Part shown: positions 1 to 64,000 of the stretch, one piece after another
How the letters are laid out: each line of letters starts with the position of its first letter
How positions within the stretch are numbered: position 1 is the first letter of the stretch
DNA from: Methylicorpusculum oleiharenae
GTDB taxonomy: Bacteria > Pseudomonadota > Gammaproteobacteria > Methylococcales > Methylomonadaceae
Length of the DNA stretch: 64,000 nucleotides
Direction: 5' to 3'
NCBI RefSeq assembly: GCF_009828925.2
Contig: NZ_WUTY02000001.1
Location: 2,324,492-2,388,491, forward strand
Notes under the pieces: generated by a model
The model's input: only the letters and a program-made list of their open reading frames with translations
Database searches by the model: none
What the model was told of the DNA's origin: nothing
Translations under genes and position numbers: made by a program

Positions 1-1029
1 TTTAATAAACAATGCTGGAATCAATGGCCTGATGAATACAAAAATAAGAACTCAAAAGCCATAATTAGTGCCAGAAGAAGGCTGAATTCTAAAATTGAAA
101 CGATAAAATTTGAGCAATTCGTTTTCTTTAGCCAGTGGAATGCGTTAAGAGATTATGCCTCGCAGCGAGGCGTTTTGTTATTCGGCGATATTCCCATTTT
201 TGTTTCTTATGACAGTGCTGACGTGTGGGTACATCCCGAAGTATTCAAGCTGGATGACGAAGGATGTATGTTAGTCGTTGCCGGCGTACCACCCGATTAT
301 TTTTCTGAAACCGGTCAGCGTTGGGGAAATCCTCATTATGATTGGGATTATTTGCAGGAAACAGGGTTTCGATGGTGGATTGAGCGCATGCAAACCCAAA
401 TCGAAATGTTCGATATTGTCCGTATTGATCATTTTCGAGGTTTGGAAGCGGCTTGGGAGATTCCCAGTCATGAGCCTACCGCCGTAAATGGTAATTGGGT
501 AAAAGCGCCGGGAAAAGAGTTACTGGAAGCGATTTATAATGCTTTTGGACCTGTTGCGCTGGTTGCAGAAGATTTGGGGATCATAACCGAGGAAGTTGAA
601 GAGTTGCGCGATCACTTCGGTCTGCCCGGAATGAAAATCCTTCAATTCGCCTTCGGTGGAAATCATGACAATCCCTATTTGCCGGGAAATCTGGAAAAAA
701 ACTCGGTGGTCTATACAGGAACACATGATAATGACACCACGCTGGGTTGGTATGAACAAATCAGTGATTGGGAAAAAGATTACATTCATGAGTACCTAGG
801 CAGTCCCACATCAACGATGCCTTTTACATTGATTCAGGCTGCGCTTTCTTGCGTGTCTAATTTAGCTGTCATTCCCATGCAGGATATACTCGAGCTGGGC
901 ACAGAGCACCGCATGAATACACCGGGAACCACCGAGGGTAATTGGCACTGGCGTTTCGAGTGGGGACAATTATCGCAAGATAAAGTGAATCGCCTTGCTC
1001 ACGCTATCCATTTATTCGGCCGTTCTTAA
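1..1029 (+). CDS. malQ: 4-alpha-glucanotransferase (amylomaltase), 5'-truncated by window edge
   Basis: Cytoplasmic GH77 enzyme that moves alpha-1,4-glucan segments between maltodextrins; in methanotrophs it belongs to glycogen turnover. The frame is open from base 1, so only the last 342 residues are present. The three catalytic regions are visible: the nucleophile Asp in RIDHFRG, the acid/base Glu in ALVAEDLG, and the third Asp in TGTHDNDTT. The C-terminal WHWRFEW segment and the stop fit a complete 3' end. An internal TTG near 175 can look like a start but lies inside the conserved GVLLFGDIPIFV motif, so it is not one. Nothing downstream on the same strand is linked to it; an intergenic repeat follows. 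Confidence 0.95.
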   Translation, partial: FNKQCWNQWPDEYKNKNSKAIISARRRLNSKIETIKFEQFVFFSQWNALRDYASQRGVLLFGDIPIFVSYDSADVWVHPEVFKLDDEGCMLVVAGVPPDYFSETGQRWGNPHYDWDYLQETGFRWWIERMQTQIEMFDIVRIDHFRGLEAAWEIPSHEPTAVNGNWVKAPGKELLEAIYNAFGPVALVAEDLGIITEEVEELRDHFGLPGMKILQFAFGGNHDNPYLPGNLEKNSVVYTGTHDNDTTLGWYEQISDWEKDYIHEYLGSPTSTMPFTLIQAALSCVSNLAVIPMQDILELGTEHRMNTPGTTEGNWHWRFEWGQLSQDKVNRLAHAIHLFGRS

Positions 1030-1170
1030 ATCCGTATCTGCTCCCTCCCATCTTAGTGGGTGTAGGTGGTTGATTGAAAAGGCTTCTGCAACAGGGACGA
1101 ATTTAAGCGTCCTTTGAAATCAAGTATCTACACCCTAAATTCAAAGCGGGCGTGTAGTTACCTTAAATCG
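1030..1170. repeat. Dispersed intergenic palindromic repeat, copy A
   Basis: About 140 bp sharing parts with the stretches at 2215-2350, 7150-7235 and 59185-59312. The left flank (TCCCATcttaGTGGGTGTA) and right flank (CAAAGCGGGCGTGTAGTTA) run in the same direction as in copy B. The core, containing TTGAAAAGGCTTCTGCAACA, is in the opposite orientation to copy B, which has TGTTGCAGAAGCCTTTTCAA. The two arms (GGTGGTTGATT and AATCAAGTATC) make the element roughly palindromic. It follows malQ and precedes the end of xoxJ. Confidence 0.7.
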
Positions 1171-1256
1171 TCTCTTTCATTTCCTGAGCCTTTCTAAGAT
1201 CTTATACTTCGAAAGGCTTCAGTTCTTGATTTTCTTGAGTAGCTTAACGACTTGGC

Positions 1257-2117
1257 TCAGTCATCGTCAGCCTCTTTTCCATCCGCATTGACAGGGAACT
1301 GTAATAAAGGAAAATTATATTCGGACAATATTTTCTTGATTTCGCCGGATTTCGCGTGGATTAATTGATTTAACTGTTCTTTTCTGGCCTTATCGCCGTA
1401 GCGGACGCCCATCGCTATTGAAAAATCAAATTTATTCTGCGGGGATGAAATCATGGGAATGGCGGTATAACTGTTGACGGGGCTCTGGGAAATCACATAG
1501 CCTGCGATCGGTCCCCAGAGGATTGCCATATCAATTTTTCCTGCTTTTAAATCCTTTTCGATTTGCATCGCTATATTGTTTTCGTTGTCCCCTGACATTG
1601 TCTGGTAGGGTATGCCTTCGTCCAGCAATCCGGCTTGTTGCAGCCAGGTTGTGCCAGGTCCTCTGTCAAACATGGCAATGCGTAAGCTCTGTTGCCGTTC
1701 CAGTGGAAGATTTGTTAATTGATCCAGGCTGGTTATGTCATCCCAGCCTCTGTTTTTGGATATCAACAGTAAGTAAGTCGTATGGTAATAAGGTACGGTA
1801 TTCAACGTCCTGTCGCTTCTTGCCGGAACCCCCATGATGACATCGCATTTAAATTCCTCCGTGTCACCGATGGTTGCATTCAGTGTGTTTCTGATAAACC
1901 CGATGCGGTCAGGAAACCATGTGAATTCCAGGGTTTGACCCAATTCTTCGGCAAATAAAGCCGCTATCTTATTCTCAAAGCCATCCAGCTTGTCGGTTGA
2001 GTAGGGAGGGTGTAGCGGGTCAGCACAAACTTTGAATTTTTCCTCTGCATTAACGCTATAACTTACGCCGTTAAAAATAAGGCCGGCTAATATTATTTTT
2101 AGAGCTTTGGCTCTCAT
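1257..2117 (-). CDS. xoxJ: XoxJ-like periplasmic substrate-binding protein of methanol dehydrogenase
   Basis: A 286-residue protein of the MxaJ/XoxJ family (quinoprotein-dehydrogenase-associated solute-binding proteins). Family members are thought to help activate or mature the periplasmic methanol dehydrogenase. The first ~24 residues form a Sec signal peptide ending in VNA-EE. The mature part has the family's KVCADPLHPPYS opening and a second Cys in FKCDVIMGVPA; this Cys pair is typical of the family. The ATG at 2117 is preceded by AGGAG at good spacing. It lies downstream of xoxF on the same strand, but about 520 bp and a strong hairpin terminator separate them, so it may have its own promoter. 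No xoxG-type cytochrome adjoins it. Confidence 0.88.
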   Translation of the reverse strand: MRAKALKIILAGLIFNGVSYSVNAEEKFKVCADPLHPPYSTDKLDGFENKIAALFAEELGQTLEFTWFPDRIGFIRNTLNATIGDTEEFKCDVIMGVPARSDRTLNTVPYYHTTYLLLISKNRGWDDITSLDQLTNLPLERQQSLRIAMFDRGPGTTWLQQAGLLDEGIPYQTMSGDNENNIAMQIEKDLKAGKIDMAILWGPIAGYVISQSPVNSYTAIPMISSPQNKFDFSIAMGVRYGDKARKEQLNQLIHAKSGEIKKILSEYNFPLLQFPVNADGKEADDD

Positions 2118-2214
2118 TCTTTTTACTCCTAAGCTTGATTTGGTATGTATTCAGTATTGGTCAACAACTTATCTGCAAGGGCAATTTAAAGCGCCTCTAC
2201 AAGAAGAAAATTTA

Positions 2215-2350
2215 ATGTGGATCTGGCTCACCCTTCCTCCCATTTGATTGGGTGTAAGTGCTTGATTTCACCGGACGCATGAAACCAGTCCTGTTGCAGA
2301 AGCCTTTTCAATCAAGCACCTATACACTCTATTCCAACCGAGCGAGTAGT
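2215..2350. repeat. Dispersed intergenic palindromic repeat, copy B
   Basis: It contains AGTGCTTGATTtcaccGGACGC, then AGTCCTGTTGCAGAAGCC, TTTTCAATCAAGCACC and a flank ending CCGAGCGAGTAGTTAA. The arms GTGCTTGATT and AATCAAGCAC are perfect inverted repeats. It lies between xoxF and xoxJ and is related to copies at 1030-1170 (core inverted), 7150-7235 and 59185-59312. Confidence 0.72.
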
Positions 2351-2572
2351 TAATTTAATAATCGGTAAACTCCATATCGTAATTCATTTGAATAAGTGAT
2401 GAAGGGTTAGTTCATCTTTATCTGGAAATACAGCTGAACATAAAAAAATTTTGTACGCCCAGCTTAAGTCAATACACTAGTGCACGCTTAACCGGATAGA
2501 TAGGCGCGAGTGAGGCATTTTTAAAGGGTTTTAGATTGAATGTCTGTAAGCCCGTCAACTGTTTTTCCGGAT

Positions 2573-2612
2573 AAAAAAAAACCCCGGCCGATTTATCACG
2601 GCCGGGGTTTTA
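2573..2612 (-). terminator. Strong rho-independent terminator after xoxF
   Basis: A perfect 10-bp GC-rich stem, ACCCCGGCCG (2581-2590) with CGGCCGGGGT (2599-2608), encloses an 8-base loop. A run of A at 2573-2581 gives a long U tract for minus-strand transcripts, and TTTT follows on the plus side. It starts about 25 bp beyond the xoxF stop and should uncouple xoxF from xoxJ. Confidence 0.92.
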
Positions 2613-2635
2613 TCACAGATATCTACCTAATAGAT

Positions 2636-4489
2636 TTAGTTAGGTAAAGCAAAAACTGTGAGCGTACCACCTAACTTGGTGAAAGAGCTCAAGCTTCTGT
2701 AAGCACCTACTGCACCTAAACCTTCAGAATTTGAAGATTCTTCGCCTGAATCCAGGCCTGCAGCGATACCTATACCTGCCCATCCGCCAACGCCTGATAA
2801 TACGCCAACATATTGTTTGCCGTTGTATTCCCAAGTATTAACGTTACCGATAATGCCGGAAGGTGTTTTGAATTTATACAATTCTTTTCCTGTTTTGGCA
2901 TCAACTGCTTTCAGATAGCCTTCCAAAGTACCGTAAAATACTACGCCGCCAGCCGTTGCAACTGAGCCTGACCATACGGAGAATTGCTCTTTGTTAGACC
3001 ATACAATTTTACCGGTAGTCGCATCCCATGCAGTGAACTGTCCGAGGTTGGTTGATTTGTCTTCTTTACCAGTAATCGCATCAACACCCGCTGGGAACAT
3101 GGATAATGTAGCACCCACATAAGGTTGACCCGCAGTGTATTCAACTTCGAAAGGTTCGTAGTCCATACAAACATGGTTGCCGGAAATATAGAAGTAACCG
3201 GTTTGTGGAGAATACGAAACAGGCTGCTGGTTTTTGCTTCCCAATGCTGCTGGGCAGACGCCTTGAGTATTGGTATCTTCACCGTTTTGTTCGGTGCTGT
3301 ATTTAGATACGACTTCTGGACGTCCTGTTTTCATATCGACATGTGATGCCCAGTTTACGGCTTTATCGAATTTTTCAGCAACTAACAGTTCACCGGTTAC
3401 GCGATCCAATGTATAGCCAAAACCGTTACGGTCAAAGTGAACAACGGTTTTACGCATTTTCCCGTTGATTTCTTGATCAACCAAAGGTGTTTCGTTAATA
3501 CCGTCAAAATCCCACTCATCATGCGGAGTCATCTGGTAAACCCATTTGACTTCTCCGGTATCAGCGTCGCGAGCCCACAAGGACATTGACCATTTATTGT
3601 CGCCAGGCCGTTGTGTTGGGTTCCAGGTGGATGGGTTGCCTGATCCGTAATAAACCAGGTTCAATTCTGGATCATAGCTGTACCAGCCCCAAGTAGTTCC
3701 GCCGCCGATTTTCCATTGGTCACCTTCCCAAGTACTGGTACTTGAGTCTTTTCCAACAGCTTCTACTTTGCCGTCTTTCCATGTGGTGGTTTTAGTCGGG
3801 TTGATCAGAGTGTCTGAATCAGGACCCATGCTGTAACCTTTCCATTCCAGTTCGCCGGTGTTGACATTGTAAGCGGCCAGGAAGCCACGAACGCCAAATT
3901 CACCGCCGGAAATACCGGTTATAACTTTATCTTTAACTACAATAGGCGCTTGAGTGTTAGTCATACCCAGTTTTGGATCGCCGTTTTGAACGCTCCAGAT
4001 GCGTTTTCCGGTTTTAGCATCTAATGCTGTTAACACGGTATCGGATTGTTGCAGAAATATTTTGCCGCCACCGTAAGCCAAACCGCGGTTTACAGTATCG
4101 CAGCACATAACAGGAATCGTTACGTCAGCGTCTTGCTGTGGGGTATATTCCCAGATAACGGATTGAGTTTTTTGGTCAATCGCGTAAACGGTGTTAGGAA
4201 AAGGAGTGTGGATGTATAAAGTATCATTGACTACTAATGGGCCGCCTTCGTGGCCACGAAGAACACCCGTTGAAAAAGTCCATGCTGGTTGCAGAGTCTT
4301 TACGTTTGAGGTGTTGATTTCTTTAAGTTCGCTGTAACGAGTTCCTTGATAGTTCCCACCCCAAGTAGCCCAGTTTGCTGGGTTCTTGGTCAGTTTTTCA
4401 ACTTCGCTGTTTGCATTGGCAATAGCTGGTCCAGCAAGCAGGGCAGCAACTGTTGAGGCAATTAGCCAGCTTTTAACAGGCTTCTTCAT
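2636..4489 (-). CDS. xoxF: Lanthanide-dependent methanol dehydrogenase XoxF
   Basis: Periplasmic PQQ-dependent methanol dehydrogenase, 617 residues, the usual XoxF length. A Sec signal peptide covers about residues 1-27. Diagnostic residues are present: the vicinal disulfide Cys129-Cys130 ([10 protein letters not shown]), Glu197 and Asn285 (GSGNPSTW) at the metal site, and Asp327 in EWDFDG as catalytic Asp. Asp329, two residues on, is the extra Asp that marks lanthanide enzymes; calcium-type MxaF has Ala there. WxxW-type beta-propeller repeats such as DAKTGK run throughout. GGAGG precedes the ATG. It has its own strong terminator and a long 5' region. Electrons should pass to a XoxG-type cytochrome c, which is not in this window. 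Confidence 0.97.
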
Positions 4490-4946
4490 ATATTTCCTCC
4501 TGGTATTCTGTCGTACAACAAAATACGGGTTGTGATTTTAAGACTAATATTAGTTTTAAAGCAGTTGTGGGCGACATTATTATTTCCTCAAAAAAAGGAG
4601 GAATTCCTTTAAGCGTCACTCCAGATGCGTAAATTTAATGATTTTACCTTAAAAGTCAACTTAAAACGGCTGTCTGATAAGGTTTAAATACACGCTGAAA
4701 GTTAGAAAAATAAACGCTATCCGCATTTATAAAAGCTATTCTATCAACCAAGCCATTATATGCAACTTCCTGAATATCTGCTCACCATTCTTACTTTAGG
4801 ATTGTTATCCATTATTCCTGCCAAATTAGCCCTGGATGCATGATTGCCCTTAATCGGTTTTATTGTCCAAGTCATGTCTGAACAGGAACAAAGGCTGAAA
4901 AATTCCGTTAATGTTTGGCCTTCAATGGCGGGCAGATAGATTCCCT
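4490..4946. other. Intergenic region upstream of xoxF; no gene recognised
   Basis: This region lies upstream of xoxF and next to the 3' end of lpxH. It should hold the xoxF promoter on the minus strand, but no convincing -35/-10 pair could be assigned. A GGAATTCC-centred palindrome lies near 4597-4613. A 27-codon open frame from 4760 reads as a hydrophobic peptide but has no recognisable homology or ribosome binding site. Confidence 0.5.
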
Positions 4947-5729
4947 TTAAAGCCGTTCAATTGCGAACTCGCCTTCGCGCCATACCAAAACATCCGCATA
5001 GTCTTTTTTCCAATCAGCCAATACGAACCGTTGAGCCGATTGTCCGTCAATCTGAAGATCATGAATAGCCGGTCGATGAGTATGTCCATGAATCAGCCGA
5101 AAAACCTTGTGATGACGCATGGTGTCGACGACGGTCGTCTGGTTCACATCCATAATTTCCTGTGGCTTTTTGCGTTTGTGAAAAAAACTTCTGATGCGAT
5201 ACCAACGTGCCGCTAAAAGCCGGATCAACAACGGTTTGGATAAAACGTTTTGTTGCCATTCGCGGGTATGGGATTTAATGCGGAATTGCTGGTACGCTTC
5301 ATCGTCAGAGCAGAGCAGATCGCCATGCATTAGCAAGGTAGGAGTGCCTTTCAGGTCGATGACGCTGTAATCAGGTAACAAGTTCACGCCCGTTTCACTG
5401 CAAAATCTGTTGCCCAACAGAAAGTCACGGTTGCCATGTTGTAAATAAATTGCGACGCCGGACTGGGTTAACGCGCGCAATTTATTTTTGATGGCTTTAA
5501 CAGGAGGAGAGTGGTCATCATCGCCAATCCATACGTCAAAAAGATCGCCCAGGATATAAATTGATTGGCAGCCAACCGCTCTTTTTTCAAGAAAATCAAG
5601 AAATCGTCTGGTAATAGCGGGTTTTTCCAGTGCAATATGGAGGTCTGAAATAAAAATAATTTCTTGGTTCAAAATGCTTGGGTCCGTTTGAATTCTGGTT
5701 GATGAGGAGGGTTCAAGATTTAACTTCAT
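4947..5729 (-). CDS. lpxH: UDP-2,3-diacylglucosamine diphosphatase
   Basis: Lipid A pathway enzyme that hydrolyses UDP-2,3-diacylglucosamine to lipid X and UMP at the inner face of the cytoplasmic membrane. The full calcineurin-like metallophosphatase signature is present in order: ISDLH, GDLFDVWIGDD, GNRDFLLG, MHGD and HGHTHRPA. Length is 260 residues against 240 in E. coli; the surplus is an N-terminal extension of about 20 residues before IIFISDLH. The ATG lacks a clear Shine-Dalgarno, so a shorter start is possible. It appears monocistronic, divergent from the peroxidase gene at 6023 with about 290 bp between. Confidence 0.93.
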   Translation of the reverse strand: MKLNLEPSSSTRIQTDPSILNQEIIFISDLHIALEKPAITRRFLDFLEKRAVGCQSIYILGDLFDVWIGDDDHSPPVKAIKNKLRALTQSGVAIYLQHGNRDFLLGNRFCSETGVNLLPDYSVIDLKGTPTLLMHGDLLCSDDEAYQQFRIKSHTREWQQNVLSKPLLIRLLAARWYRIRSFFHKRKKPQEIMDVNQTTVVDTMRHHKVFRLIHGHTHRPAIHDLQIDGQSAQRFVLADWKKDYADVLVWREGEFAIERL

Positions 5730-6022
5730 TATCGAAAGGATAAGAAGAGAGGATTTCCAGATTCACTGCTGGCCATAATAGCGGGCAAGGCATTAAGGAA
5801 GCAAGATTTTACAGGTAATTAAGGTGTCTTAACCAGGCGATGGGCAAACCCGGTCATAGGCGATCGATTTTTTGCCTTTTTATGATCTAAAATCGTTGGC
5901 GGCTGACTAAAAAGACAATTATGGTAAACTCCTTGTACTATCAATTTACTGGTCGGGCTATACGGCACAATCAGTCATAATAAATTGATTTGAAAGTGAC
6001 AATAATAAAATTGGAGGATGGT

Positions 6023-7027
6023 ATGTTAAAAATGCGAACTCTGGTCACCGCATTAGCGTTGGCTGGATCTGTTTCTGCGGTTCATGCTGCAGGATCCTTA
6101 CCCAAAACAGCGCCTGCACCTGCAGATAATCCCACGACACAGGAAAAAGTGGTGTTGGGTCAAATGCTTTATCACGATCCACGTTTGTCTTCGACAGGCA
6201 CGGTTTCTTGTGCGTCTTGCCATAACACCATGTTAGGTGGAGACGATAATCGACCCAACTCAATGGGTGTTAACGGCCAAACCGGCGGACGCAGTGCGCC
6301 AACGGTATGGAATTCTGCTTTCAATCAGGTACAGTTCTGGGACGGCAGAGCGGCAAGCCTTGAAGAACAGGCCGCCGGTCCAGTGACTAATCCCATCGAA
6401 ATGGGCATGAAAAGCTGGGACGATGTGGTTGAGCGCTTAAAAACAATCGAAGGCTATCAGGATGCATTTGAAAAAGCTTTTGGCAAGGATTCCATTTCAA
6501 AAGACAATGCAACCAAAGCGATTGCGGCTTATGAGCGCACATTGATCACACCCAACAGCCCTTTCGATAAATATGTGGATGGCGATAAAGATGCTTTAAC
6601 TGAGCAACAAGTGCGCGGCATGAAAAAAGCCGTTGAGTTAGGCTGCACGGGTTGTCACAGTGGTCCAGCATTTAATGGCGCGGGAGCCTTCCAAAAGTTT
6701 CCGGTTAACAGCAACGGCTACTTTGAGGCTCAATATCACTTCAAAAAAGACAAAGGCCTAGCTGAAGTGACTAAAAATGCCGAAGACGAGCACATGTGGA
6801 AAGTACCGACTTTACGCAATATTGCTCTGACTGCGCCATACATGCACAACGGTTCGGTTGCGACATTAGAGGAGGCTGTTAAATTGATGGGTAAACTGCA
6901 ATTGGGTCAGGATCTGGCTAAGGACGATATTGCCGATATCGTCGTGTTTTTGAATGGATTGACCGGTGAGTTTCCAAAGCAAGCCATGCCGGTTTTGCCG
7001 GGAACTCCAGGCCGCGCTTTTAAATGA
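6023..7027 (+). CDS. Di-haem cytochrome c peroxidase / MauG-family protein
   Basis: Periplasmic di-haem protein, 334 residues from the chosen ATG, which has GGAGG five bases upstream; an in-frame codon at 5990 lacks a ribosome site. A signal peptide ends near VHA-AG. Two haem c sites are visible, CASCH and CTGCH. Family motifs include FWDGRA (the region of the inter-haem Trp) and PYMHNGS, which supplies the Met ligand in bacterial cytochrome c peroxidases; the visible Met favours a peroxidase over a MauG with Tyr ligation. Expected role: reduction of H2O2 with electrons from small cytochromes c. It may matter that it sits near xoxF, but it is on the opposite strand and lpxH lies between. Confidence 0.85.
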   Translation: MLKMRTLVTALALAGSVSAVHAAGSLPKTAPAPADNPTTQEKVVLGQMLYHDPRLSSTGTVSCASCHNTMLGGDDNRPNSMGVNGQTGGRSAPTVWNSAFNQVQFWDGRAASLEEQAAGPVTNPIEMGMKSWDDVVERLKTIEGYQDAFEKAFGKDSISKDNATKAIAAYERTLITPNSPFDKYVDGDKDALTEQQVRGMKKAVELGCTGCHSGPAFNGAGAFQKFPVNSNGYFEAQYHFKKDKGLAEVTKNAEDEHMWKVPTLRNIALTAPYMHNGSVATLEEAVKLMGKLQLGQDLAKDDIADIVVFLNGLTGEFPKQAMPVLPGTPGRAFK

Positions 7028-7149
7028 GTGTTTTGTAAAAAAATCCGTAACTATTCAGCGGAGCAACAAAACGAAGGTGATACGTCGGGTGAAGGTTGGG
7101 TTAACTCGCAGAACGTTATCCAGCCTTTGCTGAAGCATAACAAACACTG

Positions 7150-7235
7150 ATTGTCTTGATGTATCTACTCGCCCGCTTTGAATTGAGGTTGCAGGTGATT
7201 AATTGAAAGGACGCATAATAGTCCTGATGTAAAAG
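7150..7235. repeat. Dispersed intergenic palindromic repeat, copy C (shorter)
   Basis: GTATCTACTCGCCCGCTTTG (reverse of the right flank of copies A and B) is followed by GCAGGTGATTAATTGAAAGG and ACGCATAATAGTCCTGATGT. The GGACGC...AGTCCT core matches copy B. It lacks the second arm and is probably truncated by the adjoining terminator hairpin. Confidence 0.6.
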
Positions 7236-7272
7236 CCCCCCTGCTGTTAGTTTAAGGTCAACAGCAGAGGGT
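7236..7272 (-). terminator. Hairpin terminator between convergent genes
   Basis: CTGCTGTT (7241-7248) pairs perfectly with AACAGCAG (7260-7267) around an 11-base loop, extended by partly paired C and G runs. Read on the minus strand the stem is followed by GGGGGGCTTTTAC, consistent with ending transcription from the ppx operon at 7278. Confidence 0.6.
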
Positions 7273-7277
7273 GCATT

Positions 7278-8531
7278 TTAATCGTTCTGATACAGCGGCA
7301 GTTGTTCAATGCGGTAGTCTATTTCCTTTAGCATGCTCTGGTACTCGCTACTGTAAACATTAGCGAAACGCCTTTTAAACTGTTTATTATCAAGCCCTTC
7401 CGGTAAGTCCAGGACATTAGGCATAAAAGTCGTATAGTCCTTGATTTCTGCCATTTTTAACTGAAGCTTGCGCGCGCTCTCGGGAGAAGCGGTTGCCATT
7501 TTGCCAAACCGCATTCCCGCCCTGTCTCCGGCAATGTCAATAAAACTGAACCCACTGCCGCTGACCGAATCGCTCAGTTCTTTTTCGAGACCTATCATGT
7601 TGGCTAAGTGCCCACCCCCCGTCGAAGTGAGCATGGCAGAAGCGATAAAATGTTTTGCCAAGTCAATTCGTTTGTAAAGAAAAACGGGGAAATAGCGGCG
7701 GGGTTTGGCCGTTACTTTGTCCGGTAGATAAGGCAGGATTTCATCTTTGTTCGCGTAACTGTTGATCGTAAAAATAACGATACGATTTTCCTTGATCGCT
7801 GTTTTTAGCGAAGAGCGTCTATACGCAATCGCAAAAAGAGGCTGAATCAATTCCGCCAGTGAAAGCCGCCAGTCGGGATCATGCTGATTGATGATGTTTG
7901 TCAGTTTTTGCTGATAAAAAATCATGGCTTGCCTATCTTGAGCCTGATTGAGTAAATCTGCCGTATTTTCGGCAAACATGGGGTCAGTTAGATAAGTCAG
8001 GGTTAGCTTTTCGGCGGTTATATCCAGGTCAATAATCTGTTCGGTCAAAAAAATGTAATGTTGCTTCAGATGAGCGTACTTTATTATTTTTTGCAGCAAA
8101 AACTCGGCTACATTGTCGTCCAGCTGCAAATTTCCAACCTTGACACTATTGATGTGTGAGTTGCTGTTTTGTTTGACCAGGCTGAATTGCAGATTTAGGT
8201 AGTGGCCGAATGAATTTTTAGGCAGCTTGAGAGCGATGGAAAAGTGCATGGAATTATCATCCAGCGTGACATTGGAGGAACTGGGCAGATAGTTGTTGAG
8301 CAAATAGTTCAGCGCGATGTTGATGTCTCTGGCATTCAAATCCATCGTTTTTAAATTATCCCGGATCGGATTACCCTCAAAAATAGCTTTCGCACGTTCA
8401 ATATCCTCGGTGGTCGGCTCCCAGTCAGTTTTTATGGCAGGCTGTTGTTCTACTGCAAAAAATAAAGCCAGGGCGAGAAAAACCGGTGGCCCGACAAGCA
8501 GTGCAAAGATAAAACGAACAAATAACAGCAT
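7278..8531 (-). CDS. Membrane-anchored protein of unknown function, downstream of ppx
   Basis: I do not recognise this 417-residue protein. The first ~27 residues form one hydrophobic segment (FIFALLVGPPVFLALALFFA), giving an N-terminal anchor or uncleaved signal; the rest is soluble and probably periplasmic. The C-terminal third contains a Ser/Gly-rich stretch (LTSTGGGHLANMIGLEKELS, then SVSGSGFSFIDIAGDRAG) that looks conserved. There is no known catalytic signature. The ATG is five bases after the ppx stop, with AGG nearby, so the two genes are almost certainly cotranscribed and coupled. A link to polyphosphate or stress physiology is inference from context only. Confidence 0.75.
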   Translation of the reverse strand: MLLFVRFIFALLVGPPVFLALALFFAVEQQPAIKTDWEPTTEDIERAKAIFEGNPIRDNLKTMDLNARDINIALNYLLNNYLPSSSNVTLDDNSMHFSIALKLPKNSFGHYLNLQFSLVKQNSNSHINSVKVGNLQLDDNVAEFLLQKIIKYAHLKQHYIFLTEQIIDLDITAEKLTLTYLTDPMFAENTADLLNQAQDRQAMIFYQQKLTNIINQHDPDWRLSLAELIQPLFAIAYRRSSLKTAIKENRIVIFTINSYANKDEILPYLPDKVTAKPRRYFPVFLYKRIDLAKHFIASAMLTSTGGGHLANMIGLEKELSDSVSGSGFSFIDIAGDRAGMRFGKMATASPESARKLQLKMAEIKDYTTFMPNVLDLPEGLDNKQFKRRFANVYSSEYQSMLKEIDYRIEQLPLYQND

Positions 8532-8536
8532 CTGAC

Positions 8537-10048
8537 CTATTCAAATTCCAGTTTAAATCCAGCCTCTTTAAGATGTTCAGCCTCTTTTTGAAGGTCCGCA
8601 AAGGTCAAAGGCGATTGATTTAGGCAATTTTCCTGAAATTGAAGTCTGATTTTGTTTTTGGTGAAGCTGATTTTAAATTCCGTTAACGGTTTATCTTCTC
8701 TGCTTCTGTGCAGCAAAACGGCCAAGCGAAGTAGAATTGTCATGCGAGGAGCAGTGGCTTTCCAGGGATCTTGTAACTTGTTGAAGTTTTTAAGTGAAAT
8801 CTTTCGCCGGTGAAATTTGATCAGTAGTGACAGGATAAATTGGTCGTGCCTTGAAAAGCCGGCTAAGTCCGCATTTTCAACAATATAGGCACCGTGTTTG
8901 TGATACTGGCTATGTGCAATGTCATGGCCAATTTCATATAGGTCCGCAGCCCAGTTCAGATAATTCAACGTGTCTTCAATTTGATCCTCGGGGCTGAACG
9001 AATCCAGTTGCTGAAGCATAAAATACAATGTTTCCTTGATTCTGGCTGAGTGAGCCTTGTCGGTATGGAAGCGCTCGCTTAACAATTGCACCGTTTCAGA
9101 TCGGATATCCTGATTATAGATGCGGCCTAAAAGATCGTGGATCAGGCCTTCTCGCAGAGCGCCGTCGGAGATGGTCATGTGTTCAATGCCCAGAGTTTTA
9201 AAGGTTGCGTAAATAATCGCAAGGCCTCCCGGGAAAATCGGAAGTCGCTCTGAATCCAGGTCAGGCAGATTAAGTATACTGATATGGGGGCATTGAGTGA
9301 GATGATTAGCCAATTTTTCCAAGCCATCCCGTGTTATCGCATTATGGCTCCATCCTGTTGATTCCAGAACGCCCTGTATGGATCTTAAGCTGCCTGATGC
9401 GCCAATGGCTTCATCCCAATTGTTACAGCTGAATTTCTTTTTATGAGGTTCGAGTTTTTGTTCGGCAAACAGCGTGGCTTGCCTGAATGCTTTCGCCGAT
9501 AATTTGCCATCCTTAAAAAAAAGATTGCTTACTGAAACGCAGCCCATGTTTAGACTTTCTTTAGTCAGCGGGGTGTCATTTGTACCAATGATGTATTCAG
9601 TACTGCCCCCGCCAATGTCCATTACAAAGCGTTTATTGGCACTGCTGCTCAAACTGTGGGCAACGCCCTGATAAATCAAGCGGGCTTCTTCAATCCCGGA
9701 AATGATGTGAATAGGATGACCCAAAGCTCGCTCGGCTTTTGCAATAAATTGTTGGGCATTAGTCGCCGTTCGCAAGGTGTTGGTTCCCACAATACTGACA
9801 CTGCCCGGCGGGAAATTCTGAATGCGTTGACCAAAACGTTCCAGACAATCCAGTGCTCTTCGCTGTGTTGCCAAATCAAGATGATTTTTTTTATCCAGGC
9901 CCGAGGCCAGTCTGACCATTTCTTTAAGGCGGTCCAGGGTATGCAGTTTTCCGTCCTTCAGTCTGCATACGATCATGTGAAAGCTATTGGAGCCAAGATC
10001 AACAGCGGCAACAACTTCTGGGACTTCTTTAGTCACGTTGGTTTCCAT
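8537..10048 (-). CDS. ppx: Exopolyphosphatase (Ppx/GppA family)
   Basis: Hydrolyses terminal phosphates of polyphosphate, or pppGpp in GppA members. The ASKHA ATPase-like fold shows in AAVDLGSNSFHMIV (phosphate 1 loop), GTNTLR and DIGGGSTEYI (phosphate 2 loop). A C-terminal HD-like helical domain (WAADLYEIGHDIAH) completes the long Ppx form; 503 residues is close to E. coli Ppx (513). The start chosen is the ATG at 10048, preceded by a TAGGC ribosome site; an in-frame GTG at 10087 would add 13 residues but has no such site. Ppx and GppA cannot be told apart by eye. It forms a two-gene unit with the unknown membrane protein that follows. Confidence 0.92.
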   Translation of the reverse strand: METNVTKEVPEVVAAVDLGSNSFHMIVCRLKDGKLHTLDRLKEMVRLASGLDKKNHLDLATQRRALDCLERFGQRIQNFPPGSVSIVGTNTLRTATNAQQFIAKAERALGHPIHIISGIEEARLIYQGVAHSLSSSANKRFVMDIGGGSTEYIIGTNDTPLTKESLNMGCVSVSNLFFKDGKLSAKAFRQATLFAEQKLEPHKKKFSCNNWDEAIGASGSLRSIQGVLESTGWSHNAITRDGLEKLANHLTQCPHISILNLPDLDSERLPIFPGGLAIIYATFKTLGIEHMTISDGALREGLIHDLLGRIYNQDIRSETVQLLSERFHTDKAHSARIKETLYFMLQQLDSFSPEDQIEDTLNYLNWAADLYEIGHDIAHSQYHKHGAYIVENADLAGFSRHDQFILSLLIKFHRRKISLKNFNKLQDPWKATAPRMTILLRLAVLLHRSREDKPLTEFKISFTKNKIRLQFQENCLNQSPLTFADLQKEAEHLKEAGFKLEFE

Positions 10049-10199
10049 TTTTTGCCTACGGTGCGAAACAATTTCTGATAATATCACAGGGTTTTTTGAG
10101 GCCTTTTTTGCCGTCCCTGAATTAACGGGTAGACAATTTAGTTGAGGCCATCCTTTAATTTAACTCATTTAAAGATATCCGTTAAGTGAATGTTCCTGA

Positions 10200-11129
10200 A
10201 TGAAAGCATTATCAATACGAAAATTAACAAAAAAATATAACAATGGATTTGAGGCTTTAAAAGGCATTGATCTGGATGTTGACTCGGGTGATTTTTTTGC
10301 TTTGCTCGGCCCTAATGGTGCCGGAAAATCAACCACGATAGGCATAATCAGCTCTTTGGTCAATGCTACCAGCGGGTCAGTCACTATTTTCGGGCACGAT
10401 TTGCAGAAAGACCGTGAGCGTGCAAAAACGTGCATTGGGCTGGTGCCTCAGGAAATCAATTTTAATCAATTCGAAACCGTCAAGCATATCGTGCAAATAC
10501 AGGCCGGGTATTACGGGATAGGTCAGAAAGAAGCCAAAAAAAGGACCGAACGCTGCCTGAAACAAATGGATTTGTGGACTCAGCGTGATACGATCTCCCG
10601 ACGCTTGTCAGGGGGAATGAAGCGGCGAGTGATGATCGCAAGAGCGATGGTGCATTCACCCAAGCTGCTCATTCTAGATGAACCGACCGCTGGAGTGGAT
10701 ATCGAAATTCGCCGTTCCATGTGGGAATTGATGGAAGAGGTCAACAAGCAAGGTACCACGATCATTTTGACCACGCACTATCTGGAAGAGGCCGAGAGTC
10801 TTTGCCGGAATATCGCCATCATTAACAACGGCCAGATTGTTGAGCATTCGGATATGGCTTCATTGTTGAATCGTCTGAATATTGATCATTTTGTTCTGGA
10901 CTTGGCTGAGCCAGTTAAGGTTGCCCCGCATTGCCAGGGGTATCAGATTGACATGATATCCGAGCGCTCGTTAAGTGTGGGCGTGCCCAAGGAGCAGGGC
11001 CTTAACAAGCTGTTTGAAATGTTAACTGCCGACAGTATTAAGGTTGTCAGTCTCAAGAATAAATCCAACCGCCTGGAGCAAATGTTTATGGACCTGGTCG
11101 GTTCATCGACAGCGGAGCAGGGCTTATGA
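10200..11129 (+). CDS. ABC transporter ATP-binding protein (YadG-like)
   Basis: Cytoplasmic ATPase subunit of an ABC-2 type exporter, 309 residues. Walker A is GPNGAGKST (about residues 38-46), the Q-loop lies in VPQEINFNQFE, the signature is LSGGMKRRV, Walker B is LLILDEPTAGVD, and the switch His is in TTHYLEEAE. The C-terminal ~80 residues form the extension usual in YadG/DrrA-type proteins. The ATG at 10200 has no good Shine-Dalgarno. The permease gene overlaps its stop by four bases (ATGA), so the pair forms one transporter. Substrate is unknown. Confidence 0.9.
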   Translation: MKALSIRKLTKKYNNGFEALKGIDLDVDSGDFFALLGPNGAGKSTTIGIISSLVNATSGSVTIFGHDLQKDRERAKTCIGLVPQEINFNQFETVKHIVQIQAGYYGIGQKEAKKRTERCLKQMDLWTQRDTISRRLSGGMKRRVMIARAMVHSPKLLILDEPTAGVDIEIRRSMWELMEEVNKQGTTIILTTHYLEEAESLCRNIAIINNGQIVEHSDMASLLNRLNIDHFVLDLAEPVKVAPHCQGYQIDMISERSLSVGVPKEQGLNKLFEMLTADSIKVVSLKNKSNRLEQMFMDLVGSSTAEQGL

Positions 11130-11890
11130 ATAATTCAATCGCATTTTGGACCATCGTTACCAAAGAAGTAAGAAGATTCACCCGGATCTGGCCGCAGACA
11201 ATTTTGCCGCCGGCGATAACGACATCGCTCTATTTTTTAATTTTCGGCAAGTTGATCGGTGATCGTATCGGCCCCATTGGCGGGGTGGGTTATATCGATT
11301 ACATCGTTCCCGGCGTCATTTTGATGTCGGTGATCAGTCATGCCTATGCCAATGTCGTATCTTCATTTTATTCGACAAAGTTTCAACGGAATATCGAAGA
11401 GTTGCTGGTTTCGCCGGTACCTAATTGGGTGATTCTGGCCGGTTATGTTTCTGGGGGCGTGGTGCGCGGCATCATGGTCGGTGGAGTGGTTACCGTTATC
11501 TCTTTAATGTTTGCGGACATCTCTATCGCGCATTTTTGGATTTCCGTCGTTGTTTTTATTTTAACAGCGACCTTGTTTTCGTTGGCCGGTTTTATCAATG
11601 CCGTTTTTGCTGACAGTTTTGATGATATCGCCATCATTCCCAGCTTTGTTTTGACCCCGTTAAGTTATCTGGGGGGTGTGTTTTACTCGGTATCAATGCT
11701 GCCTGAGTTCTGGCAAAAGATTTCATTGGTTAATCCTATTCTGTACATGATCAACGCATTTCGCTACGGATTGATTGGCGTTACCGATGTCGATATCAAA
11801 TTCGCATTCTTCATTACCGGCTGTTTTATAGTCATATTGTCATTGTTCAGCTTGTATTTGTTGAAAAAAGGAATCGGCATAAAGACGTAA
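11126..11890 (+). CDS. ABC-2 type permease (YadH-like)
   Basis: Inner-membrane permease of 254 residues with about six transmembrane segments. It carries the ABC-2 family features: an N-terminal amphipathic stretch (KEVRRFTRIWPQTILPP), PLSYLGGVFYSVSMLPEFWQ and NPILYMINAFRYG near the C-terminus. It is translationally coupled to the upstream ATPase through an ATGA overlap. It resembles YadH of E. coli, whose substrate is unsettled, so no substrate is proposed. Confidence 0.9.
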   Translation: MNNSIAFWTIVTKEVRRFTRIWPQTILPPAITTSLYFLIFGKLIGDRIGPIGGVGYIDYIVPGVILMSVISHAYANVVSSFYSTKFQRNIEELLVSPVPNWVILAGYVSGGVVRGIMVGGVVTVISLMFADISIAHFWISVVVFILTATLFSLAGFINAVFADSFDDIAIIPSFVLTPLSYLGGVFYSVSMLPEFWQKISLVNPILYMINAFRYGLIGVTDVDIKFAFFITGCFIVILSLFSLYLLKKGIGIKT

Positions 11891-12102
11891 CGAAGCGGAT
11901 TATTTCAGCAATTTCCAGTTTGAGCTTTTAATGTGGCTTTGAGGTTTGGTGTAAGCTTTGCGAGGAACGCCTTAGACCCATTCCTGGGGGCTTGACGGCA
12001 GCATCTCTGCGCCGATATCCCCGTAACAAGCTTACGTCCCCCTTTTATTTATCATCAAACGGGTAATTGCTGGATTATTTAATCCGGTTTGAATAAATTG
12101 TT
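11891..12102. other. Intergenic segment with an 8-bp inverted repeat bounding ~85 bp
   Basis: GTAAGCTT (11951-11958) and AAGCTTAC (12028-12035) are perfect inverted repeats around a GC-richer segment with CCTGGGGGC and ATATCCCC that can pair internally. No open frame or known RNA family was recognised. It may be a small structured RNA, a terminator for the ABC pair, or a degenerate mobile repeat. Confidence 0.35.
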
Positions 12103-12130
12103 TTGCAAAAACAAGGTATAAACCTATAAT
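12103..12130 (+). promoter_or_regulatory. Sigma-70-type promoter of the rpsF operon
   Basis: TTGCAA (12103-12108) and TATAAT (12125-12130) are separated by 16 bp. The -10 box is perfect and the -35 matches four of six positions. It lies 90 bp upstream of rpsF, leaving a long leader (about 80 nt) that could carry S6:S18-type autoregulation, though no such motif was identified. Confidence 0.6.
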
Positions 12131-12219
12131 GCAGAGTTTTTTGGGGTTCCATACCCTGATCCTTGCTTTACCGTCTTCAAAGACAAAGATGGAAAGCTAA
12201 TAACCCGTAAGGAGCAATC

Positions 12220-12663
12220 ATGCGACATTATGAAATTGTCTTATTAATACACCCTGATCAAAGTTCTCAGGTATCAGCAATGGTAGATCGCTATAAAGCG
12301 ACTATTGAAGGCGCATCTGGAGCCATCCATAGACTGGAAGACTGGGGACGCAGACATTTGGCGTATCCCATCAGCAAAGTCCATAAAGCACATTATGTTC
12401 TGATGAACGTTGAGTGTGATCGTGAAACGTTAATAGAACTGGAAAGCGCATTCCGTTTTAACGACGCCATTTTGCGGAGTATGACTTTGTTGCAAAAGGG
12501 TCCTGTCACAGAGCCTTCAATTATCGCTACATCGGGCAATGACGAAAACAAGGCGCCTGCACCTAAGGCCAAAATAGCTGACGATATTGATGAAGACGAA
12601 GAGGTTGATCTTGACGTCGTTGTTGATGAGCCAGAAGAATTCAGCGAAGAAACTCCCGAATAA
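12220..12663 (+). CDS. rpsF: 30S ribosomal protein S6
   Basis: Small-subunit protein that pairs with S18 on 16S rRNA. The 147 residues begin with the canonical [15 protein letters not shown] and include RRLAYPI-type sequence ([20 protein letters not shown]). The last ~45 residues form an acidic tail ([20 protein letters not shown]), longer than the E. coli tail. A GGAG site precedes the ATG. It is first of the rpsF-rpsR-DUF2232-rplI operon. rpsR follows after about 30 bp; the usual priB is absent between them. Confidence 0.98.
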
Positions 12664-12695
12664 TCGATTACCAGTCAATAAACCAGAGGATTATC

Positions 12696-12923
12696 ATGGC
12701 ACGTAACATGAGACGTAAAAAAAGCAGCCATTTCAATGTCGATGGCTCAAACCAAATCGACTACAAAGATCTGGATACACTGAGAGAATACATTACTGAA
12801 ACCGGAAAAATTGTACCTAGCCGTATTACCGGTATCAGCGCAAAACAGCAAAGACAATTGTCGACAGCCATAAAACGCGCTCGCTTTGCCGCTTTGTTGC
12901 CTTTTTGCGATGCACATAAATAA
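12696..12923 (+). CDS. rpsR: 30S ribosomal protein S18
   Basis: A 75-residue basic protein with the conserved core [19 protein letters not shown], then [20 protein letters not shown], ending [12 protein letters not shown]. It binds S6 in the platform of the 30S subunit. GAGG stands upstream of the ATG. Second gene of the operon. No zinc-binding CXXC-type motif is seen; the only Cys is near the C-terminus. Confidence 0.98.
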
Positions 12924-12944
12924 CTGAATTAGCCGGGGGAACAG

Positions 12945-13856
12945 GTGAAATTTTTAGCGGAATTCATCATGCGGGGCCGAATGTCGGCCATGATGGTTGC
13001 ATCAACGCTTGCTCTGATTTCTTTGATCCTGCCTCCGGTCAGTATTGTAAGTTCAGCTACGGTAGCGCTAGTCACCTTGAGGCGAGGCGCATACGAGGGT
13101 TTATACGTACTGATAAGTTCCAGTGTTGCCGCAGCTTTGCTGGGCTTCCTCGTTCTGGGCGGTTACCAGTTTGCACTGTTGTATGGTCTGGTTTTGTGGA
13201 TTCCTATCTGGGTTATCTCAATCGTTCTTCGAGAAGGCCGGCATCTGTCATTGGCGGTAGAAATCGCGGTGCTTTTGGGCGCTGCCGCTGTATTGTTATT
13301 TTATGGCGTTCAGGAAGACCCGGCCAGATTGTGGGAGTCGGTTTTGGTTCAGATAGCCAAACCAATGATGGATGCGAATCCTGATGTTCCCGTGGAAAAC
13401 GTACAGCAATCGTTGAGTACATTTGCCCGGTTTATGACCGGCATCATTGCCGCCGGTGCGGTTTACGGGATGCTGTTTGGATTGTTCCTGGGTCGTTGGT
13501 GGCAAGCCACACTCTATAATCCGGGAGGATTTCGTCAGGAATTTTTGGCGTTAAGAACGCATCCGCGATTGGCCATTGGTTCAGTTTTAATCGTGTTGGC
13601 TGCATGGTGGACCAGCGGAGTTTTATCTGAAGCCGCCTGGAATGTGTCTATTTTGTTTTTTGTTCTGTATACCTTTATTGGTTCTGCGGTGCTGCATAAC
13701 TTGCTGGCAAGAACAAAAATAAGTCACTTTTTAGTGCCCATGATGTACGTCACTTTACTGCTTATCCCCCATGTTATGTTGCCGGTAGCCGTTTTGGGTT
13801 TGCTGGATACATGGTTGAATTTACGTAATAAATTTTTAGTAATCGAGCCCAAATAG
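12945..13856 (+). CDS. DUF2232 family integral membrane protein
   Basis: A 303-residue polytopic inner-membrane protein with about eight hydrophobic segments. It lies between rpsR and rplI, where many gammaproteobacteria carry a DUF2232/YybS-like protein of unknown function. The GTG start is preceded by a GGGGGA ribosome site. The second loop contains polar stretches ([11 protein letters not shown] and [15 protein letters not shown]). No enzymatic motif is visible. Genomic linkage to ribosomal protein genes is conserved but does not by itself indicate a ribosomal role. Confidence 0.85.
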
Positions 13857-13899
13857 GGCGTTATATTTTCGGTCTATCCGAATTCAGAGGTATTTAAAG

Positions 13900-14346
13900 A
13901 TGGAAGTCATTCTTCTTGAGAAAGTGGCCAACCTGGGTAATCTGGGCGATAAAGTAACCATTAAATCCGGTTACGGACGTAATTATCTTGTGCCGACAGG
14001 TAAAGCTGTTCCTGCGACAGCGAAAAAAATCGCCGAGTTTGAAGCACGCCGCGCCGATTTAGAAAAAGCGGCTGCTGAGCGGATTAAAGCGGCGCAAGCA
14101 AGAGCCGAGCAGCTTAACAGTCTGGAAGTCTCTATTGCCCATAAAGCCGGAGATGAAGGTAAATTGTTCGGTTCTATCGGAACACAAAACATTGCTGAAG
14201 CACTCACCAGTGCCGGTGCAAAAGTTGAAAAGCATGAAGTGCGTTTACCACAGGGCGTTATACGTCATTTGGGTCAGTACAAAATTGATATCGATTTACA
14301 CTCTGATGTGGTTGCAACCGTATCCGTTAATGTAGTCGCTGAGTAA
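13900..14346 (+). CDS. rplI: 50S ribosomal protein L9
   Basis: Large-subunit protein of 148 residues (E. coli 149). N-domain signature: [20 protein letters not shown]. The long central helix (about residues 40-75, Ala/Glu/Arg-rich) leads to the C-domain with [20 protein letters not shown] precedes the ATG. Last gene of the rpsF operon. Confidence 0.98.
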
Positions 14347-14380
14347 TTTTTACCAAAGTACTCTTTTTTTTGGCAGGTTA

Positions 14381-14424
14381 AGAGTAACCCAACATGTTCG
14401 TCCAGATCAGTTGGGTTATGCTCT
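14381..14424 (+). terminator. Stem-loop after rplI, probable operon end
   Basis: AACCCAAC (14386-14393) pairs with GTTGGGTT (14410-14417), flanked by AGAG and CTCT that also pair. There is no U tract after the stem, though a T run lies upstream (14364-14371). It could be a processing or rho-associated hairpin rather than an intrinsic terminator. Confidence 0.4.
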
Positions 14425-14556
14425 AACAAGCCGGTTCAAACGCTATCCCCACGCTGTTCAACATCTTATTTATCGCAGCTCTGCTTGTTAAATTATCATT
14501 TGGTATCGGCTCTTGAGAAAGGTTAAGCTTACGCTGACTATTTTGGAAGTGTGTTG

Positions 14557-15831
14557 ATGCGAACAATTTATTCTGCTGCCTTTTATCTATTGCTGCCCTT
14601 TGTACTCTTGCGTCTGCTTTGGCGAAGTATCAAAGCCCCGGAATACCGCAGGCGTTTAGGCGAGCGATTGGGCTGGTACAGCAATAAAGATTCCAATTCC
14701 GTTGTCTGGTTTCATGCGGTTTCGGTAGGAGAGGCCGAAGCCTTGTTTTCGCTGGTAAAACGTATCCAGCAGCTTTACCCTTCTCAACCGCTGTTAATCA
14801 CAACAATGACACCTACCGGTTCTGCCCGGGTGGTTGCCGCGCTGGGCGATACGGTCGAACATGTTTATCTGCCTTATGATATTCCGTTTGCCATTCAGCG
14901 ATTCTTTGCTCATTTTAAGCCACGTCTGGCCGTCATTATGGAAACGGAGTTGTGGCCCAATCTCTTCGCTGCCTGTGCCGAAGCCGATGTGCCTCTCTAT
15001 GTGGTTAATGCCCGACTTTCAGAAAAATCCGCAGTCCGTTATCAAAAAATACCCTGGATTATCGGTCCCACTTTACAAACAATTACCCGTATTCTGACTC
15101 AGTCCCGGCAGGATGCTGAGCGGTTTAAGGCCATAGGCGCACTGGAAAGTCAGATTGAAAATACCGGCAATATTAAGTTTGATATGGAAATAGCGCAGGG
15201 TTTGCGGGAAGAAGGGCGGCAGATCAGGTCAACGGTATTGGGTTCTCGGTTTGTCTGGATTATCGCCAGTACCCATAAACCGGAAGAAGACCTGTTTTTA
15301 AGCTTATACCAGCAGTTGAAGCCCGATTATCCCGAATTGTTGCTGATATTAGTGCCAAGGCATCCGCAGCGCTTCAGTGAAGTTCAAAAGTTGATTGAAC
15401 TGCATGATTTAAAAAGTGTAACGAGATCATCCGGTTCGGTTTGTACCAGCTGCACCGATGTTTTTCTGGTTGACCGGATGGGTGAATTGAAACCATTTTA
15501 TGCGGCTTCAGACCTGGCTTTTGTGGGTGGCAGCATGGCGCCTGTGGGAGGTCATAATATTTTGGAACCGGCTGCTTTGGGTGTGCCGGTTATGTTTGGT
15601 CCTTTTATGGCTAATTTCAGGGAAATCGAGCAAAAGGTGCTGGAAGCGGGAGCCGCTATACAATGTCAAGATGCTCAGGCCATCATTGATAACTTTATAA
15701 AACTTAAAAACGATGAGCCCCTGAGGCGCCAACTGATTAATGAAGGTTTAAGTTTTGTTGGCCGGAATCAAGGTGCGCTAGAAAAAATCGTTCAACACTT
15801 GAGCGACTCGATGGCCCGTCAATCTCATTGA
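14557..15831 (+). CDS. waaA: 3-deoxy-D-manno-octulosonic acid transferase
   Basis: Inner-membrane-associated GT30 enzyme that adds Kdo from CMP-Kdo to lipid IVA. It has an N-terminal hydrophobic anchor, then RRRLGERLGWY, WFHAVSVGEAEA (acceptor-side Glu), METELWPNLF, NARLSEKS, and the C-terminal FVGGSMAPVGGHNILEPA CMP-Kdo-binding region. At 424 residues it matches E. coli WaaA (425). The ATG at 14557 was chosen over an in-frame GTG at 14551 because GGAAG is better spaced to it. kdsD and kdsC at 42-44 kb make its substrate. Confidence 0.96.
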   Translation: MRTIYSAAFYLLLPFVLLRLLWRSIKAPEYRRRLGERLGWYSNKDSNSVVWFHAVSVGEAEALFSLVKRIQQLYPSQPLLITTMTPTGSARVVAALGDTVEHVYLPYDIPFAIQRFFAHFKPRLAVIMETELWPNLFAACAEADVPLYVVNARLSEKSAVRYQKIPWIIGPTLQTITRILTQSRQDAERFKAIGALESQIENTGNIKFDMEIAQGLREEGRQIRSTVLGSRFVWIIASTHKPEEDLFLSLYQQLKPDYPELLLILVPRHPQRFSEVQKLIELHDLKSVTRSSGSVCTSCTDVFLVDRMGELKPFYAASDLAFVGGSMAPVGGHNILEPAALGVPVMFGPFMANFREIEQKVLEAGAAIQCQDAQAIIDNFIKLKNDEPLRRQLINEGLSFVGRNQGALEKIVQHLSDSMARQSH

Positions 15832-15842
15832 ATATACAGGGC

Positions 15843-16370
15843 TTAATCCGAACTGAAGCGAGTAAACCAGATATCGATCTCTTCAATCTTGTCGATGGAA
15901 AGTCAGCCGGACCAGATTTTCAAGGCGATGAGGTTGCGAATATAGTCGTTGCGGGCTTTAAGGTGATCCATCTGAGCCCTGTGAGGCTCGGCGATGTGAA
16001 TCCGGCACATCGATAATGGTTGCCGCGCCCAATTTAGAATGACTGGCGATAACATTTAAAAACGATGTTCTGGTTTCAAACTCAATTTTGCGGCGGATTC
16101 TTTCATTCTCCTGTTTGGCAATCATCAATCGGGCAACCGTTTCTTTGACGGTGGCATCCACACTCGGCCGCCTTCATTTAAAGAAATATTGACTTGTAAA
16201 TTTGCCGAGCTCACATTGTAAGGCGGTTGAAAGCGGTTATCATAGCCTTGGTCTGAATAAGTATGAGACAACAATAAAGCCAATTGCGGCAAATGTTTGG
16301 CAGTTGCTCCGGACAGATTTTTCTCTGCTGCCTCAATTCCGGATTTAAATCCATCTGGGATGGAAGCTTT
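15843..16370 (-). pseudogene. Decayed TolC-family outer-membrane efflux protein, C-terminal part
   Basis: Reading across frames on the minus strand recovers TolC-family sequence in order: a segment ending GIEAAEKNLSGATAKHLPQL, then SHTYSDQGYDNR, PPYNVSSANLQVNI, LNEGGR, ETVARLMIAKQENERIRRKI, ETRTSFLNVIASHSKLGA and finally NDYIRNLIALKIWSG, stop, LSIDKIEEIDIWFTR. Damage visible: two extra bases near 16157-16166 shift the frame after LNEGGR, the segment after SHSKLGA is missing and out of frame, and a TGA replaces a residue after KIWSG. The N-terminal half is gone, replaced by a repeat-like sequence at 16371. The order matches family TolC proteins, whose C-terminus ends in a DYI-L-LK...W pattern. 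Confidence 0.8.
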
Positions 16371-17017
16371 TCAACGCTGTCATTCCGGGATGGATTGCTG
16401 GAATCTAGATCGCAAGGATGTGAAAGTCCAAAGCCATCCATGGCTTCCGGACCCTGGCAATCAGTGCCGGGGAGACGCACACTTTTAACGCAAATATAGC
16501 CAATCTAATCCCCTTTAATATTCAAATTAAACTACTCTGTTATGCTTATTTTGCTGGCTTGATAATCGTCTGGGTTGTAGGTTTTTTCAGTTCGACTTCG
16601 ATGAATTTGTTCTCGCCGATACTCTGGCATTAATGAGAGAGATTAGCCGATCTGTGTTTTCCTCTCTGCCGAATAGTTTTTTAAGCGGGAAATCAACGCG
16701 GGGTTTTATTCTGCAAGTGGTTAGGGTTATTCAGTAGTTTGCTGTGTATAATTCGCTGTATTCCCATGTTGGATTCAGCGTAAATTAGATGTCCTAATTG
16801 GTCTTGCAGTTTTCAATTCCCCTTAATGATGCATAGGAAAGCTCGGTTTTGCCAACTCTTAAAACCGGTGTATGGATTCCCTGCTCGGTGTTAGCAGTAA
16901 ATACTGTTAATAGGTCTGCTTTTTTCTGTCTGATGTTCGCTTTTTATATTTCTCAGTTGTTTTAAATTGGCTTACACTTCTTGTGAAAGCGCATCTCCCT
17001 CTCGTTTCTTATTAACC
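16371..17017. other. Intergenic region with a palindromic repeat-like segment; no gene
   Basis: GTCATTCCGGGATGGATTGC followed by TGGAATCTAGATC (16378-16410) resembles the short GGAATGAC/ATTCCAGCAATCC extragenic repeats common in methylotroph and other proteobacterial genomes. This is recognised by style, and no second copy was found in the window. A SCCATCCATGG palindrome follows near 16435. The rest, to the start at 17018, is AT-rich with no supported open frame. Confidence 0.4.
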
Positions 17018-18127
17018 ATGTCCTGCTTTAATTCCGCTCTCTTTAAAAACTTAACGCTTATTTTGATAAGTTGTTGTTCGATAGTGTTTTTTAATTTTTA
17101 CGAAAGATACCAGTTAGTTGGGCCTGAACTCATTGAAAATGCTGATTTCAGTAATGGCCTGGCTCATTGGCAACACACCGGTAATGTCAGTGCTTTGACT
17201 TTGCAAAACGAAGTGAGTGCAAAATTGGAATCAACCGTTCCGGTCGAGTCCGCGTACATGTCCCAGATTATCCGTCCAAGCATTCAGACCCGTTTAGTAA
17301 AGTTGGACTGCGAAATCAAAACAGAAAATATTATCAATGGCGACATGAGCTGGAAAACAGCTCGAGTCGTTTTGGTTTCCTTTAATGCTGAGGGTGATGC
17401 CATGTACAGTCTTCCTCATGTGCTTGTTCGTCAACAAGGAAGCAGGGATTGGATGCGGTACGAAAAGGTTTTTGCGATCCCTGGTGATGTGTCAAAAATG
17501 ATGGTGGCTGCGCAGCTTATCAAGAGTACGGGAAGCTTATGGATAAAGTCGATCAGTTTGCGTCCTGTGACGCTTAAAACCGCATTCAGGGACTATCGGC
17601 TAGCACTATTGCTGATCTGGGTGGTGATCTTGCTCTGGGTATCCGTTCCCTTTTTTAAGTCCGGATTCAGTAGCTTGAAACAGGGTTTTGTTCTCATACT
17701 GGCAACAGGGGTTATTTTGGGAGTTCTTATGCCGGAGAGTATGAAGGAGTCAATGGGCGCGGCAATCCTAGCATCCGATACTGTGGCATCTGCATCCTAT
17801 GTTCCCTCTCAATTTAACAATACTCAATCATTTAACTTGAATCCGCATTTGCCGGATTTGGACCTGCATAAAGCAGGGCATTTTGTGCTGTTTACCTTGC
17901 TGTCAATTGCTGTTGTCGGTGGTCGGCCTTATAAAAAATCTACCGCATGTCTGCTCGCTTATTTGGTATTGTTTGCTTTCATTAGCGAAGTTTTGCAACT
18001 GTTTATGGACGGACGCACCGCTCAGTTGGGTGATATTTTGATTGATAGCGGGGGGATCATAACCGGATATTTAGTGTCCTTGTTATGGCTGCACCTGATT
18101 GTGGATCAGAACAATAGATCCTTTTAA
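17018..18127 (+). CDS. VanZ-like membrane protein with N-terminal beta-sandwich domain
   Basis: A 369-residue protein from the ATG at 17018; a TTG start 51 bp upstream is also open. A transmembrane segment near the N-terminus is followed by an extracytoplasmic domain beginning ELIENADFSNGLAHWQHTGN, the pattern of carbohydrate-binding or discoidin-like modules. One or two further TM segments lead to a C-terminal VanZ-like domain with DLHKAGHFVLFTLLSIAVV and SEVLQLFMDGRTAQLGDIL. VanZ-domain proteins often accompany exopolysaccharide genes and a sugar transferase lies convergently beside it. The combination suggests surface-glycan export or modification; this is inference. Confidence 0.75.
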   Translation: MSCFNSALFKNLTLILISCCSIVFFNFYERYQLVGPELIENADFSNGLAHWQHTGNVSALTLQNEVSAKLESTVPVESAYMSQIIRPSIQTRLVKLDCEIKTENIINGDMSWKTARVVLVSFNAEGDAMYSLPHVLVRQQGSRDWMRYEKVFAIPGDVSKMMVAAQLIKSTGSLWIKSISLRPVTLKTAFRDYRLALLLIWVVILLWVSVPFFKSGFSSLKQGFVLILATGVILGVLMPESMKESMGAAILASDTVASASYVPSQFNNTQSFNLNPHLPDLDLHKAGHFVLFTLLSIAVVGGRPYKKSTACLLAYLVLFAFISEVLQLFMDGRTAQLGDILIDSGGIITGYLVSLLWLHLIVDQNNRSF

Positions 18128-18214
18128 ATGAAGGGAGCATTGCTAATGCATTGCAAAGCATTTATGCAGCGACTGGGTTAGCAAGCAAAGACGATCTGCA
18201 GCACATGCCTAATG

Positions 18215-19627
18215 TTAATAAGCTTTGCTGCTTATAAATCCTTTAAACACGGTTAAAAAGAATATCTTGATATCTAGCCAGAGCGACCATTTGCTGATGT
18301 ATTCAAGGTCGTATCTGATACGCCCATCCATTTTTTCCAGGGTGTCTGTTTCGCCCCGAAAGCCCTTTATTTGCGCAAGACCGGTAATACCCGGTTTTAC
18401 TTTGTGTCTCAGCATGTAGCCTTTAATCTTGGTTCGGTACAGTTCGTTGTGAGCAACGGCGTGAGGTCTGGGGCCGATGATCGACATGTGGCCTTGCAAT
18501 ACATTGATAAACTGGGGTAACTCATCTAATGACGTGCGTCTTAAGAATGCACCCAGTTTGGTGATGCGGGCATCATTTTGTGTGGCTTGTTTGACGTTGT
18601 CACCGTTATCGCAGGTAGTCATGGAACGGAATTTCCAAACCAGTATTTCTTCACCTTTAAAGCCGTACCGCCGCTGTTTGAATATGATGGGGCCAGGGCT
18701 GGTCAATTTAATGCTGATGGCGATTATCAGCATGGGAATTGCAATGATGATCAGAATGATGGATGCAGCGATGATGTCGAACATGCGTTTAACCGCGCCA
18801 TCTATCCCATAAAAAGGCGTGTCGTAAATACTGACGATAGGAATGCCCTCTAGATGGCTCCAGCGGGAACGCAATAAATCAAACACAAATAGATCGGGTA
18901 CAAAGTAAACGGAAACGGTAGTATCAGCCAGTTCACCCAGGATAAACTTAATCCGGTCTTGTGCTTTTAATTCCAGGGTAATGTAGACGATGTCAATTTC
19001 GCCTTGCTTTGCTCTGATGACAACATCGTTAATATTGCCGGCCAGATCTTCGCTTTCTGCCAGTATTCGCTGTTTTTGTTTAATTCTTCTGTCGTCGAAT
19101 ATTCCGGTGAGATTAAGTCCAAGCCAACTTTCAGTCGTTAAGATTTGGGCAATTTCATGGCCTAAGCGGGTGGAACCTATAATGGCTACGGTCCTTGAGT
19201 TTCTGCCTAAAGATCTGATCAACGTGAGTCCGGTAAAAATGGCAAAATGCCAGATAAATAAGGACAACGGGGCAAGATTAACCCAAACCATGAAGTAAAA
19301 TTCCTGATCTTCATTGATGACAGGGTAATAGAATCGCGCCATAGAAATCACAAAAATAACGCCAATCCATGATAAGGCAAGGCTGCGTCCTGTGCTGGAG
19401 AAGTTATTGCCTCTAAATCGATCGTAGACTCTTAATAATTCAGCGAAAAATGCAAAGCCCAATGTAGACAGCAATAACCACAGAGAATAGTTGGTATCCC
19501 ATTCCAGGTAGTAATATTCAACAATCCCACCTAATACCGCAGAAATAATGACCATATCAGAAAGGCGGTACAATGCCTTTAATTGGGTGTCAAATTGTCT
19601 TATCAATCCTTTGTCTAAGCTTGTCAT
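18215..19627 (-). CDS. Undecaprenyl-phosphate sugar-1-phosphate transferase (WcaJ/EpsE type)
   Basis: Polyisoprenyl-phosphate hexose-1-phosphate transferase that starts exopolysaccharide repeat units on undecaprenyl phosphate. 470 residues: four N-terminal TM helices, a central Rossmann-like CoA-binding-type domain (VAIIGSTRLGHEIAQIL), a fifth membrane segment (IIAASIILIIIAIPMLIIAI), then the catalytic domain with SPGPIIFKQRRYGFKGEEI, KFRSMTT, RRTSLDELPQFINVL and GPRPHAVAHNELY. The DELPQ Asp-Glu pair is the catalytic signature. Probable first sugar is glucose or galactose phosphate. No glycosyltransferase or Wzx/Wzy gene is nearby, so it is an orphan initiator in this window. Confidence 0.92.
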   Translation of the reverse strand: MTSLDKGLIRQFDTQLKALYRLSDMVIISAVLGGIVEYYYLEWDTNYSLWLLLSTLGFAFFAELLRVYDRFRGNNFSSTGRSLALSWIGVIFVISMARFYYPVINEDQEFYFMVWVNLAPLSLFIWHFAIFTGLTLIRSLGRNSRTVAIIGSTRLGHEIAQILTTESWLGLNLTGIFDDRRIKQKQRILAESEDLAGNINDVVIRAKQGEIDIVYITLELKAQDRIKFILGELADTTVSVYFVPDLFVFDLLRSRWSHLEGIPIVSIYDTPFYGIDGAVKRMFDIIAASIILIIIAIPMLIIAISIKLTSPGPIIFKQRRYGFKGEEILVWKFRSMTTCDNGDNVKQATQNDARITKLGAFLRRTSLDELPQFINVLQGHMSIIGPRPHAVAHNELYRTKIKGYMLRHKVKPGITGLAQIKGFRGETDTLEKMDGRIRYDLEYISKWSLWLDIKIFFLTVFKGFISSKAY

Positions 19628-20227
19628 AGGGTGATACCAGGAATTAAATTTATTACGTCAAGTTACTTTGTGCTCTAGCAGGATACTCATTTTTTTACAA
19701 GATATTGTTGATATACCGGTGAATCATATAGTTTCCCTGACATGTTGTGAGTTAATAAAATGTTATAAGCGATATGTTATCCTGTGGCAACCAATGCACA
19801 GTCAGGCTTATTTTGTTTCCGGGCATTAAAGAGGATCCAATCGCCCAGCGCCTTTTGAAGGCAGCGTGGTGATGGTTTGAGAAACTCTCCATGAGCGGAT
19901 TTTTTCATCTATCTGTCAACACTGAATTAAATGACGGCCAGGGAATAAAGGTAAGGATAAACTTCGTGTCAAACTGTGAATTAATCCGCACTTTTTTCTA
20001 AAAATGATTATTTCTCTGCTACCCGGTTATGTTGGATAAGCCTGGAAAAAAAGCTTTTCTTCGCGGGTGAGCGCTCAACATGCCGTATTTCCAGGCTGAA
20101 CGTACTCTTAACTATAGAATTTGGGCATACAAACTGGATTTTTACTATGGGATTGTAGCTTGCTAATATGACGAACTGCTTAATTCAGATCTAAAGGCTC
20201 AGTGATTTTTTAGGTCAAATTAAAGAT
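19628..20227. other. 600-bp intergenic region; no gene recognised
   Basis: Upstream of the sugar transferase and downstream of pyk. A short GCCTT-TTG-AAGGC hairpin lies near 19850-19862 within GCGCCTTTTGAAGGCAGCG. The sequence around it did not match any riboswitch class I could recall. No open frame with a ribosome site was seen. Confidence 0.4.
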
Positions 20228-20258
20228 ACGCGACCGGTAGTTTTGAAACCGGCCGCGT
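20228..20258 (-). terminator. Hairpin after pyk
   Basis: ACGCGaCCGGT (20228-20238) pairs with ACCGGcCGCGT (20248-20258) with one mismatch and a 9-base loop, 13 bp beyond the pyk stop. On the minus strand it is followed by ATCTTTAATTTG, a weak U-rich tail. It probably terminates the gap-pyk transcript. Confidence 0.65.
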
Positions 20259-20271
20259 AAAAGATAACGGT

Positions 20272-21735
20272 TTAAGGTGTTAAACCTTCGCCGACTGTTA
20301 TGACTTTTAGTGCGTTGGTGCCGCCCTCGATACCGGTCAGGTCGCCTTTAGTGATAATGAATTTATCACCATTTTTGGCCTGTCCGCGTTTACGGAGGCG
20401 ATTAACGATGGACCGGTTGACCTCTGCATGATCCAGTTGGTCATTTTTGAAGTAAAACGGAAACACTCCTCGGTACAAGGTCACTTTTCCCAGCGTTTCC
20501 TCTTGGCTGCTGAACGCAAAGATAGGAATGCCTGAGCTGATTCTGGACATCCACAAGGGCGTGGAGCCGGATTCAGTCAGTGTGGCAATGCCGTTGATGG
20601 TCGTGTGATTAGCCATGTACATGGCAGACATGGCAATGGCTTCGTCGACGCGGTCGAATTGAACATCCAGACGATGATCCGAAACCCTCACACTAGGCTG
20701 CTTTTCCGTTTCCATACAAATCCGCACCATCGCTTCAACCGCTTTGACCGGGTATTTGCCCGATGCGGTTTCCGCTGACAACATGATGGCGTCCGTACCA
20801 TCAACAATCGCATTGGCGACATCGAATACTTCAGCCCGGGTTGGGATAGGATTTTCTATCATGGACTCCATCATCTGCGTTGCCGTGATGGCAACACGAT
20901 TCAGTTCCCGCGTCCGTTTAATCAGGTGTTTTTGTACGGCGGGCAGGTTGGCATCCCCAATTTCCACGCCCAAATCTCCCCGAGCAACCATGATCACGTC
21001 CGAGGCAAGAATGATTTCATCAATCACTTCCAACGCTTCAGCACGTTCTACTTTTGCGACGATACCGGCATGGCAGCCTTCTGCCAATAACAGTTCTCGT
21101 GCCTCATGAAGATCAGCTGCGCAACGAGGAAAAGACACGGCGACAAAATCGCAACCGATTTTGCCAATGGTTTTAATGTCTTCTTTGTCCTTTTCGGTTA
21201 AGGCTGCGGCAGATAGACCACCACCCAACAAATTGATGCCTTTGTTGTTGGATAAGTCACCGCCGACAACTACTTCGCAATCCACGCGCGAGCCATCGGT
21301 TTTGACAACATCAAGCACGATTCTTCCATCATCAAGTAATAAACGGCTTCCTGGTTTGACTTCTTTTGCCAGGGGTTTGTAAGTGATGCCTACTTGGGTT
21401 TCATCGCCATCGTTGATGCCCAGGTTCATATCAAGTGCAAAGGGTTCGCCTTCTTTGAGCAAAACCTTGGTGTTCCTAAATCGTGCAATGCGGATTTTTG
21501 GGCCTTGCAAATCTGCCAATATGCCGACTCGGCGTCCTGTTGCGTTGCTTAGCGCTCTGACCTGATTGGCCCTGTCAATATGATCTTGAGCAGAGCCGTG
21601 TGAAAAGTTTAATCTAACGACATCAAGTCCGGCTTTGAAGAGTTCTTCAAGTACGCCGGGCTTGTCCGTAGCCGGTCCAAGTGTGGCCAATATTTTGGTT
21701 CTTCTTAGCATAGAGGGGGTTGAATTATTTTGCAT
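20272..21735 (-). CDS. pyk: Pyruvate kinase
   Basis: Converts phosphoenolpyruvate and ADP to pyruvate and ATP. Signatures: [60 protein letters not shown], the substrate loop [12 protein letters not shown], and TATQMMESM. At 487 residues it is of normal length. Of three candidate starts, the ATG at 21735 overlaps the gap stop by 11 bases and the ATG at 21711 begins directly at MLRRTK; neither has a clear ribosome site, so translation is probably coupled to gap. Part of a gap-pyk operon for lower glycolysis, relevant to assimilation of formaldehyde-derived sugars. Confidence 0.95.
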
Positions 21736-22735
21736 TAAAAAGTGCAACCGTAGTGTCTAACATGCGATTTGAAAAGCCCCATTCATTGTCATACCACGAT
21801 AAGACTTTCACGAAGTTGCCACCGGTAACTTTAGTCAGAGCCGGTTCGTAGATAGAAGAGGCTGGATTGTGGTTGAAATCTATAGATACCAGGGGAAGAT
21901 CGTTTACGGCCAATATGCCGTTAGATTTTTCCGATGCAGCTCTCAAAACACTGTCCACTTCGTCTTTTGTAGTCGGTTTTGATGCCTGAAAAGTCAAATC
22001 GACCACAGATACATTGATCGTAGGCACACGCATCGCAAAGCCATCCAGTTTGCCGGCCAATTCAGGCAGTACGAGACCGACTGCAGCAGCAGCACCGGTT
22101 TTGGTTGGGATCATTGATTGTGTGGCTGAACGGGCGCGGCGTAAATCGCTGTGATATACGTCAGTTAGTACCTGGTCGTTGGTGTAGGAGTGAATGGTGG
22201 TCATCAATCCATGTTCAACACCGATTGCATCATGCAATGGTTTAACCAGAGGTGCCAGACAGTTAGTGGTACATGATGCATTGGAAATAACGGTATCGGA
22301 TGCTTTTAAAACCTGGTGATTCACGCCAAAAACAATGGTTGCATCAACATCGTTGCCGCCGGGAGCAGAGATGATCACTTTTTTTGCGCCTGCAGTGATG
22401 TGTGCAGAAGCTTTGGCTTTGCTGGTGAAAAAGCCGGTACATTCGTGCACAACGTCTACCCCTAATTCTCCCCAAGGCAGTTTTGACGGATCTCTTTCAG
22501 AGAACACTCTGATTTTATCGCCGTTGATTACCAGGTAGTCGCCGTCAACGCCGACTTGTCCGGGGAATTTGCCGTGCACGCTGTCAAATTGAGTTAAATG
22601 TGCGTTTGTTGCTGAATCACCCAGGTCGTTGATAGCAACGATTTGGATTTCACTGGTGCGGCCTGCTTCATACAATGCGCGCAGAATATTGCGCCCAATA
22701 CGACCATAACCATTAATTGCAACTTTGATTGGCAT
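21725..22735 (-). CDS. gap: Glyceraldehyde-3-phosphate dehydrogenase
   Basis: NAD(P)-dependent type I GAPDH of 336 residues. Rossmann motif [10 protein letters not shown], catalytic Cys in [12 protein letters not shown], and [13 protein letters not shown]. The ATG at 22735 has GGAG nine bases upstream (CCGGAGAAACTCT); longer open frame to 22843 is leader sequence. The adenosine-binding loop reads [12 protein letters not shown], an Asp that favours NAD. First gene of the gap-pyk operon, preceded by a leader with inverted repeats. Confidence 0.97.
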
Positions 22736-22803
22736 AGAGTTTCTCCGGTTGGTTGATAATTTCAATTGAGGTGGAAGCAACGCCGCCAAGGAAAAAGCCG
22801 ACA

Positions 22804-22860
22804 AAAACCTTAGCGGGTTTTTTCGGAAATCATCTACAGACAACGAGGTTTACTGTAGAT
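22804..22860 (-). promoter_or_regulatory. Leader inverted repeats upstream of gap (candidate operator or attenuator)
   Basis: ATCTACAG (22832-22839) and CTGTAGAT (22853-22860) form a perfect 8-bp inverted repeat with a 13-base spacer. Immediately downstream in the gap direction comes AAAAAACCCGCTAAGGTTTT (about 22804-22822), a short stem with T-rich tail that could act as an intrinsic terminator about 70 bp before the start codon. Together they could be an operator dyad plus attenuator; this is inferred from symmetry alone. Confidence 0.35.
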
Positions 22861-23635
22861 TTATAAAACCAATGGCATTGAACTATTGATTTTAGCTTTG
22901 CGTCCATGCAATGCGGTAATTGTAAAAAATTCAACAATTCCCTCAGGGCAAAAAAATTAGGCTTAAGTTTACCAAATTTAGGCGAACGCCGTCTATCGCT
23001 CAAAGATTTTAGAGGAATATAGAGCAGTTGGCGGAGTTAAATTAAATTTCTCTGTAACTCAAGGCCGGTTTAAGTTAAGTGAAATGCTTCACTTGATTTC
23101 CCGCTCAGATTTATTCTTTTACTCACATTATCAGTAATAAAGAATGACCTGGCTGTTTAAAGCTTTTTGCGTACATTTACTATAAAAAGATACCCTAGGA
23201 ATTGAGATATAGGTAAATAACCATTTTGTATAAAAAGTAGACAATTTAAAGAAACGGTAAAAAGTATACGGCGTCAGCCTGAGTGTCGGCAAGATATGCA
23301 TAGAGTTATCCCCAGTATTTGTGAGTAACTCGATAAGTTTAATAAGGTTAATCACTTAGCGGATTTTTGTGTACAAAGTCTAAAAGCTGCCGCTGTTAAC
23401 AGGACATCAATTTTCAAGAAGCTGAGGCGATCAAATCGAGGATTCTTTGTATAGTGATGATGATTTCTGATGGGTCGGATAACCAAAGACAACACCTGCA
23501 GGCGGTATTCGATATTTCTTTCAACTAAACCTTGTCAAAAAAATACAGTGACCAGCATGTCAAGTCGAAGTAGGGTCATATTGTTACACTCAATCCTGAC
23601 TTTTAGACAAGCAGGCTTGAGGATCAGAAATCAGA
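22861..23635. other. 775-bp AT-rich intergenic region; no gene recognised
   Basis: Lies between the start of gap and the end of sspB. A perfect 7-bp stem AAGTGAA/TTCACTT (23077-23094) with a 4-base loop is the only clear structure. A 74-codon minus-strand frame at 23131-23355 has no ribosome site and unlikely composition, so it is not called. Confidence 0.45.
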
Positions 23636-24019
23636 TTATTTGACAACTCTCAGTTTGGGTCTGTTTGGGGATTTGCCGGGTGGAGTGGGCAGTGGGTCGG
23701 TTTCGTCGTATTCTTCCTGATCAAAAATCATCCCTTTGCCGTTTTCTTTTGCATAAATTGCGAGAACCGCTTTGATGGGGACGATGATATGCATCGGTTT
23801 TCCGCTGAACCGGGCGTTAAATTCTACAGTTTCATTACCCAGTGTAAGTCCGTGTATTGCTTCCGGCCTAATATTCAGTACAATTTTGCCATCTTCCACA
23901 TAATTTCTGGGTAAAACGGTTCCTTCTTTTTCGGAGTCAACCAGCATGTGAGGCGTTAGATCATTATCCAAGACCCATTCGTATATCGAACGAATCAAAT
24001 AAGGCTTTATCGGGGTCAT
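23636..24019 (-). CDS. sspB: Stringent starvation protein B (ClpXP adaptor)
   Basis: Adaptor that delivers ssrA-tagged and other substrates to ClpXP. The 127 residues start MTPIKPYLIRSIYEWVLDN, the classic SspB opening, and contain VLNIRPEAIHGL and NETVEFNARFSGKP (SsrA-binding groove). The C-terminal tail ends RPKLRVVK, matching the XB motif that docks on ClpX. It overlaps the sspA stop by four bases. Confidence 0.95.
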   Translation of the reverse strand: MTPIKPYLIRSIYEWVLDNDLTPHMLVDSEKEGTVLPRNYVEDGKIVLNIRPEAIHGLTLGNETVEFNARFSGKPMHIIVPIKAVLAIYAKENGKGMIFDQEEYDETDPLPTPPGKSPNRPKLRVVK

Positions 24020-24651
24020 CTAGGTAATTCACCCATTTCTTTTTCGGCGCTGCTTAAACTTGCAATAAATGCCGGTCTTCTGAATAAGCGGTTGGCATAA
24101 TTGCGCAATGCTTCGCCGGTAGTCGATAATTCAATGCCCATGCTGGGAAGCCGCCACAACAGAGGCGCCATTGTGCAATCGATTAAAGAAAATTCATCGC
24201 TCATGAAAAACGGGCGGGCTTCAAAAATTTGACCGGCAGAAAGCAGGCTTTCTTTAAGTAATTTTTTGGCGCGTGCCGATTTTTTTTCACCGGAAACGAG
24301 AATTTCATCCATCAAAGAATACCAATCCTGATCAATTCGTTTAATGATCATCCTGGCGTTTGCGCGAGAGACGGGGTCCATTTGATGAAGAGGGGGATGG
24401 GGGAATCGTTCGTCCAGGTATTCCATTATAATGCGTGAATCATAGAGCACCAATCCACGTTCTATAAGCGTTGGTGAAACACCTGTCGGGTTTAATTCAA
24501 GCAGATCCTCAGGAGGTTCATTGGTGTCGTAATATTCTATGTCGGCCGTTATTCCTTTTTCGTGCAAGACGAGGCGGGCTCCGTGACTTAATGCGCAAGT
24601 GGGTGAAGAAAAAAGCGTCATAACTGATCTACGAGTATGGGTATTGGCCAC
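24016..24651 (-). CDS. sspA: Stringent starvation protein A (RNA polymerase-associated GST fold)
   Basis: Glutathione-S-transferase-fold protein that binds RNA polymerase in stationary phase. RRSVMTLFSSPTCALSHGAR begins the thioredoxin-like domain; EYLDERFPHPPL and a helical C-domain follow. The start chosen is the GTG at 24651, with AGAGG nine bases upstream; this gives MANTHTRRSVMTLF, 211 residues, against 212 in E. coli. The ATG of MTLF (24621) would remove conserved RRSV residues. Operon with sspB. The pair stands downstream of petABC, as in many proteobacteria. Confidence 0.93.
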   Translation of the reverse strand: MANTHTRRSVMTLFSSPTCALSHGARLVLHEKGITADIEYYDTNEPPEDLLELNPTGVSPTLIERGLVLYDSRIIMEYLDERFPHPPLHQMDPVSRANARMIIKRIDQDWYSLMDEILVSGEKKSARAKKLLKESLLSAGQIFEARPFFMSDEFSLIDCTMAPLLWRLPSMGIELSTTGEALRNYANRLFRRPAFIASLSSAEKEMGELPR

Positions 24652-24772
24652 AAAACAAAACCTCTTTCGATACACAACAAAAAAGAGGTGAGTATATCAT
24701 GAAAAAACAGTGTTATTTGCCGATCCTCGGCGCTAACTGAAAGCTGGAAACGTCCCTGTTTTCTGAATAATC

Positions 24773-25495
24773 TTAATGCAGATCTTTCCAGTATTCTTTT
24801 TTGAGCAAATACGAAAGTATGAAAATCATAAAGATAAAGAATAAAACATACTTGCCCATTCGCTCTCTTTCCAGTTTAACCGGCTCACCGACATAGACCA
24901 GGAAGTTGGTCAAGTCATTGATCATGATATCGAATTCCTTTTCTGACAATTGGCCGGCTTCTTTGATAGACAGTTTTTCTATGACTTCTCTGCCATCGAC
25001 ATTTTTATAGACAGGCGTTTGTTCGCCTTGAAGCTGCCATAGCACATTAGGCATGCCAACATCAGGGAATACTGTGTTATTGACGCCTAAGGGTTTGGAT
25101 TTGTCGGTATAGAACCCTTTGAGGTAATTGTAAATCCAATCTTCACCCCGTGAGCGGGCGATCAAAGACAAATCAGGCGGCATGATGCCAAACCATTTCT
25201 CCGCATCGTGAGCATTCATGGCTGAGGTCATCTTGTCGTAAATGTTGGCGCCCAATGGAGCGATTTCTTTCAGCACTTTGTCTTCCTTGAGATCAAAATC
25301 GATAGCAATACGCAAATAGCGAATGTGTTTGGCCGAGTGACACCCTAAACAATAGGTTACAAAATGCTTCGCACCCCGTTCCAGGGATGCGTTATTCGTC
25401 AGATCGATGTCTGCTTTCTGTAGTTGAAGGCCTTCACTGGCAAGCACTGTGAAGGGGAGCATGAATATTAAAAATAATGTGAGTAATTTATTCAT
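24773..25495 (-). CDS. petC: Cytochrome c1 of the bc1 complex
   Basis: Haem-bearing subunit of ubiquinol:cytochrome c oxidoreductase, 240 residues. Signal peptide ends near LASEG; haem c site CLGCH; MPPDLSLIARSRG and a C-terminal membrane anchor (GKYVLFFIFMIFILSYLLKK). The ATG at 25495 follows the cytochrome b stop by two bases (TGATTATG), so translation is coupled. Last gene of petABC. Confidence 0.96.
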   Translation of the reverse strand: MNKLLTLFLIFMLPFTVLASEGLQLQKADIDLTNNASLERGAKHFVTYCLGCHSAKHIRYLRIAIDFDLKEDKVLKEIAPLGANIYDKMTSAMNAHDAEKWFGIMPPDLSLIARSRGEDWIYNYLKGFYTDKSKPLGVNNTVFPDVGMPNVLWQLQGEQTPVYKNVDGREVIEKLSIKEAGQLSEKEFDIMINDLTNFLVYVGEPVKLERERMGKYVLFFIFMIFILSYLLKKEYWKDLH

Positions 25496-25497
25496 AA

Positions 25498-26898
25498 TCA
25501 ATCGAGGCTTTCTTTTAGTTTTTTTGCCAAACGAACAACTACGTTTGCCATGCCGTTAAAGTTAGGTTTTCTCCTCACTACAGTTGTTCCATCCTCCTTG
25601 GTGATCGGGGTTTTGACTGTAATTTCTTCGAATGTCTCAATCAGGGCCGGTATTCGGTCTTCAAGGCTGGTCACCGGGGTTAATCGCGACGGCACTTTCT
25701 TGAATTTTTCCCAGCGAGAGTAAATCGGCATCAACAAGAAGAAGCCGAAGTAGATGGCGGTGAATATCCGTGCAAAAGTTGTCGCGGTCGGTGTTGCCGG
25801 TTGAGTGCCTAAATAACCCAGGCTGACAAAACTGATAACAAACAAGAGCAAGGCTTTTTTGTATATCCCACCGCGGTAACGGATAGAGCGTACTTCGCTA
25901 CGATCCAACCAAGGCAAAAGAAACAGCACAACGATGGCGCCTCCCATTGCAATTACTCCGGCAAATTTATCCGGTACTGCTCTGAGAATGGCATAGAAAG
26001 GTGTGAAATACCAAACCGGTGCGATGTGTTCCGGTGTTTTTAATGGATCGGCCGGTATGAAGTTGGCGTGTTCAAGGAAATATCCTCCCATTTCCGGCAT
26101 GTAAAAAATGACAGTGGCAAAAAAGAATAAAAATACCGCAACACCGACAAGATCTTTAACGGTGTAATAAGGGTGAAATGGAACGCCGTCCACGGGATGG
26201 CCCCATGGGTCCTTGAATTCTTTTATATTAATGCCGTCCGGATTATTAGATCCCACTTCATGTAAGGCTATGATGTGCAGCAGAACCAGCAAGACCAGGA
26301 CCAGAGGAACCGAGATGACGTGGAAGGCAAAGAAGCGGTTCAGTGTCGCATCAGAGACAACGTAATCACCTCTGACCCATAATGACAGTTCGTCACCAAT
26401 AACCGGTATGGCGCTGAATAGTGAGATGATTACCTGAGCACCCCAATAAGACATTTGTCCCCAAGGCAGCAAATAACCCATAAACGCTTCAGCCATCAAC
26501 GCAACAAACAGCAGCATGCCGAATATCCAGATCAACTCACGTGGCTGCTTGAATGAGCCGTACATGATGCCTCTGAACATATGCAGATAAATCACTATAA
26601 AAAAGGCCGATGCGCCGGTTGAGTGCATATAACGAACCAGCCATCCCCAGTTGACATCCCGCATGATGTATTCGACTGAATCAAAAGCCAGTTTGGCATC
26701 CGGCTTATAGTTCATCGTCAACAGAATGCCGGTCACAAATTGATTGACCAGAACCAGTAAGGCCAGTGAGCCGAAAAAATACCAGAAGTTAAAGTTTTTG
26801 GGCGCATAGTAATGCGCCATATGATCATTCCAAAGTTTGGTCAGTGGGAACCTGTCCAGGACCCAGTTGCCACAATCAGTCCAGCGATTTGATTTCAT
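25498..26898 (-). CDS. petB: Cytochrome b of the bc1 complex
   Basis: Eight-helix membrane subunit carrying haems bL and bH, 466 residues. Haem-ligand helices are seen in VRYMHSTGASAFFIVIYLHM and FAFHVISVPLVLVLLVLLHI. The Qo-site motif is PEWY-like, here PVWYFTPFYAILR (PVWY rather than PEWY). The C-terminal ~60 residues beyond the last helix (SLEDRIPALIETFEEI onward) form a soluble tail. The ATG overlaps the Rieske stop (ATGA). The PEWY to PVWY change should be noted, since the Glu takes part in proton transfer in mitochondrial enzymes. Confidence 0.96.
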   Translation of the reverse strand: MKSNRWTDCGNWVLDRFPLTKLWNDHMAHYYAPKNFNFWYFFGSLALLVLVNQFVTGILLTMNYKPDAKLAFDSVEYIMRDVNWGWLVRYMHSTGASAFFIVIYLHMFRGIMYGSFKQPRELIWIFGMLLFVALMAEAFMGYLLPWGQMSYWGAQVIISLFSAIPVIGDELSLWVRGDYVVSDATLNRFFAFHVISVPLVLVLLVLLHIIALHEVGSNNPDGINIKEFKDPWGHPVDGVPFHPYYTVKDLVGVAVFLFFFATVIFYMPEMGGYFLEHANFIPADPLKTPEHIAPVWYFTPFYAILRAVPDKFAGVIAMGGAIVVLFLLPWLDRSEVRSIRYRGGIYKKALLLFVISFVSLGYLGTQPATPTATTFARIFTAIYFGFFLLMPIYSRWEKFKKVPSRLTPVTSLEDRIPALIETFEEITVKTPITKEDGTTVVRRKPNFNGMANVVVRLAKKLKESLD

Positions 26899-27494
26899 GC
26901 TGCCTTCTCCACGGTGTCTTCACCAATGATTATCAAGGAGTCATTGACATAGCGATGAGGGGGGATCTCAAGATTAGTCGGTGCCGGTACTCCCCGGTAG
27001 ACGCGTCCGGCCAGATCGAACCAAGAGCCGTGGCAAGGACAGAAAAAACCGCCTTTCCAATCATTGCCTAAATCGACGGGGGCTATTTCAGGCCTGAAGG
27101 TCGGCGAGCAACCCAAGTGCGTACACAAACCGACTGCGATGAAAATATCAGGCTTGATCGATCGATTGGGATTTTTACTGTAAGGCGGTTGAATAGATTC
27201 GTTTGAAAGAGGGTCTCTTAATTTGTCATTAAGTGTCGAAAGAGTCGTTAAAACCTCTTCTGTGCGATTGACTATCCATACGGGCTTTCCACGCCAGGCA
27301 ACTCTGATAAGTTGCCCTGTTTCCATTTTGCTGATATCGACTTGTACTGGAGCGCCTGCAGCCATGGCTTTCGCGCTGGGTTGCATTTGCGCAAGAAACG
27401 GAACGGCCAAATAGCCTGTACCAACCGCACCGACTACAGTGAGGGCCGAGGTCAGAAATTGGCGTTTTGATTTGTCGACGCCTTCATTATTCAT
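26895..27494 (-). CDS. petA: Rieske iron-sulfur subunit of the bc1 complex
   Basis: [2Fe-2S] subunit, 199 residues. Cluster ligands: CTHLGCSP and CPCHGSWFD. The N-terminal signal-anchor reads DKSKRQFLTSALTVVGAVG, a Tat-type motif with Lys-Arg in place of the usual twin Arg. The ATG at 27494 is chosen over an in-frame GTG at 27503 because GGAG is eight bases upstream of it. First gene of petABC. Confidence 0.96.
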   Translation of the reverse strand: MNNEGVDKSKRQFLTSALTVVGAVGTGYLAVPFLAQMQPSAKAMAAGAPVQVDISKMETGQLIRVAWRGKPVWIVNRTEEVLTTLSTLNDKLRDPLSNESIQPPYSKNPNRSIKPDIFIAVGLCTHLGCSPTFRPEIAPVDLGNDWKGGFFCPCHGSWFDLAGRVYRGVPAPTNLEIPPHRYVNDSLIIIGEDTVEKAA

Positions 27495-27911
27495 AGGTAA
27501 CACTCCTGGTTATTACTGAGCTACAGGTGACTCTTTTATTATTTTTATCGGGCCAATATACCACTTCATCTGAGGTTAATTGAAGTAATAAAATTGAAAT
27601 TTACTCAACTCAGCGACTTATCAGCTGATCTGTCGATGCGTGAAATGAAAAGTTCTTTTCGTATCATATTTATATTATTGATTTTCTGAATAAAATCAGA
27701 TTTTCCATGCGGATGTTGAGTGTTTGGGAAGAAGGACGCAGACTAACATCTCTCGACAGTGGGATAAGGATTAAGTGCTGCTTTTCGTTGAGCTGGTGAC
27801 CGGACAACTTAAACCTGTCATTCCATGTTAGAGGTGCTAGTATTGTTGGGTAATAGCTATCTTGATCTTCCCTTTTGATCATTCTGATAATAATTCAATC
27901 GCGGAGCCCTT
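27495..27911. other. Intergenic region between petABC and the HD-GYP gene
   Basis: The divergent promoters of petA and the response regulator should lie here. No convincing -35/-10 pair was assigned. A 70-codon minus-strand frame (27670-27882) has no ribosome site or recognisable family and is not called. Confidence 0.4.
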
Positions 27912-29024
27912 ATGCCGGTGGAAGCCCCACAGCCAATCATATTGATTGTTGACGATTTACCAGAGAATCTGGCCGTCCTTAGCGAATTATTACAACCTTA
28001 TTACGATGTGAGAGCGGCCACCTCGGGTCAAAAAGCTTTACGTGTGGCACATATTGAACCTTACCCGGACCTGATTCTGCTCGATGTGATGATGCCGGAA
28101 ATGAATGGTTATCAGGTATTCGAACAATTGAGGGCAGATCCGATCACTCATGATATTCCGGTGATTTTTGTTACCGCTATGGATAGCAAGGAAGCGGAAT
28201 TGCATGGCCTTAATACAGGGGCCGTGGACTATATAACCAAACCGATTATCCTTCCCATTGTTTTAGCCAGGGTGCATACCCAGCTCGAACTAAAACAAGC
28301 GCGTCAACACCTGGTAAACCAGAATGCGTGGCTGGAAGCCGAGGTTGCGCGCAGGATGATGGAAAATGAGCTTATTCAGGAAGTTAGCATTCGTGCGTTG
28401 GCGCATCTTGCCGAAATACGTGATTCGGAAACAGGCTATCACATTCTTCGTACACAAGGTTATGTAGAGCAATTGGCAGTGGGCCTGCAAAAAAATCCTG
28501 ATTATACGGATGCATTAACAAACAGTTATATCAAGTTATTGACCCGTTCGGCGCCATTGCATGATATAGGCAAAGTAGGGATTCCTGATGCAATACTCCG
28601 AAAACCGGGGCCACTTACACCGCAAGAGTGGGATATTATGAAGACTCATGCACAGTTGGGCAGTGATGCAATAGAGTTTGCTGAGCGGGATACGGTCGAG
28701 TCAGTGGAGTTTCTTTCTCTGGCCAAAGAAATTGCCCGTTGGCATCATGAAAAATGGAATGGCAGCGGTTATCCTGATGGTTTGATTGGCGATGCTACGC
28801 CCATTTCAGCCCGAATTATGGCCTTGGCGGATGTGTTTGACGCATTGATTTCCCCGCGCGTCTATAAACTGCCTATGCCTTATGAGCATGCCAGGGACAT
28901 TATCTTGAAAGGACGGGGTACTCATTTTGACCCTGATGTAGTCGATATCTTCATTTCCAAATTTGATGTTTTCTGTGAAATTGCCGATCGTTACCGCGAT
29001 TCTCACTCGGACTGCGAACCATGA
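27912..29024 (+). CDS. Response regulator with HD-GYP phosphodiesterase domain
   Basis: RpfG-type protein of 370 residues: receiver domain about 9-125 with phospho-acceptor Asp58 (LLDVMMPEMNG) and Lys110, a linking coiled coil, then an HD-GYP domain. HD is at 217-218 (LHDIGKVGIPD), and the GYP motif is intact (HHEKWNGSGYPDG, 286-288). Expected to hydrolyse cyclic di-GMP when phosphorylated. The start codon follows GGAG by seven bases. It heads a signalling island: a PAS sensor, a remnant regulator and a hybrid kinase follow within 300 bp on the same strand, so the cognate kinase may be the hybrid at 32042. Confidence 0.93.
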   Translation: MPVEAPQPIILIVDDLPENLAVLSELLQPYYDVRAATSGQKALRVAHIEPYPDLILLDVMMPEMNGYQVFEQLRADPITHDIPVIFVTAMDSKEAELHGLNTGAVDYITKPIILPIVLARVHTQLELKQARQHLVNQNAWLEAEVARRMMENELIQEVSIRALAHLAEIRDSETGYHILRTQGYVEQLAVGLQKNPDYTDALTNSYIKLLTRSAPLHDIGKVGIPDAILRKPGPLTPQEWDIMKTHAQLGSDAIEFAERDTVESVEFLSLAKEIARWHHEKWNGSGYPDGLIGDATPISARIMALADVFDALISPRVYKLPMPYEHARDIILKGRGTHFDPDVVDIFISKFDVFCEIADRYRDSHSDCEP

Positions 29025-29102
29025 TTTATTGTGAGACGTAACAAGGGAAATGCCATTAAGTTAAAGCCATCACAATCAATCAATGGGTAGTCTTGCAGGA
29101 GC

Positions 29103-29202
29103 AGGCTTTGCCAGCATGGATACTGGCATAGAGCCTATGGATGTATTTACGGCGTTCTTTGACGGACACCCCGGTGCCGAATTTCGATCTACTATGGGTA
29201 TA
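29103..29202. repeat. Dispersed repeat family 2, copy 1
   Basis: About 100 bp nearly identical to 59081-59182: both have AGGCTTTGCCAGCATGGAT, a CTGGCATAGAGCCT block, ATGGATGTATTTACGGCGT, CTTTGACGG and CACCCCGGTGCCGAATTTCG. The first part folds as a long hairpin (AGGCTTTGCCAGCAT with ATACTGGCATAGAGCCT). It lies between the HD-GYP gene and the PAS sensor. Confidence 0.85.
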
Positions 29203-29308
29203 CATGGAGATGAACTGTGAAGTTTATTAAAATTCGTTTTATTAGTGTCGCCTCCTTATTCAACAAGTCATTTCCGGCTAATTAGCCCCAGGTCCAGACG
29301 AATCCACT

Positions 29309-31528
29309 ATGATCACTGACTCGTTAACAACCCAATCACAAGATGTCGCCAGTCGCGGTAAAAATCTTTCTGTGGTTTTCATATATGCGCTGTTTGCTAC
29401 CGTTTGGATTTTACTTTCCGATCAGTTGACCCGTATTTTTTTTGACGACCCGGAAACGATTATTCTCGTCAGTATCTTAAAAGGATGGCTTTTCGTCATT
29501 ATCACTTCACTGATGCTCTATGGCTTGATGCTTCGCTGGTTTAAGGTTCCCGCAGCAGTTGCCGTTAAAGCAAAAAAGTCTGCTCTACAGGCTTGGATAT
29601 TTGTGTTGTTAGCCTTAGTCATTGTTGTGTTGACCTGTTCCTTTATGTTCTTGTCTATAAAACATCATAAACAACAAAAGATCAGTCAACTGCAGGCCGT
29701 GGCCGATCTGAAGTCACGGCAAATAGGCGATTGGCGGCAAGAACGGCAGCGTTATGCAGAATTTATGCAAACTAGCTTTTTCTATGCCAGACAATACCGT
29801 TTGTGGCAAGAATCAGGTAATCACCAAAGCGGGAAAGAGTTAGACATCCGATTGGAGCAATCGGTCAGGATCCATATGTATGATGGTGTAACATTGATCA
29901 GTCCACTCGGAGCCCGGTTATGGAGTTCTTATTCTGATTCGGTCGCCCTTTCTCAGAAAACAATAGATGCGGTTCTCTTAACAAGTGCCGATAGAAAAGT
30001 CCATGAAATAGGTCCTTATCGAGACGCGACAGGCAGTGCCAGGCTGGATTTCGTTGTGCCGATTAACCGTGTGTCCAAAGAGGGTGCAGTCCCCGTTCTT
30101 ATCCAGCATTTTGAACTGGATAAGTGGCTTTTTCCTGCGCTGACACATGGGCCGATGATCAGTGCCAGTGTAGAAACCTTATTGATCAGAAAAGACGATG
30201 ATCAGTTGTTCTATCTTAATCCGTTAAAGGACAATGCAAATGCTGAACTCAATCTTCGTTTACCGGTTTCGACACCCAAGCTATTAGCTGCCCAGTTGTT
30301 TCGTAACGAAATTCAGTTGGGAGAACCGATTGAAGGCGTTGACTACCGTAACGAACCCGTTATCGGTGTAGCGCAGGCTATTGAAGGCAGTGATTGGGTA
30401 TTAATTTGCAAGCTGGACATGGCTGAACTTTATGCTGAAGCCCGAGAGGATATTGTATGGATAGGCATGGTGGGTTTATTGTCTCTATTCGTGGCGGGTG
30501 CCGGTCATTATTTGCTGCGGAAGGGCCAACAATTAGAACTATCTCGGTTTGAACAGGAATCTCAAGCAAGGCAACTGCAAGCTTTGAACCTTTTATCCGC
30601 CATTGCCGATAGTTCCAGTGATGCTATATTTGCCAAGGATTTGCAGGGCCGCTATATGCTGTTTAATGCCGCAGCCAGTCAGATTGTCGGTAAGTCGGTT
30701 GATGAGGTGATCGGCCGGGATGATACGGCTTTATTTCCTGCAGATCAGGCTGAAATGCTCATGGCTATCGGCCGCCGCGTGCTGGCTGAGAATAAAACGA
30801 TTACTGGGGAAGAAACAATCATGACAGCAGATGGCGTCCGAGTGTTTTCTTCGATCAAGGGGCCTTTATACGATGGTGACGGTCATGTTAGCGGCTTGTT
30901 TGGTATATCGCGAGACATCACCGAACGTAAGAAGGCGGAAGAAGAACTCCGCATCAGTAAGGAACGTCTGCAGTTGGCGCTTGAGGTCACGACTGTCGGG
31001 CTTTGGGATTGGGATATTCAGAGCGATGTTGCCTATCTATCGCCCCGTTACTATGAAATTACCGGTTACCGGGCCGATGAGGTCACGCCAGATTTTGCAT
31101 TTTTTAAAAGCACCATTCATCCTGATGATTTGCCATTAGTAATGAAGACCATAGACGCTCATTTGCAGGGGATCATTACCGCTGTTGATGTCGATTATCG
31201 TCTTCAAAAGCCGGCAGGGCAAATTACCTGGGTTAATGAAAAAGGCCGAGTCGTCGAATGGACGAATGAGGGTAAACCGCTAAGGATGATAGGGACTATT
31301 AACGATATCAGTGCCGCTAAGGTTGCCGAACATGCGCTGCGAAAGCAAGCTGAGGAATTGGCTGAGCGAAATGCAGAAATGGAACGTTTCAATCGTGCCT
31401 CGGTTGGCCGTGAACTGGACATGATTGCATTGAAGCAACAGATTAACGAATTGTCCCGGCAGCTTGGTCAGGAGCCGCCTTTCAGGTTGTCTTTTTTGGA
31501 TGAGCCGGGTGAAGGAGGCGAGATTTGA
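29309..31528 (+). CDS. Membrane-bound PAS-domain sensor lacking a kinase or output domain
   Basis: A 739-residue sensor protein. Two TM helices (about 21-40 and 50-75) and a third at about 92-115 precede a large extracytoplasmic domain (about 118-380); a TM near 385-402 follows. Two PAS/PAC modules come next (LNLLSAIADSSSDAIFAKDL... ISRDITERKKAEEELR, then WDWDIQSDVAYLSPRYYEIT... GTINDISAAK). It ends in a coiled coil with REL...IALKQQINELSRQLGQ and has no HisKA, HATPase, GGDEF or HD domain. Proteins of this design are usually found upstream of hybrid kinases, so it may be the input partner for the kinase at 32042. Confidence 0.85.
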   Translation: MITDSLTTQSQDVASRGKNLSVVFIYALFATVWILLSDQLTRIFFDDPETIILVSILKGWLFVIITSLMLYGLMLRWFKVPAAVAVKAKKSALQAWIFVLLALVIVVLTCSFMFLSIKHHKQQKISQLQAVADLKSRQIGDWRQERQRYAEFMQTSFFYARQYRLWQESGNHQSGKELDIRLEQSVRIHMYDGVTLISPLGARLWSSYSDSVALSQKTIDAVLLTSADRKVHEIGPYRDATGSARLDFVVPINRVSKEGAVPVLIQHFELDKWLFPALTHGPMISASVETLLIRKDDDQLFYLNPLKDNANAELNLRLPVSTPKLLAAQLFRNEIQLGEPIEGVDYRNEPVIGVAQAIEGSDWVLICKLDMAELYAEAREDIVWIGMVGLLSLFVAGAGHYLLRKGQQLELSRFEQESQARQLQALNLLSAIADSSSDAIFAKDLQGRYMLFNAAASQIVGKSVDEVIGRDDTALFPADQAEMLMAIGRRVLAENKTITGEETIMTADGVRVFSSIKGPLYDGDGHVSGLFGISRDITERKKAEEELRISKERLQLALEVTTVGLWDWDIQSDVAYLSPRYYEITGYRADEVTPDFAFFKSTIHPDDLPLVMKTIDAHLQGIITAVDVDYRLQKPAGQITWVNEKGRVVEWTNEGKPLRMIGTINDISAAKVAEHALRKQAEELAERNAEMERFNRASVGRELDMIALKQQINELSRQLGQEPPFRLSFLDEPGEGGEI

Positions 31529-31880
31529 ACAGGCTACAAGATGTCATTCCAACCGGTTTGCATCAATTTATATCCGCTACCTTAATGATTGCAATTTCTA
31601 TGGTTTATATTTCCGATTTTGCAAGGAAATTAGTTATTTCATTGGGTTACGATTTATTTAAGTATAGATTTTAGGTGTTTATGGTGTACTGGTCACTTTG
31701 CTGAGTGAGGCTTGCACGATAGCTATTCCCGTTTTGAAACCAAATTAGAACGGGCTGCGGCGGGCATCGTCAAGATGGGTGGGGTTATTGAGGATAAGTT
31801 TGAATCTGGAAAAATGCGGTCACCTGTTTTTCGCTATCAGGAGCGCCCGTTCATGCTGAGAAGTATAAATCGGAGTTTTT
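31529..31880. other. 350-bp spacer with a possible PhoU-like remnant
   Basis: An open frame from a TTG at 31712 reads HDSYSRFETKLERAAAGIVK then MGGVIEDKFE. The spacing of Phe, Leu, Val-like and MGG-VE residues resembles the first helix of PhoU. The match is short, and the frame degenerates after about 35 residues. No ribosome site is visible. If real, it is a remnant only. Confidence 0.25.
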
Positions 31881-32045
31881 ATGAGTTCGACAAAAAGCAT
31901 TTTATTAGAGGGTGATCGCTTGAGCAGCGTTGAGAATGGAGTCAACAGTTTTGTCCTAAAGGCAGTGGGTTTTAACGATTTTGCCGAGACTGCAGCGCGT
32001 TTAGGGGTCTATTGGCTGGCGACTTCCGAGGGCCCGCCTCGATGA
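31881..32045 (+). pseudogene. Internally deleted response-regulator (Rcp1-like) gene
   Basis: A 54-codon frame with GGAG six bases upstream. It begins MSSTKSILLEGD, like the N-terminus of a receiver (ILLVEDD), then jumps to GVNSFVLKAVGFNDFAETAA followed by RLGVYWLATSEGPP. That is the C-terminal end of small CheY/Rcp1-type regulators, with Val-Lys-(Pro) near the conserved Lys and the LG-YW...NEPP tail. About 90 residues are missing, including the phospho-acceptor Asp. The stop overlaps the ATG of the hybrid kinase (ATGA), so the gap is an in-frame or compensated deletion. It should not phosphorylate, but could still help coupling of the downstream start. Confidence 0.7.
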
Positions 32046-35000
32046 AAGTATTAGTTATTGAAGATATCACCTCAGATTTTTTATTGCTGGAGCGATTTCT
32101 CCGCCTGAATGGAATTGAGGGCGAATGTCAGTGTATCGCTACTAATCAAGAGTTGGAACACGCTTTACAGTCCTCGTGGGATGTCGTGCTATCGGATTAC
32201 AATGTGCCCGGTATGGATTTTCGTACCACGCTTCAACAAATCCACAATTCCAATTCCGAATTGCCTGTGATTTTAGTATCCGGTAGCGTGGGCGAAGAAA
32301 TGGCGGTAGAGCTGTTACGCTTGGGAATGGTTGATTTTGTCTTTAAGAATAATCTTATCCGCCTGGTGCCGGCTATGCGGCGCGCGATAGATGAGGTTAA
32401 TGAGCGCCGCATACGTCACGCCGCTGAAACGGTATTGCACGAAACCCAGGAACGCGCTTTGAAAGTACAGCGTCAGGCGCAATTGGCCGCAATGAATTTG
32501 ATGGAAGATGCCATCATTGCTCGAAATCAGGCAGAGACGGTAAATGCGGCGTTACGCGAGAGCGAACAGCGTTTGATACTGGCCCAGGAAGGTGCTCATG
32601 TCGGTATCTGGGATTGGGATATTAGTAATGATAAACCCTATTGGTCGCCCGAATGTTTTCGGATTTACGGACTTGCCCCAGGTGAATTAAAAAGGAATGA
32701 AGATTTTTTAGCACGGGTGCATCCGGATGACTTGCCATTGTTTGAGGCGGTGTGGGCGACACATATCATGCAGGGCAAGCCTTTCGAGGTAGAGTTCCGC
32801 TTCAGGCGGAATTCGGGCGAAGTGTGCTGGTTAATCAGCAAGGGGCAGGCTCAATATGACCAGGACGGCAAACCGATCAGACTCTCCGGCATCAATCTGG
32901 ATATTACCGAACGCAAAAACAGTGAACAGCAGTTACGCAAATTGGTTGAAGTCGTCGAGCAAAGCCCAGTAAGTACCATTATTACCTGCCTGGATGGCAA
33001 TATTGAATATGTCAATGAGGCGTTCATTCAAGTCTGCGGCTATAGCCGTGAGGAGTTGGTGGGTCAAAATCCCCGTGTTCTGAAGTCAGGCAAGACATCG
33101 GCCGAGATTTATTTAAAACTGTGGGATGCGCTTAAGTCCGGCAAGACCTGGAAGGGGGAGTTCATCAATAGACGCAAAGACGGCAGCGAATATGTGGAAT
33201 ACGCGATTATTATTCCTATCCGTGACGCAGATGGAAGCATTTCTCACTATGCAGCTTTGAAAGAGGATATCTCTGATAATAAAAGGCTCAATGAAGAGTT
33301 GGATCAGCATCGCCACCATCTGGAAGCGCTGGTAAAGCAGCGCACTTTCGAGCTGGAAACTGCATGGGCTTCTGCTGATGCGGCTAATCGTGCCAAGAGC
33401 TCATTTCTGGCCAACATGAGTCATGAAATTCGCACGCCCATGAATGCCATCATCGGCATGACTTATTTACTTCGGCGAAGCGGTCTGACTGCCGAGCAAA
33501 ATGAGCGGTTGAACAAAATAGATACGGCTACACAGCATCTACTTTCTATCATCAATGACATCCTCGATATATCTAAGATTGAGGCGGGTCATATGCAGCT
33601 GGAAGAAGTCGATTTTTCACTGAGCGTGGTGCTGGATAATATCTATTCAATGATTTCCGATAAAGCTCGGGCTAAAGGTTTAAGTATCAGGTTCGATTGC
33701 GAACAGGTTCCGAAGTGGCTGCGGGGTGATCCAACCCGTTTGCGCCAAGCTTTGCTTAACTATGCCGACAATGCGGTCAAGTTTACTGACTCCGGTGAAA
33801 TTTGTTTGTGTGTCAGCGTGCTTGAAGAGAGTCGCGAAGGTTTATTGATTCGTTTTGAATTTCAGGATTCCGGAGTCGGAATAGAGGAGGATAAATTACC
33901 AATATTATTTGAAGCATTTGCTCAGGCGGATGCTTCTACCACACGTAAATTCGGTGGCACCGGATTAGGACTGGCAATTACCAAGCGGTTGGCAAGCATG
34001 ATGGGAGGCGATACAGGAGTCAGAAGTATCTTGGGGAAAGGCAGCACTTTCTGGTTTACGGCCCGGTTTCAGCGAGGTCAAGGTCAAATGCCGGAAAGAC
34101 AGGAATCAGCAGTGGCCGCCGAGGTGGTTTTGCGCCGAGATCATAGTGGTGCCTGCGTGTTGCTGGTGGAGGATAATCTGGTCAATCGTGAGGTGGCTTT
34201 GGAGTTGTTGTACGGAGTTGGTCTGGCCGTGCATACGGCGGAAAACGGTCGGGTAGCTTTACAGAAGGCGAGTAAAATGAATTACGATTTGATATTAATG
34301 GATGTACAGATGCCTGTTATGGATGGTTTGACGGCAACCCAAAAGATTCGCGCGCAACCGGGTCTGGCCTCCTTGCCGATTTTGGCAATGACCTCCAATG
34401 CTTTTAATGAAGACCGGTTGGCTTGTCTTGCAGCCGGCATGAATGATTTTGTCGCCAAGCCGGTTATGCCTGGAGAGCTTTATGCGACATTGTTGCGCTG
34501 GCTATCAAAGAAAGGACAGCCTGAGGTTGCCCCTGTGGAGCCCAATAGCACTGACAAAACCCCAGTTGCATCGGCATTAATTGATTCGGCTGCCAAAGCT
34601 CCGCCTGAATCATTACCGCCTATAGATGGAATGGACTTTGCTCCGCCTCTCCAGGTTCTTCGTGGCAATATCACCAAATATAAAGCCTTGCTACGTCTTT
34701 TTGCGCTTTCGCATAAGGACGATATGCATGTTGCATTAAAACTGCTGGCGGAAGGCGATAAACAGGCTGTCCGGCATTTGGCGCATAGCCTGAAAGGCGT
34801 ATCTTCGACGTTGGGTGCTTATCGTGTGTGTGACCGGGTGACTCAGCTGGAAAATGCCTTGTTCAAAAACGCGGAGTTGAACGAATGTACTGAACTGGCC
34901 CGGTTATGTGACAGTGAGTTGAGACAATTGGCCGAGGCGATACTTGGTTTGCCCGATGATCCAGATCAAACTCGCAGCAGCGAGATTGATCAAGAGCCCA

Positions 35001-35206
35001 TCAAGCACATACTTGCGGAAATGGAAGGTCTGTTGATCCAGGGTAATATCCGGGCCGGGCGTCTTGCTTCTGAGTCAGTTGAACAGTTACGGGCTGTATT
35101 CGGAGATCGTTATGCCGATTTTATGCATCAACTCGAGATTTTTGATTACGAAAAGGCATTAGAAATACTAAAAGCCTGTCCTTATTACATTAAGCTTTCA
35201 GATTAA
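32042..35206 (+). CDS. Hybrid sensor histidine kinase, REC-PAS-PAS-HK-REC-HPt
   Basis: A 1054-residue phosphorelay protein. Domains in order: receiver 1-120 (Asp52 in VLSDYNVPG), coiled region 125-180, PAS 181-292, PAS 303-415, HisKA with His461 (FLANMSHEIRTPMN), HATPase (N-box around Asn577, GVGIEEDKLP, GGTGLGL), receiver about 704-820 (Asp754, ILMDVQMPVMDG), HPt with His915 (RHLAHSLKGVSSTL). No TM helix, so it is cytosolic. The ATG at 32042 overlaps the stop of the remnant regulator; a TTG at 32012 is in frame but unsupported. It stands in a row with the PAS sensor and the HD-GYP regulator, a plausible phosphorelay that controls cyclic di-GMP. It converges with hisC, with four bases of overlap at the stops. 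Confidence 0.95.
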   Translation: MKVLVIEDITSDFLLLERFLRLNGIEGECQCIATNQELEHALQSSWDVVLSDYNVPGMDFRTTLQQIHNSNSELPVILVSGSVGEEMAVELLRLGMVDFVFKNNLIRLVPAMRRAIDEVNERRIRHAAETVLHETQERALKVQRQAQLAAMNLMEDAIIARNQAETVNAALRESEQRLILAQEGAHVGIWDWDISNDKPYWSPECFRIYGLAPGELKRNEDFLARVHPDDLPLFEAVWATHIMQGKPFEVEFRFRRNSGEVCWLISKGQAQYDQDGKPIRLSGINLDITERKNSEQQLRKLVEVVEQSPVSTIITCLDGNIEYVNEAFIQVCGYSREELVGQNPRVLKSGKTSAEIYLKLWDALKSGKTWKGEFINRRKDGSEYVEYAIIIPIRDADGSISHYAALKEDISDNKRLNEELDQHRHHLEALVKQRTFELETAWASADAANRAKSSFLANMSHEIRTPMNAIIGMTYLLRRSGLTAEQNERLNKIDTATQHLLSIINDILDISKIEAGHMQLEEVDFSLSVVLDNIYSMISDKARAKGLSIRFDCEQVPKWLRGDPTRLRQALLNYADNAVKFTDSGEICLCVSVLEESREGLLIRFEFQDSGVGIEEDKLPILFEAFAQADASTTRKFGGTGLGLAITKRLASMMGGDTGVRSILGKGSTFWFTARFQRGQGQMPERQESAVAAEVVLRRDHSGACVLLVEDNLVNREVALELLYGVGLAVHTAENGRVALQKASKMNYDLILMDVQMPVMDGLTATQKIRAQPGLASLPILAMTSNAFNEDRLACLAAGMNDFVAKPVMPGELYATLLRWLSKKGQPEVAPVEPNSTDKTPVASALIDSAAKAPPESLPPIDGMDFAPPLQVLRGNITKYKALLRLFALSHKDDMHVALKLLAEGDKQAVRHLAHSLKGVSSTLGAYRVCDRVTQLENALFKNAELNECTELARLCDSELRQLAEAILGLPDDPDQTRSSEIDQEPIKHILAEMEGLLIQGNIRAGRLASESVEQLRAVFGDRYADFMHQLEIFDYEKALEILKACPYYIKLSD

Positions 35207-36273
35207 GCTGATAACGCATTTAAAAAGGCGTCATTTTCTTCCGGTGTGCCAATTGTGACTCTCAGGCAATCTTTCATCAATCCTCCTTGAGGTGACATGT
35301 TTTTAATGAGCACACCTTGTTTTTTGATGTGTTCAAACAGCGTGGTTGCCTGGTCAGCTTGAGTTCTGAATAAAATAAAATTGGCGGCACTTGGGTAGAC
35401 GCAAAAGCGGTTCATCGCTTCCAATACGCTAAGTACCCGGCTTCGCTCGCTACAAAGAATAGCGGTTTGAGTGTTAAACAGTTCGCTATGCTGCAACGCA
35501 AATTCAGCGGTGGCCTGCGTTAAAATATTGATGTTGTAGGGCAGGCGGATTTTGTTGAGTTCCTGAATGACAAGAGGGTGTCCTGCCAAGTAGCCCAGTC
35601 GCAAACCGGCCAAGCCCAATTTGGAAAGTGTGCGCATCACAAGCAGATTATCAAAATGGCCCAACTCACCCATGAAGCTGGCGTTCGCAAAAGGAGCGTA
35701 AGCCTCATCCAATACCACCAAACCCTTACAAGCCTTGATGATTTCGATAACGGCCCCTTTTTCAAATAGATTGCCGGTAGGATTATTGGGGTAAGCCAGA
35801 AAGACCAGGGAAGGTTGATGGAGAGCGATGGCGTCAAGCATGGCGTCCAGATCAAGGTCAAAAGTCTCACTGTTTAACGGTACGCCGATATAGTCAAGGC
35901 CAAGTGATAGGCTGACTTGTTTGTACATGACAAAGCTGGGATCAGGCGCCAAGACACCGGAACCCGTTGGCAACGCCATCAGTAACATCTGGATGATTTC
36001 ATCCGAGCCGTTGCCCAGTATCAAGCCATGCTCATCGGATATCCCGTTATTTTGTCTTAATGTCAGGCACAGTTGCCGGGCTTCAGGGTCTGGATAACGG
36101 TTTAGCGCGCAATCAGTGAGGCTGTTGAGCCATTGCTGTTTGATGTCTTCAGGCCATGAGAAAGGATTTTCCATGGCATCCAGTTTAATGAAGCTTCGGG
36201 CATCTGTCACCTTGTAAGCTGACAAGGCAAGGACTTCAGCTCTGAAAAGTGTTTTGATTTGCTCGCTGTTCAT
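35203..36273 (-). CDS. hisC: Histidinol-phosphate aminotransferase
   Basis: PLP-dependent enzyme of histidine synthesis, 356 residues. Fold-type I signatures: LGNGSDEIIQML, YPNNPTGNLF, VLDEAYAPF and the PLP lysine in RTLSKLGLAGLRLGYLAG. Last gene of murA-hisG-hisD-hisC, 42 bp after hisD. Its 3' end overlaps the convergent kinase gene by four bases. Confidence 0.96.
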   Translation of the reverse strand: MNSEQIKTLFRAEVLALSAYKVTDARSFIKLDAMENPFSWPEDIKQQWLNSLTDCALNRYPDPEARQLCLTLRQNNGISDEHGLILGNGSDEIIQMLLMALPTGSGVLAPDPSFVMYKQVSLSLGLDYIGVPLNSETFDLDLDAMLDAIALHQPSLVFLAYPNNPTGNLFEKGAVIEIIKACKGLVVLDEAYAPFANASFMGELGHFDNLLVMRTLSKLGLAGLRLGYLAGHPLVIQELNKIRLPYNINILTQATAEFALQHSELFNTQTAILCSERSRVLSVLEAMNRFCVYPSAANFILFRTQADQATTLFEHIKKQGVLIKNMSPQGGLMKDCLRVTIGTPEENDAFLNALSA

Positions 36274-36315
36274 AAAAGAAGGACATGGTTTAAGGCGAAG
36301 GCGCCAACGCGTTCG

Positions 36316-37626
36316 TTATGATGATTTGATTCTGAATTCCGCAGAGCGGGCATGGGCAGTCAGGCTTTCTCCGCGGGCGAGAACGGAGGCGGTTTTGCCG
36401 AGTTCATGCGCGCCTGACTCGGAGCAGTTAATCAAGCTGGTCCGCTTTTGGAAATCATAGACCCCCAAAGGCGATGAAAAACGTGCTGTACCCGAGGTGG
36501 GCAATACGTGATTAGGCCCTGCGCAATAATCGCCTAAGGCTTCTGCCGTGTGCCTGCCCATAAAAATGGCGCCGGCGTGACGAATTTTTTCAGATAAGTC
36601 AGCCGGATTTGCGATCGATAATTCCAAGTGCTCCGGAGCAATGGTATTGGCCACTTCTGCGGCTTCATCCAGAGAATTGACTTTGATAAACGCACCTCTG
36701 TTACTCAGCGAGGTTTTAATGACCTCGGCACGTTCCATTTCCGGCAGTAATTTATAAATGCTTTGCTCAACCTGATTTAGGTAATCGGCATCATCGGAAA
36801 TTAAAATAGCCTGGGCATTTTCGTCATGTTCCGCTTGAGAAAATAAATCCATTGCAATCCAGGCCGGATCAGTTTTTCCGTCACAAATGATCAGAATCTC
36901 TGAAGGGCCGGCGATCATGTCGATGCCCACTTGACCAAATACCAGTTTTTTTGCCGTGGCGACATAGATATTGCCGGGGCCGACAATTTTCGCAACGGCC
37001 GGGATCGATTCAGTTCCGTAGGCAAGCGCAGCGACAGCCTGTGCGCCTCCGATGGTAAATACTTTATCGACTCCGGCAAGATAAGCGGCGGCCAGTACCC
37101 ATGAATTCATTTCACCTTTGGGGCAGGGTACGACCATGATCAATTCGGAAACGCCAGCCACTTTAGCCGGTATGGCATTCATCAAAACCGACGAAGGATA
37201 CGCGGCTTTACCGCCGGGCACATAAAGACCTACACGGTCTAACGGGGTGATTTTCTGGCCTAAAATAGTGCCGTCGCCTTCGGTAAATTGCCACGACTCG
37301 ATTTTCTGATGTTCGGCATAAGCCTTGATGCGGTTGGCGGCGGTTTCCAGTGCATGCGCTTGTTCAGGCTTCAGAGAATGCCATGCTTGCTCAAGTTGCT
37401 GCTGACTAAGGACAAGTTCGTCTGCCTGGATAATGTGTCGTTGGTCAAAACGATTGGTGTATTCGATGACGGCCGAGTCACCCTTTTTTTTGACGTGTGC
37501 GATGATGTCCAGTACCCGCTGATGGATTTCCAGATCATCGGTTTCATCCCACGCCAACAGCGCTGCCAGTTGTTGCTTAAAGTTGGCATCAGCATAATCG
37601 AGTCGGGTGATTTTAAAATCGCTCAT
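36316..37626 (-). CDS. hisD: Histidinol dehydrogenase
   Basis: Zinc enzyme that oxidises histidinol to histidine in two NAD-dependent steps. 436 residues; [15 protein letters not shown] (NAD region), [18 protein letters not shown] (zinc-ligand region), APEHLELS (EH pair) and the C-terminal [19 protein letters not shown] are present. It starts six bases after the end of hisG (gap 37627-37632), pointing to one operon. Confidence 0.97.
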
Positions 37627-37632
37627 TGCAAA

Positions 37633-38259
37633 TTACCGTTGGGAAAGGGTTTTTTCAAATTGATCGATCAGCGTTTGAATAGCCTGGTGCTTCATTTTCA
37701 TCGAAGCCTTGTTGACGACAAGTCTGGAGCTGATGTTCATGATTAATTCACGGGGCTCCAGGTTGTTGGCTTTCAATGTGTTTCCGGTGTCTACCAAGTC
37801 AACAATGCAGTCAGCCAGGCCAACCAGGGGCGCTAATTCCATTGAGCCATAAAGCTTGATGATGTCGGCCTGGATCCCGTACTGGGCAAAGTAGTTTTTG
37901 GCGGTTTTAACGTATTTGGTCGCAACCCTGACTCGACGCTTGATTTCCGGGGCATCTTTATGCATTGCAGTCATCAGACGGCATGTGGCAATTTTAAGAT
38001 CCAGAGGCTCATAAAGGCTTTCTGCGCCATGTTCCAGTAAGACGTCTTTACCGGCAATACCCATGTCTGCGGCACCGTATTCAACAAAAGTGGGCACATC
38101 CGTCGCGCGAATAATGACCAGTTGTACATCTTCGCGTGTGGTCTGCAGGATCAGTTTGCGACTTGTTTTAGGGTCATCAACGGGTTTGATGCCGGCTTCT
38201 TCCAATAAAGGCAGCGCTTCTTCGTAAATTCGTCCTTTTGAGACAGCTATCGTAATCAT
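37633..38259 (-). CDS. hisG: ATP phosphoribosyltransferase, short form
   Basis: First committed step of histidine synthesis (ATP + PRPP). At 208 residues it is the short HisG_S form, which needs HisZ as regulatory subunit; hisZ is not in the window. Start chosen at the ATG at 38259, with a GAGAGAATAG ribosome site, giving [20 protein letters not shown]. The longer open frame to 38361 is overlap with murA. PRPP-site sequence [18 protein letters not shown] is present. Confidence 0.95.
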
Positions 38260-38269
38260 ATCTATTCTC

Positions 38270-39892
<1,623 letters not shown>

Positions 39893-39896
<4 letters not shown>

Positions 39897-40360
39897 TTTT
39901 TCTCTTCTGCCTTGTTAAAGAGGTATTTGCCTATCACTTCTTCCAGAACAATGGCTGATTGAGTGATTTCAATCTGTCCACCATTTTCAAGGTGTTCATC
40001 GGAACCGCCGGGCTGAAGATTGATGTATTGCTCGCCAAGCAGGCCAGCCGTGTAAATAGTGGCCGAAGTATCTTCGGGAATGGTGTCATATCTGGACTCG
40101 ATGCTCATTTCTACGACGGATTCGAACGTTTCCTTGTCAAACGAAATCGCACTGACCCTTCCTATGCGGACTCCGGCTACCGAAACCGGCGATTTGACTT
40201 TTAATCCGCCGGAATTGGAAAATCGTGCCGTGACTTTGTAAGTGTCATCAGAGCCAAATGAACTGAGGTTGCTGACTTGCATCGCCAAAAAAAACAAACC
40301 TGTGATACTGGCAGCGACAAAAAGTCCTACCAGAGTATCTTGGGAATGGGTGTGCTGCAT
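39893..40360 (-). CDS. mlaD: MCE-domain protein MlaD
   Basis: Inner-membrane-anchored MCE protein that forms a hexameric ring for phospholipid passage. 155 residues: one TM near 10-28, then the MCE domain (YKVTARFSNSGGLKVKSPVS, AGVRIGRVSAI, TAGLLGEQYINLQPG). It is slightly shorter than E. coli MlaD (183). It starts one base after mlaE. Confidence 0.95.
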
Positions 40361-40361
40361 G

Positions 40362-41144
40362 TTATTGATCTCCGAACATGAGAGCAGTTAATATAAAATC
40401 CAATCCTAATATGCTGAAAGCAGAATTGACAACAGTTCGAGTCGTTGCCCTGCTGACTCCCTCTGAAGTTGGAATGGCGTCGTACCCTTCAAAAATGGCT
40501 ATCCAGGTTGCGACAAAACCGAATACGATACTTTTGATCACTCCGTTGATAATGTCATCCTGAAAATCAAGATTGGCCTGCATTTGTGACCAATAAGAAC
40601 CGTCATCTACGCCCAGCAAGCCTACGCCCACCAAATGGCCGCCCAATATGCCGACAGAGCTGAATAAGGCAGCCAGTAGCGGCATTGAAATAAATCCTGC
40701 CAAAAAGCGGGGTGTCATGATGCGTTTGATGGGGTCTATTGCCATCATTTCCATGCCTGAAAGCTGCTCTGTCGCTTTCATAAGTCCGATTTCCGCCGTC
40801 AGGGCTGAGCCTGCCCGACCCGCAAATAAAAGTCCGGAAACAACAGGGCCCAGTTCTCTGACCAATGAGGCTGCAACCATTACGCCTAATGCTTCCTCCG
40901 AACCAAAATCAGAGAGAATGTTATAACCTTGAAGTCCCAGTACCATGCCCACAAACAGGCCGGAGATGGTGATAATCAAAAAAGTCAAAACGCCGACGGA
41001 ATAAATTTGATTAATTAATAACCGGGGGCGAATGATGACATCACCAATGCCAAACAAGGTATGCAGTAAAAAAAAAGTGGCCCGTCCGAGTTTGTTAAAG
41101 GCAGCACGCGTCGTTTTTCCTAAATGGGTCAAAAAATCAATCAT
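40362..41144 (-). CDS. mlaE: Phospholipid ABC transporter permease MlaE
   Basis: Inner-membrane permease of 260 residues. Family motifs: FVGMVLGLQGYNIL, RELGPVVSGLLFAGRAGSAL, TAEIGLMKATEQLSGMEMMA and PRFLAGFISMPLL. Five or six TM helices. One base separates it from mlaF upstream and mlaD downstream. Confidence 0.97.
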   Translation of the reverse strand: MIDFLTHLGKTTRAAFNKLGRATFFLLHTLFGIGDVIIRPRLLINQIYSVGVLTFLIITISGLFVGMVLGLQGYNILSDFGSEEALGVMVAASLVRELGPVVSGLLFAGRAGSALTAEIGLMKATEQLSGMEMMAIDPIKRIMTPRFLAGFISMPLLAALFSSVGILGGHLVGVGLLGVDDGSYWSQMQANLDFQDDIINGVIKSIVFGFVATWIAIFEGYDAIPTSEGVSRATTRTVVNSAFSILGLDFILTALMFGDQ

Positions 41145-41145
41145 G

Positions 41146-42090
41146 CTAATCCTGGCTATGGTAACGCGACCGGCTGCTTTTTTTAGATTCGGCGGTTTTA
41201 GGTGGTGGGCTGCTTTTTGTGCCGAAAAAACCGGGGCCTCCTGGTTTTTTGGGCCTCTTTAAGGGTTTTTCGGGTGAATAAAATAAGTCTTTAACATAAT
41301 CATTAGCCGGATAATGGAAGTGCACCGGGCCATCAGGCTCGCCTTTCATAAACTGCTGAACCCAGGGGGAATCCGATGCTTCAATTTCTGCAGGTGTTCC
41401 TTGAACTGCTACTTTGCCGTCGGAAATGACATAGATGTAGTCGGATATTAATGATGTTTCCTGTACGTCATGAGAAACAATGATGCTCGTCAATCCCAGC
41501 GTAGTGTTCAAAGATTTGATCAAATGGATAAGCGCGCCCATTGAAATGGGGTCTTGGCCGGTAAAGGGTTCGTCATACATGATCATCATCGGATCCAGTG
41601 CGATAGCTCGTGCCAGCGCAACCCGCCTGGCCATGCCTCCGGAGAGTTCGCTGGGCATCAGTTTGGCGGCGCCTCTCAAACCTACGGCCTGGAGTTTCAT
41701 CAATACCAATGTGCGAATCATGGATTCGGTTAAATGACTGTGTTCTCTGATTGGAAAAGCAACGTTATCGTATACATTGATATCAGTCAGCAGTGCACCA
41801 CTTTGGAATAGCATGCCCATACGCTTGCGTAATTCAAACAGATCTTTACGTTTTAATTTGTGCACATCTATTCCGTCCACTGTTACTGTGCCTTGATCGG
41901 GACATAATTGCCCGCCAATCAGCTTTAGCAAGGTGGTTTTTCCGGTGCCGCTGGGTCCCATGATGGCTGTGATTTTGCCGCGTTGAATATCCAGGGACAG
42001 GTTGTCAAATATGACACGATTGCCACGGCGAAATGACAAATTACGAACGGATACTAAACTGGTGCTGATGATACTATCGTCGTCATCCAT
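41146..42090 (-). CDS. mlaF: Phospholipid ABC transporter ATPase MlaF
   Basis: ATPase subunit of the Mla system. 314 residues with Walker A GPSGTGKTT, signature LSGGMARRVALARAIA, Walker B MIMYDEPFTGQD and VSHDVQE (switch His). The C-terminal ~45 residues after the family end (EPDGPVHFHYPANDYVKDLF) form a Lys/Pro/Ser-rich tail not found in E. coli MlaF (269 residues). First gene of mlaFEDB. mlaC, encoding the periplasmic carrier, is missing from its usual place. Confidence 0.96.
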   Translation of the reverse strand: MDDDDSIISTSLVSVRNLSFRRGNRVIFDNLSLDIQRGKITAIMGPSGTGKTTLLKLIGGQLCPDQGTVTVDGIDVHKLKRKDLFELRKRMGMLFQSGALLTDINVYDNVAFPIREHSHLTESMIRTLVLMKLQAVGLRGAAKLMPSELSGGMARRVALARAIALDPMMIMYDEPFTGQDPISMGALIHLIKSLNTTLGLTSIIVSHDVQETSLISDYIYVISDGKVAVQGTPAEIEASDSPWVQQFMKGEPDGPVHFHYPANDYVKDLFYSPEKPLKRPKKPGGPGFFGTKSSPPPKTAESKKSSRSRYHSQD

Positions 42091-42257
42091 TGCGTAAGCT
42101 TCAATAATGCTAAGAAATAAACGTTCTATTTTGTCTGACCTGGACCAAATAAGTCAACAAACGTCTCTATCTCAGACGACATTGCTGATTAATTCGTGCC
42201 ATAATTAGCAATTTTCGAACCATAAGAATGGATTCTTACAGTTGAAGTGTGATAATC

Positions 42258-42362
42258 ATGACTAAAAGAAAACCGTATTTTGGGTCAGTGAAGCGTTTAT
42301 CAAATGTTCAAAATACCGGGGCTGGCAAGAGTCGTTTTAATAAATGGGTTTGCTTAGAATGA
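42258..42362 (+). CDS. Possible 34-residue leader ORF upstream of kdsD
   Basis: An ATG at 42258 opens a 34-codon frame rich in basic residues (MTKRKPYFGSVKRL, then NKWVCLE). Its TGA overlaps an in-frame ATG of kdsD (42359) as ATGA, the geometry of coupled genes. The ribosome site is weak and no homology is recognised; it may be chance. Confidence 0.2.
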   Translation: MTKRKPYFGSVKRLSNVQNTGAGKSRFNKWVCLE

Positions 42363-43336
42363 AAATCAATGGATTAGAATTAAGAGAGCGGGCAAAAAAA
42401 GTCATAGACATTGAGCTGACTGCTATAGCGGCATTATCGGAGCGAATCGACGAAGAATTTGAAGCCGCATGTCGGTTGATGTTTGACTGCCGGGGCCGGG
42501 TAGTGGTTACCGGTATGGGCAAATCAGGTCATATAGGTGGCAAAATTGCCGCGACTTTGGCAAGTACCGGTACGCCTGCTTTTTTTGTGCATCCCGGAGA
42601 AGCCAGTCATGGCGATCTGGGGATGATTACCCGGCAAGATGTTGTGCTGGCTTTGTCAAATTCGGGTGAAACCGGCGAAGTGCTGACAATATTGCCTTTG
42701 ATTAAACGACTCGGCGTGCCGTTGATAGCGATGACCGGAAATCCTGGCTCTACGCTGGCCAGATTTGCCACCAGGCATATCAATGTCAGCGTTGCCAAGG
42801 AGGCCTGCTCATTGGGTTTGGCGCCTACTTCCAGTACTACGGCGGCGTTGGTAATGGGTGATGCGCTGGCTGTTGCCTTGCTTGAGGCGCGTGGTTTTAC
42901 CCGTGATGATTTTGCACTGTCGCATCCTGGAGGTAGTCTGGGCAAACGCTTGCTGATTCTAGTCAGTGACCTAATGCATACGGGTGAAGATATGCCACTG
43001 GTTAATGAACGCGCATTGATTAAAGTGGCGCTGATTGAGATGACCAATAAAAAATTAGGGATGACTGTTGTTGTCGATGACAACAAAAAAGTGGCCGGTG
43101 TGTTTACTGATGGCGATTTGCGAAGAATGCTGGAGAAAAATATTGATCTGCATACTACGCTTATTGGCCAGGTCATGACCCGGCAATGCTCTGTTATCGG
43201 TCCGGATCGTTTGGCGGCTGAAGCCATGCAAATCATGGAGTCCAAAAAAATAAACGGGCTGATTGTTGTTGATGATAACCGTTGCGCAATAGGCGCTTTA
43301 AATATGCATGATCTGATTCATGCCGGGATTGTATGA
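42344..43336 (+). CDS. kdsD: D-arabinose 5-phosphate isomerase
   Basis: Converts ribulose 5-phosphate to arabinose 5-phosphate for Kdo synthesis. 330 residues: SIS domain with TGMGKSGHIGGKIAATLAST, HPGEASHGDLGM and LSNSGETGEVL; then a pair of CBS domains (LGMTVVVDDNKKVAGVFTDG and NGLIVVDDNRCAIGALNMHD). The ATG at 42344 or the ATG at 42359 could be the start; neither has a strong ribosome site. Head of kdsD-kdsC-lptC-lptA-lptB-rpoN, divergent from mlaF. Confidence 0.96.
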   Translation: MGLLRMKINGLELRERAKKVIDIELTAIAALSERIDEEFEAACRLMFDCRGRVVVTGMGKSGHIGGKIAATLASTGTPAFFVHPGEASHGDLGMITRQDVVLALSNSGETGEVLTILPLIKRLGVPLIAMTGNPGSTLARFATRHINVSVAKEACSLGLAPTSSTTAALVMGDALAVALLEARGFTRDDFALSHPGGSLGKRLLILVSDLMHTGEDMPLVNERALIKVALIEMTNKKLGMTVVVDDNKKVAGVFTDGDLRRMLEKNIDLHTTLIGQVMTRQCSVIGPDRLAAEAMQIMESKKINGLIVVDDNRCAIGALNMHDLIHAGIV

Positions 43337-43875
43337 TGGATATAGGTTCGATTGATCAAACGATAGTGGATAAGGCAAAAAAATTAAAGTTACTCATATT
43401 GGATGTGGATGGCGTGCTGACCGATGGCCGACTTTTTTTTGATGATTTCGGTAAAGAGTATAAATGTTTTCATGCCCGCGACGGACACGGCATTAAACTT
43501 TTAAGGCAATCAGGTGTGGAAGTTGCCGTCATTTCAGGGCGAAAATCAAATTCCGTAGAACTGCGCATGAGAAGTCTGGGCATTCAATTTGTCTATCAGG
43601 GGCATGAGCATAAGCTCGCCGCTTTTCAGGAAATGTTGGAGGCACTTAATATAGAACCGGAACAAACGGCTCATGTCGGAGATGATGTACTGGATTTGCC
43701 TGTGATGCTGCGAGCCGGATTGGCTGTTGCGGTTCAGGATGCGCATTTTGCGGTCAAACAGCGTGCTGATTGGTGTACCCGTGTGCCGGGTGGGCAAGGC
43801 GCGGTAAGGGAAGTGTGTGATCTGATCATGTTGGCTCAAGGCACTTTTGATTTGGCGCTTCAACCGTATCTTTAA
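43333..43875 (+). CDS. kdsC: Kdo 8-phosphate phosphatase
   Basis: HAD-family phosphatase of 180 residues that dephosphorylates Kdo-8-P. Motifs: LDVDGVLTDG (nucleophile Asp), ISGRKS, and GDDVLDLPVM. No cap domain, as expected for a tetrameric KdsC. It overlaps the kdsD stop (ATGATG), so the start is 43333 or 43336. Confidence 0.97.
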   Translation: MMDIGSIDQTIVDKAKKLKLLILDVDGVLTDGRLFFDDFGKEYKCFHARDGHGIKLLRQSGVEVAVISGRKSNSVELRMRSLGIQFVYQGHEHKLAAFQEMLEALNIEPEQTAHVGDDVLDLPVMLRAGLAVAVQDAHFAVKQRADWCTRVPGGQGAVREVCDLIMLAQGTFDLALQPYL

Positions 43876-43878
43876 ATC

Positions 43879-44451
43879 ATGCCTGGAAACTATAAGATTT
43901 ATGTTTATGCGGCCGCTTTTGCATTAGCCAGTTGGTGGCTGTTATTGCTCAATGAAACCGAGCAAGCAAGCCTATTGCCTGGGGCAGAAGTTCACAGTCC
44001 GGATTATTTCAGCAACGGTTATACCAAATGGGAAATGGGCACTAACGGTCAATTAAAAAATAAATTAATAGCTGACGAGATGAAGCATTTTAGCGACGAT
44101 GGCACCATCCATTTGACAAACCCTGTGATGACTTTGATAAACGAAGCGGCCCCGCCCTGGATTATTAAGTCTGAGACAGCCAAAGTGTCTGGTGATGGGA
44201 AACTGATCTTTTTAAATGGTAAAGCCGTTGTTCAGAGAGAGGGCGCTGCGGGTGTCAGACCCATGAAAATTAACAGCTCCAATTTACGAGTCAGGCCTGA
44301 AGAAAGCTATGCTGAAACAGATGAGTGGGCTGAATTACTCAGTCCGCCACATAGAACAGAAGGTGTCGGAATGCAGCTCAATTATGGCGATCCTATTCGT
44401 GTAAAATTGTTTGCAAAGGTGCGAGGGAAGTATGAATTTAAGAAAAAATAA
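43879..44451 (+). CDS. lptC: LPS export protein LptC
   Basis: Bitopic inner-membrane protein that links LptBFG to periplasmic LptA. 190 residues with one N-terminal TM (YVYAAAFALASWWLLLL) and a beta-jellyroll domain (PDYFSNGYTKWEMGTNGQLK and PVMTLINEAAPPWIIKSE). It begins three bases after kdsC and its end overlaps lptA by 20 bases. Confidence 0.93.
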   Translation: MPGNYKIYVYAAAFALASWWLLLLNETEQASLLPGAEVHSPDYFSNGYTKWEMGTNGQLKNKLIADEMKHFSDDGTIHLTNPVMTLINEAAPPWIIKSETAKVSGDGKLIFLNGKAVVQREGAAGVRPMKINSSNLRVRPEESYAETDEWAELLSPPHRTEGVGMQLNYGDPIRVKLFAKVRGKYEFKKK

Positions 44452-44938
44452 AGGGTTTTTTTGGGGAATTTGGATCGCCATGGCGATGTACAGTCCGATC
44501 GGCTACTCACTGAAAAGTGATGCAGAGCAGCCGGTTTATATCGATTCAAATGCCGCAAATTATGACAATAACACCGAAATCAGCACCTACACGGGTAATG
44601 TCATTTCGACTCAAGGCAGTCTTGAGGTTAAATCCGATAAACTGGTGGTTTATTTTAAGAATGGAAATGTCGATAAGTTGGTTGCAACCGGAAATCCTGC
44701 TCGCTTTAAGCAGCAGCCCGATAATGGCGGCGAAATAACGGGCAAAGCGCTAACCGGAGAATATTACCCGGAGCAATCGTTGTTGATTTTGATAAACGAG
44801 GCGGTTGTCTGGCAGGATGGAAATACCTATGCCAGTGACATTATTCGCTATGACAGTAAAAACGCTATTGTCAAAGCAGGCGAACAAACGTCTGATTCGA
44901 AACGTGTGCGAGTCATTTTAAAACCCAAAGGACAATAA
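44432..44938 (+). CDS. lptA: LPS transport periplasmic protein LptA
   Basis: Periplasmic bridge protein, 168 residues from the ATG at 44432 (GGGAAG upstream). Signal peptide ends near GYS-LK. OstA-like jellyroll: [60 protein letters not shown]. The frame is open further upstream inside lptC but without a ribosome site. Confidence 0.95.
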
Positions 44939-44943
44939 AAAAC

Positions 44944-45669
44944 ATGACGAAACTCGCGGCAACTGCGCTGATAAAAAACTACAATAAACGAAATGTCGTT
45001 AACGGCGTCACGCTGGATGTGAATACAGGCGAGATCGTAGGATTACTGGGTCCTAACGGGGCTGGAAAAACGACCAGTTTTTATATGCTGGTTGGCTTGA
45101 TAAAAGCCGATGCCGGCGAAATTACTTTGAATGATCAGGTGATTACCCATTTTCCAATGCACGTCAGAGCACAGATGGGGTTGGGGTATTTGCCTCAGGA
45201 GCCTTCGGTGTTCCGCAAATTAAGCGTTGCCGACAATTTACGTGCTGTCCTCCAGATTCGGGGCGATTTAAGCAATGGTCAGATAGAACTCGCCATAGAG
45301 GAATTGTTGCAGGAATTCCATGTCGAGCATTTGCGTAACCAGATTGCTCTGGGACTGTCCGGTGGTGAACGAAGGCGCGTAGAAATAGCGCGAGCACTAG
45401 CGACAGATCCGCAATTTATTTTGCTTGATGAACCTTTTGCCGGGGTGGACCCCATTTCTGTAGAGGATATCAAGCAGATTATTGTGCATCTTAAGGACAG
45501 AGGGATTGGCGTTGTGATTACTGAACATAATGTCAGGGAAACCTTGGGAATATGTGACCGTGCCTATATCCTGAATGATGGCAAGGTTATCGCCGAGGGT
45601 GATGCAAAAGCAATTGTGAATAATGCGGAAGTTCGCAAGGTCTATCTGGGTGAAAATTTTAGCCTTTAG
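44944..45669 (+). CDS. lptB: LPS export ABC transporter ATPase LptB
   Basis: Cytoplasmic ATPase that powers LPS extraction. 241 residues, as in E. coli. Walker [15 protein letters not shown]-loop in [18 protein letters not shown], signature [16 protein letters not shown], Walker [15 protein letters not shown], and [10 protein letters not shown] (switch His). It starts five bases after lptA. Confidence 0.98.
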
Positions 45670-45857
45670 GAACGTGAATCACTTAACTTTTGCTATTGGC
45701 GCAAGCTGCGTCTCCATAAGGGCAATCAATAAACAGGCGCAAGGCGTGCTATGTTTCCAGTCACAAAATACTAAAGACGGATATAAATACGGTTCAGCTT
45801 TGGATGTTATACAACTCACGACACTCAAGTCACTCTTCATTTAACGGCAATTAGCTC

Positions 45858-47300
45858 ATGAAACAGTCTCTACAAATTCGATTGGGTCAGCAGCTGACGA
45901 TGACCCCTCAACTGCAACAAGCCATCAAGCTCCTGCAACTCTCTACTCTGGACTTACAACAGGAAATTCAACAAGCGCTAGAATCAAATATGATGCTTGA
46001 AGTAGAGGAAGATCATCCTGTTGACATCAATGACAGCCAGTTAGAGAAAAAAACTGAAAAATATGATGAAATAACCGCGGAGGGTTCCCAAACTGATATT
46101 CCGGATGAGTTACCGACTGATTCGAACTGGGAAGATGTTTTTGATAACACGCAGGCATCGAGCAGCAGTACTTCCGAGAATATTGAATTTGAAAGTCAAC
46201 GCAGCAAGTCGGTTTCTTTACAGGATCATTTGCTCTGGCAACTGGAGTTAACGCCATTTTCAGATAGAGACCGGGCCATCGCAACCACGATTATCGATTC
46301 GGTCAATGGCGATGGTTACCTCATCAGTTCGATTGATGATATTTTTCAGGGTTTACAGGCTCAGTTGGATGAGCTGGAATTTGATGAGGTTAAAGCCGTT
46401 TTGCACCGTCTGCAAAATTTTGATCCACCTGGCGTCATTGCCGCTGATTTGCAGGATTGCCTGCGATTGCAATTGTTACAGTTGCCCGACGATACGCAAT
46501 ATAAGGCAGAGGCTTTGGTCCTGGTGACGCGCTATTTGGATCTGCTGGCAACGCATGACAGGGTAAAGCTGCTACGGCGTTTAGGTGTCAGCGAGCAGCA
46601 TTTGGCGGGTGTTATCGCGCTGATTCGAACCTTGGATCCTAGGCCGGGTGCGCAAATAAGCGAAGGTGATTCCGAGTACATCATTCCCGATGTTTACGTC
46701 GTTAAGGTAGGCGGCGTCTGGACTGTCAATCTGAATCCGGAAATTGCGCCTAAATTGCGGGTTAATCCTTTCTATTCGGGCATGATAAAAAGGGCAGACA
46801 GCAGCGTGGATAATTGCCGTATGAAAGATCATTTGCAGGAGGCGCGATGGTTTATTAAAAGCTTAACCAGTCGGAATGAAACACTGTTGAGAGTGGCTCG
46901 CTGTATTGTTGATAAGCAGCAGGATTTCCTTGAGCATGGTTCAATTTCCATGAGACCCATGGTGCTTCGTGATGTTGCCGAAGAATTGGAGCTTCATGAA
47001 TCAACTATTTCGCGGGTAACGACTCAAAAGTACATGCATACCCCCAATGGTATCGTTGAATTCAAGTACTTTTTTTCCAGTCATGTTTCCACCTCCGGTG
47101 GAGGTGAATGTTCGTCCACAGCCATTAGAGCGCTGATTAAAGAACTCGTGGACAATGAAAATCAGGCAAAACCGCTCAGTGATAGTAAAATAGCCGACTT
47201 ATTACAAGAAAAAGGCATCAATGTCGCAAGAAGGACGATTGCCAAATACCGTGAAGCAATGAATGTTGCTTCATCTAGCCAGAGAAAGCGTACCTTATAA
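45858..47300 (+). CDS. rpoN: RNA polymerase sigma-54 factor
   Basis: Sigma factor for -24/-12 promoters, 480 residues. Region I: MKQSLQIRLGQQLTMTPQLQ (Gln/Leu-rich); acidic region II about 50-105; core-binding domain from about 110; a helix-turn-helix in DVAEELELHESTISRVTTQK; and the RpoN box at the C-terminus (ARRTIAKYREAMN). About 190 bp separate it from lptB. Confidence 0.98.
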   Translation: MKQSLQIRLGQQLTMTPQLQQAIKLLQLSTLDLQQEIQQALESNMMLEVEEDHPVDINDSQLEKKTEKYDEITAEGSQTDIPDELPTDSNWEDVFDNTQASSSSTSENIEFESQRSKSVSLQDHLLWQLELTPFSDRDRAIATTIIDSVNGDGYLISSIDDIFQGLQAQLDELEFDEVKAVLHRLQNFDPPGVIAADLQDCLRLQLLQLPDDTQYKAEALVLVTRYLDLLATHDRVKLLRRLGVSEQHLAGVIALIRTLDPRPGAQISEGDSEYIIPDVYVVKVGGVWTVNLNPEIAPKLRVNPFYSGMIKRADSSVDNCRMKDHLQEARWFIKSLTSRNETLLRVARCIVDKQQDFLEHGSISMRPMVLRDVAEELELHESTISRVTTQKYMHTPNGIVEFKYFFSSHVSTSGGGECSSTAIRALIKELVDNENQAKPLSDSKIADLLQEKGINVARRTIAKYREAMNVASSSQRKRTL

Positions 47301-47331
47301 CGCAACTATTACAACTAAAGGAGTTTATTCC

Positions 47332-47622
47332 ATGCAAATCAGTGTAACAGGCCACCATATCGAAGTAACTGAGTCCATGAGAGATTACGTTGAAACTAAA
47401 TTTGAAAAATTAGAAAGACATTTTGATAATGTCACCGACGTACATGTTATTTTGACCGTTGAAAAACTGAATCAAAAAGCCGAAGCCACTGTACAAATTA
47501 GCGGAGCCAAAATCTTTGCTGAAGATACACAAGAAGATATGTATGCGTCGATCGATAATCTGGTCGACAAATTGGATCGGCAAATTTTGAAACACAAAGA
47601 AAAAATCAGTAATCACCGTTAA
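47332..47622 (+). CDS. hpf: Ribosome hibernation promoting factor
   Basis: Short HPF/YfiA-type factor that inactivates ribosomes as 100S dimers in stationary phase. 96 residues, starting MQISVTGHHIEVTESMRDYV, with AAGGAG upstream of 47332. Other signature: EDTQEDMYASIDNLVDKLDR. Cotranscribed with rpoN as in E. coli. Confidence 0.97.
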   Translation: MQISVTGHHIEVTESMRDYVETKFEKLERHFDNVTDVHVILTVEKLNQKAEATVQISGAKIFAEDTQEDMYASIDNLVDKLDRQILKHKEKISNHR

Positions 47623-47680
47623 TTTGTTCCTCAACATCAGGTGCAGACAAAATCATAAGCGCTAGCTTATTGATTTTAAG

Positions 47681-47709
47681 AACCAACGGCAGCTTTTTTG
47701 CCGTTGGTT
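47681..47709 (+). terminator. Perfect 11-bp hairpin between hpf and rapZ
   Basis: AACCAACGGCA (47681-47691) pairs with TGCCGTTGGTT (47699-47709) around a T-rich 7-base loop. No T run follows, so termination is uncertain; it could instead be an RNA processing or stability element. ptsN, which lies here in E. coli and Pseudomonas, is absent. Confidence 0.5.
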
Positions 47710-47790
47710 AACACTGCAATAACTGCGTTTACATTTCAGTAACACGCTTGAGTTCCTTCCAACTGTCTAGCCGTTAACGAATTTTCCATT

Positions 47791-48648
47791 ATGAGACTTT
47801 TAATTGTCAGCGGACTCTCCGGTTCAGGAAAAAGTATTGCCTTAGCGACTTTGGAAGATTGCGGCTATTATTGCATCGATAATTTACCCATGAGTTTACT
47901 TGAGGGGTTTATTAATCAAGTTATGCTCGCCGATCCAAAAACCTATAACAAAACAGCGATAGGCATAGACGCAAGAAATCAAAGCGAGAATTTAGTCAAT
48001 TTTGCGGACAGTCTGAATCTGATTCGTGCAAAAGGCATCGATTGCGAAGTCCTCTACATGCAGGCCGAGGAAGCAACGTTATTAAAACGCTACAGTGAAA
48101 CCCGACGCAGGCATCCTTTAACCAACAACAATGTGCCTTTAAGAGAGGCGCTGGGTATTGAAAAGGAAATCCTCAAGCCGCTGGCCAGAATTGCCGATTT
48201 GGTCATTGATACCAGCCGAACGCACTATCATCAGCTTCGCGATCTGATCAGGGATCAGGTAGGCGAGAGAAATGTCAGGCATATCTCCATTCAGTTTCAA
48301 TCGTTCGGATTCAAACACGGCGTGCCTTTGGATGCTGATTTTATGTTTGATGCCCGAGCGCTTCCCAATCCGTATTGGGTGCCCGAGTTGCGCGGATTTA
48401 CTGGTAAAGATGAACTGATAATTGAGTTTCTTGAAAGAGAAGCGCAAGTTCGTGAGTTTTTTGAAGATATTACCCGCTTCCTTGATCGCTGGGTGCCCCG
48501 TTTCGAAGCGGAAGGTCGCAGTTATTTAACAGTTGCGATAGGGTGTACAGGTGGACAGCATCGGTCGGTCTATCTAGCAGAAGCGTTAGCCCAGCATTTT
48601 TCACAACAATCGCTAAAAGTGATTGTCCGTCACCGCGAGTTGCGTTGA
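47791..48648 (+). CDS. rapZ: RNase adapter protein RapZ
   Basis: Nucleotide-binding protein that, in E. coli, directs RNase E to the small RNA GlmZ and so controls glucosamine-6-phosphate synthesis. 285 residues (E. coli 284). P-loop SGLSGSGKSIAL; DxxxR-type YCIDNLP; C-terminal RNA-binding domain with FGFKHGVPLDADFMFDARAL, NPYW and GCTGGQHRSVYLAE. It begins 168 bp after hpf. Confidence 0.97.
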   Translation: MRLLIVSGLSGSGKSIALATLEDCGYYCIDNLPMSLLEGFINQVMLADPKTYNKTAIGIDARNQSENLVNFADSLNLIRAKGIDCEVLYMQAEEATLLKRYSETRRRHPLTNNNVPLREALGIEKEILKPLARIADLVIDTSRTHYHQLRDLIRDQVGERNVRHISIQFQSFGFKHGVPLDADFMFDARALPNPYWVPELRGFTGKDELIIEFLEREAQVREFFEDITRFLDRWVPRFEAEGRSYLTVAIGCTGGQHRSVYLAEALAQHFSQQSLKVIVRHRELR

Positions 48649-48763
48649 GGGTTTTGAACGCAGCACAGTAGCTACCTGAATGTATCTGATTGTGGGCGGA
48701 CAGTTGGTTTTTGACAGGCACAAACGGCGAAATCCGTTTCGCTCACCTGTTAGTTAACCCGGT

Positions 48764-48964
48764 TTAAACCAGCGAAATATTTTCGATACGTCCGTTGACC
48801 ATTTCGATAATAATTTTTTCTTCTCTCGCTAACCAGCCGATCGCGCGTTGAATATCGTTTTTACTCAATCCGGTTTCGTTAGTAATTTTATTGACAGTTG
48901 CAGTGCCGTTATCCTCAAGGAATTTCCACACTTTCCCGGCAGTTTGACCAATTGTTTCAACCAT
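48764..48964 (-). CDS. Small winged-helix protein (DUF2582-like)
   Basis: A 66-residue protein from the ATG at 48964, with AAAGGTG eight bases upstream; a longer frame to 49018 lacks a site. The sequence GKVWKFLEDNGTATVNKITN, then TGLSKNDIQRAIGWLAREEK, is a winged-helix DNA-binding fold with a wing ending in VNGRIENISL. Function unknown. It lies 17 bp after minE on the same strand and may be transcribed with minCDE. Confidence 0.75.
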   Translation of the reverse strand: MVETIGQTAGKVWKFLEDNGTATVNKITNETGLSKNDIQRAIGWLAREEKIIIEMVNGRIENISLV

Positions 48965-48980
48965 TTTTATCACCTTTAAG

Positions 48981-49253
48981 TTATTTAGAAGATTTGTTGT
49001 GTTCGTCAGGCAAGACAATATTCAGTTCCAAGACTTCCTGGTCTTCATCTTGCTCAAAGTTAATCGAAATAGCATCCTGTTCTACATTAATATATTTTCG
49101 CACGACTTCCAGTAACTCTTTTTGTAACTGGGGGAGATAGGAGGGCTGGGTTCTTGATGAACGCTCATGTGCAACCAATATTTGTAACCTTTCCTTGGCC
49201 AGGGAAGCGGTGCCTCTTTTTGTGGTTCTAAAATAGTCCAGTAAGCTCATCAT
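48981..49253 (-). CDS. minE: Cell division topological specificity factor MinE
   Basis: 90 residues. It starts MMSLLDYFRTTKRGTASLAK and has the MinD-binding region KERLQILVAHERSS, then a C-terminal topological domain (YINVEQDAISINFEQDEDQE). It stimulates MinD ATPase and drives pole-to-pole oscillation. The start overlaps the minD stop (ATGATG). Confidence 0.97.
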   Translation of the reverse strand: MMSLLDYFRTTKRGTASLAKERLQILVAHERSSRTQPSYLPQLQKELLEVVRKYINVEQDAISINFEQDEDQEVLELNIVLPDEHNKSSK

Positions 49254-50062
49254 TTACTCCTGAATAGCTTCCCAAAAATACCCTTTTTTTCCTCGTCGAT
49301 AAAACGGTGCGGCCTATCCTCGCCTAAATAGCGGGCAACAATGTCTTCATACGCCTGGCCAGCATCGCTTTTATCGTCAAGAATCACAGGAATGCCTGAG
49401 TTTGAGGCATTAAGAACTGATTTTGATTCGGGTATGACGCCTAATAAATGTAACGACAAGATTTCCTGCACATCTTCTACACTCAGCATTTCACCCAATT
49501 TAACGCGTTCAGGTGAATAGCGGGTTAAAAGCAGATATTCTTTGATAGGTTCTTCATTATTTTCGGCTCTTTTGGACTTGCTGGCCATGATGCCTAACAT
49601 ACGGTCAGAGTCACGTACAGACGAAACTTCGGGATTGGTGACAACAAAGGCATCATCGGCAAAATACATGGCAAGGTGCGCGCCTTTTTCAATTCCTGCA
49701 GGCGAGTCGCAGACGATATATTTAAATTCTTTTGATAGTTCTTCCAATACCCGGCCTACGCCTTCCACAGTCAGAGCGTCTTTATCTCGGGTTTGAGAGG
49801 CCGGTAGGATATACAACTGATTACAGCGTTTATCCTTGATGAGCGCCTGATTTAGAGAAGCTTCGCCATTGATGACATTGACAAAATCATAAACGACGCG
49901 TCGTTCACAGCCCAGGATTAAATCAAGATTACGCAAGCCCACATCAAAATCAATGACGGCTGTCTTATGCCCCTTTTTGGCAAGCCCCATAGCGATGGCG
50001 GCACTGGTTGTGGTTTTTCCCACACCGCCTTTACCCGATGTTACGACGATAATTCTAGCCAA
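49250..50062 (-). CDS. minD: Septum site-determining ATPase MinD
   Basis: ParA-family ATPase, 270 residues, the same as E. coli. Deviant Walker A GKGGVGKTTTSAA, switch I/II, and the C-terminal amphipathic membrane-targeting helix (KKGIFGKLFRSK). The start chosen is a TTG at 50062, with GGAGG eight bases upstream; this yields the canonical MARIIVVTSGKGGVGKTT. A TTG five codons upstream overlaps that ribosome site and is unlikely. Between minC and minE. Confidence 0.97.
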   Translation of the reverse strand: MARIIVVTSGKGGVGKTTTSAAIAMGLAKKGHKTAVIDFDVGLRNLDLILGCERRVVYDFVNVINGEASLNQALIKDKRCNQLYILPASQTRDKDALTVEGVGRVLEELSKEFKYIVCDSPAGIEKGAHLAMYFADDAFVVTNPEVSSVRDSDRMLGIMASKSKRAENNEEPIKEYLLLTRYSPERVKLGEMLSVEDVQEILSLHLLGVIPESKSVLNASNSGIPVILDDKSDAGQAYEDIVARYLGEDRPHRFIDEEKKGIFGKLFRSK

Positions 50063-50090
50063 CTGTTTGTCCTCCAACGAGACAGTAAAT

Positions 50091-50843
50091 TTATAAAGCT
50101 TTAATAATTAAAGCGAGTTCATTCAAATAGATTTGGACGGGCTTGTTTCGAACCGATGAATCAAGGTCCTCGCTTATTTTATAGTTTCCAGCAATCGAGA
50201 TAAGCTCCGCTTGTAGATCGGAGCAGAAAATTCGGGCTTCCGTGTTGCCTTGAACGCCCGCCAAAGCCCTGCCGCGTAGCGTGTTGTAGACGTGAATGTT
50301 GCCCTCGGCCATGATTTCGGCACCGGCACTGACTTGAGCCAGTACGATCAAATCTCCATGCGAGTAAATGCGTTGTCCTGAGCGAATAGGTTGCGTTATC
50401 ACGCGGGTTACTGTTGCCTCAGCTTCATTCTTGACCGGTTCGGGTTCGGGCTCGGGTTCTAACGGTAATTTTTGAACCGGTTTGGCTTGGGCCGAGGCCG
50501 AAGTGCTCTGAGCCGACATTTTAGGGATGCCTAATTTTAAAGCAGCCTGGTTTTGCTCTTCCGTGCCACCGCGAATACCGATAGGTAACAAATCCTGTTT
50601 TCTTATTTGGGCTATAACGTCAGTTAAATCCAATGTCAGGGCGAGTTTGTTAAGTTCCTGCAAGTCAATGATTAACGGGGAATAACGAAAAAAATCCGGG
50701 GCCTGCTTGATTTTTAACAGCAATTGTTGCTCGATGACAGATAAATCGTTTGTGCCCAACACTAACACCGGCACAGAGAGAGAACTGCTTTTAAATTCAA
50801 GATCGGGTCTATGATAGGGGTGGATTTGAGACTCTTTCGACAT
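50091..50843 (-). CDS. minC: Septum site-determining protein MinC
   Basis: FtsZ inhibitor, 250 residues. N-domain (residues 1-105: PVLVLGTNDLSVIEQQLLLK, and DLLPIGIRGGTE), a variable linker rich in Ser/Pro/Glu (LPLEPEPEPEPVKNE), and a right-handed beta-helix C-domain (RSGQRIYSHGDLIVLAQVSA, RALAGVQGNTEARIFCSDLQ). First gene of minCDE, 28 bp before minD. Confidence 0.96.
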   Translation of the reverse strand: MSKESQIHPYHRPDLEFKSSSLSVPVLVLGTNDLSVIEQQLLLKIKQAPDFFRYSPLIIDLQELNKLALTLDLTDVIAQIRKQDLLPIGIRGGTEEQNQAALKLGIPKMSAQSTSASAQAKPVQKLPLEPEPEPEPVKNEAEATVTRVITQPIRSGQRIYSHGDLIVLAQVSAGAEIMAEGNIHVYNTLRGRALAGVQGNTEARIFCSDLQAELISIAGNYKISEDLDSSVRNKPVQIYLNELALIIKAL

Positions 50844-50994
50844 TTTCTCTCTGTTAAATCAGGGATTTTCGCAAATTTTAACACTGCTTTTAAAAAAAAG
50901 CATTTTCAAGGAAGAATAATCCGCGCATTTTCAGATGGATAGTGTCAAATTAAATTGAAAAACGGAGAAAAGTGATACAAGAGTGAGCGGCTAT

Positions 50995-51159
50995 TCAGTA
51001 AACTTCCTGGAAATTAATTTGCCTGGAATCACCTTTGTAAATACCGAAAGTCACCCTCGCTTTTGGATTCTCGTTTTCCTTTCCTTGCCAGGTAAACTTG
51101 AGCCAGTCAGCAACCTCAGCGCTCAAATCCAGTGAGCCGGTTTTTTCGGGGCTTTTAAA
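50995..51159 (-). pseudogene. C-terminal remnant of an MSHA-type (MshQ/DUF6701-like) protein
   Basis: The minus-strand frame reads FKSPEKTGSLDLSAEVADWL, then KFTWQGKENENPKARVTFGI and YKGDSRQINFQEVY before TGA. This is the C-terminal end typical of large DUF6701/MshQ-like pilus-associated proteins (W-DW...ARATFGIYKG...R...E-Y). It has no start and is abutted by a transposase remnant at 51161 on the same strand. The rest of the gene is not in the window. Confidence 0.7.
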
Positions 51160-51160
51160 T

Positions 51161-51540
51161 GCAGATTAGGGGCTTCTTCACCACTTCGAAGGCGACCGGG
51201 ATCGACACGTCCCCGCTGCGTTACAACTCATTCAGCAGGTTGATGCCTTTGACCGAGCGGCCTTTGCAGTGGTCATAGTGCGAGCACATCATCTCGTTCT
51301 CGTCAGTAAAAGTCTTCTTCTGGACTGTGTCGTTGAAGATCAGGCAGCCGTCGTCCCGCTCGATCTGACGAACGGTGGGTTTGACATCAACCCACAGGTC
51401 TTTTGAGGTGTATAGCCTCGCGGACAGGTGGCGGGTTATTGGGTCATGGCTGACTTCACCATCAAGCATCGCCGACAGGCTTGTCCCCCTTGCCAAGCCA
51501 TGGTTGCAGATCAGGTAGTCTGTATGAAGCTCTGTTCTTT
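51161..51540 (-). pseudogene. Transposase remnant (DDE type), premature stop
   Basis: The minus-strand frame holds RTELHTDYLICNHGLARG, then TSLSAMLDGEVSHDPITRHL, SKDLWVDVKPTVRQIERDDG, CLIFNDTVQKK, CSHYDHCKGRSVKGINLLNE and L, a TAA at 51223-51221, then RSGDVSIPVAFEVVKKP. This is the N-terminal third of a DDE transposase of the kind with IFDDTIQEKPYTDENE. The TAA looks like a TAT/TAC (Tyr) turned stop. The 3' two thirds are missing. No terminal inverted repeats were found. Confidence 0.75.
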
Positions 51541-51599
51541 CTTTATAAATCCTGAAATGATGCGCTTCTTGGGATGGGGCTGCATAACATCAGATATTA

Positions 51600-51835
51600 A
51601 GATTGGCTTTTATGCGAAGCTCGACCTGATTGTTAATCGTATCGATGGGGCTCGCGATAAAATCAAGGGAGTTTCCGCTGTTGACACGCTCGGTTGGCGG
51701 AGATGCTTTATCCAAAGGAAAATCGATCAAGTCCTGGATTTTCCAGCGTATGGCTTCGGCGAGTTAATTATCAACAACCGGTGGCGCTTCCATGTTGATA
51801 TGCCGGTAATATTCGGGCGTTAAAACCAGATGGCA
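51600..51835 (-). pseudogene. MshI/PilM-like pilus biogenesis remnant
   Basis: The minus-strand frame reads HLVLTPEYYRHINMEAPPVV, then DN, a TAA (51766-51764), then LAEAIRWKIQDLIDFPLDKA. The pattern EAPxVxD-E-LAEAIRW-K-DLIDFPLDDA is that of MshI and related PilM-like proteins of type IV pili, which supports an MSHA-pilus origin for this region. After LDKA the frame continues with TERVNSGNSLDFIASPIDTI but no recognisable family. Stop and truncation at both ends mean it is not functional. Confidence 0.65.
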
Positions 51836-51860
51836 ATCGAACCGGTCTTAAGTATCCGTA

Positions 51861-53477
51861 TCAAGGCAGCATGATGCCTCTGATAGTGAAGAATAAAAGA
51901 CCCGCAAGCAGAGCCGATAAAGGCACAGTGATGAGCCAGGCTGCAGCAATTTTATAAAGATGCGAACGTTTGACTAATTCCTGGCGATAGACTTTTTTGA
52001 GGGATTTGCGTTCTTTTTTGGTTAAAAATGAATGCTCTTGTTCGATTTTGGCTTGTTGTTTCAGTTCTTTCAGCATTAAGCCTTTTTTATCGATTGATGC
52101 TTTTTTGAACTCGTTTAAGAAAGCGACAATTTTTTCCGGGGCATCATGCTCGTGATGCGCTCTGATTTCCTCCATCCGCTTGGCGTTACTGTGTTTCAGG
52201 TATTCGCGTAAAAATCCCACGCCGAAAACAGCGCCTACGGCGGTATGGGTTGAACTGATAGGAAGCCCTAACTGGCTGGCAAATATCACGGTGATGGCGG
52301 CTGACATCGCAATACAAAACGCGCGCATTTTGTCGAGTTCGGTAATTTCGCTGCCAACGGTGCGAATCAGTTTTGGTCCATACAGCGCCAGTCCCAGCGA
52401 TATACCGACGGCGCCAACCAGCATCACCCAGGGTGTAATGGGGGCTTTACTGGATACCGTTTGACTAACGATTGCGTCATTGATAGCTGCTAAAGGGCCT
52501 ACTGCATTGGCTACGTCATTAGCGCCATGAGCAAAGCTGAGTAATGCGGCCGAGCAGATCAAAGGAATGGTAAATAACGAATTAACACCGGCTTTCGTTG
52601 AATCCATTGTTATCGCCGCGCGTTGAACTGTTGGTTTAACGATCAAGAAAGTTGCTAAAGCAATGCAGAAACCCGTTGTTGTTGCCGTTAATAAATCTGT
52701 TTTCCAGATATTTTTCAGGCCTTTCATTATCAAATAGGTAGAAAATGCCCATGCCATCAGGCTTACCAGAATAGGTACCAGCCTCTGGGCCGCAGCCAGC
52801 ATATCCTGCTGATAAGTTATTTTTCGTTTTATCAAAAACAAAAACAGGGCGGCAAAAAAACCGCCTAATAAGGGCGAAATAATCCAGCTTAGGACAATTT
52901 GGCTTAAAACAGGCCAATCGACAATCTCGGTTCCCCCTGCCGCTATGCCTGCTCCCATAACACCACCGACAATTGAATGAGTTGTTGATACCGGTGCATT
53001 TAAAGAAGTAGCTATGTTCAACCAGATTGCGGCAGCCAACAATGCGGCCATCATCAGCCAGACAAATGTATCGGGATTTTTAATCATTTCCGGATCAATG
53101 ATGCCGTCTTTGATGGTGTTGACGACTTCACCCCCGGCGATCATAGCGCCTGTTGCCTCAAAAATGGCGGCTATGACGATTGCACCCGTTAAGGTCAATG
53201 CATTGGAGCCGACAGCAGGACCGACATTATTGGCAACATCATTGGCGCCGATGTTAAGCGCCATATAGCCACCTATCACAGCAGCAACAACAAGGAGATT
53301 ATGGCCTGCAACCTGATCAGTGATGTTGCCTACATACAAGGAAACAATGATCATAAATATGACCGCAAGTCCTAATCTGATGAGATCCTTTTTAGTTAAT
53401 GTGCTTGCTTCTTCAATTTGGTTGATGTTTTTTAAGTCCACTTGTTTACACCTCGGAGCTGCTAATTTGCGGGGCAT
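51861..53477 (-). CDS. pit: Inorganic phosphate transporter, PiT family
   Basis: Phosphate (or metal-phosphate)/H+ symporter of 538 residues. Both PiT repeats are seen: GANDVANNVGPAVGSNAL near the N-terminus and GANDVANAVGPL in the second half; also SAPVSTTHSIVGGVMGAG-like (LNAPVSTTHSIVGG) and SSTHTAVGAVFGVG. About ten TM helices, with a long cytosolic Lys/Glu loop near residues 420-500. The ATG at 53477 has AGGA close by; a GTG at 53441 with GAGGTG is an alternative. No DUF47/PhoU-like partner gene adjoins. Confidence 0.92.
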   Translation of the reverse strand: MPRKLAAPRCKQVDLKNINQIEEASTLTKKDLIRLGLAVIFMIIVSLYVGNITDQVAGHNLLVVAAVIGGYMALNIGANDVANNVGPAVGSNALTLTGAIVIAAIFEATGAMIAGGEVVNTIKDGIIDPEMIKNPDTFVWLMMAALLAAAIWLNIATSLNAPVSTTHSIVGGVMGAGIAAGGTEIVDWPVLSQIVLSWIISPLLGGFFAALFLFLIKRKITYQQDMLAAAQRLVPILVSLMAWAFSTYLIMKGLKNIWKTDLLTATTTGFCIALATFLIVKPTVQRAAITMDSTKAGVNSLFTIPLICSAALLSFAHGANDVANAVGPLAAINDAIVSQTVSSKAPITPWVMLVGAVGISLGLALYGPKLIRTVGSEITELDKMRAFCIAMSAAITVIFASQLGLPISSTHTAVGAVFGVGFLREYLKHSNAKRMEEIRAHHEHDAPEKIVAFLNEFKKASIDKKGLMLKELKQQAKIEQEHSFLTKKERKSLKKVYRQELVKRSHLYKIAAAWLITVPLSALLAGLLFFTIRGIMLP

Positions 53478-53814
53478 TTTATCCTAATGGAAAAACAGAT
53501 GCAGAAAATCACTATAAATGAGTGGGTTGCGGTTATCCGTAATACAGTTCATCAAACTGTCATAAATGCCTGGTTGCAAAGCTTTCGGCAAAAACCAAAC
53601 CGCTAAAGAAATAGTCAGTCAGCGGCATATATGCCCAAACCGGATCGAATAGGCCAGGAAAGTAAAACTGGTATTTTCTTAAATCAGGTAATCTGCGCCC
53701 TGAGCATACCCAAAATTTGAAAATGTGGGGCCTTGAAAGAGCCGTTTATGAACCTAAGACACTTTTTCAAGCTTGCAATATGCCTGATTATCCTTTAGTT
53801 TAAAGCTATAACCG

Positions 53815-53905
53815 TAAGGCTAGGGGTGCTCCAAGATTTGTCTTGTTGCTGAGAAAAACCCTTTGAACCTGACTCCGGCTAATACCGGCGTAGGGAAGCC
53901 ATCTT
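53815..53905 (+). promoter_or_regulatory. TPP riboswitch (THI element)
   Basis: Conserved pieces in order: AGGGGTGCTCC, GCTGAGA, CCCTTTGAACCTGACTCCGG, TAATACCGGCGTAGGGAAG. These match the thiamine pyrophosphate riboswitch (GGGGUGC, CUGAGA, GAACCUGAuCuGG, UAAUACCAGCGuAGGGAA). It lies about 40 bp upstream of thiC, so it likely controls thiC initiation when TPP binds; the ribosome site AGGAGA is just beyond. Confidence 0.97.
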
Positions 53906-53935
53906 CCCAGCGCCCTGATTTATCAAATGATTTAG

Positions 53936-55813
<1,878 letters not shown>

Positions 55814-55944
55814 GCTTTAGCCTTAATGGGTCATGCTCTCTCTATGAGGGAGATTGCTTCTACAACTTTTAAGCGACAGTATTTTGCTGTTGCTGCGACT
55901 GAATCACTCCAGGGACGGATGGATTCGGTGTTTTTTCCTTCTTA

Positions 55945-55972
55945 AAAAACAGCGGTCACCGCTTTTTTTTTC
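55945..55972 (+). terminator. Rho-independent terminator downstream of thiC
   Basis: AGCGG (55951-55955), TCA loop, CCGCT (55959-55963), flanked by an A run before and TTTTTTTT after; the A and T runs extend the stem. About 130 bp after the thiC stop. Confidence 0.75.
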
Positions 55973-56167
55973 ATTATTCGCAGATAGTTGTTATCTCAAA
56001 TAGCCCTCAAAGCAGAGCTTTCTGGCTGCTTCGCCAGCCTTGATTCAAAGCAAGCCAGCTTAACTCTATTGTCATTAAATGCCTGATGTGTTTATTTAAC
56101 CGAAGGGCAGGTTAATTTATATGAAATCTTCGATTAAATTTAAATAGCCTATGGAAATGACTATACT

Positions 56168-58999
56168 TTGATTCTGTGTGAACGGTTTATCCTTCGCGAT
56201 GAGCGGCGTTACGGTCTTAATAAATTGGAAAAAACTTCCATTGTGCGCGTACTTACTTTAATACTATCAATCGCTTTTTCATCCCTATCATTAGCTGCGC
56301 TGACTGATACCCAAGAAACGCGAATCCAAACCGTATCAAGAATTAAACTTACCCCTGACGAACTCGTTTGGTTAAGCCGGCACAAAACTGTTCGTGTGGG
56401 TTTTGATAGCGATTTTCCTCCCTACAGTTTTGTTGGAGAGAGCGGCCAAATTGAAGGCGTTGCTATAGACATCATCAAGCTCATTAGCGAGCGTTTGTCT
56501 ATCAACATCGAAGTGGTTCCTTATAATACCTGGAATGAACTTTACGATGCGGCGGCAGCTAAAAACATAGATGCTGTTGCGACGATGGTCGATCGTCCGG
56601 AAAGACGAGAATGGTTTGATTTCACTCAGCCTTATTTGTCCAAATCGCTGGTCATTATTGCCAGAAAAGATATTAAAGGCATCAACAGCCGGGCTGATGT
56701 CGCAGGTAAGACGGTTGCTCTGATCAGAAATTATCAGTATGTGGATCGAGTTTTAGAAGAGTTTCCGTCGCTAACCCCTTTTTTTGTCGATAGCATTACT
56801 GAGGGACTGGAGTCAGTTGATAGCGGTAAAGCCGAAGCCTTTATCGGGTTTTCCGGTGTCGGGTATTTCCTCTCTCAGCGTGGATTATTTCCCAACCTCA
56901 AAGTGGTGACTTTTTACGATCACAACAGTGCAAATGAGAGTATCGCGGTCAGAAAAGATTGGCCGGTGCTTGCGGAAATTTTTCGTAAAGGCCTGGATTC
57001 CCTGTCAGTAGATGAAAAACAGGCCATCTTCGATAAATGGGTGCCTCAGGCTGAACCGATAGTTGATTTTGCTTTTATTGCCAAGCTATTGGGCGCTATG
57101 TTGATCGTCCTGATCTTGCTGATTTCATGGCTTATTCAGATTAGAAGGCAAAATAAAAAAATCGAGCTATCCAATCAGGAAGCCCTTTTAGCCAACAAAA
57201 AATTACAAGAATTTCAAATGGAATTGGAAGCACTGGTCGCTCAGAGGACATCGGAGCTGCGAGTCAGCGAGCAAAAATTTCGCAGTCTGGTGGAAAATCT
57301 CCGGGATGAATATTTTTTTTACAGGCAAGATCTCGAGGGAAAATTTACTTATGTAAGTCCCTCGGTAACTTCAATTTTGGGCTTTAATCAAGACGAGTTC
57401 AAAGCCGATTTTAAAGATTACCTGTCTGATAATCCGGTCAATCAAGAAATTGAAGAAAAGCTGGCGCAGTGTATTCAAGGTGATTTGCAACCTCTTTACC
57501 AGATTGAAATCTATCATGCCAATGGTGATTTACACTGGCTTGAGCTTCTTAATACACCGGTTTATAACGAAAAAGGCGATTGTATCGGTGTTGATACCAT
57601 TGCCCATGATGTTACCGCCAGAAGAGAAGCTCAGGAAATTCTTACTTCGTTGTCTTACTACGATGAATTAACCGGTTTAGCCAATCGCCGCCTGTTTTCC
57701 GATCGGCTACAGCAAACGATAAATTTGGCCCATAGAAATAAATGGTCAGTTTCTCTGTTTTATCTGGATCTTGATCGGTTCAAATCGGTAAATGACAGTT
57801 ACGGACATTCTGCAGGTGATGAAGTACTTAAAGAAACAGCAAAACGAATGATTTCAGTGCTGCGCGATTCGGATGTTGCCGCGCGCATGGGGGGTGACGA
57901 ATTTCTGTTATTGTTGCCCGAAACAGATGCTGATGCCGCGATTAGAGTCGTTGAAAAACTGCTTAAGATTCTTTTGCTGCCCTACTATGTTGACGAACAT
58001 ATTCTGACCTTGGGCGCCAGTATCGGCGTTGCCGTTTATCCGGAGCATACAAACGATGGGGAAACATTGATCAATTATGCCGATACGGCCATGTATTCTG
58101 CCAAAGAGAAGAAACTTGGCTTCGCTTTTTATACCAAAGAGATGCAGGAGTTACAGGTTAGCCAGACGCAGCTTGCCGAAGATTTGGTAAAAGCTGTACG
58201 GTTTAGTTTGTTAAATGAAAAAAATGAGTTTTCTGTCGGATCAGTGAAATGCCCAACGTCTCAATTTTCTTTGTATTATCAGACCTATCATTCACTTTCA
58301 AACAATCAAATATTGGGCTATGAAGCCCTCATTCGCTGGAACCATCCTGTGTTGGGTGCCATAGGGCCCATTGACTTTTTGCCTTTGGCCGAGCAAAAAG
58401 ATTATATAGGAAGTATCACTCAATGGATGTTCAACCAGGTCTGTGCGCAGCTTTTGATTTGGAATTCTGAAAAGATAAGACCACCAAAAATGAGTGTTAA
58501 TCTGGCTTTGAGCGAGATTAATTCGCCGAATTGGGCAGGCAAAATACTGACTCAGCTTGCGCAGTTAAATGTGAACCCCGCATGGTTTACTATCGATTTA
58601 AAAGAATCCGCTTTTTTGAATGATAACAGTGCTTTAATGTCTGAAATATCTTTATTGAAAGAAGCCGGGGTCACTGTCTGCATAGATGACTTTGGGGGGA
58701 AGACATTTAGCGATTTGAAGTCTCTCGCACAACTGCCGGTTGATTTGATAAAGCTGGACCGGAGATTATTAAGGAACATTCCCGGTGATACAGAAAGTGT
58801 TAAATTTATTCAGGACGTCATTCGAACCGCTCTGCCTGTTGGCAAGGCTGTTGTCGCAAAAGGTATAGAGACACAAGAACAGTTGGATACACTTCGAAAA
58901 TACGGTTGCGACTGCGGGCAAGGTTTTTTATTTTGTAAGCCATTGCCTGGTAACGAAGTCCAGGCGTTCACAAAATCTTTACAATGGTTTTTAAATTAA
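56168..58999 (+). CDS. SBP-PAS-GGDEF-EAL cyclic-di-GMP protein with degenerate EAL
   Basis: A 943-residue inner-membrane signalling protein. Order: short hydrophobic N-terminus, periplasmic amino-acid-type solute-binding domain (about 70-295; VGFDSDFPPYSFV, IDAVATMVDRPERREWFDFT), TM about 302-324, PAS (about 370-488), GGDEF (GGDEF at 575-579) with an RXXD inhibition site (R566-D569), EAL domain (about 690-940). EAL catalytic residues are mostly kept (E719, N778, E813, D840, D841, K862, Q918), but the Glu of AEGVET is Lys898 (VAKGIET). So it should be a cyclase with a possibly inactive phosphodiesterase domain. First in-frame start is TTG 56168; another TTG at 56225; both lack clear ribosome sites. 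Confidence 0.9.
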   Translation: MILCERFILRDERRYGLNKLEKTSIVRVLTLILSIAFSSLSLAALTDTQETRIQTVSRIKLTPDELVWLSRHKTVRVGFDSDFPPYSFVGESGQIEGVAIDIIKLISERLSINIEVVPYNTWNELYDAAAAKNIDAVATMVDRPERREWFDFTQPYLSKSLVIIARKDIKGINSRADVAGKTVALIRNYQYVDRVLEEFPSLTPFFVDSITEGLESVDSGKAEAFIGFSGVGYFLSQRGLFPNLKVVTFYDHNSANESIAVRKDWPVLAEIFRKGLDSLSVDEKQAIFDKWVPQAEPIVDFAFIAKLLGAMLIVLILLISWLIQIRRQNKKIELSNQEALLANKKLQEFQMELEALVAQRTSELRVSEQKFRSLVENLRDEYFFYRQDLEGKFTYVSPSVTSILGFNQDEFKADFKDYLSDNPVNQEIEEKLAQCIQGDLQPLYQIEIYHANGDLHWLELLNTPVYNEKGDCIGVDTIAHDVTARREAQEILTSLSYYDELTGLANRRLFSDRLQQTINLAHRNKWSVSLFYLDLDRFKSVNDSYGHSAGDEVLKETAKRMISVLRDSDVAARMGGDEFLLLLPETDADAAIRVVEKLLKILLLPYYVDEHILTLGASIGVAVYPEHTNDGETLINYADTAMYSAKEKKLGFAFYTKEMQELQVSQTQLAEDLVKAVRFSLLNEKNEFSVGSVKCPTSQFSLYYQTYHSLSNNQILGYEALIRWNHPVLGAIGPIDFLPLAEQKDYIGSITQWMFNQVCAQLLIWNSEKIRPPKMSVNLALSEINSPNWAGKILTQLAQLNVNPAWFTIDLKESAFLNDNSALMSEISLLKEAGVTVCIDDFGGKTFSDLKSLAQLPVDLIKLDRRLLRNIPGDTESVKFIQDVIRTALPVGKAVVAKGIETQEQLDTLRKYGCDCGQGFLFCKPLPGNEVQAFTKSLQWFLN

Positions 59000-59080
59000 T
59001 GAGCAACTGCTCGCCCGCTTTTATACCTTTCGCACTTCAAATTTCGGCAGTGCCTAAGGAGGCACCGGGTTGTTCGGCAA

Positions 59081-59182
59081 AGGCTTTGCCAGCATGGATG
59101 CTGGCATAGAGCCTACATGGATGTATTTACGGCGTCCTTTGACGGGCACCCCGGTGCCGAATTTCGATCTACGATCGGTATA
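59081..59182. repeat. Dispersed repeat family 2, copy 2
   Basis: Nearly identical to 29103-29202 over ~100 bp. It carries a long hairpin (AGGCTTTGCCAGCAT with ATGCTGGCATAGAGCCT) and the GGGCACCCCGGTGCCGAATTTC block; upstream, AAATTTCGGCAGTGCC (59038-59053) is an inexact inverted copy of that end, suggesting terminal repeats. It lies directly against a family 1 repeat (59185). Confidence 0.85.
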
Positions 59183-59184
59183 AC

Positions 59185-59312
59185 TGAGGGCGAAGGTGCT
59201 TGATTCAAAGGACGCGTGAAATCGTCGCTGTAGCTCTATGTAACATCCCTTTTGCAGAAGCCCTTTCAATCAACCACCTAAAACCAATAAAATTTGAAGG
59301 GCTGAGCAGATA
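59185..59312. repeat. Dispersed intergenic palindromic repeat, copy D
   Basis: It contains AAGGTGCTTGATTCAAAGGA then CGCGTGAAATCGTC, TTTTGCAGAAGCCCTTTCAA and TCAACCACCT. Arms GTGCTTGATT and AATCAACCAC match copies A and B. The right flank, AAATTTGAAGGGCTGAGCAG, matches the CAAAGCGGGCGxGTAG flank loosely. The core runs as in copy B. Confidence 0.65.
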
Positions 59313-59874
59313 CATTAATTAATGGATTTTTTGTAGCTTAGCTTATTTTCAGAGTTCAGGGCTTCTAAATTAAGTCAAAATAAAGGGGCTGAAACCAGTT
59401 TATTGCTTGGGTATGAGTTTTGCCCAGGGTAACGGTTAATGAAAATGCCTCTTGATGACGCCGAAAATGCACATTTAGAGTGCGTTTTTATGAAAAACGT
59501 GTGTTAGGGAAGAGCGGGATAGGGCAACAATGTGTTAATTAAGGATTAAATAACATATTTTAACTTGTTTGCGCTACATTTTGAGCTATCAAACCCTGCT
59601 GACTGCTGCAATAGCTAACGTTGTTTAATAATGGTTTAAATATTGCTGTAATATTTTTTATGTAAAGTGGATATAGCTAAGTTTGGTAGTTATACTTCTT
59701 ATCAGGTTAAGCGTAGGAAAGGGCAATTTATATTTCGGTACCTTAACGCTTTCTTCATCAGGTATTTACCAAAATGAGGGAAATTTGATACTCGATTTTA
59801 TTGTGCGGAACAATTAAGAAGTGGTAAATAAAGTCTGCAATTTTTTATTGTGGCTAAAAGAAAAGGGTATGGGC
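59313..59874. other. 560-bp AT-rich intergenic region; no gene recognised
   Basis: Upstream of the unknown secreted protein. A GGTTAA-rich stretch and several TATAAT-like hexamers occur, but no promoter is clear. No open frame is supported. Confidence 0.4.
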
Positions 59875-60615
59875 ATGAACAAAATTCTCCTTGCATTGGT
59901 TATGATTGCTCTGACAACGACGACCCCTCAAGTTATATCCGAGGTAAAGGTCAAAGTTAAAGAGTTGGCTGGTTCTGACTTGCAAAATCAAGAGAAAATG
60001 AGTATTGAGCTTGATTCGTCAGGGCGAATCGCCTTTTGGACCCCAAGTCTTACCAAAAATTACTTATCCGTTTTTTCAGGAATGCTTTTGTTGCCCAATA
60101 CTGAAATAAAGGGCTACCATGCATTAGTGACTCAGCATCAGCAAGGTAAGGTTATACGTACGCAAACACGGTATTTTTTTCTGGAGGGACGCGATATTGA
60201 AGCCTCCTCCGATGATTTGATTGCTGTTGTTAAATCGCCTCTGCAAATAGAACCCAGAGTATTGCCAAAACCTGAGACAGGCTATGAAAGTAGTCAGCCT
60301 TATACTTTCAGTGTTAGTTTGGAGGGCGAACCTATGGCCAATACCCCCGTATTGCTTGAGACAACCAATGGATCGCGTCTACAGGGCAGGACGGATAAGT
60401 CTGGACGGGTGAATTTTAAGTTACCGGATGATTTTAAAGACGGCAGTTCGGATGATAACAAGGCTCAATTTATTTTGAGTACAGTTAAAAACGACAATAA
60501 ACTGACTTATCAGACAGAGTTGATACTCAACTATCAAAAGCGTAAATCAACTTGGCTGGATTTAACCAAAGGTTTGGCTTGGCGCGCGCAATCACTGATG
60601 CAGTTCATGTCTTAA
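59875..60615 (+). CDS. Unknown secreted protein with a C-terminal Ig-like domain
   Basis: A 246-residue protein. The ATG at 59875 is chosen because AAGGG lies seven bases upstream and the first residues then form a good signal peptide (NKILLALVMIALTTTTPQVI). The mature part is a mostly beta protein; residues ~150-215 (YTFSVSLEGEPMANTPVLLE, TTNGSRLQGRTDKSGRVNFK) fit a carboxypeptidase-regulatory-like or DUF4198 beta-sandwich. No catalytic motif, and function is unknown. Its end overlaps the convergent sugar transporter by 11 bp. Confidence 0.7.
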   Translation: MNKILLALVMIALTTTTPQVISEVKVKVKELAGSDLQNQEKMSIELDSSGRIAFWTPSLTKNYLSVFSGMLLLPNTEIKGYHALVTQHQQGKVIRTQTRYFFLEGRDIEASSDDLIAVVKSPLQIEPRVLPKPETGYESSQPYTFSVSLEGEPMANTPVLLETTNGSRLQGRTDKSGRVNFKLPDDFKDGSSDDNKAQFILSTVKNDNKLTYQTELILNYQKRKSTWLDLTKGLAWRAQSLMQFMS

Positions 60616-61891
60616 CGGTGTGACCTGTCCACCCATAGTAAGCAATGTATAGATAACACAGGCATGCCAAAGCAAAGGCGTGTTGTATGCCAAAGGCGTC
60701 TGCCAGCAGGCCCTGAAGAACAGGAACAATTGCTCCTCCCACAATAGCCGCGCATAAAATTCCGGAACCTTGCTCGGTCAAAGCCCCCAAGTTCTTAATT
60801 CCCAACGAAAAAATGGTGGGAAACATAATCGAGTTGCAAAGGCCGATTGATAAAATGGCAATCATGGCCACTTTACCGCTACCAAAAATAACTACCATAA
60901 TCAATAACGCGGCGGCCACTGCGTGAAATACCAATACTTTGTTGGGTTTGATTTTTTCCATGATGGCCGCACCTAAAAAGCGTCCAATCATGGCGCCACC
61001 CCAGTAAATGGAAAGGTAGCCGGCAGCTTCATGATTAGGCAGGCCGGTAATTGCAGGTTCTGATAAAAAGTTGACCATAAAACTACCGATTGACACTTCA
61101 GCACCTACATACAGAAAAATCGCGATGGCGCCTAAAATAAGATGTCTTTCCTGCCAAACGCGGCTTTCTTTTTTTACGGCAACCAAAGCCGTATCAATAG
61201 GTGATGTGGCTTGATCCAGGCTTAGGTCCGGCCATTTAAACAGTTGGCAGACCAGGGCTGTACTGAATAATATCAGCGATATCAATAAATACGGATTTTG
61301 AACAGCGGCTGCTTCGATAGCTTGCTGAGAGGCTATTGCGGAAGGGTTAACGGCAGAATCAGTTATAAGCGTATTGCTCAGAATAAAAGTCGCTCCAAAA
61401 TAAGGTGCTACAGTGGTTCCCAGAGAATTAAATGCCTGGGTCAACGTTAATCGGCTGGACGAGGTTTCAGGACTCCCTAATTGGGTGACGTAAGGATTTG
61501 CGGCGACTTGCAACAAGGTGATTCCTGATGCCAATACAAAAAACGCGGACAGGAATAACCAATACATCCTCAGTGCCGCAGCCGGATAAAACAGCAGGCA
61601 ACCAAAGCCGGCGATTGCCAAGCCGCTGACGATGGCGCCTTTATAGCCGATCCTTTTGACCAGATTGCCGCTAGGAATTGAAATGAGTAAATAGGCGGTA
61701 AAAAAGCAAAACTGCACCATCATGACCTGGGTATAACTGAGCGTAAACAACGATTTCAAATGTGGAATCAGGATGTCATTCAAGCAGGTGATAAAACCCC
61801 AAATGAAAAACAAGGAAGTCAATAACGTCAAGGTTGCCCGGTTTTGATCAGTATGAAACGAAGTTTTGTTAGGGCCGTTAAAAAGCGACAT
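60605..61891 (-). CDS. FucP-type sugar:H+ symporter (MFS)
   Basis: Inner-membrane importer of 428 residues with 12 TM segments. The FHS/FucP subfamily pattern is clear: FFIWGFITCLNDILIPHLKS, MMVQFCFFTAYLLISIPSGN, RIGYKG and WGGAMIGRFLGA. Such proteins import glucose, galactose or fucose. It starts eight bases after the GH3 gene, so the pair makes a simple glucoside-use operon: hydrolysis followed by uptake of the released sugar. Confidence 0.92.
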   Translation of the reverse strand: MSLFNGPNKTSFHTDQNRATLTLLTSLFFIWGFITCLNDILIPHLKSLFTLSYTQVMMVQFCFFTAYLLISIPSGNLVKRIGYKGAIVSGLAIAGFGCLLFYPAAALRMYWLFLSAFFVLASGITLLQVAANPYVTQLGSPETSSSRLTLTQAFNSLGTTVAPYFGATFILSNTLITDSAVNPSAIASQQAIEAAAVQNPYLLISLILFSTALVCQLFKWPDLSLDQATSPIDTALVAVKKESRVWQERHLILGAIAIFLYVGAEVSIGSFMVNFLSEPAITGLPNHEAAGYLSIYWGGAMIGRFLGAAIMEKIKPNKVLVFHAVAAALLIMVVIFGSGKVAMIAILSIGLCNSIMFPTIFSLGIKNLGALTEQGSGILCAAIVGGAIVPVLQGLLADAFGIQHAFALACLCYLYIAYYGWTGHTVKT

Positions 61892-61899
61892 GAGTGTGC

Positions 61900-64000
61900 C
61901 TAAAGGTTAGTTTCTGCGGAGTTAATTAAGGTAAACGATCTCGATTCATTGCCTATCATGACTTTGAACTCCCCGGGTTCGATGATGCGTTTCAGGTTAA
62001 CCCCGATAAAGGACAAATCATCCGGCATCAAGCTAAAGATTACTGTTTTTTGTTGACCCGGAGTCAATTCGATTTTTTTAAAGGCTTTAAGCTGTTTGAC
62101 GGGCCGGGAGACAGATGCGGCGACATCGTTTAAATATAACAAAACCGTTTCTTTGCCGGTCCGGTTTCCGGTATTTTTGACAGTGACGCTGATATTCAGA
62201 CTTTCTCCTAATTTAAGCTCCTGTTTATCCAGCGTCAGGGCGGTAGTTTCAAACTGGGTATAGCTTAATCCGTGGCCAAAGGGGTAAAGAGGGTTATAGA
62301 CATTCCATTCGAATGCCTCTATGGGTTTGTGATCGTAGAGCACGATATCATTGGTGTTTCTGGGGTACGTAATAGGCAGTTTGCCGTTCGGGTTATAGTC
62401 GCCGAACAGAATGTCGGCAATGGCCTCACCACCTTCCATACCCGGTAAGAAACCCAGAATAACCCCGGCAGCTTTTTCGGCAAGTGCCGTAATGATTCGC
62501 GGACGACCGCCCAACGTCAGCAAGATAACCGGTTTGCCGGTTTTCAGCAGAGCTTCTGCCAACTTTTGTTGCCGGGGCTCAAGCAGCAATGAATCGATAT
62601 TGCCCGGTGTTTCGGTATAGGGCTTTTCGCCAAGACACAGTAAGATGAATTCATGGTTGGCCGCCTCACTTACCGCCTTGTCGATATCAATCTCATCATC
62701 AAAGGATTGCCCGCCTATATAGGTGACCGTTCCTGAAGATTTATTACGAATCGCCTCTAATACGGTTGATTTTTCTTGAGGGTACAATTCCTCTGCATCG
62801 CCTTGCCATGTGATAGTCCAGCCGCCGTTAAGGACGCTTAATAAATGGGCGGTAGGCCCTGTGACCAGAATGCGGGCGTCTTTTTTCAAGGGCAATAGGT
62901 GGTCTGAGTTTTTTGCCAAAACGATGGATTCACGAGCTGCTTGTCGATTTATCTCAAGCGCCTGGGGTGTTGCAAAATGATCCTTTGGATCGGGCATCGG
63001 GCGGTCAAAGTCGAATAAACCACTTTGATATTTGACCGTCAGAATACGAGAGACCGCCTCATCAATACGAGACAGAGGCACTTCGCCGGAACGGACCAGA
63101 TCCAGCAGCAAATCGTAAAAAGAAAAGTCAAAGGGCACCATGCTCATATCGACACCGGCCAATACCGCCATTTTTACGGCTTCTTTGGGGGAGGCTGCCA
63201 ACTTGTCACGCGTATATAGGCGATTGATATCTGCCCAATCCGAAACGGTGAACCCTTTAAAACCCAGTTCATCTCTGAGAATCGTCGTTAAGTAATGGTG
63301 GTTGGCGTGTCCTGGAATACCATCGACTTCAGCCGAGTTGATCATGATGGTTGGCGCGCCTTGTTTGATGCCGGCCTCAAAACCCGGTAAAAAATATTCA
63401 CGCAGCATTCTTTCGCCTATCCAGGCGGGTGAACGGTCTTTACCGTTGATAGGGAAACTGTATCCGACAAAATGCTTTAAACAGGTGGGTGCCTTGTCCG
63501 GCGCTGAAAAATCATTTCCCTGATGGCCTTTGATATAGGCCGAACCCATGGCGCTAGACAAATGGACGTCTTCACCATAGGTTTCCCATAAACGCGGCCA
63601 AAGAGGCTGCCGGCCGATATCCATTACCGGAGAGAAATTCCAGTGTAAACCGGATGCACGGACTTCCCTGGCGGTTATTTCCCCCTCTTGATAGGCTAAA
63701 TCGGTATTAAAAGTAGCGGCCATATTGATCGCTTGTGGGAATAGAATCGAATTTTGTGTATAGGAGACGCCATGGATCGCATCTATACCGTACATGACCG
63801 GGATTTTTAGCCGGGTTTTAAGCGAAACATCACGAATGGCCTCCATCATTTTTCGCCAGGTTTCAATCGATTGAGCTTTGTTATCAGGTGTAAATGGGGT
63901 GTTGAGAATGGATCCTACATGATGATTCAAGACCGCCTCTTCAAGCTTTTGAGGGTCGATCGGAAAGGTTGGGTTTTGCTCTGGCGGTATACCGATTACG
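61900..64000 (-). CDS. Beta-glucosidase, GH3 family, 5'-truncated by window edge
   Basis: Glycoside hydrolase family 3. The frame is open to base 64000, so the N-terminus (and any signal peptide) is missing; about 699 residues are present. Barrel: LKIPVMYGIDAIHG (GIDAIHG), FSPVMDIGRQPLWPRLWETY, KHFVGYS (substrate His), nucleophile Asp in GFTVSDWADI. C-domain: AAGVILGFLPGMEGGEAIAD and a Fn3-like tail (LGESLNISVTVKNTGNRTGK). Typical for cello-oligosaccharide or aryl beta-glucosides, but in methanotrophs the natural substrate is unclear. Confidence 0.95.
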   Translation of the reverse strand, partial: VIGIPPEQNPTFPIDPQKLEEAVLNHHVGSILNTPFTPDNKAQSIETWRKMMEAIRDVSLKTRLKIPVMYGIDAIHGVSYTQNSILFPQAINMAATFNTDLAYQEGEITAREVRASGLHWNFSPVMDIGRQPLWPRLWETYGEDVHLSSAMGSAYIKGHQGNDFSAPDKAPTCLKHFVGYSFPINGKDRSPAWIGERMLREYFLPGFEAGIKQGAPTIMINSAEVDGIPGHANHHYLTTILRDELGFKGFTVSDWADINRLYTRDKLAASPKEAVKMAVLAGVDMSMVPFDFSFYDLLLDLVRSGEVPLSRIDEAVSRILTVKYQSGLFDFDRPMPDPKDHFATPQALEINRQAARESIVLAKNSDHLLPLKKDARILVTGPTAHLLSVLNGGWTITWQGDAEELYPQEKSTVLEAIRNKSSGTVTYIGGQSFDDEIDIDKAVSEAANHEFILLCLGEKPYTETPGNIDSLLLEPRQQKLAEALLKTGKPVILLTLGGRPRIITALAEKAAGVILGFLPGMEGGEAIADILFGDYNPNGKLPITYPRNTNDIVLYDHKPIEAFEWNVYNPLYPFGHGLSYTQFETTALTLDKQELKLGESLNISVTVKNTGNRTGKETVLLYLNDVAASVSRPVKQLKAFKKIELTPGQQKTVIFSLMPDDLSFIGVNLKRIIEPGEFKVMIGNESRSFTLINSAETNL

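Follow-up and report, generated by a model that had tools for sequence, protein, structure and literature searches.

A putative solute-sensing diguanylate cyclase with a degenerate EAL domain in Methylicorpusculum oleiharenae, and its relatives with intact or absent EAL domains

Proteins with both GGDEF and EAL domains are easily called bifunctional on domain content alone. The genome of Methylicorpusculum oleiharenae encodes such a protein in the window analyzed here (the whole stretch of 64,000 nucleotides from contig NZ_WUTY02000001.1, positions 2,324,492 to 2,388,491), and its EAL domain has Lys in place of the catalytic Glu of the AEGVET motif. Does this protein make and also hydrolyze c-di-GMP, or only make it? 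We predict a diguanylate cyclase that responds to a solute and whose EAL domain is probably dead as a phosphodiesterase, serving instead to bind c-di-GMP or as a structural part.

The protein appears to be an inner-membrane sensor (Table 1). An SBP_bac_3 domain lies in the periplasm, and a single membrane helix leads to PAS, an intact GGDEF domain and a degenerate EAL domain. All four Pfam domains score above their cut-offs. For the EAL domain (PF00563) the curated cut-off is 31.3 bits, the first 10 profile positions are missing from the match, and 47 distinct PDB sequences match at E <= 1e-5. The GGDEF motif and the upstream RxxD site expected of a diguanylate cyclase are both present (RDSDVAARMGGDEF), and they are intact in all three genomes of the genus, in agreement with the earlier note on this locus. 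AlphaFold models of three sequences had a mean pLDDT of 57.5, too poor to show the EAL pocket.

Table 1. Features of the sensor gene and its 5' flank (window positions; residue numbers count from 56168)
Feature	Position	Strand	Remarks
Terminator-like hairpin, 3' of thiC	55951..55971	+	8 such sites in region, shuffle mean 4.6
Promoter-like TTTAAA-17-TATACT	56139-56167		region holds no more such sites than shuffles
Sensor protein ORF	56168-58999	+	943 aa, frame open
SBP_bac_3-TM-PAS-GGDEF-EAL gene, likelier extent	56225..58999	+	start-site comparison with congeners
SBP_bac_3, periplasmic solute-binding domain, residues 75-293	56390..57046	+	Pfam, 99.7 bits
Membrane helix, residues ~301-325			judged by eye
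PAS domain, residues 388-487	57329..57628	+	Pfam PAS_4, 40 bits
GGDEF domain, residues 497-649	57656..58114	+	Pfam
RxxD site RDSD	57863-57874	+	
GGDEF motif	57890-57904	+	
EAL domain, degenerate, residues 698-925	58259..58942	+	Pfam, 206 bits
ExLxR kept, E719-A-L-I-R723	58322..58336	+	
LELTES-type motif changed at ExT, Glu to Asp810 and Thr to Lys812	58595..58603	+	
Loop 6 DFGGKTFSD, residues 841-849, replaces DFGTGYSS	58688..58714	+	one inserted residue
Lys898 (AAA) for AEGVET Glu	58859-58861	+	

The gene may be somewhat shorter than first described. The TTG at 56168, taken as the start in the earlier note, is probably too early, since this codon is TCG in both congeners and lies just 3' of a conserved -10-like TATACT. 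TTG 56225 and GTG 56243 are common to all three genomes of the genus, and one of these is the likelier translation start. The sensor gene is probably transcribed alone because a terminator-like hairpin follows the upstream gene, which we take to be thiC. A TPP riboswitch is found 5' of thiC (53812-53913). In both congeners (L039 and L040/L086) the sensor gene is adjoined by genes for a phosphate permease, thiC, ORF 59821, an MFS gene and GH3. None of these five neighbors was found beside the gene in 30 stretches from other genera (mostly with short flanks, 7-15 kb in L087-L090), so a functional tie to thiC is without support. The proteins of the two nearest named relatives, MAGs assigned to Methylicorpusculum sp. 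and Methylomicrobium sp., are 93% and 95% identical to the window protein.

Lys898 is real. It is present in all three genomes of the genus that were searched, encoded by AAA, AAG and AAA, and the use of two different codons makes an assembly or read error unlikely. The earlier note had all the other active-site residues kept, which does not hold when the domain is read against MorA and other solved EAL domains, the other EAL domains of the genome and 78 EAL domains of the order: Asp810, Lys812 and the loop 6 sequence are also altered. We take Asp810 and Lys812 to be equivalent to E265 and T267 of RocR, and the RocR metal ligands to be E175, N233, E265, D295 and D296; four of these five ligands are kept in the window protein and the fifth is Asp810. 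D841 and K862 are kept besides the metal ligands E719, N778 and D840. Two further features of an active phosphodiesterase, the catalytic Glu of EGVE and a loop 6 of the form DFG(T/A)GYSS, are replaced by Lys898 and DFGGKTFSD.

Published work gives weight to these sites. The two Glu of the ExxE motif are E352 and E355 in RocR numbering (PMC12943098). In TBD1265, the change E703A, at the same Glu as the Lys898 site, abolishes phosphodiesterase activity, loop 6 is reported to be essential, and the second Glu (equivalent to E901) is reported as dispensable for catalysis (PMC12943098). A non-conserved EGVE base is described as predicting EAL inactivity in another study (PMC12900916). The EAL domain of the window protein is altered at the catalytic Glu, at the Glu of ExTES and in loop 6, and with these changes it would not hydrolyze c-di-GMP. 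The ExLxR motif is kept, and it is named as the c-di-GMP-binding motif of inactive EAL domains (PMC10333796).

With the sensor-PAS part as query, a search of 311 genomes from the order gave matches at E <= 1e-40 in 64. From these, 42 ORFs were selected and aligned: 18 have an EAL domain, 23 have none, and G185, which has no GGDEF domain either, is the outgroup. The matches outside the alignment are weak ones, stand-alone SBP genes, short or broken pieces and another four g18 genomes. Of the 41 aligned family members, five have a canonical EAL domain (G004, G186, G182, G239 and G235), 13 a degenerate one and 23 none. Degenerate domains belong to g1, the genus of the window protein (three), g10 (five), g17 (one), g18 (three) and a second copy, G235b (one). 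The genus g3 is mixed, with a canonical EAL in G004 and none in G272, G275 and the fragment G273. In the three aligned g18 rows (L079, L080 and L081) GGDEF and EAL are both degenerate, so this receptor may be without any enzyme activity.

Of the EAL-less members, 21 of 23 stop right behind GGDEF; this suggests a cyclase that functions with no EAL domain. The tandem copies G113b and G024b have lost GGDEF along with EAL, and G144 and G273 are missing their 5' part at a contig end. A tblastn search of the 23 loci with five EAL domains, covering 0.65-1.6 kb downstream of each gene, found no split-off EAL gene or EAL remnant on the coding strand; the one locus with a match, L067 (73-768, +), has it on the other strand from the family member, and it was taken as a separate gene. 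In G113 (L073) and G024 (L074) the tandem second receptor lies beside a normal one, and an unrelated tail replaces its GGDEF part. The M. oleiharenae genome also encodes a paralogue of the sensor domain (L110, 502-1560, minus strand; G000:C1:991247-991978) that is 48% identical and has no output domain, only an apparent membrane helix and then a short tail. It resembles a receptor that has lost its cyclase, and matches with open frames of similar length are found in both congeners.

The 78 other EAL domains used for comparison are a non-random sample. They include 59 from 60 stretches chosen among matches to the window protein (L123 gave no EAL) and 19 from 26 other EAL places in the M. oleiharenae genome. 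Left out were L008, which has a canonical EAL (AEGVET, DFGSGFSS), the fragments L104, L105 and L107, and L106, L108 and L109, which gave no match to the EAL query. In the comparison within the genome, 24 of 27 EAL places gave a row, the window protein included, and four were fragments or mis-cut. Of the 78, 73 have Glu where the window protein has Lys898 and two have Lys, and Thr, Val and Asp each occur once; the Lys of the window protein is thus an observation above chance. The G-x-G of loop 6 is kept in 77 of 78 (the exception is DFGVEFSSF). Lys812 is weak evidence for a lesion because Thr varies in six of the 78 and is Asn in G182, which is otherwise canonical.

Other EAL domains with changed catalytic sites occur in the genome and in the order. 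A second GGDEF-EAL protein of M. oleiharenae (L102, G000:C1:4441348-4442043, minus strand) has Lys at the catalytic Glu (IAKFVEN), keeps the ten other active-site residues that were checked and has a near-normal loop 6 (DFGSGFSSF), a genuine case of all residues but one kept. In a different family of the order, L114 (G057) has the Glu-to-Lys change (IAKGVET) with a near-normal loop 6 (DFGSGYSAL). Two more degenerate domains of the same genome were found in L101 (IAVNVDS, with Lys for the QG Gln) and L103 (IVDDVES, with Gln for the EAL Glu), in the order as listed.

Thirty columns are at least 93% conserved in the 78 EAL domains. The window protein departs from them in six, and its genus in seven if one column that is mixed within the genus is counted. 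Sixteen of the 30 are kept in all four degenerate lineages (g1, g10, g17 and g18), including Q705, E719, L721, R723, N778, D840, D864, E901 and Q918. At each of the remaining 14, one row or more has a change; these columns are E742, E810, E813 (in one g10 row only), D841, F842, G844, G846, S848, K862, E898 and four more. T812 falls below the 93% bar and so outside the 30 columns; it is altered in 12 of 12 rows of the four lineages. Across all 18 EAL-bearing family members Q705, E719, R723, N778, D840, D864, E901 and Q918 are invariant, and E810, T812, D841, K862, E898 and loop 6 vary. Besides ExLxR, some of the other kept residues are taken to touch the ligand. From the kept ligand residues it is plausible that the EAL domain retains c-di-GMP binding, and the pattern fits a domain in which hydrolysis has been lost and binding kept, though the metal ligands are kept too.

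The 18 EAL domains of the family group together in a single clade (100/99) that excludes 18 other EAL domains from the genome. Within it, the 12 degenerate domains of g1, g10, g17 and g18 form a clade with support 95/96. G235b groups with the canonical domains; its EAL decayed separately. The loop-6 motif is missing in all four genera, and the EGVE Glu site is Glu in g10 (5/5), Val in g17 and Lys in g1 (3/3) and g18 (3/3). The Lys is shared by the three searched genomes of the genus and not by the orthologues at large, part of which have Glu; of the pair of findings that the earlier note would together have held against it, Glu orthologues do exist in other genera, and there is no sign of an error at the codon. 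Because all four genera are without the loop-6 motif while g10 keeps the Glu, loop 6 was most likely lost before Lys898 arose in an already impaired domain (by parsimony on the EAL tree). The motif would already have been gone in the ancestor of the four genera. Parsimony would have Lys arise once or twice in the degenerate clade, perhaps independently in g1 and g18.

The sensor-PAS data are compatible with more than one history. In the free tree g18 is placed among EAL-less genera and three changes of EAL presence are needed. A clade of the EAL-less members outside g3, without g18, is not rejected (p-AU 0.206) and would mean two changes; a g1+g10+g17 clade is not rejected either (p-AU 0.485). 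If gain is excluded, we infer a minimum of two losses of the EAL, one within g3 and another in the large group that has none, on a sensor tree with one distant row as its root. Gain instead of loss was set aside, as the single family clade fits one old acquisition followed by losses, without proving it.

The dN/dS ratios are simple Nei-Gojobori averages over pairs, and for g16 and g18 most domains show saturation of dS. Within g1, where each of three genomes has an open frame of 951 codons, dN/dS is 0.080 for EAL, 0.041 for GGDEF and 0.054 for SBP; in g10 the values are 0.149, 0.056 and 0.056, and in a canonical pair (g20) 0.067, 0.075 and 0.099. On the g1 value, the degenerate EAL is under purifying selection, less constrained than the neighboring domains yet far from free. 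Stem lengths were taken on one fixed topology in which some forks have support of 44, 59, 61 and 75. The EAL stem exceeds the SBP+PAS stem in g1 (0.99 vs 0.44, 2.3x), g10 (0.56 vs 0.28, 2.0x) and g17 (0.57 vs 0.31, 1.8x). The two are equal in g18 (0.54 vs 0.54) and G235b (0.43 vs 0.42, ratio 1.0 in both), so the EAL did not evolve faster in every degenerate lineage. The branch ratio in canonical genera is 0.6-1.4, and the stem of 1.4 between the degenerate and canonical groups may belong to either side.

Degenerate EAL domains are already well described, and the window protein adds one more example. The receptor LapD presumably has a degenerate GGDEF domain, and we assume that RmcA has the same domain order as the window protein, in which the SBP_bac_3 sensor lies ahead of GGDEF-EAL. 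As in the receptors FimX and LapD, the EAL fold is kept and catalytic residues are lost (PMC3527489, PMC3032553), and in LapD the loop-6 consensus is likewise not conserved (PMC3032553). The window protein also keeps ExLxR, as expected of an EAL receptor of this kind. The GGDEF domain of FimX is degenerate (PMC3527489), whereas that of the window protein is intact and joined to an SBP_bac_3 sensor. A Komagataeibacter xylinus cyclase has an EAL domain inactive through a degenerate loop six, as proposed here; the likeness concerns the cyclase-EAL part (PMC10333796), and the window protein differs in that the ExTES Glu and catalytic Glu are altered too. RmcA of Pseudomonas aeruginosa shares the SBP_bac_3, PAS, GGDEF and EAL domain types and is a precedent for SBP_bac_3 as a c-di-GMP sensor. 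RmcA carries four PAS domains, senses L-arginine and works chiefly as a phosphodiesterase (PMC8846402), in contrast to the one PAS domain and degenerate EAL of the window protein, whose residues do not fit phosphodiesterase as the main output. CdgH of Vibrio cholerae is also a cyclase with periplasmic substrate-binding sensor domains, two in tandem where the window protein has one, a likeness in the sensors (PMC5431781). The genus name Methylicorpusculum does not occur in the best five of 2,381 papers matched on diguanylate, c-di-GMP or GGDEF, and the protein is not thereby shown to be unreported.

We predict that binding of a periplasmic ligand would control c-di-GMP synthesis. Purifying selection on the EAL domain would most likely reflect a retained ability to bind c-di-GMP, or a role in stabilizing the dimer, through which it may tune the cyclase. 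Other lineages would have dropped the EAL. The earlier proposal of a pure cyclase with a non-hydrolyzing EAL and a periplasmic sensor is supported by the sequence, with Lys898 as one lesion of several and not the main reason. Loss of the EAL in 23 relatives counts against our reading, as EAL-based regulation is then not needed in general. The same 23 of 41 could mean that the EAL is a non-functional relic en route to deletion in a protein that is simply a diguanylate cyclase, and the mixed state of g3, the long stems in g1, g10 and g17 and the fast linker before the EAL in g10 (dN/dS 0.43, though 0.044 in g1) agree with this. A free relic would be expected to approach a dN/dS of 1, far above the value in g1, and would not be expected to keep the ligand residues in all four degenerate lineages; we consider a relic unlikely.

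Residual or conditional phosphodiesterase activity despite Asp810 and Lys898 is less probable still. With E719, N778, D840, D841, K862 and Q918 in place weak hydrolysis is possible, which is a point against our main reading, and the degenerate EAL of FimX is reported to have activity that is very low yet measurable (PMC3527489). Against it, three sites are altered at once, and TBD1265 is dead with a change at one of them and is reported to need another, loop 6 (PMC12943098). Degenerate EAL domains of the YdiV or CsrD type, which contact proteins or RNA in roles that do not involve c-di-GMP, are known (PMC10333796); the window protein keeps ExLxR, the YYQ Gln, E901 and Q918, all of which makes such a role very improbable. 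We give equally little credence to the idea that Lys898 replaces the catalytic metal, with the Lys amino group linking the carboxylates to the phosphate of c-di-GMP in a metal-independent receptor wired to its own cyclase. If that were true, the family would hold a natural series of three stages, in which a phosphodiesterase became a product sensor and was then deleted.

For a predicted cyclase with a probably non-hydrolyzing EAL, the annotation should be putative diguanylate cyclase, not phosphodiesterase. The unusual feature, and the part worth keeping, is the series of intact, degenerate and absent EAL domains within one receptor family: one order of bacteria has members with a canonical EAL, members with the catalysis sites gone and the ligand sites kept, and members with no EAL. 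This makes the family convenient for testing whether dead EAL domains persist as product sensors or simply await loss.
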